Shown piece after piece: positions 1-64,000 of a stretch of 64,000 nt of DNA (its first letter is position 1; every line of letters starts with the position of its first letter). This DNA comes from Chryseobacterium shigense. GTDB taxonomy: Bacteria > Bacteroidota > Bacteroidia > Flavobacteriales > Weeksellaceae. The DNA is taken from NCBI RefSeq assembly GCF_014207845.1, contig NZ_JACHLC010000008.1:1-64000 (forward strand), in the 5' to 3' direction. Both the position numbers and the translations under genes were made by a program. The notes beneath the pieces were generated by a model. The model worked only from the letters and a program-made list of their open reading frames with translations, ran no database searches and was not told the DNA's origin.

Positions 1-50
1 CCACCAGCTCCGATGGTACTGCGAAAGCGGGAGAGTAGGTCGCCGCCAGT
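1..50 (+). rRNA. rrf: 5S ribosomal RNA, 3' end (partial)
   Basis: The first 50 bases match the conserved 3' half of bacterial 5S rRNA: the CCGATGGTACTGC segment, the GCGGGAGAGTAGG loop E/helix IV segment, and the closing GTCGCCGCC. The rest of the gene, and presumably the 16S-23S part of an rRNA operon, lies upstream of the window. The exact mature 3' end is uncertain by a few bases. A strong terminator follows directly. Confidence 0.88.
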
Positions 51-59
51 TTTTATTAA

Positions 60-96
60 AAGTCTCATACAACACTGTTGTATGAGACTTTTTTTG
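60..96 (+). terminator. Intrinsic terminator of the rRNA operon
   Basis: A perfect 14-bp stem (60-73 with 77-90) closes on a three-base loop and runs into a T tract. It begins about ten bases after the 5S gene and faces the same way, so it should end the rRNA transcript. Confidence 0.9.
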
Positions 97-223
97 TTTG
101 GAGACTTACTCCATATTTATAAGCTATATTCATCCATAATCCATAAATATAGATCATACCTAAGATTGAATGATCCATCGGAAATACCGCTATATGCATT
201 ATACATTATTACATTATTTTTGT

Positions 224-258
224 CATAAGCCATAAGCCATAAGCCATAAGCCATAAGC
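224..258 (+). repeat. Tandem 7-bp repeat, five exact copies of CATAAGC
   Basis: Five head-to-tail copies of CATAAGC fill this interval. The array is intergenic and seven bases is not a codon multiple. Such arrays can change copy number by slippage. No function is evident. Confidence 0.9.
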
Positions 259-327
259 CGGGAGCTCCGTAGGAGCGATCTGTTAATAGCATAAGATTAT
301 CATTCCTTGCTGTTCTTATCCACCAGC

Positions 328-355
328 ATCTGTGGAAATCCGTGGAATCTGTGGT
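328..355 (+). repeat. Triple imperfect 9-bp repeat (ATCTGTGGA type)
   Basis: Three consecutive units ATCTGTGGA, AATCCGTGGA and ATCTGTGGT stand in tandem in the spacer. They are non-coding and imperfect. No role can be assigned. Confidence 0.7.
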
Positions 356-409
356 TCAAATGAAAAACACTCACCTATAACCCATCACTCATAATTAATT
401 CACTAACGA

Positions 410-928
410 TTAATTACTCACAGTAAATACTATTTTACTATTATAAGTTGCTGCAGGAATCGTTACAGATACTCCGCTTAGCTGATATTGTATATTAATC
501 CCACTATAAGACGTAACGGATAAGATTGTGGATATTCTGAATAATTCAAGAGCAGTTTGGGTTACCGTCTGATAAGCAGTTCCCCCTGATATAGTACATC
601 CTACACATAAAGTGGTTCCGTTGCTTGTTCTCTTTGCTGATAAAACTAAGGAATTGTTCCAGGTAGGATTAGGTTCATAATGAACATACACTTTTACACT
701 TCCAAGTAATGCGGGTAAACCCACATTGAGAATAGTCTGATTAGTTGCACTGGCATAAGTCCCTGCATAATTACTTCCCGCTTCTGTAATACTGGGAATA
801 CTTGCAGTCCAGTTCGTTCCTGAGACTGCTACCGACTGTGCTTTGTAATAACAGTTAAGCATGATAAAAATAAAACAGATATATTTTGTCAAAAGTTTTT
901 TATCGGGAATAATACTGATACATTTCAT
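410..928 (-). CDS. Small secreted protein, last gene of the chaperone-usher-like locus
   Basis: A 172-residue protein of unknown family. The N-terminus has a hydrophobic segment (about residues 14-30) ending near KAQS, consistent with a Sec signal peptide. The mature part is rich in Ser, Thr, Gly, Val and aromatic residues in alternating pattern, as in a beta-sandwich, and ends in a strand-like KIVFTVSN. Two cysteines (CVGC) may form a disulfide. It follows the preceding gene by 11 bases and is probably co-transcribed. By position and size it could be a minor subunit or tip protein of a surface fibre. It is not clearly homologous to the two GTLGTP proteins of the locus, so this role is inferred from context. 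Confidence 0.7.
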   Translation of the reverse strand: MKCISIIPDKKLLTKYICFIFIMLNCYYKAQSVAVSGTNWTASIPSITEAGSNYAGTYASATNQTILNVGLPALLGSVKVYVHYEPNPTWNNSLVLSAKRTSNGTTLCVGCTISGGTAYQTVTQTALELFRISTILSVTSYSGINIQYQLSGVSVTIPAATYNSKIVFTVSN

Positions 929-939
929 TTCTTTTTAAT

Positions 940-1464
940 TTATTCGGTAATAGTATAGGTAATGATAACAGGTGTATTTGTTCTGGCCGAAAGGTTGGCA
1001 TAAGAATTTACAGCAAGACTGATGGTAAGTCTATGTCCGTTATTGGCTCCCGTCCCTGTAAAAGCACCTCCTATTCCTGTAATAATGGTTGCTGCCGTTG
1101 TTGATAAGGTAACAATCCCGGATGGTGTACCTAATGTTCCTCCACCGGCTCCGGAGGCAGCAGCAGCCTGTATATTTATATTAACACCGGGAATGGTCTG
1201 ATTAATAGATGCTGTAACCCTTCTCGTAAGACCTCCGGAAGCAATTGCGGAAGTATAATTAACCCATTTTGTAGTATTGGCTGCGGGAGTGGTTAAAGCT
1301 TGTCCCGCTTCTGTGGGAGCAGTAAAATTCAGTGTGAAAGTTCCTGTTGGCTCTATATCCAATAATGTGACAATGGGAAGTGTCACAGCGATAAGTGTCT
1401 GTGAGAAGATTGGGGCAGACATCAGACAAAAAATCAGACATATGAGATGCTCTTTAAATTTCAT
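940..1464 (-). CDS. Secreted fimbrial-subunit-like protein, paralogue of the protein at 5114-5692
   Basis: This 174-residue protein has a signal peptide (about residues 1-21, ending at FSQ). It shares with the 5114-5692 protein the blocks LDIEP, FTAPTEAG, IPGV, GGGTLGTP, GANNGH and a final V(I)TYTI strand, so the two are paralogues. Alternating hydrophobic residues suggest an all-beta fold. Its ATG overlaps the stop of the upstream barrel gene in an ATGA arrangement, pointing to translational coupling. The layout subunit - chaperone - barrel - subunit - subunit suggests it is a secreted or polymerised surface subunit. No known pilin family could be named with certainty, and the role is inferred from locus order. 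Confidence 0.75.
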   Translation of the reverse strand: MKFKEHLICLIFCLMSAPIFSQTLIAVTLPIVTLLDIEPTGTFTLNFTAPTEAGQALTTPAANTTKWVNYTSAIASGGLTRRVTASINQTIPGVNINIQAAAASGAGGGTLGTPSGIVTLSTTAATIITGIGGAFTGTGANNGHRLTISLAVNSYANLSARTNTPVIITYTITE

Positions 1465-4217
1465 TTTTTCTTTTTTACTTCGTTATATCCTACCTTTATC
1501 GTTTCCTGCTGATATTTGATTTCACTTTGCTGCTTAACAATATGAATAGCCATGCTCTGTATTTGGGAAGGCTTGATACTGAACTGAAATGAATCTGCCG
1601 CTATTTTATACTTTTTATCCAGACCGTTTCTATACAGCTTAACTTTCCATTCTCCCGGGCGCAGGTAAGTAAAATCGAATGTTTCACCGATAAATACTAT
1701 TTTCCGGTAAGTCTGTTCACCATCTGACACTTCAATAATGATGCTTTGTCTTTTCTTTTTTTCTGTTTTAGGCTGAAACTGTGCAAAGCTGTATTGATTT
1801 TTGTCTTCATCTTCAGAAAGCAGGATGATTCCTTTAATCGTTGATGCAGTTGTTAACCCGAAATTGAAAACATTCTCTTTATTGATAAGATGTAATGATG
1901 CAGGTAAGGAAATATTGGGAATATCATTAATTTCTGTCGTAGAACGGTCTATCTCCAAAAAATAATCTCCCGGGACAATATTCTTGAACAGGTAATTTCC
2001 ATCCTTATCCGTTACAGATAAGTTGCTGCCAAGCATTAATCTGATCCCTTCCGTCTTTTTTACACCCAGATTACTGATGTTTCCTGAAAGAGAAGTATAA
2101 TCGGCAGTCTTTTGTACAGGTACATTGAGACGGAGTGTATAACGCAGCGAAAATATAAAATCCTTATTACCCAGTTCACCACGCTGTAATGAATATCTTC
2201 CGGATAAATAGAGATCGCTGCCCGGAAAAAGCTGCTGATGATATAAAACTTCAAAAAGATTCCTGTCTCTGAAATATTCCTCGGGTACGTAATTATTCTG
2301 GTAAAAGAGACTCAGGCTGTTCTTATCAGAAAACCTGCTGAAGATTCTGGCTCCGTAATAAATTTGCTTTTCATTCTGCATCTGATATCTTGAAGTGACG
2401 GCATAGCTCGCATAAATATTAAAAGACGTTTTGAACTTTTCAAAGGCAATATTGGCAGTATAAAAACTGGAATTTCCGTTAAATCCGCTCAGGTAATTAT
2501 TTGTTTTTCCAAACTGCCCCTGCAGGTTTACCTGAAACATTCCTATCTGCTGGTCAACACTTACTTTAAAATACCGTTCATAATAATCAAACTGTTTAGG
2601 TTCCAGGCGGTCCTGATATTTCTGGAATCCATTGTATAATGTAACCATGCCGTTTCGCAGATATTTGTACTGTATTCCGTATTGGAGAAAACTTCTGTAG
2701 GGAGCTGCCAGAAATAAAGTATCCCTTTGGAAATTTCTGGCGTCCTGTACATAATTGGCAAATACACTGATCTTTCTGGAAAGGGTATACTGAAGATTTC
2801 CGTTAAACGTACTGGTATTGGTAAAATATCCTGCAAAGTGCGGGCTTGCTCTCATATACATAATATTACCGTTAAGCCTTTCAAAAGTGGCCTGAGCCTG
2901 GGCCATATAAGCGGTTCCGTCCATTTCTTTATTTTTACTGTACGCAGCTTCACCGGAAATAGTTATATTTTTTGAAAGTTTAAATTTTCCGGCTGTGTAA
3001 GGAAGGTGCGTTTCAGAATACAGCCTTACATTTCCAAAATTAATTTCTCCTTTCCTCGGAATTTTATAAAGATATCCTGCGGTGATTTCAGATTCTTTGC
3101 GGATTTTAAAGGTGGAATAAACATTAAACTCATCCTTGATATCCCTGAAAAATCGCGGATGATTGTAAAACCCTCCCAGGCTGATCTTTTTTAAATCATA
3201 ACGGACTTCCGCTCCACGGCCATACCTTGCAAATTCCGTTAAGTAAGAAGCAGAATACATCTTATCCCCAAAATGAACAAAAAAATTATCCCTTTTATAA
3301 TTAATGAAATATTCTTCATATTGGGTAAAAGAATTGAATTCAACAGGATTGGCTGACACGGCGTGAAATTCTATCTGGTTTTTATTTTCTTTATCCAGGC
3401 TTCCTTTCCCGTAAATTTCTCCCTGAAAACCATCATTGTAAACCCCCATGTTCTTCATTCCGATAAATGATAGAGATGCCGAAACAGGTAACCTGTGGTA
3501 AATATCATCTTCTACAGGCTTTACTGATATTACTTTTATACTAACGTAAGCAGTCTGGTTTTCTTTTGGATTATCCGGAGAATAAACAGAAAGGTTGAGA
3601 TTCTGAAACTCATTTTGCCCAAGCTCCGGACTGGTAATTTTATAGATATCAATTATTTTTGACTCGTTCGGTGCTAAGGTTATAATAGCATCATTGTCTA
3701 CTACGGCATTTTTACTTTCAAGAATCAGTTTTTCACTTATATTTCCGTTGTTTTTCAAAAGAAAAGATGCCCGGATTGTTTCACCTGCCCGGATAAACTC
3801 CGGTGAATTTAATGCGGTCAGGCTAAGTTTTCTGTTTCCGGAAATTGTTATCTGTGAGGTTTTTGTAAAAATTATTCCGTCATTCTGGTCCGCTGCATGA
3901 AGAATAACAGAATACTGGCCCTGTACAGCTTCTGCCGCAATACGAACGGGAACAATATAAACTGTTTTTTCACCAGCTGCTATTTTAAATTCTCCTTTTG
4001 CTAAAATAGGTGCAATGAAAGGGCTTGAAGCGGTAACTGTCATATCGTAAACTCTGTCTTCCGCTGAAATATTTTCTAAAGAAAAGGAAATAGAAGTAGA
4101 CATTCCCGGCATAAGACTATCTTTTTTGCCGGCCGGTTTACTGGACAGCTGTTGAGAAAAAGTTTGTGCCGGGAATAGTGATAAAAGGACAATATATAAA
4201 ATCCAGTTTTTAATCAT
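1461..4217 (-). CDS. Outer-membrane usher-like protein with N-terminal Ig-like domains and a C-terminal CarboxypepD_reg-like domain
   Basis: A 918-residue exported protein with a signal peptide (about 1-21). Residues about 30-230 look like two NEW3/COG1470-type Ig-like domains: repeated hydrophobic strands with GQYSV and NNGNISEK motifs. Residues about 240-700 are rich in alternating aromatic strands with Tyr/Asn/Arg turns, the look of an outer-membrane beta-barrel. Residues about 705-770 match a carboxypeptidase-regulatory-like fold (VTDKDGNYLFKNIVPGDY), and a basic tail ends in KKKK. Ushers of chaperone-usher systems are also large barrels with small beta domains. The gene overlaps the chaperone-like gene by 8 bases and the next subunit gene by 4. 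Usher is an inference from architecture and context; a different surface-anchoring porin is the main alternative. Confidence 0.68.
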   Translation of the reverse strand: MIKNWILYIVLLSLFPAQTFSQQLSSKPAGKKDSLMPGMSTSISFSLENISAEDRVYDMTVTASSPFIAPILAKGEFKIAAGEKTVYIVPVRIAAEAVQGQYSVILHAADQNDGIIFTKTSQITISGNRKLSLTALNSPEFIRAGETIRASFLLKNNGNISEKLILESKNAVVDNDAIITLAPNESKIIDIYKITSPELGQNEFQNLNLSVYSPDNPKENQTAYVSIKVISVKPVEDDIYHRLPVSASLSFIGMKNMGVYNDGFQGEIYGKGSLDKENKNQIEFHAVSANPVEFNSFTQYEEYFINYKRDNFFVHFGDKMYSASYLTEFARYGRGAEVRYDLKKISLGGFYNHPRFFRDIKDEFNVYSTFKIRKESEITAGYLYKIPRKGEINFGNVRLYSETHLPYTAGKFKLSKNITISGEAAYSKNKEMDGTAYMAQAQATFERLNGNIMYMRASPHFAGYFTNTSTFNGNLQYTLSRKISVFANYVQDARNFQRDTLFLAAPYRSFLQYGIQYKYLRNGMVTLYNGFQKYQDRLEPKQFDYYERYFKVSVDQQIGMFQVNLQGQFGKTNNYLSGFNGNSSFYTANIAFEKFKTSFNIYASYAVTSRYQMQNEKQIYYGARIFSRFSDKNSLSLFYQNNYVPEEYFRDRNLFEVLYHQQLFPGSDLYLSGRYSLQRGELGNKDFIFSLRYTLRLNVPVQKTADYTSLSGNISNLGVKKTEGIRLMLGSNLSVTDKDGNYLFKNIVPGDYFLEIDRSTTEINDIPNISLPASLHLINKENVFNFGLTTASTIKGIILLSEDEDKNQYSFAQFQPKTEKKKRQSIIIEVSDGEQTYRKIVFIGETFDFTYLRPGEWKVKLYRNGLDKKYKIAADSFQFSIKPSQIQSMAIHIVKQQSEIKYQQETIKVGYNEVKKKK

Positions 4218-5010
4218 TCTTTATTTCTAATTCCACATTGAGTGCAAATGCATTGTCTTCCTCATCCGTAGCTATAAGTACGGCCTTGTATTGGTCTGCC
4301 GGAATTTTGCTGATATCAATATAAAATGATTTGGAGGTCTGCGGTAATAATCCCATTGCAATGCTTGTATAGCTTCCAATACGTTCTCCGGTTTTTCTGT
4401 TATAAATTTCAATAGTTACTGTTGGTTTACAATACAGATTACCGCTGTTGGCTATCGCAATTTTTGCGGTTTGCTTTCCGTCTTCTTTTTCTATTTTTAC
4501 ACTTTCAAATTTTAGATCAGGTTTTGCCTTTTCCGGTTCATAATCGGTAATGACCTGAATAGCATAGCGTATCACAGAAGTGATATTCACTCCTATTTTA
4601 TCATTACTTGGCTTAATATCTTCTACAGGCTCAACAATGATGACACTCCAGTAACTTCCGGGATCGGCGGGCTGATCGGGAACTGTAATTTCATAGAATA
4701 CTTCGGTTTTTTCCTTTGCCTTCAATGTAATCAGGTTTGTATTAAGCCTGATCCAGTCACCATTAGTTCTGTTATTCGTGTGTATAGTGGTGTAGTTTAT
4801 GGACCCGTCAGCCTTATAGATGAAGTCCTGTAAAAATAATTTTACGGTCTGAGGAGTGCTGCCTGTATTTTCAATACCGATTTTTCCTTTATACACTTTT
4901 CCGTTTTCCACTTTGTAAGTATGGGTAAGACCGTTTAGAACAACAATACCCGCATGCAAAAAACTAAACTGCAGCATCAGAAACATCAAAAGGAAAATGC
5001 GCTTTATCAT
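4210..5010 (-). CDS. Periplasmic pili-chaperone-like or WxLIP/DUF916-like protein
   Basis: A 266-residue exported protein with a signal peptide (about 1-20). The mature protein appears to hold two Ig-like domains: the first (about 22-140) has the block GKIGIENTGSTPQTVKL and a PADPGSYWSV strand; the second (about 150-262) has KIAIANSGNLYCKPTVTIEI. The first domain recalls both PapD-type chaperones and the N-terminal domain of Gram-positive WxL-interacting proteins (DUF916): nucleotide-free Ig folds with N-terminal strand, 'N-T-G' turn and 'P...GSY' motif. The gene sits between a subunit gene and the barrel gene and overlaps the latter by 8 bases. A chaperone for the small beta proteins is the likeliest role. 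The family assignment comes from motifs and was not tested. Confidence 0.66.
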   Translation of the reverse strand: MIKRIFLLMFLMLQFSFLHAGIVVLNGLTHTYKVENGKVYKGKIGIENTGSTPQTVKLFLQDFIYKADGSINYTTIHTNNRTNGDWIRLNTNLITLKAKEKTEVFYEITVPDQPADPGSYWSVIIVEPVEDIKPSNDKIGVNITSVIRYAIQVITDYEPEKAKPDLKFESVKIEKEDGKQTAKIAIANSGNLYCKPTVTIEIYNRKTGERIGSYTSIAMGLLPQTSKSFYIDISKIPADQYKAVLIATDEEDNAFALNVELEIKND

Positions 5011-5046
5011 AATTATGTAAAGTTTGAAAATTAAATTATAGACAAT

Positions 5047-5090
5047 ATAAAACCGGGAAGAAACTGATAGATAATTTCTTCCTGTTTTAT
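5047..5090 (-). promoter_or_regulatory. Intercistronic stem-loop between subunit and chaperone genes
   Basis: Arms 5047-5063 and 5075-5090 pair over about 16 bp with one bulge and an 11-base loop, followed on the minus strand by a short U-rich stretch. It lies in the 103-base gap after the first gene of the locus. Such hairpins after the main subunit gene often protect its mRNA or attenuate read-through, giving more subunit than chaperone and usher. That role is inferred. Confidence 0.6.
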
Positions 5091-5113
5091 CTTAAATTGA
5101 AAACTTGGTTAGG

Positions 5114-5692
5114 CTAGTTGTCTGAGATCGTATAGGTAACTGTTGCTACAGTAGTGGCTGTTGCCTGTAGATCTGCATACACGGCTACGCCTCCGGGGCC
5201 GCTTCCTGCTGCCAGTGCATAGGTAAGGTTATGACCGTTATTGGCTCCGTTTCCTGTGAAGGCACTTCCAATCCCTGAAATAATGGTCTGATCTGCTGCA
5301 CTTAGTGTAAGCTGTGCTGCCGGTGTGCCCAATGTACCTCCTCCACTGCCTGTAGCGGCGGCAGCTGTTACATGGATGTCAACTCCCGGAATAAGCGCAT
5401 TTACTTTTACAGATACATTACGGGTAGGGTCTGCTACCGATTTAATAGACGAATAATTCAGCCAAAGCGTATTGTTGGATGTGGTTGGTGTAATAGGATT
5501 ACCCGCTTCTGTTGGAGCTGTAAAACCTAACGTAATGTTTTTTGTGGCAGCAGGTTCAATATCTACCAACGCAACTTCGGGAATAGAAATTGTGACAGTG
5601 TGATTGTCCGTATTAGTGTCTTGTGCTTGTAAGCTACCGGAAAATGCGGCTGTAATTAAGCATACCGCAAGGCTTAGGTTCGATTTTTTCAT
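5114..5692 (-). CDS. Secreted major-subunit-like protein, first gene of the chaperone-usher-like locus
   Basis: This 192-residue protein begins with a clear signal peptide (about 1-23, ending LQAQ). The mature part is small, Ala/Thr/Gly-rich and strand-like, with LVDIEP, GFTAPTEAG, IPGVDIHV, GSGGGTLGTP, GNGANNGH and a closing VATVTYTISDN strand. It lacks cysteine in the mature part. It is a paralogue of the protein at 940-1464. As the first gene it is separated from the chaperone-like gene by a 103-base gap holding a large hairpin, consistent with higher expression than downstream genes. It probably is the main surface subunit. The closing beta strand would suit donor-strand exchange, but that is speculation. 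Confidence 0.72.
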   Translation of the reverse strand: MKKSNLSLAVCLITAAFSGSLQAQDTNTDNHTVTISIPEVALVDIEPAATKNITLGFTAPTEAGNPITPTTSNNTLWLNYSSIKSVADPTRNVSVKVNALIPGVDIHVTAAAATGSGGGTLGTPAAQLTLSAADQTIISGIGSAFTGNGANNGHNLTYALAAGSGPGGVAVYADLQATATTVATVTYTISDN

Positions 5693-5863
5693 GATGCTTG
5701 TTAATTAGTTAGGTGAATTTAATAAAAATCAACGATAAATGATAATAAAATTATGTTTTTTAATTATTATTAATTATTCATTTACAATATTACTTTATGT
5801 ATTAAGATATATGCATGAAAATTATATAAAATTGTGATATCAATCTATGATTTTAATCATAAT

Positions 5864-5891
5864 GAAAGCCCTGCATCATTTGTGCAGGGCT
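5864..5891 (-). terminator. Terminator after the phospholipase C gene
   Basis: A 9-bp GC-rich stem (5867-5875 with 5883-5891) with a 7-base loop lies just beyond the stop of the leftward phospholipase gene. A short T-containing stretch follows on the minus strand, and the plus strand also runs into ATTTTT, so it may work both ways. Confidence 0.65.
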
Positions 5892-5914
5892 CTCATTTTT
5901 GTTATTTGTCGGGT

Positions 5915-8257
5915 TTATGCCCAGTGAGGATCCGAAATAGAAACTTTTCCGGTCTCAATTCTTCCTGCAAAATGCCAGATATGATCGTCAAGTATGACTT
6001 TTAGATCATACCAACCTTTATTTTTGCTGAGATCAACAGTTATTTTTTCTTCTGCATGATGTAAAGAGACTGTCTTTTTATTTTTCCCATAAAGATCTTC
6101 TACAATAACAGACGCATTTCCTTTTTTCTTTTTAAAAATTAATTGGGCCTCATTTTTTGAATTGTTATTGATGAAGAGTACTTCTGTTTCAGAAACATTG
6201 TTTCCGCTGAATTTTCTGAAAAAACCATTAGGTCCGAAAACTTCATAATCATATTTTCCGGGATTTACAATATGTGAGAGTTCCTGTTTTGAGTACAAAG
6301 CATAAGAGAAATGATAATTCCCATTGTTAAATTGTGTTCTGTCATAAATCAACAACGGAATACCGGTTTCTTTTAAATTCGTCATTCTGATCTTTCCGTT
6401 TTCCAGATTCACATGATAATGATAAGGAAGCGGATGGGAAGGTTTGGTTCCTCTTTCCTGAATTTCCAGAAGACTGTCGCTGATTTCATTTTCCGAATAC
6501 CATTTCAGGTCCGGAACAGGTTTGCTTTTGGCTGCATTGATGGTTTTGGCATAATCTTTCTGATCAAGATAATCCATCTGGGGAGCTTTTGTGCCGGAAG
6601 AATTAAAAGCAGAAGTCAGATCACCGCATACTGCTCTTCTCCAGTCACTGATATTGTCAACCTTAACATTTTTGCCGTATTTTTTCTGAATAAATTTCTC
6701 CAGGAATTGTAGAACAGAAGTATGGTCCGAAACTTCGGAGTTTACAAAACCACCCTTTGTCCAGGGTGATGCAATGATCATCGGAACCCTGTATCCCAGT
6801 CCAACAGTACCTTCTATTCTTTCATGATCTTTTAATGGAAGAGAAGACATATATTCCTGGGATTTGTCTACATATTCCACACCTTCTTTGCTGTTCATAT
6901 CAATCGGCTGGCTTGGATTCAGCGGAGGGGCAAAAGGAAGAACATGATCAAAATATCCGTCATTTTCATCATAATTGATAATGAAAATAGTTTTTTTCCA
7001 CATCTCAGGATCTTTGGTCAGAATGTTTAAAACTTCTGAAATGTACCATGCTCCATACCACGGCGATCCGGGATGATCCGAAAAATGCTCGGGAGCTACC
7101 AGCCATGAAACCAGCGGAAGCTTTTTTTCTTCCACATCTTTCCGGAATTGGAAGAGTATATCTCCTTTCGGGACCACCAGCCTTTCTCCGGTTTCATCAT
7201 TCCCGATTTCAAGATTCCAATAATCGGGATCGTTAATATTAGTGGTAAAGGCTTTTTCGTGAAGGTTTCTTTCCTGCTGTGAAAGTCTGGAATAATTTTC
7301 AGGAGTATATTTTCTCTGATCTTCTTCAAGCTCAGCAATCATCGCTTCAAGTCTTTTCTGCTGATCAGGATTTTTTCCGACCTCTTCTTTCAGGTAAGCA
7401 ATAATTTTAGGAATATTCTGATGATAACCTTTTGCAAATTTGACATTGAATTTTGAAAACCATTCAATGGGATTGTCTGTAAAATTACTCAGCCAGGCTT
7501 CCTGCTCACCGGACATCCCTTTTGGAAGACTGATCTCGTTCTGATATATTTTCCATGAAACATGCTGTTCTTCTAAAATTTCGGGAAAGGTTTTCCAGTG
7601 TGCCTGTCTTGCTTTATCATAATCAATATTTTCATTGTAGATGTTGGCTTTTACTTTTCCGTTTTGCTGCTCTCTAAGTGTTCCCGACCAGTGAAAAAGC
7701 CTGTTCGGAGTTGTTCCCGTAAGCGAAGAGCAGAAATATTGGTCAAATATTGTGAATGCATCCGCCAGCTGATAATAAAAAGGGAGATCTTCCCGGTTAT
7801 AGTAGCCTAACGTAAGCGGGATATTTTTATAATCTTTATTCCCGGAAGCCTTAAACTGAAGCCACTTGTCGTATTTTCTTTTGTTTAAAGCTTTCTGCTG
7901 ATCCGCCCATGAATGTGGCAGAGAGCTCATCCATGTAGATTTTGTATTTCTGAGATCTAATCTGGCAGGTGAAGCATATTTGCCCGTGTCATCTTTTTGA
8001 AAAAAAACGGAATGGCCGTCTTCTTTAACGAAAGCTCTTTTATCAAGAAAACCCCTTACTCCTTTTAATGCTCCGAAAGCATGGTCGAAAGAACGGTTTT
8101 CCTGCATCAGGATCACAACATGTTCTGCATCATAAAAGGTAGAAAGTGCTGCAGGTTCAATGGCCAGTGCTTTTAAAATAGCTGGGTGAAGAACGCTTGA
8201 AGTTCCCAGCCCGGCCAGCAAAAGACTTGATTTTTCTAAAAATTCTCTTCTGTTCAT
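5915..8257 (-). CDS. Phosphocholine-specific phospholipase C, Tat-exported
   Basis: A 780-residue phosphoesterase-family enzyme (PF04185; TIGR03396-type). It hydrolyses phosphatidylcholine or sphingomyelin-type lipids outside the cytoplasm, releasing phosphocholine. The N-terminus MNRREFLEKSS followed by a hydrophobic stretch is a twin-arginine signal. The family motif ENRSFDH is at residues 53-59, and further family blocks include NYDENDGYFDHV in the middle and SDHTSVLQF around residue 515. The C-terminal 180 residues look like the one or two beta domains typical of this family (DUF756). The length is normal for the family. It has its own terminator and lies 81 bases after the SusD-like gene on the same strand, so it may share the transcript in part. 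Confidence 0.9.
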   Translation of the reverse strand: MNRREFLEKSSLLLAGLGTSSVLHPAILKALAIEPAALSTFYDAEHVVILMQENRSFDHAFGALKGVRGFLDKRAFVKEDGHSVFFQKDDTGKYASPARLDLRNTKSTWMSSLPHSWADQQKALNKRKYDKWLQFKASGNKDYKNIPLTLGYYNREDLPFYYQLADAFTIFDQYFCSSLTGTTPNRLFHWSGTLREQQNGKVKANIYNENIDYDKARQAHWKTFPEILEEQHVSWKIYQNEISLPKGMSGEQEAWLSNFTDNPIEWFSKFNVKFAKGYHQNIPKIIAYLKEEVGKNPDQQKRLEAMIAELEEDQRKYTPENYSRLSQQERNLHEKAFTTNINDPDYWNLEIGNDETGERLVVPKGDILFQFRKDVEEKKLPLVSWLVAPEHFSDHPGSPWYGAWYISEVLNILTKDPEMWKKTIFIINYDENDGYFDHVLPFAPPLNPSQPIDMNSKEGVEYVDKSQEYMSSLPLKDHERIEGTVGLGYRVPMIIASPWTKGGFVNSEVSDHTSVLQFLEKFIQKKYGKNVKVDNISDWRRAVCGDLTSAFNSSGTKAPQMDYLDQKDYAKTINAAKSKPVPDLKWYSENEISDSLLEIQERGTKPSHPLPYHYHVNLENGKIRMTNLKETGIPLLIYDRTQFNNGNYHFSYALYSKQELSHIVNPGKYDYEVFGPNGFFRKFSGNNVSETEVLFINNNSKNEAQLIFKKKKGNASVIVEDLYGKNKKTVSLHHAEEKITVDLSKNKGWYDLKVILDDHIWHFAGRIETGKVSISDPHWA

Positions 8258-8278
8258 GTTCAGTCTAAATTAGAAATA

Positions 8279-8309
8279 AACCGCAAGTTAATTGGATTTT
8301 CCTGCGGTT
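8279..8309 (-). terminator. Possible terminator after the SusD-like gene
   Basis: A 7-bp stem AACCGCA/TGCGGTT (8279-8285, 8303-8309) with a 17-base loop lies between the SusD-like and phospholipase genes. The T tract on the minus strand is weak, so termination may be partial. Confidence 0.42.
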
Positions 8310-8338
8310 TACCTGTTTTTTATATAAATATTTATGCA

Positions 8339-9874
8339 TTATTGAAGCCACCACGGTTTGGAATTGATATTGTCGTTTCCTCCGTACTGAGCAGTTAGTG
8401 CAGCTTTCAGATTGGTGCTGTTATAGTTATACTCAGCTTGCGGATATCTGAATCTTAATGGTGCAGAAACTCCCGCCTGTAAAGGGTAATTAGGATATCC
8501 AGTTCTTAAATAATCGTAATAAGAAGTCCACTGGCTCTGGTGGAACATTGTCATGTATTTCTGGGTCATGATTTTTTCTAAACGAGACTGAAGCGGATCG
8601 GCATCATTATAAACTACCAACGGAGCTGCCAAATACTGGTTCACATTGAACCCTGAAAAATATTGTCCCGAATTTTTGACATAAGTCTGATAAAAACTGA
8701 AACTTGCTTTTATGGCATTGTCGTAATGCGTTTTAGCTGATCCGGAAATCCATCCTCTGGCTGCTGCTTCGGCCAGAATAAACTCCAGCTCCGAATAGCT
8801 CAAAACTGAAGATGGCTCATTGGTGGGATCTTTATAAAAACGGTCATTTACTTTAGAAATATTCTTTGCGGTGATTAAAGCTGCGTTATCGGAATAGGAA
8901 GAGGTTGGATTACCACCATTATATCCTGTAAAATCTGTAACAGGTTTTCCTGCTTCTTTGGCAGCTGTAGTCTGTGCTGCAAAAGTGAAAAGGCGAGGAT
9001 CCTGTCTGGCTTTGAAAAAGTTGATAAAATAATCAGCCATATATAAGCTTGATCCGTAACCGCTGTTGTTAAACATGGTATATCTGCTGTCTGCTGCATC
9101 TGCAAATTTAAGTTCTCCGTTATCTGAAATAGAGGTCATTAAAGGCTGGTTGGCTGCAATAGAAGCGAACTCAGTCGCTATATTATAGCTTCCCAGCGTA
9201 GTTTTTTTAGACATAGTGATTAAGATTTTCAGACGGAAAGAGTTGATCAGCTTTTTCCATTTTGAAGCATCGCCGTTGTAGATGATATCACCTTCAATTT
9301 TATCATTGGAATTAATCAGGTCATTGGCTTCCTTCAGTTCAGATAAAATTCCTGCCATTACTGTTTCCTGGCTGTCGTATTTAGGTTGGGTAATTCCGGA
9401 TTCGCCTTTGGCAGCTTCTGTGTATGGAATGCTTCCGAATTTTAAGCTTAAATTAAAGAAATAATAGGCTCTGTAGAATTTACCGATGGCGCTGTAATTT
9501 TTATTGTTGATTTTCTCGGCTTCCTGCATCATTTTTACCGTGTTCAGAATGCCTTTTGTGTATACTTCGAAGGAAGCATCATTCCATTTCATGTACTGAT
9601 AGGTATTTTCTCCGTCGGTACCGATCATCATTCTTGAGGCATACATATTATCGCCATTTACCTGAAAAGCATCTTTTGAAACATACGTTAAAAGAACTTT
9701 GGGATCTACGCTGGCCTGATCATTAGGATTTTCGTTGATCTTATCAAGATCCGTTTCGCAGGAAGACAGGATAAGAAGTCCTGCAAAGACAACCGATTTT
9801 ATAACGGATCTTTTCAGCCATTTAACTTTTTTACCGTTTTGCTTTTTTGCTGCAACATTTATATTGTTTTTCAT
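8339..9874 (-). CDS. SusD/RagB-like nutrient-binding lipoprotein
   Basis: A 511-residue surface lipoprotein of the SusD-like_2 type. Residues 31-39 (AGLLILSSC) form a lipobox with Cys39 as the lipidated residue; the positively charged stretch before it is long (about 23 residues), but no later ATG is available. The mature start CETDLDKINENPNDQ is typical of SusD-like proteins, and TPR-like helical segments follow, including LEFILAEAAARGWISG. The gene lies 18 bases downstream of the SusC-like gene on the same strand. SusC/D pairs import oligosaccharides, peptides or other large nutrients across the outer membrane. Here no glycosidase is next door; the neighbour is a phospholipase C. Confidence 0.93.
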   Translation of the reverse strand: MKNNINVAAKKQNGKKVKWLKRSVIKSVVFAGLLILSSCETDLDKINENPNDQASVDPKVLLTYVSKDAFQVNGDNMYASRMMIGTDGENTYQYMKWNDASFEVYTKGILNTVKMMQEAEKINNKNYSAIGKFYRAYYFFNLSLKFGSIPYTEAAKGESGITQPKYDSQETVMAGILSELKEANDLINSNDKIEGDIIYNGDASKWKKLINSFRLKILITMSKKTTLGSYNIATEFASIAANQPLMTSISDNGELKFADAADSRYTMFNNSGYGSSLYMADYFINFFKARQDPRLFTFAAQTTAAKEAGKPVTDFTGYNGGNPTSSYSDNAALITAKNISKVNDRFYKDPTNEPSSVLSYSELEFILAEAAARGWISGSAKTHYDNAIKASFSFYQTYVKNSGQYFSGFNVNQYLAAPLVVYNDADPLQSRLEKIMTQKYMTMFHQSQWTSYYDYLRTGYPNYPLQAGVSAPLRFRYPQAEYNYNSTNLKAALTAQYGGNDNINSKPWWLQ

Positions 9875-9892
9875 TGTTCAGGTGCTTGTTAA

Positions 9893-12800
9893 TTAAAATT
9901 TTAGATTAAAGCCGATTCCTATCCATCTGCTGGAAGGGTCCTGGATATCATTGTCATCTCTTTTCTTAAGCTGATAATCCGGATCGGAATAAAGATTTTT
10001 AGACTTTTTCCACATGGCAAGGTTATATGCTGAAATATTGGCTGTGAAATTTTTGATCATTCCTTTCGGATTAAGGAGATAGGAGAAATCATATTCCAGT
10101 ACCACAGATCTCAATTTGATGAAAGTTCTGTCGAAAACATTCGCAAACAATTCACTTTCATCTTCCGTTACCCTTGCCTGGTAAGGATAATTCTGTGCCC
10201 AGTCCTGAAAACTGATCGGTTTTGTATGTGGAGTATAAGTTCCGGTAGCTGCATTGTAATTCACACCGTCCGGTACGAAATAATACGTTCCCGGATTGGC
10301 ATATTCAAGGTCTCTGTAGGCGGTTGAGTTCGGGTGTTTTCCGCCCCACCACATTTTTTCTACGACCTGTGATCTCATAACACCGCCTATGCTTCCGTCA
10401 ATTCCAATGTTTAAGGAGAATTTTTTATACTTAAATGTATTATTAAAGCCGAAAGTCCAGTCCGGGTTGAAGTGACCTAAATTGCTTGGTGCATCCGCTC
10501 TTGTAGGCATTCCTGTAGCGGCATTTAGAATTACTTTTCCATCAGGGGATTTCTTCCAGATATAATCGTAGAAGCTGTCCATTCTTTCACCGAGCTTGAT
10601 ATTGTTGTAGTTTGGCATATCATCATAAATAGAGGTGAGTTTCTGCTCATAAGTGCTCCAGTTGATCAGGGATCTCCATGTAAAATTGGCTGTTTTTACA
10701 GGAATCAGTCCTAAAGAGATTTCCAGGCCTTTTGTCGTATATTCATTCCCGTTTACATATTGCGAAGTAAAACCTGATGAAGGTGCTGCCGGGAATTCAA
10801 GGATGTTGTTATAGTCTAATGTTCTGAAATAGGTAACGTCTAAAGTAACCCTGTTCTTGAATAATCCTGCACTTAATCCCAATTCATAAGATTTTGTCTG
10901 TTCAGGTTTTAAAGAATTTTCAACATTGAGGATGGTAGGATAGTTGAACATCGGGTTTCCGTTAAAAGTGGCCCCTTTATTATTCAGATAGTAATTCCTT
11001 ATTGAATAGGGCTGGAAATCATAAGCCACCTTCGCCCACGAAGCTGAAAGTTTTAAAAGATTAACGGCTTCCGGCATTTTCACCAGATTAGAAATAACAG
11101 TACTTACCGATGCGGAAGGATAAAAGTAAGACCTGTTGGCTTTCGGAAGGGTAGATGACCAGTCATTACGTCCTGAAATGTTGATGAAAAAAGCATTGTA
11201 CAATCCAATATCAATGGTTGAGTAGGCACTGTAAATCAGTTTTTCCTTAAGGTAATCATAATACTTTACAGCACCGGTTGAGTTTTCCAGTGTGTATAGT
11301 TCAGGAATTTTCAGTCCGTCTGTGGATGCATTGTCGATATTGTTTTTATAATAAAATGTTGATCCTCCGGCATTGATTGTGAAATCAAAATTATCAGATA
11401 TTTTTTTCTTGTAAGTAGCTAAGATATCAGAATTGAGATTCCATGTTTTGGTATCATTCAGAAGATAGCCGCCACTTCTCGGAGCGCTGTAATTGAAATA
11501 AGAATAAGGGCTTAATATTTCCTGCTTATTGTGGTTTTCGACAATTGATATCTTACCTTTTACCGAGAAATCTTCAGTTGCTTTATATTCCAGGCCGGTT
11601 TGTGCATTGATAACGTTGGTCCTGTTTTTATTTTTATAATATTCAGCTCCAAACCACGGGTTATTATACCATGCATAATTCCAGTTAGCCTGTGCGGTAC
11701 CTTCTTTCCCGGGAATCCACATATGGTTTTTAAGGTCTCTTCCGTCCACATCAGCTCCCATCCAGATCAGGATGGTATACATATGTCCGCTTGGGTTGTA
11801 GTCGTAGTTGGGAATATTAGGCGTGAAGGTTTGATTGAAATTGAATTTGGTATCAAAAGTTAATTTTTCTCCCAAACGGTTTTCAGAAGAGAAATTGATG
11901 CCGTAACGCTGTAGGTAAGAACCCGGAATCCTGTCGTCATAATTCATGAAATTCCCGGAGAGCCTGTAGATGTCCTTATTGTTTTTATAGCTTACTGCGA
12001 AACTGTTATTGTTGATTACCGCAGGCTTTAAAAATGTATCTAAGTTATCATGATATTTCCAGTCGATTGGTACTCTTTCGTATCTTGATTTGTCATTGTA
12101 CAGCGTTCCTGATACCGCTCCATACCAGGGAATTACCTGTCCAGTCAGTTTATCCCTGATTGGGCTGTTCCATTGGGCAATTTTCAATCCGGGAACAAAT
12201 TTCGGCCCCCAGATCATATCACCATCATTTACACCGCCGTCGGCTCCGTCCCAGAATTCGTATTTTCCATGAGATCCGTTTCCGTACTCGTTCTGTGTTT
12301 TGGGAAGATTGGTGAATCCTGCTGTTACCATCGTATTTTGTGAAAATTCTACGGAGAAACCTTTTTTCCTAGCACTTTTCGTTGTGATCAGAACAGCTCC
12401 GTATCTTCCTCTTGAACCATATAGTGCGGAGGCGGTTGCCCCTTTCAAAACATTGATATTTTCAATATTATTGGGATCAAGATTCTGGAATACTTCTTTT
12501 TCCACGATCACACCATCGATCACAAAAACAAGATTGGAATTTCCTCTTAATGTAAACTGTGGTGCCTGCTGCATTCCTGTAGGATTAGAAACATTAAGTC
12601 CGGCCACCTGTCCTGAAAATAAATTTCCTATACTTGGGGTGGTGATGGTTTCAAACTGTTTGGTACCTACTTCCTGGGTAGCGTAGCCTATCTTTTCTTT
12701 CTTTTTGGCAATGCCTAAAGCGGTAATAACAATTCCTTCAATTTGTTTTTCATTAGCTTTTTTCAAAACAACAGAGTACTGCCTTTTGGAAGAAACTTCT

Positions 12801-13039
12801 ACAGAATACATTGTGAAATCCTGAGCATGAAATTCAAGGATGTCTTTCGGATTGGCGGAGATGGTAAAATTACCGCTTTCATCGGTCATGGCAGTTTTTC
12901 CGGTATTTTTGTCGGTAATGCTTACTCCAGGCATACCGGAGCCGTTTTCGGATTTTACATTTCCGGAAATGTTGATTTCTTGGGCAGTAAGGTAAAGGGG
13001 GAGTAAAAAAACAGCAAAAGTAGCTAAAGTCTTCTTCAT
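9893..13039 (-). CDS. SusC/RagA-like TonB-linked outer-membrane transporter
   Basis: A 1048-residue TonB-dependent receptor of the SusC/RagA family. After a signal peptide (about 1-19) comes a CarboxypepD_reg-like domain (ISGNVKSENGSGMPGVSITD, through about residue 95), then the SusC signature region and plug with FVIDGVIVE and NVLKGATASALYGSRG, where plug and barrel meet. The remaining roughly 800 residues are barrel strands, ending in the aromatic FNLKF typical of outer-membrane barrels. It pairs with the SusD-like lipoprotein 18 bases downstream. Substrate unknown. No anti-sigma, hybrid two-component or other dedicated regulator is adjacent. Confidence 0.95.
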   Translation of the reverse strand: MKKTLATFAVFLLPLYLTAQEINISGNVKSENGSGMPGVSITDKNTGKTAMTDESGNFTISANPKDILEFHAQDFTMYSVEVSSKRQYSVVLKKANEKQIEGIVITALGIAKKKEKIGYATQEVGTKQFETITTPSIGNLFSGQVAGLNVSNPTGMQQAPQFTLRGNSNLVFVIDGVIVEKEVFQNLDPNNIENINVLKGATASALYGSRGRYGAVLITTKSARKKGFSVEFSQNTMVTAGFTNLPKTQNEYGNGSHGKYEFWDGADGGVNDGDMIWGPKFVPGLKIAQWNSPIRDKLTGQVIPWYGAVSGTLYNDKSRYERVPIDWKYHDNLDTFLKPAVINNNSFAVSYKNNKDIYRLSGNFMNYDDRIPGSYLQRYGINFSSENRLGEKLTFDTKFNFNQTFTPNIPNYDYNPSGHMYTILIWMGADVDGRDLKNHMWIPGKEGTAQANWNYAWYNNPWFGAEYYKNKNRTNVINAQTGLEYKATEDFSVKGKISIVENHNKQEILSPYSYFNYSAPRSGGYLLNDTKTWNLNSDILATYKKKISDNFDFTINAGGSTFYYKNNIDNASTDGLKIPELYTLENSTGAVKYYDYLKEKLIYSAYSTIDIGLYNAFFINISGRNDWSSTLPKANRSYFYPSASVSTVISNLVKMPEAVNLLKLSASWAKVAYDFQPYSIRNYYLNNKGATFNGNPMFNYPTILNVENSLKPEQTKSYELGLSAGLFKNRVTLDVTYFRTLDYNNILEFPAAPSSGFTSQYVNGNEYTTKGLEISLGLIPVKTANFTWRSLINWSTYEQKLTSIYDDMPNYNNIKLGERMDSFYDYIWKKSPDGKVILNAATGMPTRADAPSNLGHFNPDWTFGFNNTFKYKKFSLNIGIDGSIGGVMRSQVVEKMWWGGKHPNSTAYRDLEYANPGTYYFVPDGVNYNAATGTYTPHTKPISFQDWAQNYPYQARVTEDESELFANVFDRTFIKLRSVVLEYDFSYLLNPKGMIKNFTANISAYNLAMWKKSKNLYSDPDYQLKKRDDNDIQDPSSRWIGIGFNLKF

Positions 13040-13430
13040 TTTTTTGAGGACAAATTTAGACAGCTGCTGTTACCTGAATTTTAATGGGGTATTACAATAA
13101 AAATACTTTTTACTGTTTTTTGGCAAGTATATTTAACATAATAATAAAACTGAAAAGGTTGCTGTATTTTAATATTTGTGTTTATTATACTCTCCAAAAG
13201 AATGTTTTTCCATAGGCAGGCTAGGTGTTTTTTTAACGCAAAGTTTGAAACTAGTACTTTATACTTTAAGAATGCAAAGTAAAAAATCAATTGAAATTGA
13301 TTTGATGAAGCGTGTGGATAATACGTCCGCTTATTCAGTGACGTAACATACTCTTTATATCGGAGATATAATATGGAAATTTTACGTTAAAAAAACTATT
13401 TAAAATTATTTAAACAAAAAAGTATCCTCC
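13040..13430. other. Intergenic region upstream of the SusC-like gene
   Basis: This 391-base AT-rich stretch carries no convincing gene. On the minus strand a TAAATTTG box (13058-13051) stands 11 bases before the SusC-like ATG and matches the Bacteroidota -7 element, but no TTG is at the right distance. A perfect inverted repeat TTATATC-GGA-GATATAA lies at 13355-13371 and could be a regulator site or a weak hairpin. No terminator for the Omp85-like gene is evident. Confidence 0.5.
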
Positions 13431-15035
13431 CTAAAATCTACTTAAAATACCCCAATGGATCTTGATGTCATTGAATTTAAAAGGATTCCCGAACTCATTA
13501 CCATTTGACAGCTGGAAGCTCATGAGGCCGATTGGTATAAAGAAATTAAACCCAAGTCCTACACTGTAAAGTTTAGGCTTTACGTTCAAAGATTTGTTGT
13601 TGAGCTGCCCGTACTGTCCGAAGAAGTCAAAAAATGCCTGACTTCCAATGAGATACCGGTATTCCAATCCTGCGTAATAATAGAAATCGGCGGCCAGGGA
13701 TTTCTCATTGAAACCCCGCATGGAATTCCAGCCCCCGAAACGGTATAATTCATTCGCGGAGAATTCAACCTTGGAATCCATCATAGCTCCTTCTGCTTTT
13801 ATATTGAGAAAATGATTTCCGGAAATATGATAATTATGCTCACCGAAGAAGTAAAACTGATTCTGGTTAGCCTTGATATTATCTTTCGTATAAGTCGTTG
13901 TCAGGTAATCATAGCCGGCATTGATCCTTGTTTTATAAAGGAAAAGATCAATATCTGTAGGTTCCGTCATTTCATACCAGATTCCAAGACCTTTTTTGTT
14001 ATAATCTTTACCCTGAACGTACAATGTATCTATAATGCTGGAAGATTCCAGTGTTCCCCTGAGCCCGATTTTGTTTCGGGAATTGATATGATAATAGAAG
14101 GCAGGAAGGAATTTTACATTCGCAAAGGTAGAATCCTGTCTGAAAATATTGACTTTCAGGTTCATACCTACATTAGATTTCAAAAGATACGGGATATCAG
14201 TCTGAAGGTCAAAAGTCTGCCCTTTGTCAGGGTTTCTCTGCCAGTAAAGATTTACTGTTTCAAAACCGTTGAATATATTCCTGAAATTAACGTTCAGGGT
14301 TCCGTTCAGTGTGAATTTCTCTGTTTTATCATTTCCAAAACCAATTACCCCGTCAAACGTATTCGTCTTTTTCTTTTCCATAAACAGGTAAATGCTCGTG
14401 GAATCTTTGGTGAATAAAGTCTGGGGCGGGCGTTCCAGGGCAACGAAAGCGTGACTTTGGAAATTTTTGCTGATGGCCAAAAGGTTTTTGTCGTCATACG
14501 TTTTTCCTTTGAATTCCTTTTCCAGATTTTTCATAAACCTTTTGGGAACCCTTTCGTAGCCTTTTACCACAAAATTGTCAATCGTCCGTTTATCATTTTT
14601 GTTGATATCCAGTTCTATGACGGGATAGCCGTTTTTCTGGCCTTTGTATTTAGATTTCAGACGGCTGAAAGAATAACCGTCATCAATATATCTTTTGCTG
14701 ATGCTTTTCTTTGTTGAATCTAAATTTTTAGTAAAAAAATCCTTCTGAACCTTTAATTTAAGCGCAATAGAATCGGAAAGATCTACATAGGTTTCATTAA
14801 AGTTTTTTCCTTTGTCGTAGAAGATTTCTGTACTGTCGCCCTTTATTTTTACATCTTTCAGTTTGGTGAAGAAATAATTATTTTGTGACAAAGAATCCAG
14901 AAATTTTACCGCAGAAACAGAATCTTTGACTTTTTTCCGGACATTGGTTTCCGTATCAATAAGCCAATACTGCTTCTTCTGCGCTTGTACAAAAACGCAG
15001 AACAGGACAAAAAATATTTTCAGAAATAACTTCAA
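13431..15035 (-). CDS. Omp85-superfamily (BamA/TamA-like) outer-membrane protein
   Basis: A 534-residue exported protein with a signal peptide (about 1-18, ending VQAQ). Residues about 95-190 look like one or two POTRA domains (IDDGYSFSRL, FVVKGYERVP). A C-terminal barrel of roughly 330 residues contains ELYRFGGWNSMRGFNE, the conserved (V/I)RG-type loop motif of Omp85 proteins, and ends in a terminal Phe. The size is close to TamA-like rather than BamA (about 800 residues). The likely role is in insertion or export of outer-membrane proteins. The start is a TTG at 15035: an in-frame stop stands two codons upstream and no ATG occurs before the signal peptide. It appears to be a single-gene unit. 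Confidence 0.82.
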   Translation of the reverse strand: MKLFLKIFFVLFCVFVQAQKKQYWLIDTETNVRKKVKDSVSAVKFLDSLSQNNYFFTKLKDVKIKGDSTEIFYDKGKNFNETYVDLSDSIALKLKVQKDFFTKNLDSTKKSISKRYIDDGYSFSRLKSKYKGQKNGYPVIELDINKNDKRTIDNFVVKGYERVPKRFMKNLEKEFKGKTYDDKNLLAISKNFQSHAFVALERPPQTLFTKDSTSIYLFMEKKKTNTFDGVIGFGNDKTEKFTLNGTLNVNFRNIFNGFETVNLYWQRNPDKGQTFDLQTDIPYLLKSNVGMNLKVNIFRQDSTFANVKFLPAFYYHINSRNKIGLRGTLESSSIIDTLYVQGKDYNKKGLGIWYEMTEPTDIDLFLYKTRINAGYDYLTTTYTKDNIKANQNQFYFFGEHNYHISGNHFLNIKAEGAMMDSKVEFSANELYRFGGWNSMRGFNEKSLAADFYYYAGLEYRYLIGSQAFFDFFGQYGQLNNKSLNVKPKLYSVGLGFNFFIPIGLMSFQLSNGNEFGNPFKFNDIKIHWGILSRF

Positions 15036-15151
15036 TACTCAATTTATTTAAACCGCTAATAAAAAAGCGAGGATCACTTAATCATTCTTAACAGCTTAGT
15101 ATATCTTAACGGTTCAAATGTATATTTAAATAATTTTTTAAATAACTGAAA

Positions 15152-15940
15152 TTAATCCAGTTTATTATACTTTTTCATCAGATTTTCATAGGTTCCCTGT
15201 GGAAGGATCCATTTCAGCGGAACTCCGATCTTCTGCCCGAATTTACCAAAATAATAATGGGCCTTCCATTTATTTTTATTCAAAAGGTTTTCAACGTAAG
15301 TGGCCACTTCCAAAGGTTCGGTTCCATCGCCCACATGGGAGTTCATCAATGCATATACTTTGTCAAATATATTTTTGTACGGCTCAGAAACCTTTGTTTT
15401 TACCCTGTTCTCTGCAATATTTGTTTTGATATCGCCAAGATGTAACGAGCAAACATCGATATTCCAGGGATATACTTCATATCTCATAGCTTCAGTTACC
15501 TTATCCAAAGCAGATTTGGAAGCAGAATAGAAACCACGGAAAGGAAGTCCCATTTCACTTCCGATACTTGAAATATTAATGATCTTCCCGAATTTATTTT
15601 CCCGCATTTTCGGGAGAACGGCACTCATCATCTGAACAGCGCCCACAAGATTCAGGTTGAACAGCTTTAAAATATCTTCCTTCGTAGAATCTTCCACGGC
15701 ACCTACCATTCCCATTCCCGCATTGTTGATCAGGACATCAATTCCTGATTCTGTTTTTAAAACTTCACTGATGGCATTCTGAACAGCGGTATTATCAGTA
15801 ATATCTGTCGGAATAGATCTGAAATATTGACTTTCCGTATGTTTCCGGCTTAAGCCATATACTTTATGGCCTTTTTTTCCGAAATATTCAGCCAGTACAA
15901 AACCTATTCCTGATGAGGTTCCGGTGATGATGATAGTCAT
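15152..15940 (-). CDS. Short-chain dehydrogenase/reductase
   Basis: A 262-residue classical SDR. The nucleotide-binding motif TGTSSGIG is at residues 6-13, NNAG at 72-75, the catalytic serine is among S124/S125, and YSASK with Tyr138 and Lys142 completes the active site. These residues indicate an NAD(P)-dependent oxidoreductase acting on a small alcohol or ketone. Length is normal for the family. The final 30 residues (KKWILPQGTYENLMKKY-like) are typical of a subgroup seen in flavobacteria, but the substrate cannot be read from sequence. The gene stands alone between an Omp85 gene and a secreted unknown. A TAnnTTTG box lies about 70 bases upstream. Confidence 0.9.
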   Translation of the reverse strand: MTIIITGTSSGIGFVLAEYFGKKGHKVYGLSRKHTESQYFRSIPTDITDNTAVQNAISEVLKTESGIDVLINNAGMGMVGAVEDSTKEDILKLFNLNLVGAVQMMSAVLPKMRENKFGKIINISSIGSEMGLPFRGFYSASKSALDKVTEAMRYEVYPWNIDVCSLHLGDIKTNIAENRVKTKVSEPYKNIFDKVYALMNSHVGDGTEPLEVATYVENLLNKNKWKAHYYFGKFGQKIGVPLKWILPQGTYENLMKKYNKLD

Positions 15941-16010
15941 TGGGTTGTTTATAATTTTAAACTTTATTGTTTCTCCGGCAGCTGTATCTCAGCACAAACC
16001 GTATTTTCAG

Positions 16011-16018
16011 CAAATGTA
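16011..16018 (-). promoter_or_regulatory. Possible -7 box upstream of the SDR gene
   Basis: The minus strand reads TACATTTG here, about 70 bases before the ATG. No TTG occurs at the usual distance, so this is only a half-site. Confidence 0.35.
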
Positions 16019-16183
16019 AAAAAAGAAACAGGAACTCTATTATTTATTATGGAACTTGTTTACACTTTTGTTTTCTGAACCTGTAAATAAAAATAGTATT
16101 TATAAATTGTGGATAACTCTGTGGATAAGTAGGTAAGTGAAAAATAAGCGAGGCTTTAGTTATATGTATTATATTTCTGATAA

Positions 16184-16858
16184 TCAATAACTAAAATCTT
16201 TATTTGAACCGGGTATTTTAAATTTGTTTTCCCCAATCCTGAAATTGTTCATTTTAATTAACGCCTTAAAAGGATGGATAAATTCTTTGTGGACATTTTT
16301 TGGAATCTCTCTTTCTTCCTCATCACACGAAGAATGTTCTTCATCAATAATTCCTTTTCCTGTTGAAAAATTGATCTCATTCAGGTAATTGAAATCGCAG
16401 GTATCCTCAAATCTGTCATGCGAACCGATGAGGTAGAAATCACCATTTTGAAACCTGAACGTATGTTTATAAGTCTGTGTATGCCTCGAATTGGTATTAA
16501 ATATCTGCGTAACAGAAAGACTGTTGTTTTTGATAGATATTTCAGGCGGCGCATTATCTTCCGGGTAAAATCCTGTTCCGCTTGAAAGAAGAAACGTTTT
16601 GTTCTCTTTCCAGACTTTCTGCTTTCCGTCTATTGTTTTCAGGATGAATAATGACCTCGGAAAATCATCACGGTCATTCAGAATAGTTTTTTTATCTGTA
16701 TTGAAAATAATTACTGTTTCGTCTTTTCCATCTTTATCCAGATCGCCTTTGGCTTCTGCAATTTTTTTATATCCTTTGGGGACGGAGAAATCTTTCAGGT
16801 TTTGAGCCCGAAAATGGACAATTAAAAGTAAAGCGGAAAAACAAAAAAGATTTTTCAT
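16184..16858 (-). CDS. Secreted protein with a DxDxDG motif, unknown function
   Basis: A 224-residue protein with a signal peptide (about 1-18, ending FRAQ). A DLDKDGKDETVII motif at about residues 39-51 resembles calcium-binding DxDxDG loops of FG-GAP/VCBS-like repeats in periplasmic proteins. The mid-part is rich in beta-type residues. The acidic stretch DEEHSSCDEEERE near residue 175 is notable. It follows the secreted 164-residue gene by 10 bases and is probably in one operon with it. No family could be named; a periplasmic or surface beta-propeller fragment is possible. Confidence 0.72.
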   Translation of the reverse strand: MKNLFCFSALLLIVHFRAQNLKDFSVPKGYKKIAEAKGDLDKDGKDETVIIFNTDKKTILNDRDDFPRSLFILKTIDGKQKVWKENKTFLLSSGTGFYPEDNAPPEISIKNNSLSVTQIFNTNSRHTQTYKHTFRFQNGDFYLIGSHDRFEDTCDFNYLNEINFSTGKGIIDEEHSSCDEEEREIPKNVHKEFIHPFKALIKMNNFRIGENKFKIPGSNKDFSY

Positions 16859-16868
16859 CGAAGATACT

Positions 16869-17363
16869 TTAAAAGGTTAAGCCAATATCCTCTTTCTGAA
16901 TCATCCCGGTATCTTCAAGATTACAGATACAACCTTCAACTGTTTTATAATTCCCTGGAATGCGTGTTTCTTTACCTTTGCTGTCGGTAATAATAATTCC
17001 GGCAGCAAATTTTTCACCTTCGGCAAAGTAAGTTCTGAACAGCAGGTACTGGTATCCGTTGTTTGTAAATGAGAGATTATCCACTTCCATTCCTGCATTC
17101 TGCTTTCCGCCGCCTCTGAGATAAGAATTGTATTGGAATTTTTTCCAGCTTTCTTTTGTCCTTTCATTCGGAAATTCCATTTCGACATGATCTTTGCTTC
17201 CGAACCTGTACTGGATATATTCGTTCTTTTTATCTTTAACCAAAGCCATGATTTTCCCGTTACTTGTTTTAAATGAAAAAACGGTTTCTTCATTAGGCAG
17301 CAGGTACTGTGCCAGGGAAAACATAGGGATAATCAGGCAAAAAAGAAGTAAATACTTTCTCAT
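16869..17363 (-). CDS. Secreted protein of unknown function
   Basis: A 164-residue protein with a signal peptide (about 1-18, ending SLAQ). The mature part has alternating hydrophobic strands and two cysteines, C147 and C149 by rough count in EGCICNLED. It lies between aroA (21 bases upstream) and the DxDxDG protein (10 bases downstream) on the same strand, so these genes form a short run of probable co-transcription. I do not recognise the family. Confidence 0.7.
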   Translation of the reverse strand: MRKYLLLFCLIIPMFSLAQYLLPNEETVFSFKTSNGKIMALVKDKKNEYIQYRFGSKDHVEMEFPNERTKESWKKFQYNSYLRGGGKQNAGMEVDNLSFTNNGYQYLLFRTYFAEGEKFAAGIIITDSKGKETRIPGNYKTVEGCICNLEDTGMIQKEDIGLTF

Positions 17364-17384
17364 TACGTTGGGATTTTCAGGATT

Positions 17385-18605
17385 TTATATCATTATCTCA
17401 CTCAGATCCTTCCAGAACATCGGGTAAGATTTTTCCACTACATCTTCCTCTTCAATGGTAATTTCTTTAATAAGGCAGAACGGGGCAAAGCTCATTGCCA
17501 TCCTGTGATCCTGGTAGGTTGAGATGGAAATATTTTCTTCCGGTTCCCCGAAACTCACAGATTTAATGGTAAGGTCGGTGATCTCCGTTTCAGTACCCAG
17601 CTTTTTCAGCTCGTTGTATAAAGCCTGGAGTCTGTCGGTTTCTTTCACTCTTAAAGTTCCCAGTCCGGAAATTTCAAAAGGAATTTTTAATGCTGCTGCA
17701 GTTACACACAGGGTTTGTGCAATATCCGGGCAGTTATTCATATCCAGGACTATTTTTTCCGGGAAAATAAAATCAGGTTCCGGCTGAAGTGTAACTTTAT
17801 GCTCGCTTTCAGTGAAGACCGTATGGATACCGAAAAAATCTTTGTAAATTTTGGCGATGGCGGAATCTCCCTGGGTAGATTCTTTATAAAAGCTTTTCAG
17901 ATGAATGGTTTCTCTTCCTAACGCACAAATCGAGTAGAAGTACGAAGCCGAGCTCCAGTCACTTTCCACTTCATAATTCACTATTGGTGATTCACCATTT
18001 ATATTAAACGGTTCTACTTTAATGGTATTTCCTTCAAAGCTGTTATTTATTCCGAATCTTGTCAGGATATCCAGCGTCATTTCTATATATGATCTTGAGG
18101 TAACTTCACCAACCAGATTAATTTCCATTCCGTTTTCCAGTTTCCCGGCAATCAGAAGAAGAGAAGTGATGAACTGGCTTGATATGTTAGCCGGAACGTT
18201 AACCTGCTTTTGAGTGATTTTCTTTCCTGTGATTTTTAAAGGCGGAAAGCCTTCGTTTTCCAGATATTCAATTTCAACACCAAGGTCTTTTAATGCATTG
18301 ACAAGGTTTTTAATGGGCCTTTCCTTCATTCTTTTGGATCCGGTAAGAACAGTTGTTTTTCCTTCGGCTATTGAATAATAAGAGGTAAGAAACCGCATAG
18401 CTGTTCCTGCGTGGTGAATGTCTACGGTGTCTGTGTTTTCAGACAGTGCTTTTTTCAACAGCTGGGTGTCCTGGGAATTGGATAGATTCCCGATATGTAT
18501 ATTGTTGAATAAACTTTCCAAAATCAACAAACGATTCGAAATACTTTTCGAACCGCTGATCTGAACCGTTTTATCTGATATTAATTTTGATTTTTCTAAC
18601 TTCAT
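17385..18605 (-). CDS. aroA: 3-phosphoshikimate 1-carboxyvinyltransferase (EPSP synthase)
   Basis: A 406-residue cytoplasmic enzyme of the shikimate pathway. It transfers enolpyruvate from PEP to shikimate 3-phosphate, the step before chorismate synthase, leading to aromatic amino acids. Family blocks are visible: SGSKSISNRLL near residue 17, HHAGTAMRFLTSY near 65, the TGSKRMKERPI segment, and RVKETDRLQAL and YQDHRMAMSFAP toward the C-terminus. The length is slightly short of typical EPSP synthases (about 425-430), as in other flavobacteria. It is followed by two secreted unknowns in the same direction. Those neighbours have no obvious pathway link. Confidence 0.96.
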   Translation of the reverse strand: MKLEKSKLISDKTVQISGSKSISNRLLILESLFNNIHIGNLSNSQDTQLLKKALSENTDTVDIHHAGTAMRFLTSYYSIAEGKTTVLTGSKRMKERPIKNLVNALKDLGVEIEYLENEGFPPLKITGKKITQKQVNVPANISSQFITSLLLIAGKLENGMEINLVGEVTSRSYIEMTLDILTRFGINNSFEGNTIKVEPFNINGESPIVNYEVESDWSSASYFYSICALGRETIHLKSFYKESTQGDSAIAKIYKDFFGIHTVFTESEHKVTLQPEPDFIFPEKIVLDMNNCPDIAQTLCVTAAALKIPFEISGLGTLRVKETDRLQALYNELKKLGTETEITDLTIKSVSFGEPEENISISTYQDHRMAMSFAPFCLIKEITIEEEDVVEKSYPMFWKDLSEIMI

Positions 18606-18624
18606 TATTTCTTCTGTTTAAAAG

Positions 18625-18689
18625 ACATCAGATGCCAGATCTCATACCTTTTGTAATCTGATATTGCTGCCTGTCATCTGATATCTGTT
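18625..18689. repeat. Degenerate ATATCAGA/CAGATG repeat cluster in spacer
   Basis: The 86-base gap between aroA and the MazG-like gene repeats the words CATCAGATG, CCAGAT, ATCTGATAT and CATCTGATATCTG, so the same octamer family occurs in both orientations. A similar word occurs at 47508-47540. It is non-coding and of unknown role. Confidence 0.6.
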
Positions 18690-18691
18690 TA

Positions 18692-19018
18692 TTATTTCAA
18701 CTTATCGTTGTTCTGGTGCCGTTCCTTATCACGGTCAGTTTTAATCTTCATTTTTCTGTCGAAAGCTTCCTGCAGATTCACTCCGGTTTGGTTGGCCAAA
18801 CATAAGGTAACAAATAATACATCTGCCAGCTCTTCGCCCAGATCCTTGCTCCTGTCGCTTTCCTTTTCGCTCTGTTCGCCATATCTTCTGGCAATAATGC
18901 GGGCTACTTCGCCTACCTCTTCGGTCAGCATGGCCATGTTGGTCAGTTCATTAAAATAACGGACGCCTATGGTTTTGATCCATTCGTCAACCTGTTGCTG
19001 CAGTTGTGTTATTTCCAT
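18692..19018 (-). CDS. MazG-like nucleotide pyrophosphohydrolase
   Basis: A 108-residue all-alpha NTP-PPase protein. The metal-binding acidic motif appears as TEEVGEVAR (about residues 32-40) and DLGEELADVLF (about 58-68), the ExxE...ExxD pattern of MazG/dUTPase folds. Such proteins hydrolyse nucleoside triphosphates or unusual nucleotides to monophosphates, a housecleaning role. Its start codon shares one base with the stop of the upstream lipoprotein gene (TAATG), so translation is probably coupled. The substrate cannot be told. The C-terminal tail is basic. Confidence 0.86.
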   Translation of the reverse strand: MEITQLQQQVDEWIKTIGVRYFNELTNMAMLTEEVGEVARIIARRYGEQSEKESDRSKDLGEELADVLFVTLCLANQTGVNLQEAFDRKMKIKTDRDKERHQNNDKLK

Positions 19019-20427
19019 TATTGATAGGCTCCCAGAGTAGGGTTAGTTGTTCTTGATACATTCACAATATCAAAAGGTACCGTTCCTGCTACCGTCACGT
19101 TTCCTTTTCCTTTTGCCGGAGAAGCTGTTTTCACTCTCAGGTTCATTTTGGCTGCAAAATAGTTAAGGAACTGTGGATCTTCATTCTTAATACTCTGTAT
19201 TACTCTAACATTATTATCAAAATTGAATCCTGCTTCCGATGTACCTGAATATTTTAACAGTGAATTCTGGATCAGAAATTCAAACTGCTGGCCCGGAGTC
19301 TGTTCAAAATTCACAGAATTATCCCTGTCTGAAAAGACGATACTGTTTTTTATATCCAAACGCTGAAGTGCTCCCTGTTCTGTGGTTCCTGCAGCATTTT
19401 TCCATTCATTGGCCGCAGTAATTCCGTTTCTGTTGAAAGATCCCATTGTTTTGGAATAGTTTGCAATAGTAGCATGAGTATAGCTGTGGTTTCCACCTCT
19501 GAAGATTCCTATACAAGATTCACCGCAATTGTTCATTACTAAATTTTTAGCGGTAACCGTTGAGCCCACCGCATACATACCATATTCAAAGAAAGTATGG
19601 ATGAATGAGTTGCTGATATTGGCGGTGTTTTGCTGCATATCCAGACCTCTTGTTCCTCCGAAAAGTCTTGCAAAATTCATATTGAGGATAGAGCTTGGCT
19701 CCATGCGGATAGAATTCCAGTTTTTAGGAATCGTATCATAATATGGATCATTCCTGTCCCCGCGGAGAATTACTTCATTATCAAAAATTCCGTTGATATT
19801 TAAAGTAGCACCGGATGATACTTTCATACCACTGTTTTTGTGGAAATAAACTTTGGTTCCGGGCTGGATATCCAGGGTGATATTAGGATTGATGGTAAGA
19901 TTTCCGTAAATAATCTTTGCTTTATTGTTATTCCATGTTGTATGGGAAGAAATTACATTAGGATTGGTAGGGGTTTCGATGAAAAATTCGGCATCCTGAA
20001 CTACTGAAAACAGAGTTACATGCTGCTGTCCTGCACCGCTGCTGAAAAGGATCTTGTCTTCGGCAATAGCTTCCGGCCCTGTTGCTTCGGGTGCTATTTC
20101 CACAAAAATATACATACTGTCTTTTTTTCTCAGGGGTACATCTTTAAAATCATAGCCAGGTTTTCCGTCTACATTGATCCTGTATAATGATGAACTTCCT
20201 TTTTCCAGATTAATCCTCGGGATAAGAACGTCCTTGTCTTCATTATTATATACTTTCACAAGATAGGTTTCTGAACGTACCTGATGATAAACCGTATCAC
20301 AAAATACGGTATCTTTTGAGAAGCTTAACTGCTGGGAAGGAGCGTCAAAACTAATTTCATCCTTATTACATGATACTGCTACAAGAAGCATCCAGAAAGA
20401 AAAAGCCAGTAATAGTTTGAATTTCAT
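19018..20427 (-). CDS. Surface lipoprotein with a right-handed beta-helix domain
   Basis: A 469-residue lipoprotein. The signal peptide ends in a lipobox LLVAVSC with Cys20. An N-terminal Ig-like region (about 25-130, with YLVKVYNNEDKDV) precedes a parallel beta-helix of Asn-rich rungs from about 140 to 420. The C-terminus NPTLGAYQ resembles the 'choice-of-anchor' PXLGAYE-type ending seen in bacteroidete surface proteins. Beta-helix proteins of this kind often bind or cleave polysaccharides, but no catalytic motif can be recognised. Its stop overlaps the MazG-like start. A TAnnTTTG box stands upstream, back to back with the rpmE2 promoter. Confidence 0.82.
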   Translation of the reverse strand: MKFKLLLAFSFWMLLVAVSCNKDEISFDAPSQQLSFSKDTVFCDTVYHQVRSETYLVKVYNNEDKDVLIPRINLEKGSSSLYRINVDGKPGYDFKDVPLRKKDSMYIFVEIAPEATGPEAIAEDKILFSSGAGQQHVTLFSVVQDAEFFIETPTNPNVISSHTTWNNNKAKIIYGNLTINPNITLDIQPGTKVYFHKNSGMKVSSGATLNINGIFDNEVILRGDRNDPYYDTIPKNWNSIRMEPSSILNMNFARLFGGTRGLDMQQNTANISNSFIHTFFEYGMYAVGSTVTAKNLVMNNCGESCIGIFRGGNHSYTHATIANYSKTMGSFNRNGITAANEWKNAAGTTEQGALQRLDIKNSIVFSDRDNSVNFEQTPGQQFEFLIQNSLLKYSGTSEAGFNFDNNVRVIQSIKNEDPQFLNYFAAKMNLRVKTASPAKGKGNVTVAGTVPFDIVNVSRTTNPTLGAYQ

Positions 20428-20448
20428 CGAAATTAAGGTTTAAGATTC

Positions 20449-20456
20449 CAAATTTA
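20449..20456 (-). promoter_or_regulatory. Likely -7 box for the beta-helix lipoprotein gene
   Basis: The minus strand reads TAAATTTG 22 bases before the ATG. A TTG (20483-20481) is 24 bases further up, slightly outside the usual 17-23 spacing. Divergent from the rpmE2 promoter. Confidence 0.45.
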
Positions 20457-20505
20457 ACGAAAATAGTTTGAATTTCTTATCAAGAAAAAATATTAGATTG
20501 AGTAT

Positions 20506-20535
20506 TTGTATATTTAAAAAAATGTTGTACTTTTG
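20506..20535 (+). promoter_or_regulatory. Promoter of rpmE2 (TTG-N19-TACTTTTG)
   Basis: TTG at 20506-20508 and TACTTTTG at 20528-20535 are 19 bases apart, matching the Bacteroidota sigma-ABfr consensus. The start codon follows about 70 bases downstream, leaving room for a leader in which ribosomal protein mRNAs are often regulated. Confidence 0.75.
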
Positions 20536-20606
20536 CAACCTAAAATTAGCAGAGAAATATCCATTACTATTTCGAAAGCAAACTTTAATTTTTTAAAAAT
20601 TGTATT

Positions 20607-20858
20607 ATGAAAAAAGGAATCCACCCGGAAAATTATAGACTTGTTGTTTTCAAAGATATGAGTAACGACGAGGTGTTTCTTTGCAAATCTACTGCAGAAA
20701 CTAAAGATACTATCGAATATGAAGGACAAGAGTATCCGTTGATCAAAATGGAAATCTCTTCAACTTCTCACCCTTTCTACACTGGTAAAGTGAAATTAGT
20801 TGACACTGCAGGTAGAGTTGATAAGTTCATGAACAAATACAAAAAATTCGCTAAGTAA
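20607..20858 (+). CDS. rpmE2: 50S ribosomal protein L31, type B (zinc-free)
   Basis: An 83-residue ribosomal protein. The start [17 protein letters not shown] and the block [11 protein letters not shown] are diagnostic of L31. The zinc-binding cysteine quartet of type A L31 is absent, so this is the type B (C-minus) form that works without zinc. It has its own promoter, a roughly 70-base leader and its own terminator, so it is a single-gene unit. It is divergent from the beta-helix lipoprotein gene. Confidence 0.96.
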
Positions 20859-20880
20859 TTTTTTGTTAATAAAGATATTG

Positions 20881-20913
20881 AAGTCTTCCGGTTTTACTGG
20901 AAGACTTTTTTTT
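20881..20913 (+). terminator. Terminator of rpmE2
   Basis: A 9-bp stem (20881-20889 with 20899-20907) is followed directly by eight T residues, 22 bases after the rpmE2 stop. Confidence 0.9.
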
Positions 20914-20987
20914 ATGGCAGAAATCAGATATTAAAAACGAAAACTATTATTAAATAATGTCTCATATCCCGATTTCCACTTTTCAGC

Positions 20988-21003
20988 TATTTTTGTATTT
21001 TTG
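20988..21003 (+). promoter_or_regulatory. Two tandem TATTTTTG boxes upstream of the GlmU-like gene
   Basis: TATTTTTG occurs twice head to tail (20988-20995, 20996-21003), both matching the -7 consensus. The ATG is about 100 bases downstream. No well-spaced TTG is evident. Either could direct transcription. Confidence 0.45.
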
Positions 21004-21099
21004 TTCTGAACAGAAATCAGATTCTGTAAGTTGATCGTAAAACACAAACTTCCATTTTTCAGCTTCTGATTTTCAACTTTAATCTCTAACCTCTATATA

Positions 21100-22260
21100 A
21101 TGCAATTAGTATTTTCAGATGCCCAATATTGGGAAGATTTTCTTCCGCTTACCTTTACCCGTCCTGTTGCCGCAATGCGTTGCGGAATCCTTACTTTTTC
21201 CGAACGGTGGCAAAAGATCTTAGGGAATATGGAGGTTTCTTATTTTACAGAAAACTATCTTCAGGATAAATTTAAAAATCCGGAAGAAAAAGAAAGTCTT
21301 TTCCTGGTAACGAATTTTCTGCCGACCGAAACGGTGATTCAGCAAATCAAAGATCTTAAACAGGGTGAAGCTCTGGTTTATGAAGATGAACTGGTTGCCG
21401 CCAGGATCAATATGAAAGGATTTTCCTTAAACCAAATTGAAAAAATGACGGATATAAAGGAAAAACTGACATTCTTTAAAAAACCGTCAGATTTATTTAC
21501 CTATAACCATCTTGCCATAGATTTCGATTTCAACCTGCTTACAGAAGGCAGAACTTCTCAGGAGTTATCTTCTACCAATGGTTTTTTAGGGGATAAAAAG
21601 GATCTGTTTATTGAAGAAGGAGCTCAGATAGAATTTTCCACCATCAATACAAAAACGGGAAAAATCTATATCGGGAAAAATGCTGAGGTGATGGAAGGCT
21701 GCAATCTTCGCGGACCTGTTTCGCTGGGTGAGGATTCCAAGTTTAATCTGGGATCGAAAATTTACGGTGCTACAACAATTGGTCCACACTGTAAAGTAGG
21801 TGGGGAAGTGAATAACATTATCATATTCGGATATTCAAGCAAAGGACATGAAGGATTTGTCGGGAATTCTGTAATCGGAGAATGGTGTAATTTTGGTGCG
21901 GATACGAATTCTTCCAACCTTAAAAACAACTACAGTCAGGTTAAGCTGTGGAATTACAGAACAAAAGCTTTTGAAGATACCGGACTTCAGTTTGCAGGCC
22001 TGATAATGGGAGATCATTCCAAAACAGCGATCAATACCCAGTTGAATACAGGAACTGTGGTAGGTGTTGCTTCTAATATATTTAAGCCGGGCTTTCCGCC
22101 AAACCTTGTGGAAAACTTTTCATGGGGTGGAGGTAAAGATGATGAAAGATTCAAGCTGGATAAAGCCTATGAAGTGGCAGAAAGGGCAATGGGAAGAAGG
22201 AAAGTTCCTCTAACGGATGAAGATAAAGCGATATTGAAGCATATTTTTGATAACTATTAA
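21100..22260 (+). CDS. GlmU-like sugar nucleotidyltransferase/acetyltransferase, bacteroidete type
   Basis: A 386-residue protein of the bacteroidete GlmU-like family (TIGR03991 type), predicted to make UDP-N-acetylglucosamine by acetylating glucosamine 1-phosphate and uridylylating it. The N-terminus has the diverged nucleotidyltransferase start, with LPLTFTRPVAAMRCG at residues 16-30. The C-terminal half, from about residue 160, is a left-handed beta-helix made of hexapeptide repeats (IYIGKNAEVMEGC, GEVNNIIIFGYSSKGHEGFVG). The product feeds peptidoglycan and LPS synthesis. It stands between strong terminators as a single unit. Whether it supplements or replaces classical GlmU cannot be told from this window. 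Confidence 0.87.
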   Translation: MQLVFSDAQYWEDFLPLTFTRPVAAMRCGILTFSERWQKILGNMEVSYFTENYLQDKFKNPEEKESLFLVTNFLPTETVIQQIKDLKQGEALVYEDELVAARINMKGFSLNQIEKMTDIKEKLTFFKKPSDLFTYNHLAIDFDFNLLTEGRTSQELSSTNGFLGDKKDLFIEEGAQIEFSTINTKTGKIYIGKNAEVMEGCNLRGPVSLGEDSKFNLGSKIYGATTIGPHCKVGGEVNNIIIFGYSSKGHEGFVGNSVIGEWCNFGADTNSSNLKNNYSQVKLWNYRTKAFEDTGLQFAGLIMGDHSKTAINTQLNTGTVVGVASNIFKPGFPPNLVENFSWGGGKDDERFKLDKAYEVAERAMGRRKVPLTDEDKAILKHIFDNY

Positions 22261-22294
22261 TATAAAAAGCCTCCATTTTTGGAGGCTTTTTATA
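22261..22294 (+). terminator. Terminator of the GlmU-like gene
   Basis: A perfect inverted repeat (22261-22274 with 22281-22294) has a GC core and T-rich flanks on both strands. It sits directly after the stop codon. Confidence 0.9.
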
Positions 22295-22542
22295 TTATGG
22301 ATATCGGATGAGACTTATTTGTTTTCCTGTAGATTTTCCCAGATGATTGTGTCTTATTGCCAGAAAACATAAAATGTATAGAAAAGAAAAAAATAATTAA
22401 TTTTATAACAATCATAAAAACACTTCTGTAAAAAGGCTTTATGAGAGTGCTAAAAATAAAAATGCAAAAAAAGCATCACTTTTTTATATTGTAATGTAAT
22501 AGAATTAAGATTTTAATTGTCTTACCTATAGAAACAAAACTC

Positions 22543-23052
22543 ATGACCCAGGAAACTTTCAAGAATACGGTGTTTATTCTCAAAGACGAGATGTATCGTT
22601 TTGCGAAAAGATTCGTTATGAGCAGTGATGAAGCAGAAGATGTGGTGCAGGACCTGATGGTGAAGTTCTGGCAGAAAAAGGAAGAGCTGGAGCAGTTTGG
22701 AAATTTAAAATCCTATGCTTTAAAGTCCGTCCGGAACGAATGTCTGAACCGGCTGAAGCACCACGATGTAAAGTTAGGATTTGCAGATTTGCAGCTTCAC
22801 CGCTCGGAATTGTACAGCATGGATATCAATAATCTGAAGGAGCATATTATAGGATTTATCAACCAGCTCCCGGAGAAACAGAAAATGGTAATCCATCTGA
22901 AAGATGTAGAAGAATATGAGGTCTCGGAAATCTCCGAAATGATGGAAATGGAAGAAAATGCAGTAAGAGTAAACCTGATGAGGGCGAGACAAAAAGTAAA
23001 AGAACAAATATCACAACTGATGAGCTATGAGCAAAGATCAATTTCAAAATAA
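22543..23052 (+). CDS. RNA polymerase ECF-type sigma factor
   Basis: A 169-residue sigma-70 family protein of ECF size. Region 2 is visible as DEAEDVVQDLMVKFWQ (about residues 29-44) and AEDVVQD is its core; the linker and region 4 (LPEKQKMVIHLKDVEEY and EISEMMEMEENAVRVNLMRARQK) follow. It should guide RNA polymerase to a set of promoters, perhaps in response to envelope signals. Its 3' end overlaps the start of the next gene by 26 bases, so it is co-transcribed with a single-pass membrane protein that could be its anti-sigma factor. The operon runs on to two surface proteins. Confidence 0.93.
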   Translation: MTQETFKNTVFILKDEMYRFAKRFVMSSDEAEDVVQDLMVKFWQKKEELEQFGNLKSYALKSVRNECLNRLKHHDVKLGFADLQLHRSELYSMDINNLKEHIIGFINQLPEKQKMVIHLKDVEEYEVSEISEMMEMEENAVRVNLMRARQKVKEQISQLMSYEQRSISK

Positions 23053-23698
23053 ATACGACGAGATCTTCCACGATATAAAGGAAGAAAAGATGGATTGGAG
23101 TTTTGAAGATTTTCTTCAGAAAGCAGAAGGGGATACCGGCTCTGAAACAAGCGAGGTGCCTGTCATTCCGCTTCAAAAAAATAAACCTTCTTTCCCGAAA
23201 TGGTTCTGGATGGCAGCCGGATTAGTGCTTCTTTTCAGTATCGGTTTTCTCTTTAACAATTACCGTACAGATGTAGCAGAGAGAGAGAAGTTGGTAAAAG
23301 ATGAGGTTTTAAAGCAGAAATCAAAATTTATTGAAGAGAACAATGACCACCAGGAACAGGTAGCAGTAAACCATACTGATTCCATTTCCGGGGCCAAAAA
23401 AGACTCTGTTTTCCAGGAAAACTCAGTAGCGGAAAAAGATGTATTAGATGAAATTCTGCCAAAAAGAGGAAGACTGAAAAAAGAATCGAAACCCAGATTT
23501 GTAAGTAATTCTTCCTTCAATAATAAAACAACTTTAAAAGATTCCACAGGTTATAAAGATTCCTATGTAATTGTAAACGGTAAAAGGATCGATAATGTAG
23601 ACGAAGCCATTAATGTAACTAAATATTCATTCCAGATATTCGCCAATAACGTTAGTGAAAAATTAGCTCAGCCTGCAGTGGTAGCTGATGATTATTAA
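23027..23698 (+). CDS. Single-pass membrane protein, candidate anti-sigma factor
   Basis: A 223-residue protein with an acidic N-terminal cytoplasmic segment, one membrane helix at about residues 58-77, and a charged periplasmic domain. The N-terminal part MDWSFEDFLQKAE (about 22-34) has the look of a short sigma-binding region, but the HxxxCxxC zinc anti-sigma motif is absent. The gene overlaps the ECF sigma gene by 26 bases, the usual arrangement of a sigma/anti-sigma pair. The assignment is from context and topology only. Confidence 0.7.
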   Translation: MSKDQFQNKYDEIFHDIKEEKMDWSFEDFLQKAEGDTGSETSEVPVIPLQKNKPSFPKWFWMAAGLVLLFSIGFLFNNYRTDVAEREKLVKDEVLKQKSKFIEENNDHQEQVAVNHTDSISGAKKDSVFQENSVAEKDVLDEILPKRGRLKKESKPRFVSNSSFNNKTTLKDSTGYKDSYVIVNGKRIDNVDEAINVTKYSFQIFANNVSEKLAQPAVVADDY

Positions 23699-23766
23699 CA
23701 AATAAAAACAGATTATGCTCCTGATCAGGCAAAAAATAATCAGCTTAGAAAAATAAAAATTGACTC

Positions 23767-25047
23767 ATGAAAAAACTATTCATAATATTCGCACTCGCTT
23801 TTTCCCATTTCTTTACGATGTATGGCCAGCGGGATAAGTTCGACACACTTTTCGACAGATACCAGGAGGTGGAAGGCGTTACTTCCATTAAAATTGCAAA
23901 GCCCATGTTTGGTATGCTCAGCAGTCTTAATATTGATGATTCCCAATTGGATCAGATCAAGCCACTGTTGTCAAAAATCAACGGCTTAAAAATTCTTATT
24001 ACCGAAAATCCGGAAAATGCCGATACAACGGAAGGGCGTAAAGTTCAGGATAACCTTTCAAGGTTGAGTAAGGATGTTTCCGTATTTCTGAAGAATCTCA
24101 ACTATAATGAAATAATGTCCGTCAACAATTCCGGAGCCAAGATAAAATTTCTTTCCTCCGATGCAAAAGACGGAATGCTGGATGATCTTCTGTTGAGCAT
24201 TAACGGAGGAAAAGGAGAAAATATCCTCGTTATGCTGGATGGAAAACTATCTATGGACGATGTGAACAAGATTATTAACTCCAGCGAAACCAAGACCAAT
24301 CCTGTAACCAATCTCAGAAGCAGCCTTACCTCTGAAAATAATTCGTCCTACCTTAACGGAGAAGCCAGGAATGTAGGAGAATTCTCCGGCATCAATGTAA
24401 GTACAGGTGTGAATGTGGTTTTCAAGCAGGAAAGTCCTGTCAGTGTAAAAGTGATAGCCGATGCAGATAAACTTCAGTACATCATTACAAAAGTAGAAAA
24501 TGGAATATTGAAGGTTTATGTAGATAATAAAGGCGTAAAGAATTTAAGATTCAAAAACTTAAACGTTAATATTTCTTCTCCGAGAATGGATAATATCAAA
24601 GTTTCTTCAGGGGCCAGTTTCAGCGCGGTGAATTCCGTAAATGAAAACAGCCTGGTCATTGATGTATCGTCAGGAGCTAACCTGAAAGGTAACTTTAAGG
24701 CTGCTAATACATTAGATATTGGAACTTCATCGGGGGCCAACATCAGGGCAGGCGTTACAGCAGGAAACATTATGCTGAAAGCATCAAGCGGTTCCAATAC
24801 AGCCATTGAAGGAAAAGCAGATAACGGAATCATAGACATCAGCAGCGGTGCGCTTTGTAAAGCAGATGAATTTAGACTGAATAGCCTTGAGGCAGAAGCT
24901 ACATCAGGAGGAAACCTTTCAGTAAATGTTTCCACTAAGCTGAAAGTAAAAGCTTCTTCAGGAGGTTTGGTAAAATATAAAGGAAGACCGGAAATAGAAT
25001 CCAATATCAGCAAAACATCCGGAGGATCCCTTAAACCTATCGACTAA
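23767..25047 (+). CDS. Surface protein: DUF4252 domain fused to a GIN (DUF2807) autotransporter-head-like domain
   Basis: A 426-residue exported protein with a signal peptide (about 1-20). Residues about 22-180 resemble DUF4252 (a helix-beta unit with DRYQEVEGVTSIKI and VMLDGKLSMDDVNKII). Residues about 200-426 are the GIN/DUF2807 repeat fold: repeated SSG and GAN turns such as VSSGASFSA, SSGANLKG, SSGANIRAG, ASSGSNTA, SSGALC, ASSGG. The 3' neighbour carries the DUF4252 part alone. The gene follows the candidate anti-sigma gene by 68 bases and probably belongs to the ECF operon. The protein may sense or coat the outer membrane surface. Function unknown. Confidence 0.85.
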   Translation: MKKLFIIFALAFSHFFTMYGQRDKFDTLFDRYQEVEGVTSIKIAKPMFGMLSSLNIDDSQLDQIKPLLSKINGLKILITENPENADTTEGRKVQDNLSRLSKDVSVFLKNLNYNEIMSVNNSGAKIKFLSSDAKDGMLDDLLLSINGGKGENILVMLDGKLSMDDVNKIINSSETKTNPVTNLRSSLTSENNSSYLNGEARNVGEFSGINVSTGVNVVFKQESPVSVKVIADADKLQYIITKVENGILKVYVDNKGVKNLRFKNLNVNISSPRMDNIKVSSGASFSAVNSVNENSLVIDVSSGANLKGNFKAANTLDIGTSSGANIRAGVTAGNIMLKASSGSNTAIEGKADNGIIDISSGALCKADEFRLNSLEAEATSGGNLSVNVSTKLKVKASSGGLVKYKGRPEIESNISKTSGGSLKPID

Positions 25048-25058
25048 AAATAATCACC

Positions 25059-25559
25059 ATGAAAACTCTCAAAAACATTTCTTTAGGAATCCTTGTATTG
25101 TGGCTGCTGCAGTCGTGCCTTCCCTCAGGAAGGCCAAATATGGAATTCGTCAGGCAGTCGGAGTACAATTTTAAAGGAGCAAGATTTGTCAGCTTCAATG
25201 TACCTGTGTTTATGGCGAAACCTTTTATTAAGAAAGCTTTGAGAGAAGATGGAGAAAGTGAGGAGGTGATTGATCTCATTAAAAAGGTTTCCAAAATAAA
25301 AATAATGACAGTAGATAACGGAAGTAAAGACATGCTGAACGAATATTCCAGATATCTGAATAACAATAACTTTGAAGAATGGGCTACCATAAGACACAAC
25401 GGTGAAAACGTCAATGTCAGGGTAAAACAAAACGGAGAAACCATCAAAAATATGATGATCACTGTAAATTCAGATAAAGAATTGGTCTTTGTAGATGTAA
25501 AGGGAAGTTTTACAGCAGATGATATTTCAAAGATGATTAATGCTGCTACAGATAAATAA
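25059..25559 (+). CDS. DUF4252-like outer-membrane lipoprotein
   Basis: A 166-residue lipoprotein with lipobox LLQSC (Cys22 by rough count). The block ADDISKMINAATDK and the alternating strands resemble the DUF4252 part of the preceding gene, so the two look like paralogues, one with and one without a GIN domain. It follows that gene by 11 bases and ends the ECF operon. A tight stem-loop terminator lies about 180 bases downstream. Function unknown. Confidence 0.82.
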   Translation: MKTLKNISLGILVLWLLQSCLPSGRPNMEFVRQSEYNFKGARFVSFNVPVFMAKPFIKKALREDGESEEVIDLIKKVSKIKIMTVDNGSKDMLNEYSRYLNNNNFEEWATIRHNGENVNVRVKQNGETIKNMMITVNSDKELVFVDVKGSFTADDISKMINAATDK

Positions 25560-25737
25560 TTTTCATCACCAATCACTTTTCCTGAAAGACACAGTAACGG
25601 ACGTATACGCCTTAAGATTTATGTAAATAAAAATAACCAGACGCATATTGACAAGCTGGACGAAAGTGGTAAAATAGTTCAATAAAAATCATAAAAAACA
25701 AGTAGTTTCATACTAACTAATTATTTTGTACAGAAAG

Positions 25738-25766
25738 ACCGTTCTTTAATAAGAGCGGTTTTTTCA
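25738..25766 (+). terminator. Terminator of the ECF-sigma operon
   Basis: A stem ACCGTTCTT/AAGAGCGGT (25738-25746, 25751-25759), with one G-T pair, precedes six T residues. It stands upstream of guaB and well after the DUF4252 gene. Confidence 0.78.
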
Positions 25767-25835
25767 TTTAAGTTATTGATTATTAAATTTTATTTAAACT
25801 ATTGAAAAGGATTTTCATATCTCACCAAAATAACC

Positions 25836-25843
25836 TAATTTTG
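25836..25843 (+). promoter_or_regulatory. Likely -7 box of guaB
   Basis: TAATTTTG sits 14 bases before the guaB ATG and matches TAnnTTTG. A clear TTG at the usual spacing is missing. Confidence 0.45.
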
Positions 25844-25857
25844 CAAAGAAAGTAAAG

Positions 25858-27318
25858 ATGTCTATTCATAACAAAATTGTAGAGACAGCCATCACTTTCG
25901 ATGACGTTCTTCTAGTCCCTGCTTATTCAGAAGTTTTACCTAATCAGGTATCATTAAAATCAAGACTTACCGACAAAATTACGCTGAATGTTCCGATAGT
26001 TTCTGCTGCGATGGACACCGTTACGGAAGGAGATCTCGCTATTGCCCTGGCAAGAGTGGGAGGTTTGGGATTTATTCACAAAAACATGACGATTGCTGAA
26101 CAGGCGGCCCAGGTAAACCGTGTAAAACGTTCAGAAAACGGGATGATCTCTGATCCTGTTACCCTTTCAAAAGATCATACCTTAGCTCAGGCTAAAGAAA
26201 CAATGGCCAAATATAAAATTTCCGGCCTTCCTGTAGTGGATTCCGAAAACGTACTGATTGGAATTATTACCAACAGAGATGTAAAATACCAGGAAAACCT
26301 TGACATGAAAGTTGAAGAGATCATGACCAAAGAAAACCTGATCACTTCCGATAAAAATACCAACCTTGAAAAAGCAAAGGAAATCCTTCTTAAAAACAGG
26401 GTTGAAAAACTTCCGATTGTAGACAAGGACAATAAATTGGTTGGATTAATTACAATCAAGGATATTGACAATCAGCTTGAGTATCCGAATGCTAATAAAG
26501 ACGAGAACGGACGCCTTATCGTAGGCGCCGGTGTAGGAGTTGGTGAAGATACTTTAGACAGAATCGAAGCTTTGGTAAAAGCTGGAGTGGATATCATCGG
26601 TATCGATTCTGCCCATGGACATTCAAAAGGAGTTTTAGATAAAATTGCTGAAATCAGAAAAACATATCCGGACTTGGATATTGTTGGAGGGAACATTGTA
26701 ACAGCCGAAGCAGCAAGAGATCTTATTGAAGCCGGAGCAAACGTTCTTAAAGTAGGAGTGGGACCAGGTTCTATCTGTACAACAAGAGTGGTTGCAGGAG
26801 TTGGAGTTCCTCAGTTATCCGCAATTTACAATGTTTACGAATATGCTGCATCCAAAAACGTAGCAGTAATTGCTGACGGAGGAATCAAACTTTCAGGAGA
26901 TATCGTAAAAGCTATTGCAAGTGGGGCAGGAGCTGTAATGTTGGGATCTCTTTTAGCAGGAACTGATGAAGCTCCGGGAGAGGAAATTATTTTCCAGGGG
27001 AGAAAATTCAAATCTTATCAGGGAATGGGAAGCCTTTCCGCCATGAAAAGAGGAGGAAAAGAAAGATACTTCCAGAGTGAAGCTAAAAAATTCGTTCCGG
27101 AAGGAATTGAAGGAAGAGTGCCGCATAAAGGAAAGCTAGAAGATGTGATCTTCCAGTTAACAGGAGGCCTTAGAGCTGGTATGGGATATTGTGGAGCTAA
27201 AGATATTGAAGCTTTACAGAAAGATACCAAGATGGTAATGATTACCGGAAGCGGGTTGAAAGAATCTCATCCGCATGATGTAATTATCACCCAGGAAGCC
27301 CCGAATTATTCTTTATAG
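25858..27318 (+). CDS. guaB: Inosine-5'-monophosphate dehydrogenase
   Basis: A 486-residue enzyme that oxidises IMP to XMP with NAD, the first committed step of GMP synthesis. The barrel begins with [14 protein letters not shown] near residue 14. Two CBS modules are inserted at about residues 95-205 (KISGLPVVD and RVEKLPIVD). The active-site loop [13 protein letters not shown] carries the nucleophile Cys307. Full normal length. It has its own terminators on either side and is a single-gene unit. Confidence 0.97.
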
Positions 27319-27346
27319 AATATTCAAAGCAATTATCATAATATAT

Positions 27347-27375
27347 AACCGTGCATATTTTGCGCGGTTTTTTTA
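27347..27375 (+). terminator. Terminator of guaB
   Basis: A 9-bp stem (27347-27355 with 27361-27369, one G-T pair) and a T tract lie 28 bases after the guaB stop. Confidence 0.88.
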
Positions 27376-27644
27376 TTTAATGACGAGTTATTCTATGTAT
27401 ATTTTATGATGGATATTATTTTGTTATTTATATTGATAACGGAATTTTATTTAATTTTTAATTATTTTTAATGTAATTTTTTAGATTAAAATGATTGGTT
27501 TTAGTTTGTAGCTAGTTGTTTTTTCTGCTGATTTCTGGAAAAAAAGAATATTTTTGTAACAAAAGTCATTTATTGTTACTAATAGAAAGGGTAAATCTAT
27601 CTTTTTTATTGAGAATAGATTTTTAAAATTTAAACTTTGAAGTT
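27376..27644. other. AT-rich leader region upstream of the metalloprotease gene
   Basis: This very AT-rich stretch shows no gene. TATTTTTG at 27549-27556 matches the -7 box and would give a leader of about 80 bases for the protease; the nearest TTG (27516-27518) is 30 bases away, too far. No riboswitch-like conserved element was seen. Confidence 0.45.
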
Positions 27645-29510
27645 ATGAAGAAAACTTTCCTTTATGGAGCAATGTTGTGTTCACTTTCATTAGTTGCACA
27701 ACAGCAGCAGCAACAGCAGCAGAAAATCTGTGGTTTCGATCAGGAGTTACAATTACAGGATAAAACAATCCCTGGAGTAAGACAGATTTTTGATAAAGTT
27801 ATCCAAAATATTCAGGCCGAAAGAATGGCCAATCCTTCAGCAGCTGCTAAAGGAACTGTGAATGGCGTTTATGAAATTCCTGTGGTAGTTCACGTTATTG
27901 AAGGCAGTAATGCTTCGTTCACAAGAACTGACGCACAGATTCAGCAATGGTTGGATAATGCCAACAAAATGTATGCGGGAACTTATGCCTGGCCTGCGTC
28001 TGGTGTACCTTCAGATTTCGGAACGTCAGCGGTATTCCCGATTAAATTGGTTTTGGCCAAAAGAGATCCGAACTGTAATGCTACAACAGGTATTGTAAGA
28101 TATAACGGAAGCTCATTGTCCGGTTATAATACATCCGGAATGGCTTACCAAACATCAAATGGAGCAACCAGAGCTGCTATCAAAGGGCTGGCTCCACACT
28201 GGCCGGAAGCTTCTTATTTTAATATTTATGTAATTACTACATTTGACGGGAGTACAACACCTAACTCAGGTCTGATGGGGTTTGCTGCATTCCCTAATAA
28301 CCTTGATTCTAATTATGAGTCATTTATGAAAACCGGGGTCGTAACCAAAGCTCATGACACAACATTTGCACACGAGTTTGGGCATGCAATGGGATTATAC
28401 CATACCTTCCAAAATGGTCGATATGATGCCGTTCCTGCTGATTCGGATTATTGTCCGGCTACTACCGGTGTTTGTACTACTGATGATGATAAGGTTTGTG
28501 ATACCGAAAGATCAGGAAGCGGTTACTATGCATGGCCGGTTCCTTCTAATTCATCAATTAACTCATGTACCGGTGTAAACTATCAGGGAGTACAGTATAA
28601 TATGATGAATTACTCTAATTCTGTTGCCCAGAAATTTACTGCTGGACAGGGACAGAGAATTAATGACTCCTTTATGCTGTTCAGAAGCAGTCTTACAACT
28701 TCACAAACCGGTAATGCATTACCTGCTACTCCGGCACCATCAGTTGTTCCGATTGCCGCTTGTTCGCCTTCAGGTTTAGCTAATCCGGGGAATTATTTAG
28801 CCGGTCCGGTTTCTGTAAAATTAGGACAAATAGATAATGCATCTCCGGGATATTGGGCGGCGCATGCTTTGTATTATGTAGATTATACAACGAAAGCATG
28901 TTCTATGAAAATATATACTCCGCTAGTAGTTAATCAACAACAAACTGTTGAGGTAGGAATTTTTCAGAATTCCCAGTCTGTACGTGTTTGGATAGATTAT
29001 AACAACAACGGAACTTTTGAAGCAAGTGAACTGGTAGCTTCCGGAGATGATGTGCCTCTTGGAACAAATCTGTACGGAACCTTTACCGCAAACTTTACTC
29101 CTCCGGCTACGGCAACCTTAAATACACCGTTAAGAATGAGAGTTATTGCTGATGCTGATTCTCCTAGTTTATTCGCGCCATGTGGGCAGCTTGGATATGG
29201 TCAGGCTGAGGATTATGTTGTGAAATTAGTTACTACTTTGGGAACAAGCGAAGTGAAGGCAGACAATAACGATCTTGTGATCTATCCTAACCCTGTTGCA
29301 ACAGGTGATAAAGTATTTATCAAAGCTAAAAACGGTAAGGATCTGAAAGTTTCTATCTCCGATATGTCAGGAAGATTGGTAGCAAGCCCGTCTGTAACTG
29401 AAGAAGGAAGCGGAATCTACAGAGTAAACCAGCAGCTTGAAAAAGGAGTTTATATGGTTCAGATTTCCAACGGAAAAGACAGTAAAACATCTAAACTGAT
29501 TATTAAATAA
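27645..29510 (+). CDS. Secreted M43-type (pappalysin-like) metalloprotease with T9SS type A sorting domain
   Basis: A 621-residue exported zinc protease. After a signal peptide (about 1-18) comes a run of eight glutamines starting near residue 19. The zinc motif HEFGHAMGLYH is at 243-253 with Glu244 as catalytic base, and MMNYS downstream is a plausible Met-turn. A beta domain follows with GYGQAEDYVVKL, a GEVED-like module (about 440-530). The last 80 residues are a Por secretion (T9SS type A) domain: DLVIYPNPVATGDKVFIKA, ending SKLIIK. The protein is thus probably secreted or held at the cell surface. Family substrates vary; this one is unknown. Confidence 0.93.
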   Translation: MKKTFLYGAMLCSLSLVAQQQQQQQQKICGFDQELQLQDKTIPGVRQIFDKVIQNIQAERMANPSAAAKGTVNGVYEIPVVVHVIEGSNASFTRTDAQIQQWLDNANKMYAGTYAWPASGVPSDFGTSAVFPIKLVLAKRDPNCNATTGIVRYNGSSLSGYNTSGMAYQTSNGATRAAIKGLAPHWPEASYFNIYVITTFDGSTTPNSGLMGFAAFPNNLDSNYESFMKTGVVTKAHDTTFAHEFGHAMGLYHTFQNGRYDAVPADSDYCPATTGVCTTDDDKVCDTERSGSGYYAWPVPSNSSINSCTGVNYQGVQYNMMNYSNSVAQKFTAGQGQRINDSFMLFRSSLTTSQTGNALPATPAPSVVPIAACSPSGLANPGNYLAGPVSVKLGQIDNASPGYWAAHALYYVDYTTKACSMKIYTPLVVNQQQTVEVGIFQNSQSVRVWIDYNNNGTFEASELVASGDDVPLGTNLYGTFTANFTPPATATLNTPLRMRVIADADSPSLFAPCGQLGYGQAEDYVVKLVTTLGTSEVKADNNDLVIYPNPVATGDKVFIKAKNGKDLKVSISDMSGRLVASPSVTEEGSGIYRVNQQLEKGVYMVQISNGKDSKTSKLIIK

Positions 29511-29530
29511 TTTTTTGATTATTCAAAAAT

Positions 29531-29557
29531 AAATGCCTCCAGTAATGGGGGCATTTT
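29531..29557. terminator. Bidirectional terminator between the protease and the KTSC gene
   Basis: Stem 29531-29540/29547-29556 with one G-T pair and a 6-base loop, T runs on both strands. It serves the rightward protease gene and the leftward small gene that ends at 29557. Confidence 0.82.
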
Positions 29558-29769
29558 TATTTATGATTTCTTCTACTGATCTTAGTATATTTAAAACCGG
29601 GTTTAATGACACTGTTCAGAAATCTTCCTTTAGATCTGGCCTCCCTGAATTTTTCAGCTACAAACATCGGAACCTTAAGATAATCGTAAACAGCTCTGGA
29701 CTGGTAGATAACTCTCAATATCTCAGTCTCCGGAAAATAAATATAGCTGTTGATAACACTTGATGGCAT
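29557..29769 (-). CDS. Small KTSC-domain protein
   Basis: A 70-residue cytoplasmic protein that is a whole KTSC domain (PF13619, named for the C-terminus of a lysyl-tRNA synthetase). It has MPSSVINSYIYFPETEI, a VIYQSRAVYDYLKVP strand-turn-strand, and AREARSKGRFLNSVIKP-like helix and tail (exactly KFREARSKGRFLN). The ATG at 29769 was chosen over a longer reading frame because the domain begins at this Met. The gene is convergent with the protease and shares its terminator. The KTSC domain is thought to contact nucleic acid, but nothing more specific can be said of this copy. Confidence 0.78.
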   Translation of the reverse strand: MPSSVINSYIYFPETEILRVIYQSRAVYDYLKVPMFVAEKFREARSKGRFLNSVIKPGFKYTKISRRNHK

Positions 29770-29797
29770 GTTAGATAAACTGCAAAAAATATTCCCT

Positions 29798-29825
29798 AAA
29801 ATAGCCTCCGTGGTTTCCGGAGGCT
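29798..29825 (-). terminator. Terminator after the T9SS cargo gene
   Basis: An 8-bp GC-rich stem (29803-29810 with 29818-29825) and ATTTT tail on the minus strand lie 40 bases downstream of the stop at 29865. The tail is short, so it is moderate. Confidence 0.62.
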
Positions 29826-29864
29826 GTATCAATAATCAATTAATGCTATAAAGACATTGTATCT

Positions 29865-30548
29865 CTATTTTTTCACGAATTTAAATTCATGAGATTCAAA
29901 ATTTTTCGTGACGATTTTTAAAACATAAACTCCGGTAGAAAGAGAAGATACATTGATTTTTTCATCGAACGCTTCAGATCTTATCATTTGCCCGTCCAAA
30001 TTATAGATTTGCGTTGTCTGCCCATTGTCAATTCCTGAAATTCGGATAACATCTGAAACAGGGTTCGGGAAAATCTGGATTTTAGATTTTGTAAGATCTG
30101 ATGTTCCCAGTGAAGAACTGTGTACATCTCCTGTCATGGTAGAGTTTGTTCCCGTAAGATTTCCTCCACATTGGCCGGTAGTTATTGCTGTATTTTCTAT
30201 CCATGTTCCAAATGTATTGCTTGGTGGTCGCTGGCTGCCATTGTTCCCCGTTGAATTATAATAGATCAGGGAAGGAGTGGTAAAGGTTCCGTTTCCTTCA
30301 TCGGCAATAAATTCCCATCTGGTAAGGGTATTGTTCCACTGGATTTTAAATTCACAGGTTCCAAGACCTCCGCAAGGCTGCCCGTCAACCGGTGTTGTAA
30401 TATAAATACCTTTATTGTAAGAATCAACCCCGGTTTTTGTAAATATAAAATTCTGATTGTCAAATAAATTATGACATCCGTTGAAGGTAATAGTCTGCGC
30501 GACCAATGAACTTCCAAAAGCTATGGCTAATAAGTATAGAGCTTTCAT
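29865..30548 (-). CDS. Secreted T9SS type A cargo protein
   Basis: A 227-residue exported protein with a signal peptide (about 1-17). The middle has five cysteines (C24, and a CGGLGTC pair) and an all-beta look. The final 75 residues are a Por secretion domain: SKIQIFPNPVSDVIRISG, through to HEFKFVKK. It is downstream of the tail-collar gene by 6 bases and so probably co-expressed with it. The N-terminal domain of about 150 residues is not recognised; beta-sandwich ligand binding is possible. Confidence 0.83.
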   Translation of the reverse strand: MKALYLLAIAFGSSLVAQTITFNGCHNLFDNQNFIFTKTGVDSYNKGIYITTPVDGQPCGGLGTCEFKIQWNNTLTRWEFIADEGNGTFTTPSLIYYNSTGNNGSQRPPSNTFGTWIENTAITTGQCGGNLTGTNSTMTGDVHSSSLGTSDLTKSKIQIFPNPVSDVIRISGIDNGQTTQIYNLDGQMIRSEAFDEKINVSSLSTGVYVLKIVTKNFESHEFKFVKK

Positions 30549-30554
30549 AACCTG

Positions 30555-31145
30555 TTAGTTAAAAGATGGATAAATACCTTGTAATGCTATAATACATCTC
30601 ATGGTAACAAACGGAGGCCTGTTTTCATGGGGCTGAGATCCTCCAGCCGGATTGACCATAGTAGCTTTCATGGTTGTGTTGGCATTGACATCAGAATATT
30701 CTTTGTCTAAAAGTTTGGTGTCTGCAGGGAGATTTCCTGTAGGAGTATTCTGATTGCCTTCTGCTGTTACAGCATTTACGGTATGGTTATGGGCAGGCAT
30801 CTGCTGCTGTGTCAGCGTTACTGTTTCGCTTCCTCCTGTTTCACCTATCAGGTAGTTCTGAGAATTGGCAGGTCCTTGTCCCTGAGAAATAAGAACTCTT
30901 CCTCTCATATCAGGCAGGGCAAAAGTAGTGGTTCCGTTACCTCCATAAGTGGTTCCCAATAATGAAAAAAGGGCCTGGTTCTGTGCTATTGACAATAACT
31001 GCCCGTTGCAGTCTGCCCATCCGTTGGGTGCTCTGTTATAGGGTACAAAAGCGATCTGTCCAAGGAATGGTTCTGCCTGTGCTTTTAGAGTAGAAATGAA
31101 TGCACTGCTTACCAGCAGCGTACATGCTAAAATTAAGTTTTTCAT
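30555..31145 (-). CDS. Secreted phage-tail-collar (microcystin-dependent-protein-like) protein
   Basis: A 196-residue protein of the tail-collar family (PF07484, as in MdpB-like proteins). Blocks are visible: EPFLGQIAFVPYNRAPNGWADCNGQLL from about residue 26, LFSLLGTTYGGNGTTTFALP, GRVLISQG, and the MPAHNHTV turn near residue 118. It has a signal peptide (about 1-23), unlike a phage tail fibre, so it probably acts outside the cytoplasm. It heads a two-gene unit with a T9SS cargo 6 bases downstream. No other phage gene is nearby, so a domesticated or non-phage origin is likely. Confidence 0.9.
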   Translation of the reverse strand: MKNLILACTLLVSSAFISTLKAQAEPFLGQIAFVPYNRAPNGWADCNGQLLSIAQNQALFSLLGTTYGGNGTTTFALPDMRGRVLISQGQGPANSQNYLIGETGGSETVTLTQQQMPAHNHTVNAVTAEGNQNTPTGNLPADTKLLDKEYSDVNANTTMKATMVNPAGGSQPHENRPPFVTMRCIIALQGIYPSFN

Positions 31146-31202
31146 GATGATTAGTTTAGTGATGTAAAAATATAAAATATTTAGATAGAATATTTATATA
31201 TA

Positions 31203-31232
31203 GAAAAAACCTTTCAGAATTAACCGAAAGGT
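31203..31232 (-). terminator. Terminator of the DUF4407-protease unit
   Basis: Stem ACCTTTC/GAAAGGT (31209-31215, 31226-31232), a 10-base loop and six T residues on the minus strand, 43 bases after the protease stop. Confidence 0.8.
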
Positions 31233-31274
31233 AAGATTTTATTAATATTAGTTTATGTTATTGTGAATTTTTTT

Positions 31275-33137
31275 CTATTGACCAAGCATCTTGTGATATT
31301 CTGCAATATGAAGATACCCTTCTTCTTTAATGTTCACCTCGAGTCGGTGTTTTTTTGCAGCCAGATAAATCTCATTAGGCGACATGCTTCCTTTTTTGCT
31401 GAGTTCAATACTCATATCTTTCAGCAGGTCTAAATGGAGAATAAGATCTTCCTTCGTTTTTTTGGCGAGATCCTGCATCAGTCTTTCAATCTTTTTATCT
31501 GTGATATCATGCTGCATGCGGTGCGGATATTCTTCCAGGCTGTATGTTGCCTGGTATTCTTCATCAAAACCGTATTTTCTGACATAATCTGTGGCAAGCA
31601 TGGTAGCTTGTTCCCTGTCGTGGCTTCTTCCTATGCTTGCATTATTTTCTCCAAAAACAATTTCTTCAGCAATACCTCCGGCCAGATAGATTTTAATCCT
31701 GTCCAGCAAGCTCTCTTTTGTGTCATGAATCTGATGTGGAAAGGTAAACCCTGCGGCATAGCTGCTGGCCACTTTACTTTTCAGCTGCAATGGGGCGAAA
31801 CCTGTATACAGCATATAGGAAACGGCGTGTCCGCATTCATGAACACTGATGTTGGCCACTGCATCTTGTTGATTGGATTGGCGTATTTTGTCGATTCTCC
31901 CGGTGTAAGGGATCTTAATAATACGGTTTCCTATTTTCCCTGTAATTGTTTTCTGTTTGACAGGATAATCAATTTCAATGGTTTTATCATCGTTGATGAC
32001 GGCTTCAAATAGAAATTTGCTGAGGTTGGTGTCCAGGATATCTACCACACTGCTGAATACGGGACGTACGCCCTGTACGGGAAATACACCATTCCTGTAG
32101 ATCAGCTCATTAATGCTTTTGTTGATTTTTAAACTGATCCCGAATTTTGTTTTCGTTTTGGTTTTAAGATTATTGATTTCCCGTTGAATAAGTTCCTGGA
32201 AATCTTCTGTTTTCAGTGAAAAATAAATCAAATGAATATTTCCGAACCTGGCTACCTGCTCCGGCCTGAATTTTCTTGATAATGCATTTTTAATGTCAAC
32301 AACAGTTATTTTCTTTGTGAATGCATGGTAAATGTTGGCATCTATATCTGCTTCACTGGTTTCGCGGGACATCTGAAAGGCTTCATCAAGGTTTCCGCTG
32401 ATGATAATCAGCATTTTGCTGTAATCTACCGGCTCATAGATCTTCTTTTCTTTTTGTTTCTTCAGGATCAGCTTGATCATGTCTTCCTCCTTCATATCAA
32501 TAATGCTCATCACATCATCTTCCATGCTGAGGTACTTTTTCAGTTCTTTTGCGTCCCAGAGGTTCAGGTATGGGTTTTCATCCACTTCCGTTTCACCGCT
32601 TGTCTTACGCCGCTCGTTTTCCTTTTTTCTTAAAAGATAGGAGAAAAGGTAATGTTCAAGATCATCACGCTCTCTTTTGCTTAACCTGCCATCACTTAAA
32701 AGCTCCCAGAAATCCGTGAACTTTGTCTGTGGAACAGGAGTTCCGTCAGGATCAATGGTATTAAAACGCTGGATCTCGTCAAAAAGGACGATGCTCGGTT
32801 TCTCATCATTGAGACGGTTACTCTGAAAAATATCGGAAACACTTTTGCTCCATGAGGTTTCATCGCTGTTGCTGAGTTCTATCTCTACAAAACGGTTTTG
32901 GAATTCCAGGAACCGGACAGTTTTCCGCACAAGATCTGTCTTTCCCACACCCGTCATTCCCCATAGATTGATTACTACGGGACGGGTCAGAATTTCAGGC
33001 ATCAGGTACCATATCTGTATGTATTCCATTAAATCATCAATAATCTTATCAATTCCGATGAATTCTTTTTTCAGGAATGCCGTACAGTCGTCCAGTTTTT
33101 TCTTTTTCTTCCGGATCTCTTCTTTATCAATAATCAT
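31275..33137 (-). CDS. ClpB-type AAA+ ATPase fused to an FtsH-type (M41) zinc peptidase
   Basis: A 620-residue protein with no membrane helix. Residues about 30-400 are a AAA+ module: Walker A GMTGVGKT (60-67), Walker B VLFDEIQ with D120 and E121. The C-terminal AAA part has RKFRPEQVARFG and a sensor-2-like GVRPVFSSVVDILD, the layout of the second ATPase domain of ClpA/ClpB rather than FtsH. Residues about 425-600 are an M41-like peptidase: HECGH at 433-437 supplies two zinc ligands and the catalytic glutamate, and AGGIAEEIVFGE plus GRSHDREQAT match the FtsH third-ligand region. It lies 14 bases after a DUF4407 membrane gene. An unfoldase-protease tethered by that partner is inferred. Confidence 0.86.
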   Translation of the reverse strand: MIIDKEEIRKKKKKLDDCTAFLKKEFIGIDKIIDDLMEYIQIWYLMPEILTRPVVINLWGMTGVGKTDLVRKTVRFLEFQNRFVEIELSNSDETSWSKSVSDIFQSNRLNDEKPSIVLFDEIQRFNTIDPDGTPVPQTKFTDFWELLSDGRLSKRERDDLEHYLFSYLLRKKENERRKTSGETEVDENPYLNLWDAKELKKYLSMEDDVMSIIDMKEEDMIKLILKKQKEKKIYEPVDYSKMLIIISGNLDEAFQMSRETSEADIDANIYHAFTKKITVVDIKNALSRKFRPEQVARFGNIHLIYFSLKTEDFQELIQREINNLKTKTKTKFGISLKINKSINELIYRNGVFPVQGVRPVFSSVVDILDTNLSKFLFEAVINDDKTIEIDYPVKQKTITGKIGNRIIKIPYTGRIDKIRQSNQQDAVANISVHECGHAVSYMLYTGFAPLQLKSKVASSYAAGFTFPHQIHDTKESLLDRIKIYLAGGIAEEIVFGENNASIGRSHDREQATMLATDYVRKYGFDEEYQATYSLEEYPHRMQHDITDKKIERLMQDLAKKTKEDLILHLDLLKDMSIELSKKGSMSPNEIYLAAKKHRLEVNIKEEGYLHIAEYHKMLGQ

Positions 33138-33151
33138 GCGCGAAAAATACG

Positions 33152-34222
33152 CTATTTTTTTAAATTATCCTTAAAATCATCAATCCTGAAATCGGTTAAA
33201 GCATTTCCTTTTTCAATTTTTTCTTTAGAATAGAGCCTGAAATCATTTTCCGTCTTTTCTAAAAGGTAATCATAAGGGCCAACGTGGGAAATTAATTTTA
33301 CCAAAACGGGGGAAATCTCAAGACATATAAAAAGCCCCATGATAAACGCTGCGGCTAATCCGATAATTGCCGAATTTTTACCCAGTTCATCCAAAGCCTG
33401 CAGCCTTGCCGCAAATCCATTGAATTTATCTTCAAAAGTGTCTGAAGTTTTTCTTTCTGTTTCAAGATTTGTGTACACTTTGGATATTTCTTTATCCAGA
33501 TACTCCAATCTGGAAGCGTTTTGTTTCTGAAAATCCTCCAGGTCCTTACGGCGCTGTTCTTTCAATTCCTGCTTACGTTTTGCGTTGGGGCCATACCCCT
33601 CTTTTCCGCTGGTAAGCCCGGACTGTTTTCCAAGAATTTCCTTTTCAAGTTCTACAGCTGCTGAGTCATAAGCTTTCTGGTATTGTACGGTTTTTTCGGC
33701 AATCTGCTTTTTTTCGATTTCAAATGGTCCGCTTTGTTGCAGGATTCTGCCGCTCATTTCTCCCTGAAGCTGTTTTTTATTTCTCTGGATAATGGTGTTA
33801 AGCTGTTTATTAACCTCTTTTTCAAAAATTTTAAGCTCCAGAGGTTTAGAAATAATAATTCCTAAAAATGTTGCCAAAATCAGACGGGGAATAGACATTA
33901 AAACCTGGTTCCACCACGTTCCTGTTTTTTTGATAGAGGAAACGATATAACGGTCCAGATTGAAGATCATCAGTCCCCACAGAATTCCAAATCCTACAGA
34001 GGTCCAAATGTTATCAAATACCGTATACATGGCATAGCCCGCAGATAAAGTTGCAAATACAGCGGTGAATAATACGATCCCGCCAATACCTGAAAATTTA
34101 TTCCATTCGCTTGGGGTCTTTCTCAAAATATGAATGTTTCCTCCGGAGCATACCATCAGAAACTTCTGGAACCAGTTTATTTTGTGATTCGATTGATTTA
34201 TAGTTTGTTGGTTTGTTTTCAT
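33152..34222 (-). CDS. DUF4407 integral membrane protein with periplasmic or cytoplasmic coiled coil
   Basis: A 356-residue protein of the DUF4407 family. Four membrane helices are seen: two near residues 45-95 (including GIVLFTAVFATLSAGYAMY and GFGILWGLMIFNLDRYIV), one near 110-130 (PRLILATFLGIIISKPL), and one near 290-310 (AIIGLAAAFIMGLFICLE). Between the third and fourth is a long charged coiled coil (about 130-280). The ATG at 34222 was chosen; a longer frame starts at a TTG that belongs to a promoter box. The gene is followed by the AAA-M41 protease at 14 bases. The pair suggests a membrane anchor or sensor for the protease. The function of the family is not known. Confidence 0.86.
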   Translation of the reverse strand: MKTNQQTINQSNHKINWFQKFLMVCSGGNIHILRKTPSEWNKFSGIGGIVLFTAVFATLSAGYAMYTVFDNIWTSVGFGILWGLMIFNLDRYIVSSIKKTGTWWNQVLMSIPRLILATFLGIIISKPLELKIFEKEVNKQLNTIIQRNKKQLQGEMSGRILQQSGPFEIEKKQIAEKTVQYQKAYDSAAVELEKEILGKQSGLTSGKEGYGPNAKRKQELKEQRRKDLEDFQKQNASRLEYLDKEISKVYTNLETERKTSDTFEDKFNGFAARLQALDELGKNSAIIGLAAAFIMGLFICLEISPVLVKLISHVGPYDYLLEKTENDFRLYSKEKIEKGNALTDFRIDDFKDNLKK

Positions 34223-34237
34223 AACTGAAAATTTATA

Positions 34238-34264
34238 CAAATGTAGTACTAAAAATCATACCAA
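34238..34264 (-). promoter_or_regulatory. Likely promoter of the DUF4407-protease unit
   Basis: The minus strand reads TACATTTG (34245-34238) with TTG (34264-34262) 16 bases upstream, one short of the usual spacing. The transcript would begin within about 15 bases of the ATG. Confidence 0.52.
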
Positions 34265-34409
34265 TGTAAAAGATAGTATTATGTTTTGCCAAGTAATTGT
34301 GTGTTTTTATTTAATGAATTGATTTTCATTGGATTATTTTTGTTTTTGGAAAATGCTTGGGTTTAGCAGAAATTATAAGATGTACTTAAAAAATAAGTGA
34401 AAAATACAA

Positions 34410-34964
34410 TCATTTCACCCTATCCGGATTCTGCTTCAAAAAACTATCCCATCCGGTATAAGATTTTGTATCTGCTATGGTTCCGGAATTAAAATGATGA
34501 CAAACCGCAACCGCCAGACCATCCGAGGCATCCAGGTATTTGGTAGGGAATTCTTTCAGGTTTAAAAGATTCTGAAGCATTCCTGCTACCTGTTCTTTAC
34601 TGGCATTTCCGTTCCCGGTGATCGCCATTTTGATCTTTTTTGGTGAATATTCCGTAATAGGAATATTTCTGTAAAGGCTTGCAGCCATTGCGACTCCTTG
34701 GGCACGGCCAAGTTTAAGCATACTTTGTACATTTTTACCATAAAATGGCGCTTCCAGAGCCACTTCATCAGGGTGATACTCATCGATCAACGCTAACGTT
34801 TTGTCGAAGATATATTTCAGTTTTGTTTCATGGTTGGGATATTTTTTCAGGATCAGTTCGTGAATAGAAACCATTTCCATTTTGCTTTTTTTCACGGAAA
34901 TAATCCCGAAGCCCATAATGGTTGTCCCGGGATCAATACCTAAAATTATCTTCTCTGAAATCAT
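34410..34964 (-). CDS. ruvC: Crossover junction endodeoxyribonuclease RuvC
   Basis: A 184-residue enzyme that cuts Holliday junctions after RuvAB branch migration. The catalytic start ILGIDPGT places the first acidic residue at Asp11; VALEAPFYGKN holds the second (near residue 70), and DASDGLAVAVCHHF near residue 150 the last pair. Length is normal. It is a separate unit from the DUF4407 gene, with a TATCTTTG box five bases before the ATG, which would leave a very short leader. Confidence 0.97.
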   Translation of the reverse strand: MISEKIILGIDPGTTIMGFGIISVKKSKMEMVSIHELILKKYPNHETKLKYIFDKTLALIDEYHPDEVALEAPFYGKNVQSMLKLGRAQGVAMAASLYRNIPITEYSPKKIKMAITGNGNASKEQVAGMLQNLLNLKEFPTKYLDASDGLAVAVCHHFNSGTIADTKSYTGWDSFLKQNPDRVK

Positions 34965-34968
34965 GGTT

Positions 34969-34976
34969 CAAAGATA
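34969..34976 (-). promoter_or_regulatory. Possible -7 box of ruvC
   Basis: TATCTTTG on the minus strand ends four bases before the ATG. No well-placed TTG is visible. If used, the mRNA would be nearly leaderless. Confidence 0.38.
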
Positions 34977-35026
34977 GGGTTTATAAATGTTTTTTGACGA
35001 AATTCAGAGAAAAGCTTGTTTTGAAT

Positions 35027-35548
35027 TTATTGTAAATACTTTTCAGCAATCGGAACCCATTTCCCATCATGACGCAGAAGCAGAATTTTATCGACTAAAA
35101 ATTTAGTTTTATATGTTTTGTTCCTGTAAACATCCCATGCTTTCAGATAATTATCAAAACTAAGATCCCTGTATCCAACTGTCATGTGAGGGGAAAAAGA
35201 GTATTTAATGAAATTGAAATATTGCCCTACTTTTTGATGGAGTAAATTCAGATTCTCATTCATCTCAGGCTGTACAAAAATGACCGGACTTTTTGGATTG
35301 GGAAAACTTCCAAAGCCATTCAGCAATATCTCAAAAGGAGAAATTTCCGTATTAATTTTTTGAAAAGCAATATAAATGTCACTTTCAAGATCAATATCTC
35401 TGGAAAATGGGGGAAACAAAGTAATGTGAGCATCATTTTTTAATGCCTTTGAATTTTCATAATTCAAAGCTAGATCTTTTTTGAATACCTTAACCTCGTC
35501 AATGATTTCCTGAGGAGGATAGATCGCAATGAAGTACATTTTTTTCAT
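35027..35548 (-). CDS. 2'-5' RNA ligase/2H phosphoesterase family protein
   Basis: A 173-residue protein with the two HxT/S motifs of the 2H superfamily: HITL at 41-44 and HMTV at 121-124. These pair histidines in one active site that cleaves or joins 2',3'-cyclic or 2'-5' phosphoester bonds in RNA or nucleotides. The rest of the fold, including FGSFPNPKSPVIFVQ, agrees with the family. It begins just after the serine hydrolase gene on the same strand, 9 bases apart. The substrate is unknown. Confidence 0.88.
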   Translation of the reverse strand: MKKMYFIAIYPPQEIIDEVKVFKKDLALNYENSKALKNDAHITLFPPFSRDIDLESDIYIAFQKINTEISPFEILLNGFGSFPNPKSPVIFVQPEMNENLNLLHQKVGQYFNFIKYSFSPHMTVGYRDLSFDNYLKAWDVYRNKTYKTKFLVDKILLLRHDGKWVPIAEKYLQ

Positions 35549-35557
35549 CCTTCAAAA

Positions 35558-36682
35558 TTAATGCTTTGTTCTAAGTTGTAATAAGGTGTTTTCCAGGTTA
35601 TCCGTAATCTTTTTAACTTCCACATGCGGTCTGAAAGCCCAACTCTTGCCTTTTTCCTCATCAGCAATATTAGAGAGAATAATAACTGAAGTTTTAGTTT
35701 GCGGATAATAGATATTCAGAGAAGGAGAGCCTTTTACATAGCCACTGTGAAAATAACTTTCAGGGCTTCCCGTATTAATCATGATCCCATAGCCATAGCC
35801 CATTTTTCCCAGAATGGCATGATGCCTTTCAGAACTTTTGGAAACAAACTGCTTCAAAGTTTCAGGTTTAAGCACTTTTCCGCCATAAACAGCATTATTC
35901 CAGATGCGGAGATCGTCTATAGTAGAAAGAATTCCGCCTGCCGGAGTTCCTATGTCTTTACTGCCAAGCCGTTTGGGCATATCCGGAACAATTGAGAATC
36001 TGGAGGGATTACCTAAATAAGCGCTGGCAAATTCAGTTCCTTTAAAAATATTTCCCGTGGAAGAATTTTTCATTCCTGCTTTTTTGAACAGTTCCGTGGC
36101 ATTTTCATCGTATGATTTTCCCGAAACAGCTTCTACAATTTGTCCCAGAGCATTAAAGCCGTCATTGGAATAGAAAAAATCCGACCCGCTTTTAAACATC
36201 AGCTTTCCCCCGAATGTATTTAATCCTGAAGTATGGTTTAAAAGCTGGTGAATCGTGATATTTTCATATTCTTTGGTCTGGAATGATTTCAGGTATTTGG
36301 ATGCCTTATCGGTAACATTCAGTTTTCCCTGTTCCATCTGAAGAAGAATAAGAGCGGCGGTAAACTGTTTGCTTACTGAGCCTATCGCAAAAACCGTATT
36401 GCTGTCAATTTTTACCTTGTTTTTAAAATCAGAATAACCGTTTTCTTTTCTGTATAATTCTAATGAATCTTTAAATACGGCAATACTTCCGTTAAAATTA
36501 TATTTTTTGAAAACAGAATCAATCTGCTGCTCCAGAATTGTTTTCTGGAAGGCAGTAATTGTGGAGTCAATAATCTCTTTTTTATCAACGGATTTAGAAA
36601 CGGTAATCAGTTCGTTTTTACATGAAACTGAACTGGCCAGAATAAATATAAAAGCGAAGGTTGTGAGGATGTTTTTGATCAT
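35558..36682 (-). CDS. Serine hydrolase of the beta-lactamase/penicillin-binding family, lipoprotein
   Basis: A 374-residue lipoprotein (lipobox ASSVSC, Cys21). The catalytic SVSK motif is at residues 102-105, a Tyr-Ser-Asn (YSN) at about 172, and HSGY at about 308 stands for the third motif (KTG/HxG). It belongs to PF00144-type esterases, carboxypeptidases and beta-lactamases; resistance is not implied. The start MIKNILTTF gives a proper signal peptide, whereas a longer frame starts in the TTG of a promoter box. It is likely co-transcribed with the 2H gene 9 bases downstream. Confidence 0.87.
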   Translation of the reverse strand: MIKNILTTFAFIFILASSVSCKNELITVSKSVDKKEIIDSTITAFQKTILEQQIDSVFKKYNFNGSIAVFKDSLELYRKENGYSDFKNKVKIDSNTVFAIGSVSKQFTAALILLQMEQGKLNVTDKASKYLKSFQTKEYENITIHQLLNHTSGLNTFGGKLMFKSGSDFFYSNDGFNALGQIVEAVSGKSYDENATELFKKAGMKNSSTGNIFKGTEFASAYLGNPSRFSIVPDMPKRLGSKDIGTPAGGILSTIDDLRIWNNAVYGGKVLKPETLKQFVSKSSERHHAILGKMGYGYGIMINTGSPESYFHSGYVKGSPSLNIYYPQTKTSVIILSNIADEEKGKSWAFRPHVEVKKITDNLENTLLQLRTKH

Positions 36683-36712
36683 TTGTGAATGTTTACAACT
36701 GTAATTTAGCCC

Positions 36713-36720
36713 CAAAAATA
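36713..36720 (-). promoter_or_regulatory. Likely -7 box of the serine hydrolase gene
   Basis: TATTTTTG on the minus strand, 30 bases before the chosen ATG. Its final TTG would otherwise be read as a start codon. Confidence 0.42.
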
Positions 36721-36777
36721 AACAAAACCTCTTGATTTTACTTAAGAGGTTTTAAATTCAGGCAAAAATATTAATTT

Positions 36778-39027
36778 TTAAAATGAAACAGTATTTACGG
36801 TATTGGTTGCTGATGTTGTAAAAGTACTTTTTAAAGTTCCTCCTGAAGTTGAATAGGTTCCTCCGGTGTACAGTCCCCATCCTGAAGTTCCTCCAACATA
36901 GCTTCCGCCTGTATAACTTCCTCCGAAATATACTTTGTAAGAAACATTTTTTGCCAGATTGGGACTGGAAAAGTGGAAATAATATACCCCATTTTTAGGC
37001 TTGAAAGTTACCATTTCTGTTCCTGCCGCATTTTCAATATGCAGCATTGAAGTTGTTGCCAGCTGTGTGCTTGACTTCAAATACATTCCAACCTGTGTGG
37101 AAGCTGCACCCATTGCTTTTGTCATATTTGAATTGGACCCTGCAGAGATTAAAAGCCCGCCGTTCATCAGGAAAGTTCCGTTATAATCGATTCCTTCTTC
37201 AGGCTGGCTGGTAGGTCCGTTTACAATGGTAGTTCCGCCTGTAATGGTGATATTTCCGTTACTGTCGATGGCATCACTTCCGGCAACGATGTGTATTCCT
37301 CCCGTAATGTACAGTTGGCTGTTGTCATTGGCTTCTGTTCCTCCTGAAACGGTCCCGTATGTTGCGTTAATTCCGTCATTGGATGCGGTGATGTTGTTGA
37401 CTCCGCCTGCCAGGGTAATGATCGGAGCCTCTACACCTTCACCGACTCCTGAGGTTGCGGAGATCGCCGAAACGGTATTGTTTCCTCCGTTTATTGTAAC
37501 AGATGCATCGGAATGAATTCCATCATCTGTGGAATTGAACGTGTTATTCCCATTGTTAATAGTAATTGCTCCGGCTGCAACTAAAGTTTTGGGGTGACTG
37601 TAATCTGTTCCGGAAACCAAGAATCTCGCTCCTGTTGTTTTAATTAATAGAACCGGATTTCCTGTTGTGCTTCCAATCGTTACCGTTCCATCGGCCTTCA
37701 GGCCTTTTCCGCCTGTTCCTGAACTTGTTGTTGTTACAGAACCTGCGTTGATCAGAAGATTTCCGTCCGCTGTTATTGCAGAAGAGGAATAAGAATCCAG
37801 TACTCCTGTTGTATTGGTATAGGTTGCACCGTTTCCTGCAGCTGTGATGGTAATGTTTCCGTTGTTGATGGTAATATTTTGTCCGGATGAAATTCCTTTT
37901 CCTCCATTCGCTGTTGAGGCTAAGGAAAGATTAAAGGTTCCTCCGTTTACAATAACGTTTGCATCAGTCTTAATGGCGGTAGAGTAGGATGGATCGTAGC
38001 CGCTTCCTGAAGCCGTAAGAACTGCTGCTCCCGAAAGGTTGGCTGTAATATTTCCACCGTCAAAAGTAATATTTCCTTTTGCACTGATTGCTTTTGACTG
38101 CGCCCCTGTCAATGTTAAGTTGAAAGTTCCTCCTGAAATTCCAATAGTAGAAGTTCCGGTTTTAATGGCTTTGACATCAGCTGAAGCTAAAGCTGTTGTC
38201 ACACTTCCTCCTGAAATTGAAATAGCGGTATCCCCGGCATCTATTGCATCTCCGGTTGCGGTAATGTTTACCGTTCCGTTGCTCATCACATAGCCTTCCG
38301 AATGGAAACCGTCTGATGCGGCAGATATTACTTTGATATTTCCACTTTGAACTTCAATTCCTGCCGAAGTGGAAACACCGTGTTTTTTTATTCCTGTAAT
38401 ATTTAAGGTTCCTGTTCCTGCAAAAATTATTTTCCCATCGGTTTGCAATGTTCCATTTTTTGTACTTGAAGAGCCATCTGCCAACGAATTTGTTGTACCT
38501 GCCTGAATAGTAAAAGTATGCGTTTGACCACCTGTGATATTAATTGCAGGTCCGGAAGTGTTTGTAATATTAAGGTTGTTCATCACAAAATTTGCAGGAA
38601 GTGCAGAACTCATGGTAAGGCTTCCTGTTGTGCTTGTTCCCAATAAATTGTATTCCAGATTATTGATCGTAGCTGTGGAAACAACATTCACTGTTCCGCC
38701 TGTTGCTGTAATATTTACTCCCTGAGCAGAATAAGGATTAATAATCGTGGCATTTTCTGAACCTTTATAAATAATGTAAATTTTAGTTAAGCTGACGGCA
38801 GTAGGAGAGAATGTCAAACTATCAACTGTGCTCTTCGGCAGATCCAGGCTTGTCGTGCTTCCGCTGATGTTGAGTCTGGCATAGTTTGTATCAAATTTTA
38901 TACTGTCCACGGCAGGAGTAGGAGAAGCATACATCGTATTGCCGGAATTGTAAACAATGATATTGCTTTGTGCTTTTAATCCGAAGGATAAAAGAACTGC
39001 GATTAAAATATAAATATGCTTTCTCAT
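36778..39027 (-). CDS. Carbohydrate-binding beta-solenoid protein (Cthe_2159/DUF4353-like)
   Basis: A 749-residue exported protein with a signal peptide (about 1-18). It is built of some 20 short rungs with GSVTTTS, GGTFNLTL, SGGSVTTALA and DGIHSDASVTINGG themes, as in the polygalacturonic-acid-binding parallel beta-helix family PF14262. Its C-terminal 60 residues are Gly/Tyr/Ser-rich (GGSYTGGSYVGGTSG). The ATG overlaps the stop of the upstream T9SS gene in an ATGA, so translation is coupled. No T9SS domain is recognisable. It may bind polysaccharide at the surface together with its small partner. Confidence 0.82.
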   Translation of the reverse strand: MRKHIYILIAVLLSFGLKAQSNIIVYNSGNTMYASPTPAVDSIKFDTNYARLNISGSTTSLDLPKSTVDSLTFSPTAVSLTKIYIIYKGSENATIINPYSAQGVNITATGGTVNVVSTATINNLEYNLLGTSTTGSLTMSSALPANFVMNNLNITNTSGPAINITGGQTHTFTIQAGTTNSLADGSSSTKNGTLQTDGKIIFAGTGTLNITGIKKHGVSTSAGIEVQSGNIKVISAASDGFHSEGYVMSNGTVNITATGDAIDAGDTAISISGGSVTTALASADVKAIKTGTSTIGISGGTFNLTLTGAQSKAISAKGNITFDGGNITANLSGAAVLTASGSGYDPSYSTAIKTDANVIVNGGTFNLSLASTANGGKGISSGQNITINNGNITITAAGNGATYTNTTGVLDSYSSSAITADGNLLINAGSVTTTSSGTGGKGLKADGTVTIGSTTGNPVLLIKTTGARFLVSGTDYSHPKTLVAAGAITINNGNNTFNSTDDGIHSDASVTINGGNNTVSAISATSGVGEGVEAPIITLAGGVNNITASNDGINATYGTVSGGTEANDNSQLYITGGIHIVAGSDAIDSNGNITITGGTTIVNGPTSQPEEGIDYNGTFLMNGGLLISAGSNSNMTKAMGAASTQVGMYLKSSTQLATTSMLHIENAAGTEMVTFKPKNGVYYFHFSSPNLAKNVSYKVYFGGSYTGGSYVGGTSGWGLYTGGTYSTSGGTLKSTFTTSATNTVNTVSF

Positions 39028-39515
39028 TTTTTGATCAGTTTTAAAGTTGTATTGTTGACCTGCACCAAATAAAATCCTTCCCTGAAACTGCTGATATTAA
39101 TATCGTCATTAGGATTGTAGGTTCCATTAAGGACAAGTTTTCCTTCGGCTGAATATATTTTTACTTTCAATGCTTCTTTTTTATCGGAACTAATCCGGAT
39201 AAAATCTGTGGATGGATTTGGATACAGCCTGATCTGATCTTTATTCGTCCCGATTTCCTGAGTTGCCAAAACTGTAGAAGAAAAAGTAATTTTTCGGATA
39301 ATATTAGTCGGGATAGAAACATCAGATGCAGTGTTTGTAGTTTTTACAAGCAGATTACTTCCCGAAAAATAGAGTTTCCCGCTGGTATCGATTGTGTAGT
39401 TCTGTGTCGGGCCTGTGTAATAAGTGATCTTTATGGTTGTCTGTGCAAAGGAAAATACAGCAAACAATAATAAAAACAAAAACAGGGTTTTGGTGAAAAA
39501 TTTTATTATTCTCAT
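39024..39515 (-). CDS. Small T9SS type A sorting-domain protein
   Basis: A 163-residue exported protein: signal peptide (about 1-24), a 60-residue strand-rich domain, and a C-terminal Por secretion domain (DQIRLYPNPSTDFIRISS ... LKLIKK) filling the last 75 residues. Its stop overlaps the start of the beta-solenoid gene by four bases. The N-terminal domain IKITYYTGPTQNYTIDTSGK resembles the start of the solenoid partner (SIKFDTNYARLNISGS). The two may act as a pair, with this one bringing T9SS export. Confidence 0.8.
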   Translation of the reverse strand: MRIIKFFTKTLFLFLLLFAVFSFAQTTIKITYYTGPTQNYTIDTSGKLYFSGSNLLVKTTNTASDVSIPTNIIRKITFSSTVLATQEIGTNKDQIRLYPNPSTDFIRISSDKKEALKVKIYSAEGKLVLNGTYNPNDDINISSFREGFYLVQVNNTTLKLIKK

Positions 39516-39782
39516 TGTTAATTTAATTTTTATAAAATTAAATTTTAGATATCAATAAGAAAATAAATTGAGGTAAACGGTGAGAATGTGTCGGTTAATA
39601 TGCGTTTTTTTAATCGAATACTTTATTTTTAGATCTTTTTATTATAAAAGCGGCATAAGTTTTCTCAAACTTTTCATTATCCGTAAAAAGCTTAGTATAA
39701 GGTTTGAAAATGTAATGAATGTACATCATGCGTCTTGATTATATATGAACGGCTTTTATTATATAATTTATAATCTGATGGT

Positions 39783-40493
39783 TTATTTTGGAATCAAATC
39801 ACAAAACCAGAAAACATATTCTCCTTCTTCATCCTCCGGACCTGATTTCGGTTTGGGATAGGTTTTTTTTACGGTTTCTCCGATATCAAATAGAATAGGT
39901 TCTCTAAAGATGGGGCCACCAAATGTAAATGTGTGAAATTCCCCATTTTCTCCACACGGATCAACATTTTTCGGAAGATCATTGATGAAATCCTGATCAA
40001 TAATTCTTCCGGCAAAACTATTGTCCAGGTAAGCTTCATTCACACAAGTGACGATCGTTTTGAATCCGAGATCCAGAAATTCATAGATGAGGTCTGAAGT
40101 ATCCTGTTTCCACAAAGGGAAAACGGCTTCCATTCCGACAGCTTTGAGCTGTTCTTCACGGTATTTCCTGAGATCTTCCAGGAAAATATCCCCAAAAATT
40201 GAATGGGTAACACCCTGCAATTGTATTTCACGCATGGTACGGATCATAATTTCCCGATACTGTTCCATCGATGGTTCTTTTGGGATCTCTATTTTAATCA
40301 GGCTGAAACCTAAACTGTCAGCCTGTTTTTCCAGTAATGAAACGTGAACGCCATGCATAGAAATCCGTTGAAACTCTTCGTTAATGCTTGTCAGTAAAGA
40401 AGTAACTTCAAATTGGTCTTCCTTTAGAATTTTGAATAGAGCGAGGGCAGAATCTTTTCCGCTGCTCCAGTTGAAGATGGCTTTTGGTTTCAT
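39783..40493 (-). CDS. Dph6-like adenosine nucleotide alpha-hydrolase-fold protein
   Basis: A 236-residue PP-loop ATPase homologue of the MJ0570/Dph6 family (diphthine-ammonia ligase in eukaryotes). The PP-loop SSGKDSALA stands at residues 10-18 and the family ending DPCGENGEFHTF at about 190-201. Bacteria lack diphthamide, so the bacterial role is different and unknown; ATP-dependent amidation or RNA modification is a guess. It is a single-gene unit lying after icmF, with a proper two-box promoter that overlaps the icmF terminator. Confidence 0.9.
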   Translation of the reverse strand: MKPKAIFNWSSGKDSALALFKILKEDQFEVTSLLTSINEEFQRISMHGVHVSLLEKQADSLGFSLIKIEIPKEPSMEQYREIMIRTMREIQLQGVTHSIFGDIFLEDLRKYREEQLKAVGMEAVFPLWKQDTSDLIYEFLDLGFKTIVTCVNEAYLDNSFAGRIIDQDFINDLPKNVDPCGENGEFHTFTFGGPIFREPILFDIGETVKKTYPKPKSGPEDEEGEYVFWFCDLIPK

Positions 40494-40497
40494 TCCG

Positions 40498-40528
40498 CAA
40501 ACATAGATATTTAAAGCAAAAACCTCAA
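40498..40528 (-). promoter_or_regulatory. Promoter of the Dph6-like gene (TTG-N20-TATGTTTG)
   Basis: On the minus strand TTG (40528-40526) and TATGTTTG (40505-40498) stand 20 bases apart, a good match to the Bacteroidota consensus. The ATG is only four bases after the box, so the leader would be almost absent. The -33 element lies in the icmF terminator stem. Confidence 0.6.
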
Positions 40529-40548
40529 AGAAATTTCCTTGAGGTTTT
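40514..40548 (-). terminator. Terminator of icmF
   Basis: A 10-bp stem AAAACCTCAA/TTGAGGTTTT (40519-40528, 40539-40548) with an 10-base loop and T tract on the minus strand, 24 bases past the icmF stop. Confidence 0.82.
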
Positions 40549-40571
40549 AATTTATAATTCTTGAAACAAGC

Positions 40572-43500
40572 TTACATATTTCTTCTGTACTTACCGCCCA
40601 CTTCAAACAAAGCATTGGTGATTTGTCCAAGAGAGCAGTATTTTACAGCATCCATCATTACTGCGAACAGGTTTTGCTGGTTGATCGCTGCATGCTGCAA
40701 CTGTTTTAAAGCTTCAGCAGATTTATCATCATTAGATTGCTGGAAATTATGAAGATTTTCAATCTGAGCCTGCTTTTCTTCTTCGGTAGAACGGATAACT
40801 TCACCCGGACGAACAGTTGGTGAACCGTCTTTTCCTAAGAAGGTATTTACCCCGATAATCGGATATTCTCCTGTGTGTTTCAGCCACTCGTAATGCATGG
40901 ATTCTTCCTGGATTTTAGAACGCTGGTACATGGTTTCCATAGCTCCGAGAACACCGCCTCTTTCGGTAATTCTGTCGAATTCTGCGTAAACGGCTTCTTC
41001 CACTAAATCTGTCAGTTCCTCAATGATGAATGATCCCTGAAGCGGATTTTCGTTTTTAGCCAATCCTAATTCTTTGTTGATGATCAGCTGAATGGCCATT
41101 GCTCTTCTTACAGATTCCTCAGTTGGAGTTGTAATCGCTTCGTCATAAGCATTGGTGTGAAGGGAATTACAGTTATCGTAGATGGCATACAATGCCTGAA
41201 GTGTCGTTCTGATATCGTTGAAATCAATTTCCTGAGCGTGAAGAGAACGTCCTGAAGTCTGGATGTGGTATTTCAGCATCTGGCTTCTTTCGTCTGCTCC
41301 GTACTTCATTTTCATTGCTTTTGCCCAGATTCTTCTTGCCACACGTCCGATCACTGAATATTCAGGGTCGATACCGTTAGAGAAGAAGAAAGACAGGTTC
41401 GGTGCAAAATCGTTGATATCCATTCCTCTTGACAGGTAATATTCCACATAGGTGAAACCATTTGCCAATGTAAATGCCAACTGGGAAACCGGATTTGCTC
41501 CCGCTTCGGCGATGTGATAACCTGAAATGGATACTGAGTAGAAGTTTCTTACTTTCTCCTTGATGAAATATTCCTGAACGTCACCCATTAATCTCAAAGC
41601 AAATTCAGTGGAGAAAATACAGGTGTTTTGTGCCTGGTCTTCCTTTAAAATGTCTGCCTGAACGGTTCCGCGAACGGTTGCAATGGTTTTAGCCTTAATT
41701 TCAGCATACGCATCTGCAGGAATAACTTCATCTCCTGTGATTCCCAATAGTTTTAAGCCTAAGCCATTATTGGAAGGGGGAAGTTCTCCGTTATATTTTG
41801 GTCTTGCTAAACCTTTGTCGTCAAATTTTGCTTTTAAAACGGCTTCAACTTTCGATTCCAGACCGTTTTCGGCAATGTATTTTTCAACATTCTGATCAAT
41901 GGCTGCATTCATAAAGAAAGCCAACAGCATTGGAGCCGGTCCGTTGATGGTCATTGAAACTGAAGTCAGCGCATTCACAAGATCAAATCCTGAATAGAGT
42001 TTTTTAGCATCATCCAAAGTGGCAATAGAAACCCCTGCATTTCCGATTTTACCATAGATATCTGGTGGTAATGCCGGGTCCTGACCATAAAGTGTTACAG
42101 AGTCGAAGGCTGTAGACAAACGTTTTGCAGGCATTTCTGCAGAAACATAATGGAATCTTCTGTTGGTTCTTTCCGGTCCTCCTTCTCCGGCGAACATCCT
42201 TGTAGGGTCTTCTCCTGTTCTTTTGAAAGGGTAAATTCCTGCCGTGTAAGGGAATCCTCCCGGAAGATTTTCCTGGCCTTTCCATTTGATCAGGTCGCCC
42301 CAGTCGTTGTATTTAGGTAGGGCGATTTTCGGAATTCTGAGATGGGATAAAGATTCTGTTGAGGTTTCCACTTTAATTTCTTTTCCTCTTACAAAATAAG
42401 AATAGAATTCTTCGTGAAAAGCTTTTTTGGTATCATCCCAGGTTTTAAGGAAGTCGATGTTTTCCTGTTGAAGCTCTTTTTCAGCCTTCTGATATTCAGC
42501 ATCTAAAGCTTCATTGGAAATGATTTTTTTTACGCCGTCAATATGATACATTTTTCTGGCAAGCTCAGCCTGCTTTTCAATGTTTTCATCATATATCCTG
42601 TTGTTTTCTACAATTTCAGAAAGGTAACGTACTCTTTTTGGAGGAATAATGGTTACTTCGTCTGTGATTTCCTGCTCAGCGAAAGTTTTTAAATCCAGGC
42701 CTGAAAACTTATCGTTTACTTTTGAAATCAGTCTGTTGTATAATTCTGTGGTTCCGTGGTCATTGAACTGGGAAGCCTTTGTTGCATAAACCGGCATTTC
42801 GTCCAACGGTTGCTCCCATAATAAATGGTTTCTCTGGAACTGTTTTCTTACGGCCTGAAGTGCATCAAGAGCTCCTCTTTTATCGGATTTATTTAAAGCT
42901 ACCAAATCTGCATAATCCAGCATATCGATTTTCTCCAGCTGAGTTGAAGCTCCATATTCAGGAGTCATCACATACATGGAAACATCTGCAAAATCAGAGA
43001 CTTCTGAGCCTGACTGACCGATACCGGAAGTTTCCAGAATGATTACATCCGGATGAGCCAGTTTTAAAACATTCAATGCGGAATGAATGAACGGTGAAAC
43101 GGAAACGTTGTTTTCTCTGGTAGCCATTGAACGCATATAAACTCTAGGGTCATTGATCGCATTCATACGGATTCTGTCTCCCAAAAGGGCGCCTCCCGTT
43201 TTCTTTTTGGAAGGGTCAATGGAAATAATGGCAATTTTTTTATCAGGATTGGAACGGATGAAACGTCTTACCAGTTCATCTGTAAGTGAAGATTTTCCCG
43301 CTCCACCAGTACCTGTAATACCAATGATAGGAATATTTAAATCTTTTGATTTTTCGTCAATTGCCTTTACTAATTCAGGTTTTTCCTCTGAAAAGTTTTC
43401 AACGGCTGAAATGATTTTTGCAATACTTGTAGCGTTTTCAAAGCTGATGGCATCCAAATCGTTTGCTGTAGCTTCCTTTCCAGTTGCAAAATCTGATCTT

Positions 43501-43919
43501 TTCACCAGATCATCAATCATTCCCTGAAGGCCAAGTTCGCGGCCGTCATCCGGAGAATAGATTCTGTCGATCCCGTAATCCATCAGATCAGAAATTTCCT
43601 CAGGCAGGATTACTCCGCCACCGCCACCGAAAATTTTGATCTGTGGTGAGTTTTTTTCTCTTAAAAGATCATAGATATATTTAAAATATTCATTGTGGCC
43701 GCCTTGATATGAGGTGAGCGCAATAGCATTGGCATCTTCCTGAATCGCTGTGTTAACAACTTCTTCTGCTGACTTGTCGTGGCCAAGGTGGATCACTTCA
43801 CATCCTGTTCCCTGAATCACGCGGCGCATGATATTGATCGCAGCATCGTGTCCGTCAAATAATGACGCCGCTGTTACGATTCTTACTTTGTTGGTTGGAG
43901 TATATTTTTGGGTTTCCAT
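40572..43919 (-). CDS. icmF: Fused isobutyryl-CoA mutase, IcmF
   Basis: An 1115-residue B12 enzyme joining a cobalamin domain, a MeaB-like GTPase and a mutase barrel. It interconverts isobutyryl-CoA and n-butyryl-CoA by a radical mechanism and repairs itself with the GTPase. The cobalamin motif [13 protein letters not shown] has the lower ligand His24 in DGHDAA, the typical IcmF form. The G1 loop GTGGAGKS is at 203-210. The C-terminal half contains the mutase region (residues about 545-1100). The ATG at 43919 was chosen because the longer frame begins at a promoter TTG. It is a single-gene unit. Confidence 0.95.
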
Positions 43920-43946
43920 AAAAAATCTAGAAAATTTCTGAATTTT

Positions 43947-43954
43947 CAAATATA
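43947..43954 (-). promoter_or_regulatory. Likely -7 box of icmF
   Basis: TATATTTG on the minus strand, 27 bases before the chosen ATG. No TTG at normal spacing. Confidence 0.45.
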
Positions 43955-44103
43955 ATAATAAAATAAGAACCTTGTGGTTTTATTTAATTGGTTGATTGTT
44001 AGATTGTTGATTATCTGTAGGATATTGGTTTTTTCCCTGCTTAATAATCATTTGTTTAAAAATGATAAGTAAATTATTTATTTTTGCATAACATTTTATA
44101 GAT

Positions 44104-44436
44104 ATGCAGAAAGCTTTGGTTTATTTCGCTTTGGGAACGGGAGTAAGTTTCCTTATCAATTATTTCTTTTGGAGTTCACAGAACATGGGGCTGGATTTTT
44201 ATTATGCGATTGCTTTTGGATTTGCCTGGGGACTGGCTTATTATCTTGATACACCGGATTTTTCCCTGCCTAAAAAACTGGGATTGTCATTTGCCGCTAT
44301 GGGTGTTCTTGTGCTGATTGGTGCTTTGATCTTCAATCTTGAGCTTGCCATTCCTTCCATACTGAAGTTTTCTACGGTTTTTGTTGCGTATTACTTAATT
44401 GCCAGTTTCAGAGGAAGCAAATCTTTGCGTAATTAA
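44104..44436 (+). CDS. Small four-helix membrane protein
   Basis: A 110-residue hydrophobic protein with four predicted membrane helices (about 5-23, 31-47, 56-76 and 80-100) and a short basic C-terminus GSKSLRN. I do not recognise a family. A TATTTTTG box (44079-44086) lies 17 bases before the ATG, with a TTG (44052-44054) 24 bases upstream of it. Its 3' end overlaps the convergent DUF3667 gene by four bases. Confidence 0.72.
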   Translation: MQKALVYFALGTGVSFLINYFFWSSQNMGLDFYYAIAFGFAWGLAYYLDTPDFSLPKKLGLSFAAMGVLVLIGALIFNLELAIPSILKFSTVFVAYYLIASFRGSKSLRN

Positions 44437-45539
44437 TGCATCATTATAAAACTTACATACATCAATATCAAAAGCATTAACGTAATTCCTATAGAATTGA
44501 TTATAAATAAACTCATTCCTTTAAAAATACTTATTCTTTTACTGTTTTCATAAACCCTGTGATGCGCTACAAAAAAGTAAATGGAGGCATAGAAGAATAA
44601 TGCAGTAAACAAAAGCCCAAATATCAGGTTGATAATACTATAATTAGGAGTAGCATCAAAAATTCTGATAAGAATAATAAAAAAAAGAGTGGAAAGCAGC
44701 AAAAAAGAAAAATAGTGAAGGGTAAATATACCGTGATCAAAGTACCACCACTTCTTTTTATTATGGAATATCCATAAGAAGAAAGCAAATACAGGAAGGT
44801 AAATAAAGAGTGCTTTCGGAATGGCATGGATTAAAGTTTCTTTGTATTTATCTCCAATCTGTTCTTTGGTGAATCCCTCTTCCTTTAAGCTAAAAACTTT
44901 TTGGGCAAAGGGTCTCCCCAATTGGTAAATTCCGGTTTTATCTTTGGCCTGAATTGAATCATACTGCTTCATATTATAGGCATTAAGGATTGAAGATTCT
45001 TTAGCGCTTAATGTATTTTCTATAATATCTTCGCTTCTTGCAAAGGCATCGCGTATGGAGTCTTTTGCCTTTATGGTATCCATTCCTTTTTTTACCTCAT
45101 TTGAAACATGATAGGATATGTACCCTTTTTTTTCCAATTTGTCCAGGACTCTTTCCTGCGTTTTTTTCTTGTCCTCAGCCTTTTCAATTCTTGTTTTTTC
45201 TGATTTTGGCTCAGCATTTTTAGACTCCGGTAAAAAGCCGGGAAGCAGGAATGTAATAAAACTGATGAAGATGTATAGCTTTACAGGTGCCACATAAAGT
45301 TGCCTCTTTCCGGAAAGATATTCCTTGGTGAGCTTTCCCGGATTGATGAGTAAATACTTGATAGTCTGCCAGAACTGCCCGTCATAATGGGTGAAATCTT
45401 CAATGAAATGAGTGAAGAGAAAATAAAATGGCTGGCGGCTTTCGATATTTTCCTGTCCGCAATGGGGGCAGAATCTTTCTTCTACAGTATGCCCGCAGTT
45501 CAGGCAGGTTTTATCTTCTCTGATTTTTCCGTGGCTCAT
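44433..45539 (-). CDS. DUF3667 membrane protein with N-terminal zinc ribbon
   Basis: A 368-residue protein of the DUF3667 family. The start CLNCGHTVEERFCPHCG (CxxC at about 12-15 and 25-28) is a zinc ribbon. There are membrane helices at about 90-110 (LYIFISFITFLLPGF), 238-258, 270-295, 300-325 and 340-365, and a long charged stretch between the first and second. Such proteins are common next to envelope genes in Bacteroidota; function unknown. It is convergent with, and overlaps by four bases, the small membrane gene. A TATATTTG box lies 25 bases upstream. Confidence 0.85.
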   Translation of the reverse strand: MSHGKIREDKTCLNCGHTVEERFCPHCGQENIESRQPFYFLFTHFIEDFTHYDGQFWQTIKYLLINPGKLTKEYLSGKRQLYVAPVKLYIFISFITFLLPGFLPESKNAEPKSEKTRIEKAEDKKKTQERVLDKLEKKGYISYHVSNEVKKGMDTIKAKDSIRDAFARSEDIIENTLSAKESSILNAYNMKQYDSIQAKDKTGIYQLGRPFAQKVFSLKEEGFTKEQIGDKYKETLIHAIPKALFIYLPVFAFFLWIFHNKKKWWYFDHGIFTLHYFSFLLLSTLFFIILIRIFDATPNYSIINLIFGLLFTALFFYASIYFFVAHHRVYENSKRISIFKGMSLFIINSIGITLMLLILMYVSFIMMH

Positions 45540-45563
45540 GGATAGGGAAATATGGTTTTAGCG

Positions 45564-45571
45564 CAAATATA
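45564..45571 (-). promoter_or_regulatory. Likely -7 box of the DUF3667 gene
   Basis: TATATTTG on the minus strand, 24 bases before the ATG, without a TTG at the usual distance. Confidence 0.4.
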
Positions 45572-45805
45572 AATATTTCAGGAAATAAAAAGTATTTCTA
45601 GAATTAAGATAATATGAATTTTTAGGGTTTTAAAAACGTAAATAGCAGTATATCAATTGGTTGTTGTTGCGTTTGTGTAAAAGTTATTGTATGAAAATTT
45701 TAAAAAGATTTTGTATATTTAAAGGTAATTCACGTATAATTTGAAAATTACGGATTACATATAGGCTGTCAATAGTATCGTTTTAACTAAATTTTAGACC
45801 AATAC

Positions 45806-46351
45806 ATGATCGTAAAAACAATTGAAAGCACTGATAAAAAGTTTATTAAATTGGCTCTATACAAAGAAAATAAGAGAAAAATTCGAGCACATTTATTATA
45901 TTCAGTTATAGTAATTGGTGTATTGTTTTATCTTATAAATGATGGTAAGGGTAATGCGGGATTTGGTATATCTGTAGTGTGTTTAGGAATTAGTTGGATT
46001 GTTTTTATTTTGATATATATTGTCACCAGGTTGCTTCGGTATATGAGATTATTAAATAATTCCGATGTAAAATTAATTGAAGATGAATGTATGGTTGAAA
46101 GTAAAAAAATTATACCGTTTTCATCAGGCGATTCACTCAATACAAGTCCAAATTATATAGATCATTATTTCATATTTATTACTATTGAACCCCAACAGCC
46201 TACTGAAAAAGCAATAGAAGTGAGTTATTATGATTATTTAAGAATTGAATGTAATAAGAGAATTCAATTACACTACTATTCTAAGTTTGAAATCATAAAA
46301 GAGGCAATATTTAACAATGAAAAAATACGGATACACAGTATACAGCTTTAG
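45806..46351 (+). CDS. Two-helix membrane protein of unknown function
   Basis: A 181-residue protein with two membrane helices near residues 31-49 and 58-78 and a C-terminal soluble domain of about 100 residues. The coding sequence is more AT-rich than its neighbours, with many ATA, TTA and AAA codons, and stands alone between two AT-rich gaps, which would suit recent transfer. I do not recognise the family. No clear promoter was seen. Confidence 0.68.
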   Translation: MIVKTIESTDKKFIKLALYKENKRKIRAHLLYSVIVIGVLFYLINDGKGNAGFGISVVCLGISWIVFILIYIVTRLLRYMRLLNNSDVKLIEDECMVESKKIIPFSSGDSLNTSPNYIDHYFIFITIEPQQPTEKAIEVSYYDYLRIECNKRIQLHYYSKFEIIKEAIFNNEKIRIHSIQL

Positions 46352-46580
46352 ATAAATTTAATCTCATAAGTGAATGAGAAACTGCCAAGCCTGCCTACGG
46401 CTAGAAAATTTGTACATTGATACGATTATAAACATTTCTATAAAATGATAGAAAACAGAATGTAGAAATGGCAACATTCATCCGCCACTCATTTTACAGG
46501 TTCCATGCCAAAACAGTTGATACAATCTATTAAAAACAGGTGAAATACAGACACTGGGATAGATTAAATAAAATATGTTT
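46352..46580. other. Spacer before the ribosomal protein operon
   Basis: No supported gene. A 21-codon frame (46468-46533) begins with ATG but has no ribosome-binding site or family resemblance. The stretch ends at the rplM promoter. Confidence 0.5.
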
Positions 46581-46609
46581 TTGGGTTACAGAAATAATTT
46601 GTACCTTTG
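46581..46609 (+). promoter_or_regulatory. Promoter of the rplM-rpsI operon (TTG-N18-TACCTTTG)
   Basis: TTG at 46581-46583 and TACCTTTG at 46602-46609 match the Bacteroidota consensus with an 18-base spacer. The leader before rplM would be about 40 bases. Confidence 0.76.
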
Positions 46610-46655
46610 CACACCCTTTTAGGGGAAAATTATGTTTAATCTTTAACTAAAACGT

Positions 46656-47111
46656 GTGAATACATTAAGTTACAAAACTGTTTCAGCGAACAAAGCTACT
46701 GCTAATAAAGAATGGGTTGTGGTAGACGCTGAAGGACAGCCGTTAGGAAGACTAGCTTCTACGGTTGCAAAGATTTTGAGAGGTAAGCACAAAACGAACT
46801 TTACACCTCACGTAGATTGTGGTGATAACGTAATCGTTTTGAATGCTGGGAAAATTACACTTTCCGGAAACAAGTGGGCTGATAAGACTTACATCTGGCA
46901 TACAGGTTACCCTGGTGGACAGAAGTCTATGACTGCGGCTGAACTTCAAAAGAAAGATTCTTTAAAAGTATTGGAAAAATCTGTAAAAGGTATGTTGCCA
47001 AAAAACAGATTAGGATCAGCTTTATTGAAGAACCTTTATTTATATGAAGGAACTGAGCACAAACATGAAGCTCAACAGCCTAAAACAATTAATGTTAACG
47101 AATTTAAATAA
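46656..47111 (+). CDS. rplM: 50S ribosomal protein L13
   Basis: A 151-residue ribosomal protein of the large subunit, with WVVVDAEGQPLGRLASTVAKILRGKHK and the later NRLGSALLKNLYLYEGTEHKHEAQQP. The start is GTG at 46656: MNTLSYKTVSAN follows in frame and no ATG lies suitably upstream (the ATG at 46632 is in another frame with a prompt stop). rpsI follows six bases later in the same operon. Confidence 0.96.
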   Translation: MNTLSYKTVSANKATANKEWVVVDAEGQPLGRLASTVAKILRGKHKTNFTPHVDCGDNVIVLNAGKITLSGNKWADKTYIWHTGYPGGQKSMTAAELQKKDSLKVLEKSVKGMLPKNRLGSALLKNLYLYEGTEHKHEAQQPKTINVNEFK

Positions 47112-47117
47112 TTAATT

Positions 47118-47504
47118 ATGTCTATAGTTCACAAAATCGGAAGAAGAAAAACTTCTGTAGCTAGAGTTTATGTAAAGCCAGGTTCTGGAAACATTACAGT
47201 AAACGGTAAAGATGCTAAAGAATATTTCTCTACAGACGTGATGGTTTACAAATTAAACCAACCGTTCATCCTTTCTGAGACTGTTGGTCAGTATGACGTT
47301 ACCGTAAATGTTTTCGGTGGTGGTAATACAGGTCAGGCAGAAGCTATCAGATTAGGTATTTCAAGAGCTTTATGCGAAATCAATGCTGAATTCAGATTAG
47401 CTTTGAAACCAGCTGGTTTACTTACAAGAGACGCAAGAATGGTGGAAAGAAAGAAGCCAGGTCAGAAAAAAGCAAGAAAGAGATTCCAATTCTCAAAACG
47501 TTAA
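47118..47504 (+). CDS. rpsI: 30S ribosomal protein S9
   Basis: A 128-residue small-subunit ribosomal protein. The start [18 protein letters not shown] and the end [17 protein letters not shown] are typical; the C-terminal KR reaches toward the tRNA anticodon in the P site. It follows rplM by six bases. A 187-base spacer with short repeats separates it from rpsB. Confidence 0.97.
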
Positions 47505-47507
47505 TAT

Positions 47508-47540
47508 CAAGATTCAAGATATCAGACGCAAGATTCAAGA
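47508..47540 (+). repeat. Direct repeat CAAGATTCAAGA (two copies, period 21)
   Basis: CAAGATTCAAGA at 47508-47519 and again at 47529-47540, spaced nine bases by a word with ATATCAGACG. It lies in the rpsI-rpsB spacer. The ATATCAGA word also occurs at 18625-18689. Role unknown. Confidence 0.75.
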
Positions 47541-47691
47541 CTTTTTGGTCGCAAATCTTTACTCTTGGTTCTTGGCTCTATTATCTAAACAAAAAAATTG
47601 CCCGTTACGTTTAGCATCCAAACGCTTCTCCCATCTAAAGAAGTTGTTGATTGTTTAAAAGACGGAAAGTAAACTAACAAAAACAGAAAAC

Positions 47692-48453
47692 ATGGCAAAA
47701 GCAAATGTAAAAGACCTTTTAGAGGCTGGCGTACACTTCGGTCACATGACCAGAAAGTGGAACCCAAATATGGCTCCATACATTTTTATGGAGAAAAACG
47801 GTATTCACATTGTAGACTTACATAAAACAGCAGTTAAACTGGATGAAGCGTGCAGCGCTTTGGAAAAATTAACTTCTGCAGGTAAAAAAGTTCTTTTCGT
47901 AGCTACTAAAAAGCAGGCGAAAGAAGTAGTTGCTAAGCACGCTGCTGAACTTAATATGCCTTATATTACAGAAAGATGGCCTGGAGGTATGCTAACGAAC
48001 TTCGTTACAATCAGAAAGGCTGTAAAGAAAATGAACCATATCGACAAAATGAAAAAAGACGGTACGTTCGAAACTTTATCTAAAAAAGAAAGATTACAGG
48101 TAGACAGACAAAGAGCTAACTTAGAGAAAAACTTAGGTTCTATCTCTGACATGGTTCGTCTTCCTTCTGCAATCTTCGTTGTAGATATTATGAGAGAACA
48201 TATTGCTGTAACTGAAGCTAAGAAATTAGGTATCCCAGTTTTCGGTATTGTTGATACAAACTCTGATCCAAGAAAAGTAGACTTCGTTATCCCAGGAAAC
48301 GATGATGCTTCTAAATCTATCGATATGATCTTAAACATCGTTTCTGATTCTATCAAAGAAGGTCAGTCTCAAAGAAAAGCTGATAAAGAAAAATCTAAAG
48401 AAGAAGGAGAAAAAGTATCTGCTGATACAGATGCTGATTTCGATGCAGAATAA
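47692..48453 (+). CDS. rpsB: 30S ribosomal protein S2
   Basis: A 253-residue ribosomal protein. The start DLLEAGVHFGHMTRKWNP, the block TERWPGGMLTNFVTI and the block GIPVFGIVDTNSDP are diagnostic. It ends in an acidic tail SADTDADFDAE, longer than average. It is followed by a strong terminator and not by tsf, its usual partner. A separate promoter in the preceding 187-base gap is likely, but not clear. Confidence 0.97.
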   Translation: MAKANVKDLLEAGVHFGHMTRKWNPNMAPYIFMEKNGIHIVDLHKTAVKLDEACSALEKLTSAGKKVLFVATKKQAKEVVAKHAAELNMPYITERWPGGMLTNFVTIRKAVKKMNHIDKMKKDGTFETLSKKERLQVDRQRANLEKNLGSISDMVRLPSAIFVVDIMREHIAVTEAKKLGIPVFGIVDTNSDPRKVDFVIPGNDDASKSIDMILNIVSDSIKEGQSQRKADKEKSKEEGEKVSADTDADFDAE

Positions 48454-48476
48454 TTAAAGATTTTCTTTAATATAGG

Positions 48477-48508
48477 AAAAACGCCGGATATTTTGTCCGG
48501 CGTTTTTT
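48477..48508 (+). terminator. Terminator of rpsB
   Basis: A GC-rich 8-bp core stem (48481-48488 with 48496-48503), flanked by A and T runs, lies 27 bases past rpsB. Confidence 0.93.
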
Positions 48509-48548
48509 TATTGATATTTAATAAAGCTTATCCGGCAATATATAAGAA

Positions 48549-48576
48549 ACCCCGCTTAACAGAGCGGTTTTTTATC
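48549..48576. terminator. Second stem-loop between rpsB and the leftward gene
   Basis: A stem of about six bp (48552-48557 with 48562-48567) and a run of six T on the plus strand. It could back up the rpsB terminator or serve the leftward gene whose stop is at 48578. Confidence 0.5.
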
Positions 48577-48577
48577 C

Positions 48578-49018
48578 TTAATTGCTGATCTTTATAGCAT
48601 AAGAGGTTGTAACATACTTTGTAGCTTCATAAGACGAATTACAGAGCATTCCCGAAAGCCGGTAATTTTTGTTTTTAGGAACCATTGTATAGCCAACTTT
48701 ACCGGAGCCTATCGGAATTTTTTTAAAGAAGCCACTGCTGCTTACAGTAAGAACCATATTGCAGGGGGATTTGTTTTCCACTGAAATAGAAGTTCTCGGA
48801 TTAGTAGGAGAGTCCTCATTGAGAAGGTCATTTAAAACGTCTGCAGTTTCAGGCTTATAGGTTTTAATAAGTTCCGCATATTCTCTTTCCGTACTCATTG
48901 CAGTACTTCCTCCTGTGCCGGGTATAGAAGGTGTTCTTGTTACAGGATAATTGTTGTAGTTTACACTGCAACTCATGAGAATAAGTGAAATTCCGGAGAA
49001 AGCAAACAGCTTTTTCAT
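48578..49018 (-). CDS. Lipoprotein with a DUF6759-like domain
   Basis: A 146-residue lipoprotein (lipobox LILMSC). The C-terminal half, with SVENKSPCNMVLTVSS and LSGMLCNSSYEATKYV, matches the C-terminal halves of the proteins at 49023 and 50516: a Cys pair about 45-50 residues apart, and a shared NxxxCNxVL strand. These three are paralogues. The family appears to be DUF6759; the number is from memory. Function unknown. It is 4 bases after the next paralogue and likely co-transcribed. Confidence 0.72.
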   Translation of the reverse strand: MKKLFAFSGISLILMSCSVNYNNYPVTRTPSIPGTGGSTAMSTEREYAELIKTYKPETADVLNDLLNEDSPTNPRTSISVENKSPCNMVLTVSSSGFFKKIPIGSGKVGYTMVPKNKNYRLSGMLCNSSYEATKYVTTSYAIKISN

Positions 49019-49022
49019 ACAG

Positions 49023-49721
49023 TTATTTTTTTGATCTTTTCTTTTTTGAAGATTTTACCGGTGCTTCTTCTTTTTGCGCTTTTGCCGCATCTTTATTTAC
49101 CTCAGATTTAGGTGTGCCCGGATTTTCAATTACTACAAATATACTTTTTTTTATGTCTTTTTGAGAGGTATATTTTACATCGCAAACATTACTGTTCAGG
49201 GTGTACGAACCTTTATTGAGGGTGACGAAATTTTCTCCGTGAGCCGGCACTGCCAGGTTGTAAAAATCTTTTCCTTCAATTCTCAGGACGAGATTGCAGT
49301 CCGAGTTATTTCTGAACAAAAGTACAGCTTCTTTTCCCGTAATATCTTCATCAAACATAGCGTTCAGAAGTTTTACCGTTTTGTCTTTGTGCTGGTCAGA
49401 AGTTTCGGCAATAAGTTTTTTGAATTCTTCCGCATCACTGGAATTAGAATTCCTCATAAACCTGTTCGGGATATCAGTCATTACTGGCCTTGCCTCCATA
49501 GGTTTTGCCGTTTGGGCACCTTTTGTCCATGCAGAATTCTTTAAGGCAATGAGCTTAGGTTTTAGCACAATCTTTTTAGGGTCATCAGGATGCGCATTCT
49601 TGAGGTACTCTTCAATTTCCTTGATATTTGTGCTTTTTAAAATGTCTTTGGTTTTTTTCTGCGCAGAAGCAGAACCTGAAGCAAGGATCAGGAAGAGGAG
49701 GGTCGTTAAAATTTTTTTCAT
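49023..49721 (-). CDS. Secreted DUF6759-like protein
   Basis: A 232-residue exported protein with a signal peptide (about 1-20). It contains YLKNAHPDDPKKIVLKPK (about residues 40-57), also found in the 50516 paralogue, then a domain with NNSDCNLVLRIEGKD and LNSNVCDVKYTSQKDI. The tail is Lys/Ser-rich (KKKRSKK), perhaps flexible. The start is the ATG at 49721; a TTG one codon before it also opens the frame. It lies 19 bases from trmB, so it may share its transcript. Confidence 0.74.
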   Translation of the reverse strand: MKKILTTLLFLILASGSASAQKKTKDILKSTNIKEIEEYLKNAHPDDPKKIVLKPKLIALKNSAWTKGAQTAKPMEARPVMTDIPNRFMRNSNSSDAEEFKKLIAETSDQHKDKTVKLLNAMFDEDITGKEAVLLFRNNSDCNLVLRIEGKDFYNLAVPAHGENFVTLNKGSYTLNSNVCDVKYTSQKDIKKSIFVVIENPGTPKSEVNKDAAKAQKEEAPVKSSKKKRSKK

Positions 49722-49740
49722 CAATTTGTTTTTTATTTCA

Positions 49741-50418
49741 TCAGCTTATCCGGAATTTTATATAGGTTATAGTCTTTCCTTTAGCTGAGAAAAGTTCTTC
49801 ATAATATGTTTTTATGTCTCTCAGGTGCTCCGTATTGGGATCATATTCAGGAGCACCGTAAATGTCGTGGTGCGCGGTAATAATTTCATAGCCGGCACCC
49901 TGCAGATAGCCTAATGTATAGCCATGCAGGAATTCTGAATCCGTTTTCAGATGGATAATTCCACCAGGTTTCAAAAATTTTTTGTATCGTTCTAAAAAGT
50001 CAGGATGGGTAAGCCTGTGCTTCGTACGTTTGTATTTGATCTGAGGATCAGGGAACGTGATCCAGATTTCATCTACTTCATTTTCTGCAAAAAAATGATC
50101 TACAAGCTCAATCTGTGTTCTGAGAAATGCTACATTATTCATTCCTTTTTCCACAGCTTCTTTAGCTCCGAACCAGAATCTGGCTCCTTTGATATCTATT
50201 CCTACGAAGTTTTTTTCAGGGAAAGTTTTTGCAAGTCCCACAGAATATTCTCCTTTTCCACAACCCAGTTCCAGTACAATTGGATGGTCATTCTTAAAGA
50301 AATCTTTTCTCCAGTTTCCTTTAAGTGGAAAACCGTTTAATGCATCTTCTCTTGTCGGTTGGATTACGTTTGGTAAAATCTTGTTTTCTGCGAATCTTGC
50401 TAATTTATTTTTGCCCAT
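49741..50418 (-). CDS. trmB: tRNA (guanine-N7-)-methyltransferase
   Basis: A 225-residue SAM-dependent enzyme that methylates G46 of tRNA. The SAM-binding motif ELGCGKGEYSVGLA is near residue 45, and FVGIDIKGARFW and WITFPDPQIKYKRTKHRLT are family hallmarks. The ATG at 50418 (MGKNKLARF) is used; a longer frame opens at a TTG that is part of a TATTTTTG promoter box. Two DUF6759-like genes follow on the same strand. Confidence 0.96.
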   Translation of the reverse strand: MGKNKLARFAENKILPNVIQPTREDALNGFPLKGNWRKDFFKNDHPIVLELGCGKGEYSVGLAKTFPEKNFVGIDIKGARFWFGAKEAVEKGMNNVAFLRTQIELVDHFFAENEVDEIWITFPDPQIKYKRTKHRLTHPDFLERYKKFLKPGGIIHLKTDSEFLHGYTLGYLQGAGYEIITAHHDIYGAPEYDPNTEHLRDIKTYYEELFSAKGKTITYIKFRIS

Positions 50419-50439
50419 CGAGTCATTTATAAAATCCCG

Positions 50440-50447
50440 CAAAAATA
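50440..50447 (-). promoter_or_regulatory. Likely -7 box of trmB
   Basis: TATTTTTG on the minus strand, 21 bases before the ATG. A second, weaker TAAAATTTG-like word is just upstream. No TTG at the usual spacing. Confidence 0.42.
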
Positions 50448-50515
50448 GCAAATTTTACATAGACTACCTTGTCTTTTGTACTTAAAAGACAGACCTGTGT
50501 GTATTTAAGAAAAGT

Positions 50516-51289
50516 TTACGGTGTTGCGGAACTTCCCAATGTAACCATAATAGCTTTTTCAATTGTTTTTTGAGAAGCATACTGGGCGCCGCAAACAAGA
50601 CTGGTGAAAAGGTACTGCCCCTTATCTATAACAATTGTGCTGTCATCGTGAGCCGGAACTGCAAGCCTGTATTTAGTGGTTCCTACCCCTTCCATTCTTA
50701 CGATGATATTACAGTCAGAATTATTTTTTATAAGGACTATACTTACTTTACTGCTTGGATCGTTATCAAACAGTGAGTTTAATATTTTTACGGTTTTATT
50801 CTTGTGTTCAACTGGATTTTCAGCCATCAGCATATTAAACTCTTCTGCTTCCGCATTCGGAACGGCGGCATTGGCGGTTGTATTCACAACAAAAGTATTT
50901 TGAGAGGTACTTGGCGTATACACTACTGTAGATTGTTTTGCGGCAAGCTCTGCCTTGTATTTGGCAATCTGCTTTTGTTTGATGATGGCATTCATCTCAT
51001 CAAAACTGATCTTTGTGGAAGGCCTTCTTTTCAGAAGGGCAAGCATTTCCTGCATATCTTTTACTTTCTGGTCGGCAGGGTGTGCCTCTTTGATGTACTG
51101 GGTCATCATTTCCATTACCCGGGGCTTCAGAACAGATCTTCGGGGATCATCAGGGTGTGCATCTCTGAGAAACGCATTGATCTCATAGATATTTTTACTT
51201 TTTAAAATATTGCTGTAGTCTTTCCCTCTTTTCTGGGCAGACATATTAAAAAATAGTACAGAAACAAAAAGTAAAAGTAATTTTTTCAT
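50516..51289 (-). CDS. Secreted DUF6759-like protein, longer paralogue
   Basis: A 257-residue exported protein, signal peptide about 1-17. Two repeats of an AHPxD motif occur (FLRDAHPDDPRRSVLKPR and IKEAHPADQKVK), followed by a Lys-rich helix, a Thr/Val/Ala linker and the shared C-terminal domain with NNSDCNIIVRMEGV and TSLVCGAQYASQKTI. The start is the ATG at 51289; a TTG two codons before it opens a longer frame. It lies 97 bases from trmB and may be an own unit. Function unknown. Confidence 0.73.
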   Translation of the reverse strand: MKKLLLLFVSVLFFNMSAQKRGKDYSNILKSKNIYEINAFLRDAHPDDPRRSVLKPRVMEMMTQYIKEAHPADQKVKDMQEMLALLKRRPSTKISFDEMNAIIKQKQIAKYKAELAAKQSTVVYTPSTSQNTFVVNTTANAAVPNAEAEEFNMLMAENPVEHKNKTVKILNSLFDNDPSSKVSIVLIKNNSDCNIIVRMEGVGTTKYRLAVPAHDDSTIVIDKGQYLFTSLVCGAQYASQKTIEKAIMVTLGSSATP

Positions 51290-51429
51290 TAACAATTATT
51301 AAGTTAAAAGCTGATATTCTTTTCTTAATTTGTGTTTTCTGCAATTAGTTTATTACAATAACGGAAATACTATTGTTTTTATTTTAATTCCCTAACTGGA
51401 AGATAAAATTAAGCATAATTTTAAATAAA

Positions 51430-51474
51430 AAAAGAAATGTACACTATAAAATTATCATTGACATACATTTCTTT
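51430..51474 (-). terminator. Weak terminator-like hairpin after the CarboxypepD_reg-like gene
   Basis: Inverted repeat AAAGAAATGTA/TACATTTCTTT (51431-51441, 51464-51474) with a 22-base loop, and eight T on the minus strand. The loop is long, so the call is tentative. Confidence 0.42.
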
Positions 51475-51495
51475 GAAAGTTATATACTAAAGAGT

Positions 51496-52284
51496 CTATT
51501 TTACGATTTCCTGGAGGTTTGAAGTTTTAAGCCTTTTCTGGTAGATCGGCAGGTATTTTTCTATAGGAACTTTTATCGCTTCAAAATTACCGGACAGTAC
51601 ATAAGCTTCAATATTTTCAGAAGTATAAACAAACTGAAGGAAGTTGTCAACGAGGTTTTCCGGAATTTTGAACTTTGCAAAATAGTCCTTACCAAGATAA
51701 TTTTTGATCTGTGTCACAGAATTATTCATTCTTTCATAAGCCATGTAGCGCTGTTTCTTCTTTCTGTCCCCCGAAAGGATATCATAGATACTTTCCAGGC
51801 TGAAAGTAAGTCCTCCATCCCTTAACCCTGCAACGGGAAGCTCAGGAGAAGTTCCGTCACCTTTTGGTTCAGGCAATCCTATTACTTTTTTAATGGCCAG
51901 CCCCTTGTCTTCTTTTCTTATGGAATTTACATCATACCTCAGATTTCCGGTAGGTTTAAACCTGTTCAGTACAATTTCCTGGATCTCGTAATAGGCAATT
52001 TTTAATTCAATTAGGTTCTTCTGTTCCATCATCTGGGGAGTAAGCTTCACGTCTTTCCGCTCTGTGACGATGGAAGTAAAACGGATGACATCTCCGGGAA
52101 CTGCAGGAATATTATAAGTACCGTTGTAGTCCGTAAGCACTGTTTTCTGAGTATTCAGATTGGTTACGTAAACCTGGTTGAGATACAAGATTGAATTGTC
52201 TCTCAAAAATACCTCTCCGGAATAGGTCTGTGCATGGATTTTTGCCAGAAAAATCAGCAGCAAAAGGGTAATTAGCTTCTTCAT
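51496..52284 (-). CDS. Secreted CarboxypepD_reg-like protein
   Basis: A 262-residue exported protein, signal peptide about 1-18. Residues about 20-100 are a CarboxypepD_reg-like (DUF4480-type) beta domain: YSGEVFLRDNSILYLN, and LTDYNGTYNIPAVPGD. The remaining 160 residues are of alpha/beta type with a helical C-terminus. Such proteins stand near outer-membrane systems in flavobacteria; function unknown. A TAATTTTG box lies 11 bases upstream. Confidence 0.78.
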   Translation of the reverse strand: MKKLITLLLLIFLAKIHAQTYSGEVFLRDNSILYLNQVYVTNLNTQKTVLTDYNGTYNIPAVPGDVIRFTSIVTERKDVKLTPQMMEQKNLIELKIAYYEIQEIVLNRFKPTGNLRYDVNSIRKEDKGLAIKKVIGLPEPKGDGTSPELPVAGLRDGGLTFSLESIYDILSGDRKKKQRYMAYERMNNSVTQIKNYLGKDYFAKFKIPENLVDNFLQFVYTSENIEAYVLSGNFEAIKVPIEKYLPIYQKRLKTSNLQEIVK

Positions 52285-52294
52285 ATAATTAGGG

Positions 52295-52302
52295 CAAAAT
52301 TA
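52295..52302 (-). promoter_or_regulatory. Likely -7 box of the CarboxypepD_reg-like gene
   Basis: TAATTTTG on the minus strand, 10 bases before the ATG, without a well-spaced TTG. Confidence 0.4.
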
Positions 52303-52422
52303 CGTAGAAATACAGCAATTTATACCTATTTAGATAGTGATTACAGGTTAAAGTTATATTAAACTTTAACATTAAACTGTTAATGAATGTTATAAATGAG
52401 ATTTAAATGGAAAAACACAGTA

Positions 52423-55400
52423 TTATTTATGCTTTACCAGCAACCAGCTCGTATATTTTACAAAAGTGGAAGTGCCATATTCCGTCCAGGTGATAAAATA
52501 CCAGTAAGTAGCCGTAGGTACAGGTCTTCCGCCCATTCTTCCATCCCATGTATATCGGTTGCTCGGGCTTCCCCTGAAAATTTCGGCTCCGTAGCGGTCA
52601 AATACTCTAAATTCCAGATTGGTATTGCTCATTAAAGCAGAATAGTCTATTTCATCATTATGCCCGTCACCATTAGGAGTAATAGTATTGATCAGATTGA
52701 TGATGGCAAACGGCTTACTGACTTCATCGCATAGTTTGGAGTCTCTCACAAAGACAATATGACTTCCTCTCGGTACATTATTGAATACGTTTGAGCTCTG
52801 CCAACTAACCCCATCCAGAGAGTACTCATAGGGAGGAGTTCCGCCACTTGCTCCAACAGTTACAGTAGATCCGTTAATTTCAATAGAAGCAATCATCGGA
52901 AGAGGAGCTTCTGTAACGGTAACAAATTGTTTGTAAACACATCCGTTGAATGTAAGCTCTACCCAGTAACTACCCACAGGAACATTGGAAATGGAAGGAG
53001 AAGTATCCCCTGTGCTCCACAGGTATTTTTCAAATCCAGGGCCGGCATCCAGTTTAGTGGTAGCTTTTGGACAGATGATCTGGTCTTTTAAAATGTCAGA
53101 TTTTTTAGGGGTTTTAATGGTGATTTTGATAGATCCTACCTCAGGGCAGACACCATTTTTCTCGAATCTGATATAATAAGTTTGTGTGCCTGTAACGTTG
53201 ACTGTACTTAACAGGGCATTAATATTATTTTGAGCATCAGCTAAACTTCCGTGGAAAGTATATGTTACACCGGGATCTGCTGTAAACTGTGGAATAAACT
53301 GGGTGAGGTTTACTGTTTTTATTCCGTCAAGATCATCATCACACATGCTTGTAACAACTGCTGGTGTCAGTAAAGTAATACGGGCTCCGATACTGAACTG
53401 TAAAGGCTTCACAACTACAGCGCAGCCATCAGGAGATTCCACCCTGATGTAAATTGTGGTTGTTGCGGTATAACTCCAGTTGTTAGGGAGTGTATTGGCA
53501 TTTCCGGCATTGGCATCGGTAAGAGTGGCGTAATATCTTACGTTGGTAAAGTAACCGGGATTATTCAGCACGATGCCCGTTATATTGGATAGCATGACAG
53601 TAACTGTTCCGTCCATATTGTCATCACAGAAAGTCCCATTATAATTATTCACTACAATAGCCAGATTGTATAATGAAAGGGTGATCTGGGCGATACTTTT
53701 ACAACCCTGATTATTTTTTACCACAGCATATACAACCGTGCCGTCCGGTGCGGTATAAGCATTTATAGAAGTAATAAGTGCTCCCGGATTTTCTGTCTGG
53801 GCATCTGCTAAAGTAGGGTAGTACGTAATGGTTACAGGTGAGTTATTGGTTACATTGGCGGAAGTAAGATTAAAGGTTCCCTGCCCGTTGATATTACAGG
53901 CATGCAATGTAACATTGGTCACGGTAAGGGCAAGAACATTCACGGTGACAGTTACTGTTTCACAATCCGGAAAAACGGGATCATTTCCACAGAAAGTATA
54001 GGTAAAAGTATCTGTTCCGGTAGTTCCGGGATTATTGACTGTATACGTGATAGCACCAGTCACAGGATCAATTACTGCAGTTCCCAACGTAGGAGGGGTG
54101 AGGATGGCAACCGTAGAAGGTACAGGCGTCTGGGGAGAGGTGCTGAATGTAGGAGTTATGGTCTGTGAGCTGCATACATTATACATTGATGTCGTCAGTT
54201 TTGTACAGTTCAGTACCTTAACCTGTTCCGTTACCAAAGCACCGCATCTGCCCATAGTTACTGAGCAGGTATAATATCCGGACTGCGTAGGGCTGATAGA
54301 TGACCCTGTAGCCCCCGGAATAAGATTTCCATTCACATACCACTGATAAGTGTCATAAATTACAGGATCTACCGTAAGTACAATTCCCGGAGCACAGGTT
54401 CCTCCCGATCTTAAAATAACGGGCTGCGTAGGAAAGCCGGCGAAGAAACCTCCGTATCCTACCGCATTACTTCCCGCATTAATTCCTGCGGTAATTGCTT
54501 TGTCAGAAATCACAGTGATGGTCCCTGTTACATTAGGTATGCCGTAGGTAACCCAATTGTTGGTTCCTGTCATGTTGAATGGACCCGTTGTGGCAGGTGG
54601 AACAGCTCCGTTTACTGTAACGGTGGCGCCCCTTTCCGTAATAAGATTCAGCTTTGTCGGGATATTAAGAATTCCTGAAGGGTTAGCAGTGGAATGAACA
54701 AAATTTTCATCAATAAAACCCAATTCATTGATCTGTTTTGGGAGATAGCAGTTCAGTGCCGGAATAAAATTGAATCCGCCGGTTGCTACTTCACTTCCTG
54801 AAACGGAATCTCCCGCAAGAACCTGGTAGACGTAGGCATTTTTTGATGTTTTAAGGTAAAGGTTATAATGTGAGGTTCCCTGTAGCTTATATTTTGTATT
54901 CGGAATGATAAAATATTGGCCTGCATTTAAAGTGGCAAGCGGAGGAATTTCATCATTAACAAAGATCTGGGTATTGTCTTCGGTAGCAATTACTATGGCT
55001 CCTTCCATACTGGATCCTACGCTGCCGTTTCCCTTTACGAGGGCAAACTCGCTTCCAAGTCTTTCAACAGGAACAGCCTGATCCATTAAGATGTCAGAGC
55101 TTGAAGGGAAATTTCCAGCATACTGGCCGTTGAAATTTCCATTGGTAACGTTCACAGGTTTATTGGCCGTAATTTTAGCCCCGATGAAGCCGTCAGTATT
55201 GGTGGTACCGGAGCCGTCTATAATATAGGATTGTCCCTTGTTAAGAGTAAAAGTCATTGTGGGATTGGTAACCCCGGTAGTTCCGTTTGAAAACTGTACT
55301 GTTGGTTTATAACCGCTTACTGTAACCGTTGTATTGTCCTCGGTGGCAAGAACGCTGGCCATGAAGTTTAAGATGGGATTCACAACTGCTATGGGTGCAT

Positions 55401-55815
55401 TGGCCACATAAAAGTTTTTTCCTGTAGAAGGTATACCTTTCGAAGTTATGATCTCCGCATGATTGAATACGGAAAATCTCAGATTGGCATAAAAAGGGAA
55501 TTCTGCCTGCAGATATAATCCTTTCGTGGTAGGAGTGAACATATCTGCCTGAAGGGTAGTAATAATGTATTTTCTGAGTACATCAAATTTCTGGGGATTA
55601 TTTTTACTGATGGTTACTGTACCGATAAGAACATTGTCGCTGTAAATGTTTACAGGGAAAGGAGTTGTTCTGTTGGTAGATAAGTATAATTTCTGATAAG
55701 GATTGGGGCTTGCACTTCTATCCATCATTGGTGCGAACCAATGTTCCCTGTCCAACTGAGCGAAGGAATAGGTGAAAAAGAAAAGTATAAACAAAAAAGA
55801 TAAAATTTTTTTCAT
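52423..55815 (-). CDS. Giant surface protein: IgGFc-binding-like head, Ig-like modules, T9SS type B domain (array copy 1, long)
   Basis: An 1130-residue exported protein with a signal peptide (about 1-19). Residues about 20-440 match an IgGFc-binding-protein N-terminal-like domain (HWFAPMM, LATEDNTTVTVSGY, NVTNGNFNGQY). Then come a Cys-rich Ig-like unit (about 470-530), a CshA-like repeat (about 545-640), and modules starting CDDNMDG (about 730) and CDDDLDG (about 830). The last 90 residues are a gliding-motility-associated C-terminal (CHU_C, T9SS type B) domain: ITPNGDGHNDEIDYS, then VFDRYGAEIF. It is probably exported by T9SS and attached to the surface. It has its own -7 box. Ligand unknown. 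Confidence 0.88.
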   Translation of the reverse strand: MKKILSFLFILFFFTYSFAQLDREHWFAPMMDRSASPNPYQKLYLSTNRTTPFPVNIYSDNVLIGTVTISKNNPQKFDVLRKYIITTLQADMFTPTTKGLYLQAEFPFYANLRFSVFNHAEIITSKGIPSTGKNFYVANAPIAVVNPILNFMASVLATEDNTTVTVSGYKPTVQFSNGTTGVTNPTMTFTLNKGQSYIIDGSGTTNTDGFIGAKITANKPVNVTNGNFNGQYAGNFPSSSDILMDQAVPVERLGSEFALVKGNGSVGSSMEGAIVIATEDNTQIFVNDEIPPLATLNAGQYFIIPNTKYKLQGTSHYNLYLKTSKNAYVYQVLAGDSVSGSEVATGGFNFIPALNCYLPKQINELGFIDENFVHSTANPSGILNIPTKLNLITERGATVTVNGAVPPATTGPFNMTGTNNWVTYGIPNVTGTITVISDKAITAGINAGSNAVGYGGFFAGFPTQPVILRSGGTCAPGIVLTVDPVIYDTYQWYVNGNLIPGATGSSISPTQSGYYTCSVTMGRCGALVTEQVKVLNCTKLTTSMYNVCSSQTITPTFSTSPQTPVPSTVAILTPPTLGTAVIDPVTGAITYTVNNPGTTGTDTFTYTFCGNDPVFPDCETVTVTVNVLALTVTNVTLHACNINGQGTFNLTSANVTNNSPVTITYYPTLADAQTENPGALITSINAYTAPDGTVVYAVVKNNQGCKSIAQITLSLYNLAIVVNNYNGTFCDDNMDGTVTVMLSNITGIVLNNPGYFTNVRYYATLTDANAGNANTLPNNWSYTATTTIYIRVESPDGCAVVVKPLQFSIGARITLLTPAVVTSMCDDDLDGIKTVNLTQFIPQFTADPGVTYTFHGSLADAQNNINALLSTVNVTGTQTYYIRFEKNGVCPEVGSIKITIKTPKKSDILKDQIICPKATTKLDAGPGFEKYLWSTGDTSPSISNVPVGSYWVELTFNGCVYKQFVTVTEAPLPMIASIEINGSTVTVGASGGTPPYEYSLDGVSWQSSNVFNNVPRGSHIVFVRDSKLCDEVSKPFAIINLINTITPNGDGHNDEIDYSALMSNTNLEFRVFDRYGAEIFRGSPSNRYTWDGRMGGRPVPTATYWYFITWTEYGTSTFVKYTSWLLVKHK

Positions 55816-55835
55816 TCAGTGGGGAGGGTTTAACA

Positions 55836-55843
55836 CAAATTTA
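55836..55843 (-). promoter_or_regulatory. Likely -7 box of array copy 1
   Basis: TAAATTTG on the minus strand, 20 bases before the ATG. Its leader differs from those of copies 2 and 3. Confidence 0.42.
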
Positions 55844-55874
55844 ATAATAAAATGGATTTATACCTCGAAAAAGT

Positions 55875-55907
55875 AATAAAAAAACCGCAGTACTGAAACT
55901 GCGGTTT
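55875..55907 (-). terminator. Terminator of array copy 2
   Basis: A 9-bp stem (55882-55890 with 55899-55907) with a T tract on the minus strand, 23 bases after the stop at 55931. It separates copy 2 from copy 1. Confidence 0.85.
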
Positions 55908-55930
55908 AAAAAGCTGTATTTTTTCAGAGA

Positions 55931-58774
55931 TTATTCTCTGCTTTTAACAAGAATCCACCCGGTGTATTTTACAGCAGTCTGTTTACCAGTAGGTTCGTTC
56001 CAGTGAATGTCAAACCAGTAGTTTCCGGTAGGAACTCTTTTGCTTCCGCCTAATGTTCCGTTCCATTTATATCCGTTTGATTGATCTCCCTGGAATATTT
56101 TGCTGCCGTATCTGTCAAAAATAGTGAACTCCAGATTCTTCTTACCTGATAATAATGAATAATCAAGAACATCATTTACCCCGTCATCGTTAGGGGTAAT
56201 TGCATTGATCAGGTTAGGAATGGTGATTTCCACTTTAATCGGGTCGCAGTTATAACTATCTTTTACGTACACAGCCGATATTCCTCTCGCCACATCTGTG
56301 AAGATATTGGAATCCTGCCACAGGATATTATCAAGTGAATATTGGTATGGAGGATTTCCGCCTGTTGCATATACCGTAACCGTAGTATTTGAAATGTCAA
56401 TATTGGTGACAACCGGCTGTTCGGAGGCGTATACTTTTACTGTCTGCAAAGTGATACAGTCTCCGGTTTTCAGTTTTACCCAATAGGTTCCTACTCCTAC
56501 ATTCTGGATTGCCTGTGTGGTTGCACCCGTACTCCATTCATATCCATTAAAGCCGGGGCCTGCGTCAAGTGTTGTTTTATCTTCTACACAAATAATTTTA
56601 TCAACAAGAACAGTAGATTTTACAGGTGGAAGAACGGTAAGTGAAACTTCTGCAATTCTGTAGCAGCCGTTGGCATTGATTACCTTTACATAAGCCACTC
56701 CGGTAGGGGCAATATAATTAGCCGGATTCAGGATTTCATTCGTGCTGTTATCGGCATCTGTAGGGGAAGGATAATATTTTTTGGTAACTCCAACCTGTGT
56801 GGTTACCGATGCATTAGTAAGATTAAATAACCCTGTAGCCGGATTGGCCTCTAAATAACACGTTCTTAGAGATGCATTGTTAACGATAGGACTTTCAGAA
56901 ACTGTTAAATTGAGTGTTACTTCCTCACAGTCTGTAAAGTCTGGGTTATTGCCGCAAAATTTATAAACAAAAGAATCAGGTCCCACATAATTATAAGCAG
57001 GAGCATAACTGATAACCCCTGTAGCCGGATCAATTACCGCATTACCGTTAACAGGTGGTGTTACGATAATTACACTGCCAGGGACTACCGATTGGGTAGA
57101 ATTTGTAAATGTCGGGACAATAAGTTTAACGCCATCACATACAGTTTGGTTTGATGTGGTTTCTGTAAGACAAGTAAATACTTTGTATACAGGAGTAGTT
57201 ACAGGAGGGCAGGAGCCTACCGTTATTTTTACGGTATAGTTTCCTGACTGTGTCGGAATATAGGAATTGGTTGTGGCTCCGGCAATGGGTGTATTATCCC
57301 TGAACCATTGATAAGAATCAAAGCTGTCATCCAGTTCCAGTACAATTCCGGGAATACAGTCGCCAGTCTGTTTGGCAATCACCGGAATAGAAGAGAAGCC
57401 GGCGAAATATCCGCCATAACCCACTACACCACTTCCCCCGGAGATCCCTGCGGTTACTGCTTTCGAAGAAGTGATCGTTACATTTCCGGTAACGTTCGGT
57501 ACAGAGTAGGATACCCATGATGAGGTTCCGGATACAGGATATGGGCCCTGGGCGGCAGGAGGAGTAGCTCCGTTTACTGTAACGGCAGCTCCTGTTTCTG
57601 TCAGGATATTAAGCTTAACACTGTTGGTAGTAGGAGGCAGGATATTAATGTTGCCTATTTCATCAATTTTTCTCGGAAGGTAACAGTTCAAAGGAGGAAT
57701 GTAATTGAACCCCACTGTGGCATTACTGTTGGAAACACCTGCCAGCAATTGGTATACATACACATTTTTAGTTGTTTTAATGTACATATTGTAGTGGTTA
57801 TTCCCCTGACTGATGTAATTGGTATTGTTCAGTTTGTTTACCCTGTAGCTTTCGCCTTCGCTTAAAGTGACTACCGGTGTTGCTCCGTTATTAATGAATA
57901 CCTGCGTACCACCTTCGGTTGCAACGATCAGGGCATCTTCCATTCTTTCGCTGATGTCTCCGTTTCCTTTTACAAGAACGAATTCATTACCTAGTCTGTC
58001 GGTCGGAACAGATTGATCCATTACAATGTCAGCCCCGTCGTAAAATGAACCGGGCGGGATGATGGCAAACTGACCGTTGAAATTCCCATTCGTTACGGAA
58101 ATAGGTTTGTCGGCCTCTATTTTAGCACCGATAAAGCCTTCTTTGTTTCCCGCTTTATCGCCAACTCCTTCAATAATATAGGACTGACCTTTATTCAGGG
58201 TGAATGTCAGGGAAGGATTGGTTACCCCTGTCCATCCGTTGGTAAACTCTACATCGGGAGAATAGTCTGAGACAGTAACCGTAGTATTGTCCTCTGTGGC
58301 CATTACACCGGTGGTGAAATTCAGGGCGACAACAGGATTTTCTATGGGCGAAACTACTGCATAAAACTTTTTACCGATTCCAGCTTTTCCTTTGGAAGTC
58401 AGGATTTCACCGTGGCTGCTTACAGAAAACCTGAAGGTTGCAAAATAAGGTTTTGTTCCTTTGGTGTACAGTCCTTTGCTTACCGGGGTGAACAGTTCAG
58501 AAGTATTGCTTGTAATGATACTTCCTAAAGGAATGTTGAATGTTTGTGGAGCGCCTTTGGATACTGTTACAGTTCCCAGCAGGATATTGTTACTGTAAAT
58601 TTCCACCGGAAACGGAGTAGTGGAGTCTGTTGAAAAATACAGTGCCTGTTGCGGGCTTATAACATTGGTACTTCGCGCTGCCATTGGAGCAAACCAATGC
58701 TCCGTATCTCTTTGCGCAAAAAGAGAATTAGCTGTTGAGAACAGCAAAAAAAGAGTTAGTAAAAAAGATTTCAT
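55931..58774 (-). CDS. Giant surface protein with IgGFc-binding-like head and T9SS type B domain (array copy 2, short)
   Basis: A 947-residue exported protein. It has the same N-terminal head (HWFAPMAARST, LFTPVSKGLY, MATEDNTTVTVSDY, VTNGNFNGQF), the Ig-like SYQWF segment, a CshA-like repeat (about 545-640), one Asn-rich module with ATGLFNLTNASVT (about 660), and the CHU_C domain at the end (ITPNDDGVNDVLDYS, IFDRYGSKIFQ). Unlike copies 1 and 4 it lacks the two CDD-type modules. It should be exported by T9SS and sit on the surface. It has its own -7 box and terminator. Confidence 0.88.
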   Translation of the reverse strand: MKSFLLTLFLLFSTANSLFAQRDTEHWFAPMAARSTNVISPQQALYFSTDSTTPFPVEIYSNNILLGTVTVSKGAPQTFNIPLGSIITSNTSELFTPVSKGLYTKGTKPYFATFRFSVSSHGEILTSKGKAGIGKKFYAVVSPIENPVVALNFTTGVMATEDNTTVTVSDYSPDVEFTNGWTGVTNPSLTFTLNKGQSYIIEGVGDKAGNKEGFIGAKIEADKPISVTNGNFNGQFAIIPPGSFYDGADIVMDQSVPTDRLGNEFVLVKGNGDISERMEDALIVATEGGTQVFINNGATPVVTLSEGESYRVNKLNNTNYISQGNNHYNMYIKTTKNVYVYQLLAGVSNSNATVGFNYIPPLNCYLPRKIDEIGNINILPPTTNSVKLNILTETGAAVTVNGATPPAAQGPYPVSGTSSWVSYSVPNVTGNVTITSSKAVTAGISGGSGVVGYGGYFAGFSSIPVIAKQTGDCIPGIVLELDDSFDSYQWFRDNTPIAGATTNSYIPTQSGNYTVKITVGSCPPVTTPVYKVFTCLTETTSNQTVCDGVKLIVPTFTNSTQSVVPGSVIIVTPPVNGNAVIDPATGVISYAPAYNYVGPDSFVYKFCGNNPDFTDCEEVTLNLTVSESPIVNNASLRTCYLEANPATGLFNLTNASVTTQVGVTKKYYPSPTDADNSTNEILNPANYIAPTGVAYVKVINANGCYRIAEVSLTVLPPVKSTVLVDKIICVEDKTTLDAGPGFNGYEWSTGATTQAIQNVGVGTYWVKLKTGDCITLQTVKVYASEQPVVTNIDISNTTVTVYATGGNPPYQYSLDNILWQDSNIFTDVARGISAVYVKDSYNCDPIKVEITIPNLINAITPNDDGVNDVLDYSLLSGKKNLEFTIFDRYGSKIFQGDQSNGYKWNGTLGGSKRVPTGNYWFDIHWNEPTGKQTAVKYTGWILVKSRE

Positions 58775-58797
58775 TTATATGGGAATTAGGATTGTGG

Positions 58798-58805
58798 CAA
58801 AAATA
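58798..58805 (-). promoter_or_regulatory. Likely -7 box of array copy 2
   Basis: TATTTTTG on the minus strand, 23 bases before the ATG. The leader contains GGAATTAGGATT (plus-strand reading), also found upstream of copy 3. Confidence 0.42.
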
Positions 58806-58858
58806 GCAGAATATTTTATGTTGAATTGTAAAATATTCAAAAAATATCGATTTTATGT

Positions 58859-58888
58859 CAAAAAAAAACCGCGATTTCAAATCGCGGT
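58859..58888 (-). terminator. Terminator of array copy 3
   Basis: An 11-base inverted repeat (58866-58876 with 58878-58888) and a T tract on the minus strand lie between copies 3 and 2. Confidence 0.86.
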
Positions 58889-58911
58889 TAATCATTTATT
58901 GTCAAGAATGG

Positions 58912-61782
58912 TTATTCAATATTTTTAACTAAAATCCATCCGGTGTAATTAATAGGGGTTTTCTCTTTATTGGATTCATTCCAGTTGATATGATACCAAT
59001 ATGTTCCGGTTACAAGTTTCTTGTCATAATGTTTTCCGTCCCACTTGTAGTTGTTGAATTTATTTCCGGTGAATATCATGTTGCCGTATCTGTCATAAAT
59101 TACAAAAGAAAGGTTTTCTTTATAAGCCAACTCGCTGTAATCTATAAAGTCATTTTTATTATCTCCGTTAGGAGTAATGGCGTTTACTAAATTCGGGATT
59201 GTTACTTCCACAGTAGTAGGATCACAATTATAAGCATCTTTTACATAGAAAGTGTGCTGTCCTCTTGTTAATCCTATAAATACGTTAGAGTCCTGCCAAG
59301 TGGTTGGTGAGTCTATCGCATATTTGTATGGAGGTTTTCCACCGTTTACAATAACTGTTGCCGTTGTGTTGGAAATTTCAATTTTGGTAATTACCGGATC
59401 TTCCGCTTTTCTTACTCTTACGATCTGTGGAAGCAGACATCCGTTTTTACCTAAGATTACAGTATATTCTCCAATTCCTACATTTTGAATAGAAGATGTT
59501 GTAGCTCCTGTACTCCATAAGTAAGAATCATATCCCGGACCTGCATCCAGGTTGGTTGTACTGTCTGCACAAATATACTGGTCAACAAGGAGTGGTGATT
59601 TTTTGATTGGAAGGGCAATTAACTGAATTTTTGCATTGGCCGTACATCCTTCGTTGGTGGTAATTTTTACATAAACGTATCCTCCTGCAGATGGGTAATT
59701 TTGAGGAGTAGTAATCTCATTGGTTCCTGCAGTAAGATCAGCCATTGTAGGATAATATTTTTTAGTTACTGCACCATAATCAGTAACACTGGCTTTGGTA
59801 AGATCAAAATAAGCATATGGATCCACGTCATATTGGCACGCACTTATTACTGCGTCTCTCACTACAAATGGTACTACAGTAAGGTTTAAAGTCACCTGCT
59901 CACAATCGATAAATTCAGTAGCATTACCACAGAATTTATATACAATCTGATCCGGGCCGTAATAGTTGGCAGTAGGAGTGTAAGTGATTGTTCCGTTCGA
60001 ATTTACTACAGCTGTACCATGTGTTGGTGCTGTAATAATTACCAATGTGCCTGGTACCGGAGTTTGTGTTGAAGATGTAAATGCAGGTGTAATTACTTTT
60101 GTAGAACATGCACTCAGTGTTTGTGTTGTCAGTTTTAAACAGGTAAATACCTTATAGATTGGTGTTGTAACTGGCGGACATGAGCCCATTGATACTTTTA
60201 CCGTATAGTTCCCGGAAGTTGCCGGTGAAAATGTATTGGCTGTTGCCCCAGGGATAGCTGTTCCGTTTAGGAACCACTGGTAACCTTCATAGCTGTCATC
60301 CACTTCAAGAACGATGCCTGGAGCACATTCTCCTGATTTTTTTGCAATTACAGGGATGGATGAGAATCCCGCAAAGTATCCACCGTATCCTACAGCACCA
60401 CTACCTGCAGAAATCCCTGCAGTAACTGCTTTTGAAGAAGTAACGGTAACATTTCCTATTGCATTGGGAACAGAATAAGATACCCATGCTGTAGTTCCTG
60501 TTACAGGAAAAGGCCCCTGTATTGTTGGAGGAGGAGCTCCGTTCATGGTAACATTAACAATTGCCCCTGTTTCAGTAAGGATATTTAATTTAACATTTTT
60601 TGTACCACTTGAACTGGTTTCAGGAAGCTCATTGATTAATCCTATTTCATCAATTTTTCTAGGTAAGAAACAGTTCAAAGGCGGGATATAATTGAATCCT
60701 TCTGTTGCCGTACTGTTGGGAAGACCAGCCAGAAGCTGATATACATAGGCATTCTTTGAAGTTTTAATGTGCATATTGAAGTGAGAACTCCCCTGGTCGA
60801 TATATGGGAATACATAAGTTCCTCCAGGCCCTTCACCTACTCTTGCCCACTGTCCTGCATTCAATGTTTGGATAGGGGTAGTAGATCCGTTAAGGTAAAC
60901 CTCTGTATTATCCTCAGTGGCAATAATCAATGCGTCTTCATCTCCGTCATTGTTGTCTCCGTTTCCTTTTACAAGAACGAATTCATTTCCTAATCGATCA
61001 GTAGGAACGGACTGGTCCATAATAATATCGGAACCTCCTGATCCTGCACTTGAAGGTAAGGCAAACTGGCCGTTGAAGTTACCATTTGTAACAGATACCG
61101 GCTTATTGGATTCAATTTTGGCACCGATAAAACCTGTGGCATTAGTTCCTGTATTGTCCCTGCCTTCAATAATATATGCTTGTCCTTTATTAAGGGTGAA
61201 TGTCATTGTTGGATTCGTGGTTCCCGTAGTACCATTGGTAAACTGCAGTCCCGGGCTGTATCCGGAAACGGTAACTGTAGTATTATCTTCAGTAGCCAAA
61301 ACGCCGGCAGTGAAATTTAAAAAAGTAATGGACTGGCCGGTCATTGGGGTAGAAGCAACATAGAATTTTTTTCCGATTCCGGCTTTTCCTTTAGAAGTTA
61401 ATATTTCTCCGTGGCTGGTAACACTAAACCTGAAATTGGCATAATATGGTTTCGCTCCTTTTGTATAGATTCCTTTACCAATGGGTATAAACATATCAGC
61501 CGGAAGATTGGTAACCATCTTATCCATATTAGTTGTGGTAAGCTCATACGTTTTAGGGTCCCCTTTAGATATGGTGACTGTTCCAAGCAGTATGTTATTG
61601 CTGTATATTTCTACAGGAAACGGTGTAGTGGAATCCGTAGAAAAATACAAGGCCTGCTTAAGATTTAGCATAGCAGTGGGCTTTGCTGCCATAGGCGCAA
61701 ACCAGTGTTCCGTATCTCTTTGTGCAAAGAGTGTGTTTACTGATAAAAGAAGTAATACTAAGCTGAGTAGAAATCTTTTCAT
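58912..61782 (-). CDS. Giant surface protein with IgGFc-binding-like head and T9SS type B domain (array copy 3, short)
   Basis: A 956-residue exported protein closest in layout to copy 2: head (HWFAPMAAKPT, VLATEDNTTVTVSGY), Ig-like EGYQWFLNG, CshA-like repeat (about 555-650), one module with VDPYAYFDLTKASVT, and the CHU_C end (ITPNGDNKNDFIDYS, VIYDRYGNMIF). The signal peptide (about 1-20) is close to that of copy 2. It shares the leader word GGAATTAGGATT with copy 2. It is a separate unit with a -7 box and its own terminator. The differences between copies lie mostly in surface-exposed modules. Confidence 0.88.
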   Translation of the reverse strand: MKRFLLSLVLLLLSVNTLFAQRDTEHWFAPMAAKPTAMLNLKQALYFSTDSTTPFPVEIYSNNILLGTVTISKGDPKTYELTTTNMDKMVTNLPADMFIPIGKGIYTKGAKPYYANFRFSVTSHGEILTSKGKAGIGKKFYVASTPMTGQSITFLNFTAGVLATEDNTTVTVSGYSPGLQFTNGTTGTTNPTMTFTLNKGQAYIIEGRDNTGTNATGFIGAKIESNKPVSVTNGNFNGQFALPSSAGSGGSDIIMDQSVPTDRLGNEFVLVKGNGDNNDGDEDALIIATEDNTEVYLNGSTTPIQTLNAGQWARVGEGPGGTYVFPYIDQGSSHFNMHIKTSKNAYVYQLLAGLPNSTATEGFNYIPPLNCFLPRKIDEIGLINELPETSSSGTKNVKLNILTETGAIVNVTMNGAPPPTIQGPFPVTGTTAWVSYSVPNAIGNVTVTSSKAVTAGISAGSGAVGYGGYFAGFSSIPVIAKKSGECAPGIVLEVDDSYEGYQWFLNGTAIPGATANTFSPATSGNYTVKVSMGSCPPVTTPIYKVFTCLKLTTQTLSACSTKVITPAFTSSTQTPVPGTLVIITAPTHGTAVVNSNGTITYTPTANYYGPDQIVYKFCGNATEFIDCEQVTLNLTVVPFVVRDAVISACQYDVDPYAYFDLTKASVTDYGAVTKKYYPTMADLTAGTNEITTPQNYPSAGGYVYVKITTNEGCTANAKIQLIALPIKKSPLLVDQYICADSTTNLDAGPGYDSYLWSTGATTSSIQNVGIGEYTVILGKNGCLLPQIVRVRKAEDPVITKIEISNTTATVIVNGGKPPYKYAIDSPTTWQDSNVFIGLTRGQHTFYVKDAYNCDPTTVEVTIPNLVNAITPNGDNKNDFIDYSELAYKENLSFVIYDRYGNMIFTGNKFNNYKWDGKHYDKKLVTGTYWYHINWNESNKEKTPINYTGWILVKNIE

Positions 61783-61804
61783 GTGTGTGGAATTAGGATT
61801 TCTA

Positions 61805-61812
61805 CAAATTTA
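61805..61812 (-). promoter_or_regulatory. Likely -7 box of array copy 3
   Basis: TAAATTTG on the minus strand, 22 bases before the ATG, with the shared leader word between. Confidence 0.42.
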
Positions 61813-61859
61813 AAATAATATTTGAAATAGTATTAAATAAATATAACAAAAGTTAAAAA

Positions 61860-64000
61860 TTAATCACGATTTTTAATTAAAAGCCATCCGGAATATGAAA
61901 CTGGCAATTTTGTATCAGGCTCTGTCCAGGTAATTACATACCAGTAGGTTCCCGTAGGAAGGTTCCTTCCGTTTACCTTTCCGTCCCATATATAGTTTTT
62001 ATCAGACGATTTATAAACAGGAGCACCATAGCGGTCAGCAACCTCTATTTTTACATTCTGTTTGATCTTCAGATCAGAATAATTCAGAACATCATTAAGC
62101 CCGTCGCCGTTTGGCGTGATAGCATTAACCAGATTCAATATCAGGAATTCTTTGGTTACAGGCATACATCCGTCAGAGCCCAGCACATAAACCTTATGTA
62201 TTCCTCTTGAAAGCCCGATAAATACATTGGAGGTCTGATAATTAATTCCATCAATGGAATACTGATAAGGAGGCGTTCCTCCGGTTACATAAAGAGTTGC
62301 TGTAGGACCGGATGTTTCAATTTTGGTAATTGTGGGTGCTTCAGCGGTTGTTACATTTACATTCTGGCGGTATACACAGCCGTTAAATCCAAGATCTACG
62401 TAATAATTTCCGGCACCTGCTGTAATGCTTGGCGTTGTAGCACCTGTATTCCACAGATAAGATGTGAATCCGGGACCGGCATCCAGTATTGCTTTTCCAT
62501 CTGAGCAGACTACCTGATCGTGAAGCCTGTCAGATTTTTTAGGAGTTTTCAAAGTAAGTTTAAGGATTCCGGTATTCGGACATCCTGTACTGCTTTGGAA
62601 TCTGATATAATAGGTATGTACTGAAGTGATATTCTGTGTAGGTGAAATAGCATTTACTCCCGCCTGAGCATCAGCCAGTGAAGTGTAGAATGAAAGTACT
62701 ACAGAAGGATCTGTTGTAAATAAATTTTTATAATCATTAAGATTGGCAGATTCAGACCCGCTGAGATCATTATCGCAGACATCAGCTGCAATGGAGCCCG
62801 TAATTAAGGTAATTCTGGTTCCAATTGTAAAATTGATCTGCCCGAACGCAGGAGGACAATCGCCAACGTTGGATGAAACTCTTACGTAAACAGTTGTATT
62901 GGTACTGTAATTCCAGTTAGCCGGCAGCGTATTATTGTTCCCAGCAGTGGCATCTGCCTGAACCAGATAATATTTTACAGTGAAATTGGCAGGATTGGTT
63001 ACGATCTGTGGTGTTACAGTCGCGAAATTCACATTTATAATTCCGTCAAAGTTATCATCACAAAGATTTGCATTGAAGTTGCCTGTATTCACATTAGGCG
63101 AAGGATTCAGTGTCAATGTGATCTGTGCAGGTTTGGAGCACCCGAATGCTGAAGTCACATTAGCATAAACTGTTCCTGCAGGACCTGAATAATTGGCAGG
63201 ATTTGCAATCTGTCCGGTTAAATTAGCATTGGTATAGTACATTACTGTAGTTCCCGGATCAGGGCTTACAACAGCTGAAGTAAGGTTAAATGTTCCGTTT
63301 CCGCTGGCATCAGCACACGAAGACATAGTTGCATTTTGAGTCTGAAGAACATCAATGTTTATGACTATTTTGAAATATTCAAAATCTGCAGGATTTCCGT
63401 TTCCGTCAACATAATAAATGAAAGAATCTGTAGTATCTGCTGTAAGTCCTGCATTGGGAGTATAAGTTATCTGCCCTGTTGCGGGATTTACTGTTGCCGT
63501 ACCATTGGCAGGCTGTGAAATAATATTGGTATGTGAAGGAACAATTACCTGTGCAGAACTGGTAAAAGCGGGAGTAATTACTTTTGTATTACATGATCCG
63601 ATATTATAGGTAGTTGTTGTAATTGGTGGACATAAGGTGTAATTGTAACCGGCTGTCAATCTTGTGTCGCAATTGTTTTTTGTAACCAAACAGGTATAGG
63701 TTCCTGCTCCGTATAATTCAGGATTGATGGAGAAGGAAGTTGCTCCCGGAATAATATTTCCATCTAAATACCACTGATATCCATCATAGGTATTATCAAC
63801 CTGTAATAAAATTCCTGAATAACAATCTCCTGTTTTTGAAATCACCGGAACAGAGGAGAATCCTGCAAAATATCCGCCATAACCAACAGCACCGCTTCCT
63901 GCCGCAATTCCTGCCGTAACAGATTTTGTTGAATTTACAGTGATATTCCCGGAAACATTCGGAATAGAGTAGGTGACCCAATTGGGGTTTCCGGTCACAG
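61860..64000 (-). CDS. Giant T9SS type B surface protein (array copy 4, long), 5' end outside the window
   Basis: The frame stays open to the window edge, so the N-terminus is missing. The visible 713 or so residues contain the end of the IgGFc-like head (GYGGYFAGFSSVPVI), the Ig-like YDGYQWYLDGN, a CshA-like repeat, a GTFNLTSAVVS module, two extra modules starting CDDNFDG and CDNDLSG, and the CHU_C domain (ITPNGDGLNDVLNYS, VADRYGAPVY). The module set matches copy 1 rather than the inner copies 2 and 3. No terminator is visible in the 77 bases before copy 3 (to which its 3' end points). Confidence 0.87.
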   Translation of the reverse strand, partial: VTGNPNWVTYSIPNVSGNITVNSTKSVTAGIAAGSGAVGYGGYFAGFSSVPVISKTGDCYSGILLQVDNTYDGYQWYLDGNIIPGATSFSINPELYGAGTYTCLVTKNNCDTRLTAGYNYTLCPPITTTTYNIGSCNTKVITPAFTSSAQVIVPSHTNIISQPANGTATVNPATGQITYTPNAGLTADTTDSFIYYVDGNGNPADFEYFKIVINIDVLQTQNATMSSCADASGNGTFNLTSAVVSPDPGTTVMYYTNANLTGQIANPANYSGPAGTVYANVTSAFGCSKPAQITLTLNPSPNVNTGNFNANLCDDNFDGIINVNFATVTPQIVTNPANFTVKYYLVQADATAGNNNTLPANWNYSTNTTVYVRVSSNVGDCPPAFGQINFTIGTRITLITGSIAADVCDNDLSGSESANLNDYKNLFTTDPSVVLSFYTSLADAQAGVNAISPTQNITSVHTYYIRFQSSTGCPNTGILKLTLKTPKKSDRLHDQVVCSDGKAILDAGPGFTSYLWNTGATTPSITAGAGNYYVDLGFNGCVYRQNVNVTTAEAPTITKIETSGPTATLYVTGGTPPYQYSIDGINYQTSNVFIGLSRGIHKVYVLGSDGCMPVTKEFLILNLVNAITPNGDGLNDVLNYSDLKIKQNVKIEVADRYGAPVYKSSDKNYIWDGKVNGRNLPTGTYWYVITWTEPDTKLPVSYSGWLLIKNRD

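Follow-up and report, generated by a model that had tools for sequence, protein, structure and literature searches.

Well-known energy-dependent proteases follow few architectures, represented by Clp, Lon, HslUV, FtsH and the proteasome-type enzymes. In FtsH and the i-AAA protease YME1, an M41 zinc peptidase (HExxH plus an Asp) lies C-terminal to an AAA+ module on the same chain, as it does in the protein described here. These enzymes are membrane-bound, however, whereas the present fusion has an AAA+ module of the ClpB-D2 type, and the copy encoded in the window (the whole 64,000-nucleotide stretch of Chryseobacterium shigense DNA that was analysed) has no membrane helix. We consider this protein probably to be a soluble, single-chain, ATP-dependent zinc metalloprotease from a family of its own that is common to large tailed phages and bacteria, with the bacterial copies derived from phage-type ones and the adjacent DUF4407 gene a neighbour.

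The ORF and its motifs (GMTGVGKT at residues 60–67, DE at 120–121, HECGH at 433–437 and QGVRP, which includes R358) are as first described for a 620-residue AAA+/M41 fusion. Pfam matches to the protein are Peptidase_M41 (3.6e-15), AAA_2 (1.4e-6) and ClpB_D2-small (1.6e-5). The AAA+ motifs are named as in AAA+ proteins generally, and the zinc-ligand and catalytic roles of the M41 residues are assumed to be as in FtsH. The AlphaFold2 model has a mean pLDDT of 81.5. Both modules occur on one chain in all 104 members of the family alignment, which retains 4 of 32 Chryseobacterium sequences plus that of the window and leaves out L113, L223 and L236 as short; the fusion is therefore no frame artefact. 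Values of dN/dS of ∼0.02–0.04, in 5/8 comparisons where dS was computable, show strong purifying selection on the gene. Hydropathy agrees with the predicted absence of a membrane helix: the Kyte-Doolittle 19-residue maximum is 1.16, compared with 2.67 for FtsH from the same genome, and by this measure the window protein has neither a hydrophobic segment nor N-terminal transmembrane helices. Among the 104 members screened, 22 do have a hydrophobic segment (≥1.6), located at residues 437–538; the N-terminal region that carries the helices in FtsH is free of such segments in all 22.

Table 1. Features of the fusion locus in the window; residue numbers are those of the 620-residue protein.
Feature	Position	Strand	Basis
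AAA+ (ClpB/ClpA-D2 type)-M41 zinc peptidase fusion, 620 aa	31275..33137	-	ORF, Pfam, invariant motifs, AlphaFold2 model
AAA+ module, residues 1-395	31953..33137	-	Pfam, profile comparison, Foldseek
AAA+ module sites: Walker A 60-67, Walker B D120/E121, sensor-1 N249, Arg finger R297, sensor-2 R358			
ClpB D2-small domain, residues 308-389			
M41 zinc peptidase domain, residues 429-581 (H433, E434, H437, D507)	31395..31853	-	Pfam
Insertion relative to ClpB D2, ~residues 167-233, between Walker-B helix and sensor 1	32439..32639	-	hhalign
DUF4407 membrane protein, 356 aa, possibly co-transcribed	33152..34222	-	Pfam 3.3e-91
Terminator-like hairpin and T run, behind the fusion gene	31209..31232	-	
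TACATTTG, weak Bacteroidetes -7-like motif	34238..34245	-	23 nt before DUF4407 ATG
ruvC, flanking gene	34410..34964	-	

The AAA+ module was predicted to belong to a different clade from that of FtsH, and profile comparison with hhalign bears this out: the module aligned with ClpB D2 over 283 columns (97.6%, E 3e-12) and with the AAA module of FtsH over just 65 (55.8%). An AU test likewise ruled out its grouping with the FtsH AAA (p 0.034, from 5000 replicates, which is below the program's requirement). D2, D2 plus ClpX, classic AAA, D1 and clamp-loader positions were all permitted by the same test. Because the AAA+ tree is poorly supported, we place the module by profile comparison. Structural searches with Foldseek matched the AAA part to ClpB NBD2 with target-normalised TM-scores of 0.64–0.69 and aligned the whole chain with FtsH/YME1 at high rmsd. 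At E≤1e-5 the NCBIfam FtsH model was matched by 45/45 aligned members and the ClpB model by 38/45; in the window protein the two models match the M41 and the AAA part respectively, both well below the equivalog cut-offs (49.2 against 600 bits for FtsH, 45.2 against 1232 bits for ClpB). An FtsH paralogue is ruled out by the AU test, profile comparison and hydropathy. The fusion constitutes a separate family.

Ten sites (K66, D120, E121, N249, R297, R358, H433, E434, H437 and D507) are invariant in all 51 bacterial sequences from outside Chryseobacterium, and the same sites are kept in 49/49 viral sequences with the exception of E121, which is kept in 48/49 (an E-to-D change). With the catalytic residues conserved in this way, ATP hydrolysis is predicted to be coupled to proteolysis. 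A GYVG-type pore loop 1 was found in 0/104 members (residues 61–200). The stretch that would contain it is shortened in the family, and the insertion columns behind Walker B are filled by 56–157 residues across the 104 members. With the GYVG loop missing, substrate threading is something we infer, and it may proceed differently or fail. These departures would suit an AAA+ module that serves as an ATP-dependent switch, gating a regulated and perhaps specific metallopeptidase, and is no processive unfoldase. We regard such a switch as rather improbable: the Walker A and B, sensor-1, Arg-finger and sensor-2 residues are conserved, an aromatic residue is present within the loop region in 97/104 members, and W96 is kept in 18/19 non-Chryseobacterium members of the window's subfamily, although the viral ones do not retain it.

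For the ATP-dependent protease that we prefer, a mechanism can be outlined from these features. The subunits would form a ring through their ClpB-D2-type AAA+ modules, with R297 acting in trans, and ATP hydrolysis by this ring would move or remodel a client, to be cut inside a chamber of M41 peptidase domains, presumably processively. In this the fusion would resemble an FtsH placed in the cytosol, or a Lon that carries a different peptidase.

The original prediction also made the DUF4407 protein the tether or controller of the protease in a conserved system. ORF coordinates agree with the 14 bases predicted between the two genes, measured from the DUF4407 stop to the fusion ATG; in four loci an in-frame upstream ATG would make the fusion overlap DUF4407. 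The DUF4407 ORF was listed from a TTG at 34240, the length in Table 1 being that from the ATG at 34222, and its product shows three to four hydrophobic segments by hydropathy. Of the single promoter and terminator proposed for the pair, a terminator-like stem is seen, but the common promoter is only plausible, since TAnnTTTG occurs 89 times in the window against 78.9 expected, which is chance level; the −7-like motif is named after the Bacteroidetes consensus. One Flavobacteriaceae MAG (L091) has its fusion gene directly behind a ruvC-like gene, without DUF4407.

Locus counts, which rest on the best 80 of 162 relatives from a scan of genome contigs, place the fusion beside DUF4407 in 32/32 named Chryseobacterium loci and show no DUF4407 near it in any of the 48 loci from elsewhere (flanks of up to 9 kb, shorter on short contigs). 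The adjacency is therefore not unique to this genome, but it is confined to Chryseobacterium among these best 80 of 162. Of the 36 genus genomes searched, all have DUF4407 and 15 have the fusion, immediately behind DUF4407 in each of the 15; this count and that of the 32 loci overlap in genomes and are not independent. DUF4407 occurs without the fusion in the other 21, and at the 16 of these loci examined no fusion remnant follows it within 1.5 kb downstream. Across 296 Bacteroidota genomes, 92 have DUF4407 over the cut-off, with a fusion match in three of these and adjacency in two; at least 5 fusions occur in the 296, with at most four candidates scored per genome.

Membrane-tethered proteolysis, with the coiled coil of DUF4407 serving as anchor or controller of the AAA-M41 protease, would fit the short spacing and the unbroken adjacency within the genus. 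It is nevertheless highly unlikely in view of the 0/48 loci and of the many DUF4407 genes that stand alone, and because presence of the fusion follows clades within the genus, so that the adjacency looks inherited and not repeatedly selected. We reject the conserved DUF4407-tethered system on the adjacency count outside Chryseobacterium; since the short spacing is kept, a link specific to the genus may exist. DUF4407 looks like a local neighbour and not a defining partner, which corrects a tempting partner call from gene adjacency. In Chryseobacterium the fusion may have entered, or been kept, behind a DUF4407 gene older in the genus.

The fusion was also found at 62 loci of IMG/VR viral contigs, encoding 51 distinct proteins, and 41 of the 62 are on contigs of at least 100 kb. 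Hallmark searches covered 50 of the 51 viral records (L261 was left out). TerL was over the cut-off in 13, and a tail sheath was matched at E≤0.001 in seven, three of them over the cut-off; 16 records have a terminase or sheath gene and 34, many of them fragments, have neither. Matches were also obtained in cellular control genomes, to TerL in 6/14 and to the sheath in 3/14 (presumably prophages), so that a hallmark alone is no proof of a virus. A tblastn search of 50,697 GenBank phage records with two queries gave nothing beyond partial M41 matches, in one record for the window protein and in 19 for one viral member; several of the matches look like host DNA by annotation or name. Plasmids gave one partial match to the window protein. 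Carriage by plasmids or cultivated phages was dropped on these results.

An M41 tree that takes two FtsH sequences as outgroup places the bacterial clade of the window, supported at 0.996, inside a viral grade. The nodes that nest it among viral branches range in support from 0.149 to 0.902, and the basal nodes of the ingroup are weak (0.151 and 0.224). A full-length tree requires three virus/bacterium changes, where 200 shuffles give 35.1 on average; midpoint-rooted, it pairs the window's clade with one viral sister (0.292), with no deep nesting. The bacterial copies form a few clades among viral branches, and most likely they would descend from phage-type copies acquired two or three times, perhaps now serving stress or conflict responses.

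Among bacteria the fusion has a scattered distribution across Bacteroidota and a small number of other phyla. Neighbours in its subfamily 2, again among the best 80 of 162 relatives, were tabulated for 31 of 32 loci, L132 being absent as its main ORF was lost on resolving overlapping ORFs. In 16/31 a WYL regulator is encoded no more than six ORFs from the fusion, and RtcB is upstream in 7/31, directly in three and with PrfH between in four; the identities of WYL, RtcB and PrfH rest on Pfam for one representative each. A profile search found WYL also in L132, and a second, distant WYL in L121. The same profiles found WYL or RtcB in 0/51 loci of subfamily 1, to which the window belongs (best 80 of 162 relatives). 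Single loci have GmrSD, PD-(D/E)XK or exonuclease genes near the fusion.

Such neighbours suggest a bacterial anti-phage or toxin-response module, with the protease under WYL regulators or working with RtcB/PrfH ribosome repair, and with the phage copies as counter-measures or borrowed modules. WYL regulators co-localise with phage defence (PMC9122601), and RtcB2-PrfH shields E. coli against colicin E3 (PMC9223846). PADLOC profiles matched family members partially, DolB in 35/45 and the candidate defence model PDC-M37B in 18/45. We nevertheless consider a defence module somewhat unlikely: the window's subfamily has neither WYL nor RtcB, and the only PADLOC match of the window protein below 0.001 is a partial one to DolB, on the AAA part (E 4.5e-7, ∼120 of 375 profile positions). 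DolB belongs to the system called Dodola. RtcB occurs in 36/36 genus genomes irrespective of the fusion, and its co-occurrence was discarded as an explanation within the genus for lack of contrast. For the protease family as we read it, the loci on large viral contigs and beside RtcB/PrfH or WYL would connect proteolysis with ribosome rescue and with the conflict between phage and host.

The family libraries searched (Pfam, NCBIfam, PADLOC and PHROGs) hold no description of the whole fusion, in keeping with the suggestion that its form is undescribed. PHROGs 4871 (ATP-dependent protease) and 30773 (unknown) gave partial AAA and M41 matches to the window protein and five viral members, and the best stretch of neither profile spans both modules. 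A phage-borne M41 AAA protease is on record, as PMC6892783 describes an FtsH in the Pseudomonas jumbo phage MIJ3. Unlike the fusion, MIJ3 gp107 is an ordinary FtsH with an FtsH-type AAA module, 39.7% identical over 499 residues to the FtsH of the window genome. With the D2 modules of ClpB, ClpC and ClpA and with the Skd3 unfoldases, the fusion shares an AAA+ large domain, a ClpB_D2-small domain and a sensor-2 G-x-R-P; it differs from ClpB/ClpA (Hsp100) in its single AAA module, covalent M41 domain, insertion behind Walker B and lack of GYVG. Lon resembles it as a soluble AAA+ motor with a C-terminally fused peptidase, which in Lon is of the Ser-Lys type and in the fusion a zinc M41 domain, and the Pfam matches of the fusion include no Lon domain. 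We tentatively propose an undescribed class of ATP-dependent protease, with a ClpB-D2 motor and M41 peptidase on one soluble chain and a non-canonical pore loop, that may have radiated within tailed phages of very large size, in some of them beside the phage's own DnaK-DnaJ. Two or three captures would then have brought it into bacteria, where it came to lie near WYL regulators, behind RtcB/PrfH ribosome repair or, in Chryseobacterium, behind a core DUF4407 gene. A ClpB-type motor joined to an FtsH peptidase in this way would add a further architecture to those of the known energy-dependent proteases.

The 620-residue protein proved to hold AAA+ and peptidase parts in one chain, as the original prediction stated. 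Pfam matched Peptidase_M41 (3.6e-15), AAA_2, AAA and ClpB_D2-small; the NCBIfam FtsH model scored 49.2 bits on the peptidase part (cut-off 600) and the ClpB model 45.2 bits on the AAA part (cut-off 1232). Among 45 aligned members, FtsH_fam was matched by all 45 and ClpB by 38 (E<=1e-5). PHROGs gave partial matches only, and in sequence searches of solved structures (for the profile, the best 60 matches) no best stretch spanned a ClpB-type AAA module and M41 together. The ORF listing also bore out the two-gene layout and its positions, with 14 bases between the DUF4407 stop and the fusion start; ruvC lies upstream of the pair, and the gene downstream of it encodes a Collar-domain protein. The nearby HEFGH protein is presumably a secreted, zinc-protease-like product with a C-terminal stretch resembling a T9SS sorting domain.

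Coordinates of the features discussed (L numbers are individual loci; all other positions are in the window)
Feature	Position	Strand	Basis or remark
Fusion gene	31275-33137	-	ORF
DUF4407 gene	33152-34222	-	ORF; Pfam DUF4407 3.3e-91
Collar-domain protein	30555-31145	-	PF07484, 6.1e-27; downstream of fusion
Second probably secreted protein	29865-30548	-	also downstream of fusion
2'-5' RNA ligase/LigT-fold protein	35027-35548	-	PF13563 1.3e-19; shortly upstream
Protein with HEFGH motif	27645-29510	+	
GmrSD-like, PD-(D/E)XK, exonuclease set, WYL-bearing subfamily 2 loci	L123 4467-8911; L057 4818-6509; L056 6650-7906; L130 4560-5777		not each copy scanned
93-aa protein	L098 8708-8989; L107 6297-6578		overlaps fusion start by 4 bases; two gammaproteobacterial MAGs
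Second RtcB gene	L117 1310-2716		locus already holds RtcB-fusion pair
ftsH, clpX, clpS, clpP, clpA, dnaJ of phage MIJ3	L264 17007-43109		annotation; about 26 kb

By profile comparison the AAA+ module appears to be of the ClpB D2 type and not of the FtsH clade, in keeping with what had been proposed. When the family module was compared by hhalign with single AAA modules from the window's own genome, the best match was ClpB D2 (97.6%, E 3e-12, 283 columns), followed by the D2 modules of TssH1 (97.1%), ClpC (96.0%) and TssH2 (95.9%) over 88-115 columns, RarA (95.8%, 67 columns) and Lon (93.9%, 123 columns), whereas FtsH reached 55.8% over just 65 columns. Its position was left without resolution by a maximum-likelihood AAA+ tree. 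Grouping with FtsH was the sole arrangement excluded by the AU test (p 0.034, from 5000 replicates, a number that the program flags as too low); D2, D2 with ClpX, classic AAA, D1 and clamp loaders were all compatible. An AlphaFold2 model built with 45 homologues (mean pLDDT 81.5, pTM 0.71) was matched by Foldseek to FtsH/YME1 over about 600 columns, with an rmsd of 10-15 Å, so that either the domain arrangement is unlike that in those crystals or the arrangement in the model is uncertain. The AAA part alone matched ClpB NBD2 (target-normalised TM 0.64-0.69, rmsd 5-6 Å).

The association with DUF4407 holds only in part: DUF4407 neighbours the fusion in 32/32 named Chryseobacterium loci and in 0/48 loci elsewhere. 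Within the 36 genomes of the genus searched, DUF4407 is universal and the fusion occurs in 15, in every case immediately behind DUF4407. No remnant of the fusion was detected at the 16 fusion-less DUF4407 loci examined (tblastn at E<0.001, over stretches of no more than 1.5 kb); at eight of these the next gene, read by eye, resembles the window's Collar-type gene. A midpoint-rooted tree of ruvC plus DUF4407 (ruvC being unrecovered in 14/36 loci) places 14 of the 15 carriers with five non-carriers in one clade, genome G322 being the carrier that stands apart; either an early gain followed by losses or two gains would account for this history. Across a sample of 296 Bacteroidota genomes, DUF4407 exceeded the cut-off in 92 and the fusion query matched seven, two of which are ordinary FtsH by sequence. 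The five remaining fusions comprise two that adjoin DUF4407, both in the window's genus, one (genome G194) with DUF4407 on a separate contig, and two in genomes where DUF4407 gave no match. At locus L091, from a Flavobacteriaceae MAG, a ruvC-like gene is followed directly by the fusion, without DUF4407.

A genome scan gave 162 relatives, and the following description rests on the best 80 of them. Named loci 82-95% identical to the window's protein are Chryseobacterium, the basis on which the window's genus is assigned. Its branch, subfamily 1, extends to Cloacibacterium, Arcicella, Neolewinella, Flectobacillus, Thiothrix, Methylophaga, Planctomycetota and Actinomycetes MAGs, among others. Subfamily 2, with an identity of about 30%, is mostly from Bacteroidota. 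Branches of the family tree span phyla, the named strain Thiothrix lacustris grouping with a Chitinophagales MAG (0.895); where MAGs are involved such groupings may reflect contamination. In the 19 subfamily 1 loci outside Chryseobacterium no neighbour cluster occurs in more than five, and the five loci with such a cluster (presumably an HflX-like GTPase, or a second cluster) form one related group. In subfamily 2, 16/31 loci carry a WYL regulator no more than six ORFs from the fusion, and 7/31 have RtcB upstream, with PrfH between in four (Pfam on one representative each); the same profiles, run on the ORFs of all 83 loci, found neither WYL nor RtcB in the 51 subfamily 1 loci. Section 2.4 of a review of release factors (PMC6514570) names no protease among the accessories of PrfH-RtcB; those it gives are proteins of the TPR, nucleotidyltransferase, zinc-ribbon and charged-helix kinds. 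The WYL-bearing subfamily 2 loci with GmrSD-like, PD-(D/E)XK and exonuclease genes are possibly an undescribed type of defence locus. The 93-residue protein had no Pfam match in its L107 copy.

The fusion is also found on 62 loci of IMG/VR, which encode 51 distinct proteins; their contigs range in length from 11 to 548 kb (at least 100 kb in 41, at least 200 kb in 19). A terminase large subunit scored above cut-off in 13 of the 50 viral records searched and a tail sheath reached E<=0.001 in seven (three above cut-off), so that 16 records have one or both; since the same searches matched 6/14 (terminase) and 3/14 (sheath) cellular control genomes, these hallmark genes support the viral label without proving it. 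DnaK adjoins the fusion or is close to it in 4/51 viral loci, and DnaJ in 3/51 (Pfam on one locus); RtcB occurs in one locus and a release-factor-like gene in another. On three viral contigs (L243, L252 and L255) the fusion is followed by DnaK, DnaJ and another gene (Pfam for L243), which we take to be NUDIX-like; judged by sequence, this is a phage-borne chaperone-protease cluster. Two queries of GenBank phage records yielded nothing beyond a partial M41 match, and a word search of a jumbo-phage survey (PMC7824862) found no FtsH, M41 or ClpB. Among the matches listed from open-licence literature, no title or abstract described a ClpB-type AAA plus M41 fusion. Phage MIJ3 carries a classical FtsH, distinct from the fusion.

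The M41-domain tree, with two FtsH sequences as outgroup, places the window's clade (0.996) several nodes deep in a viral grade (inner nodes 0.149-0.902), inside a clade (support 0.971) that holds 31 viral sequences and 24 bacterial ones; viral branches are intermixed with subfamily 2 as well, and support at the basal nodes is low (0.151, 0.224). When the full-length tree is rooted at its midpoint, the window's clade (1.0) adjoins viral branches (0.813), and a single viral sister joins it at 0.292. Over 104 tips the label virus or bacterium changes 3 times, compared with a mean of 35.1 and a minimum of 28 in 200 shuffles, which favours transfer on few occasions. The M41 tree favours, but does not prove, the direction from phage to bacterium.

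Compared with eight relatives, the fusion gene has a dN of 0.038-0.11 and a dS of 1.36-2.43, the latter computable in 5/8 comparisons and near saturation. The gene is under strong constraint, and the protein is therefore in use. Our best guess, by analogy with the partners beside distant relatives, is that it would clear damaged or foreign protein under stress or phage attack.

The ATPase residues K66, D120/E121, N249, R297 and R358 (numbering of the 620-residue protein) and the peptidase residues H433, E434, H437 and D507 are invariant in 19/19 subfamily 1 members from outside Chryseobacterium, in 32/32 of subfamily 2 and, with a single E121D exception, in 49 viral members. An aromatic residue is present in the shortened loop region, where the alignment is loose, in 97 of the 104 aligned bacterial and viral members; W96 itself is not kept among the viral ones. 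Two features set the family apart from ClpB: the GYVG loop present in ClpB is missing in 104/104 members, and an insertion follows Walker B, with 56-157 residues in those columns.
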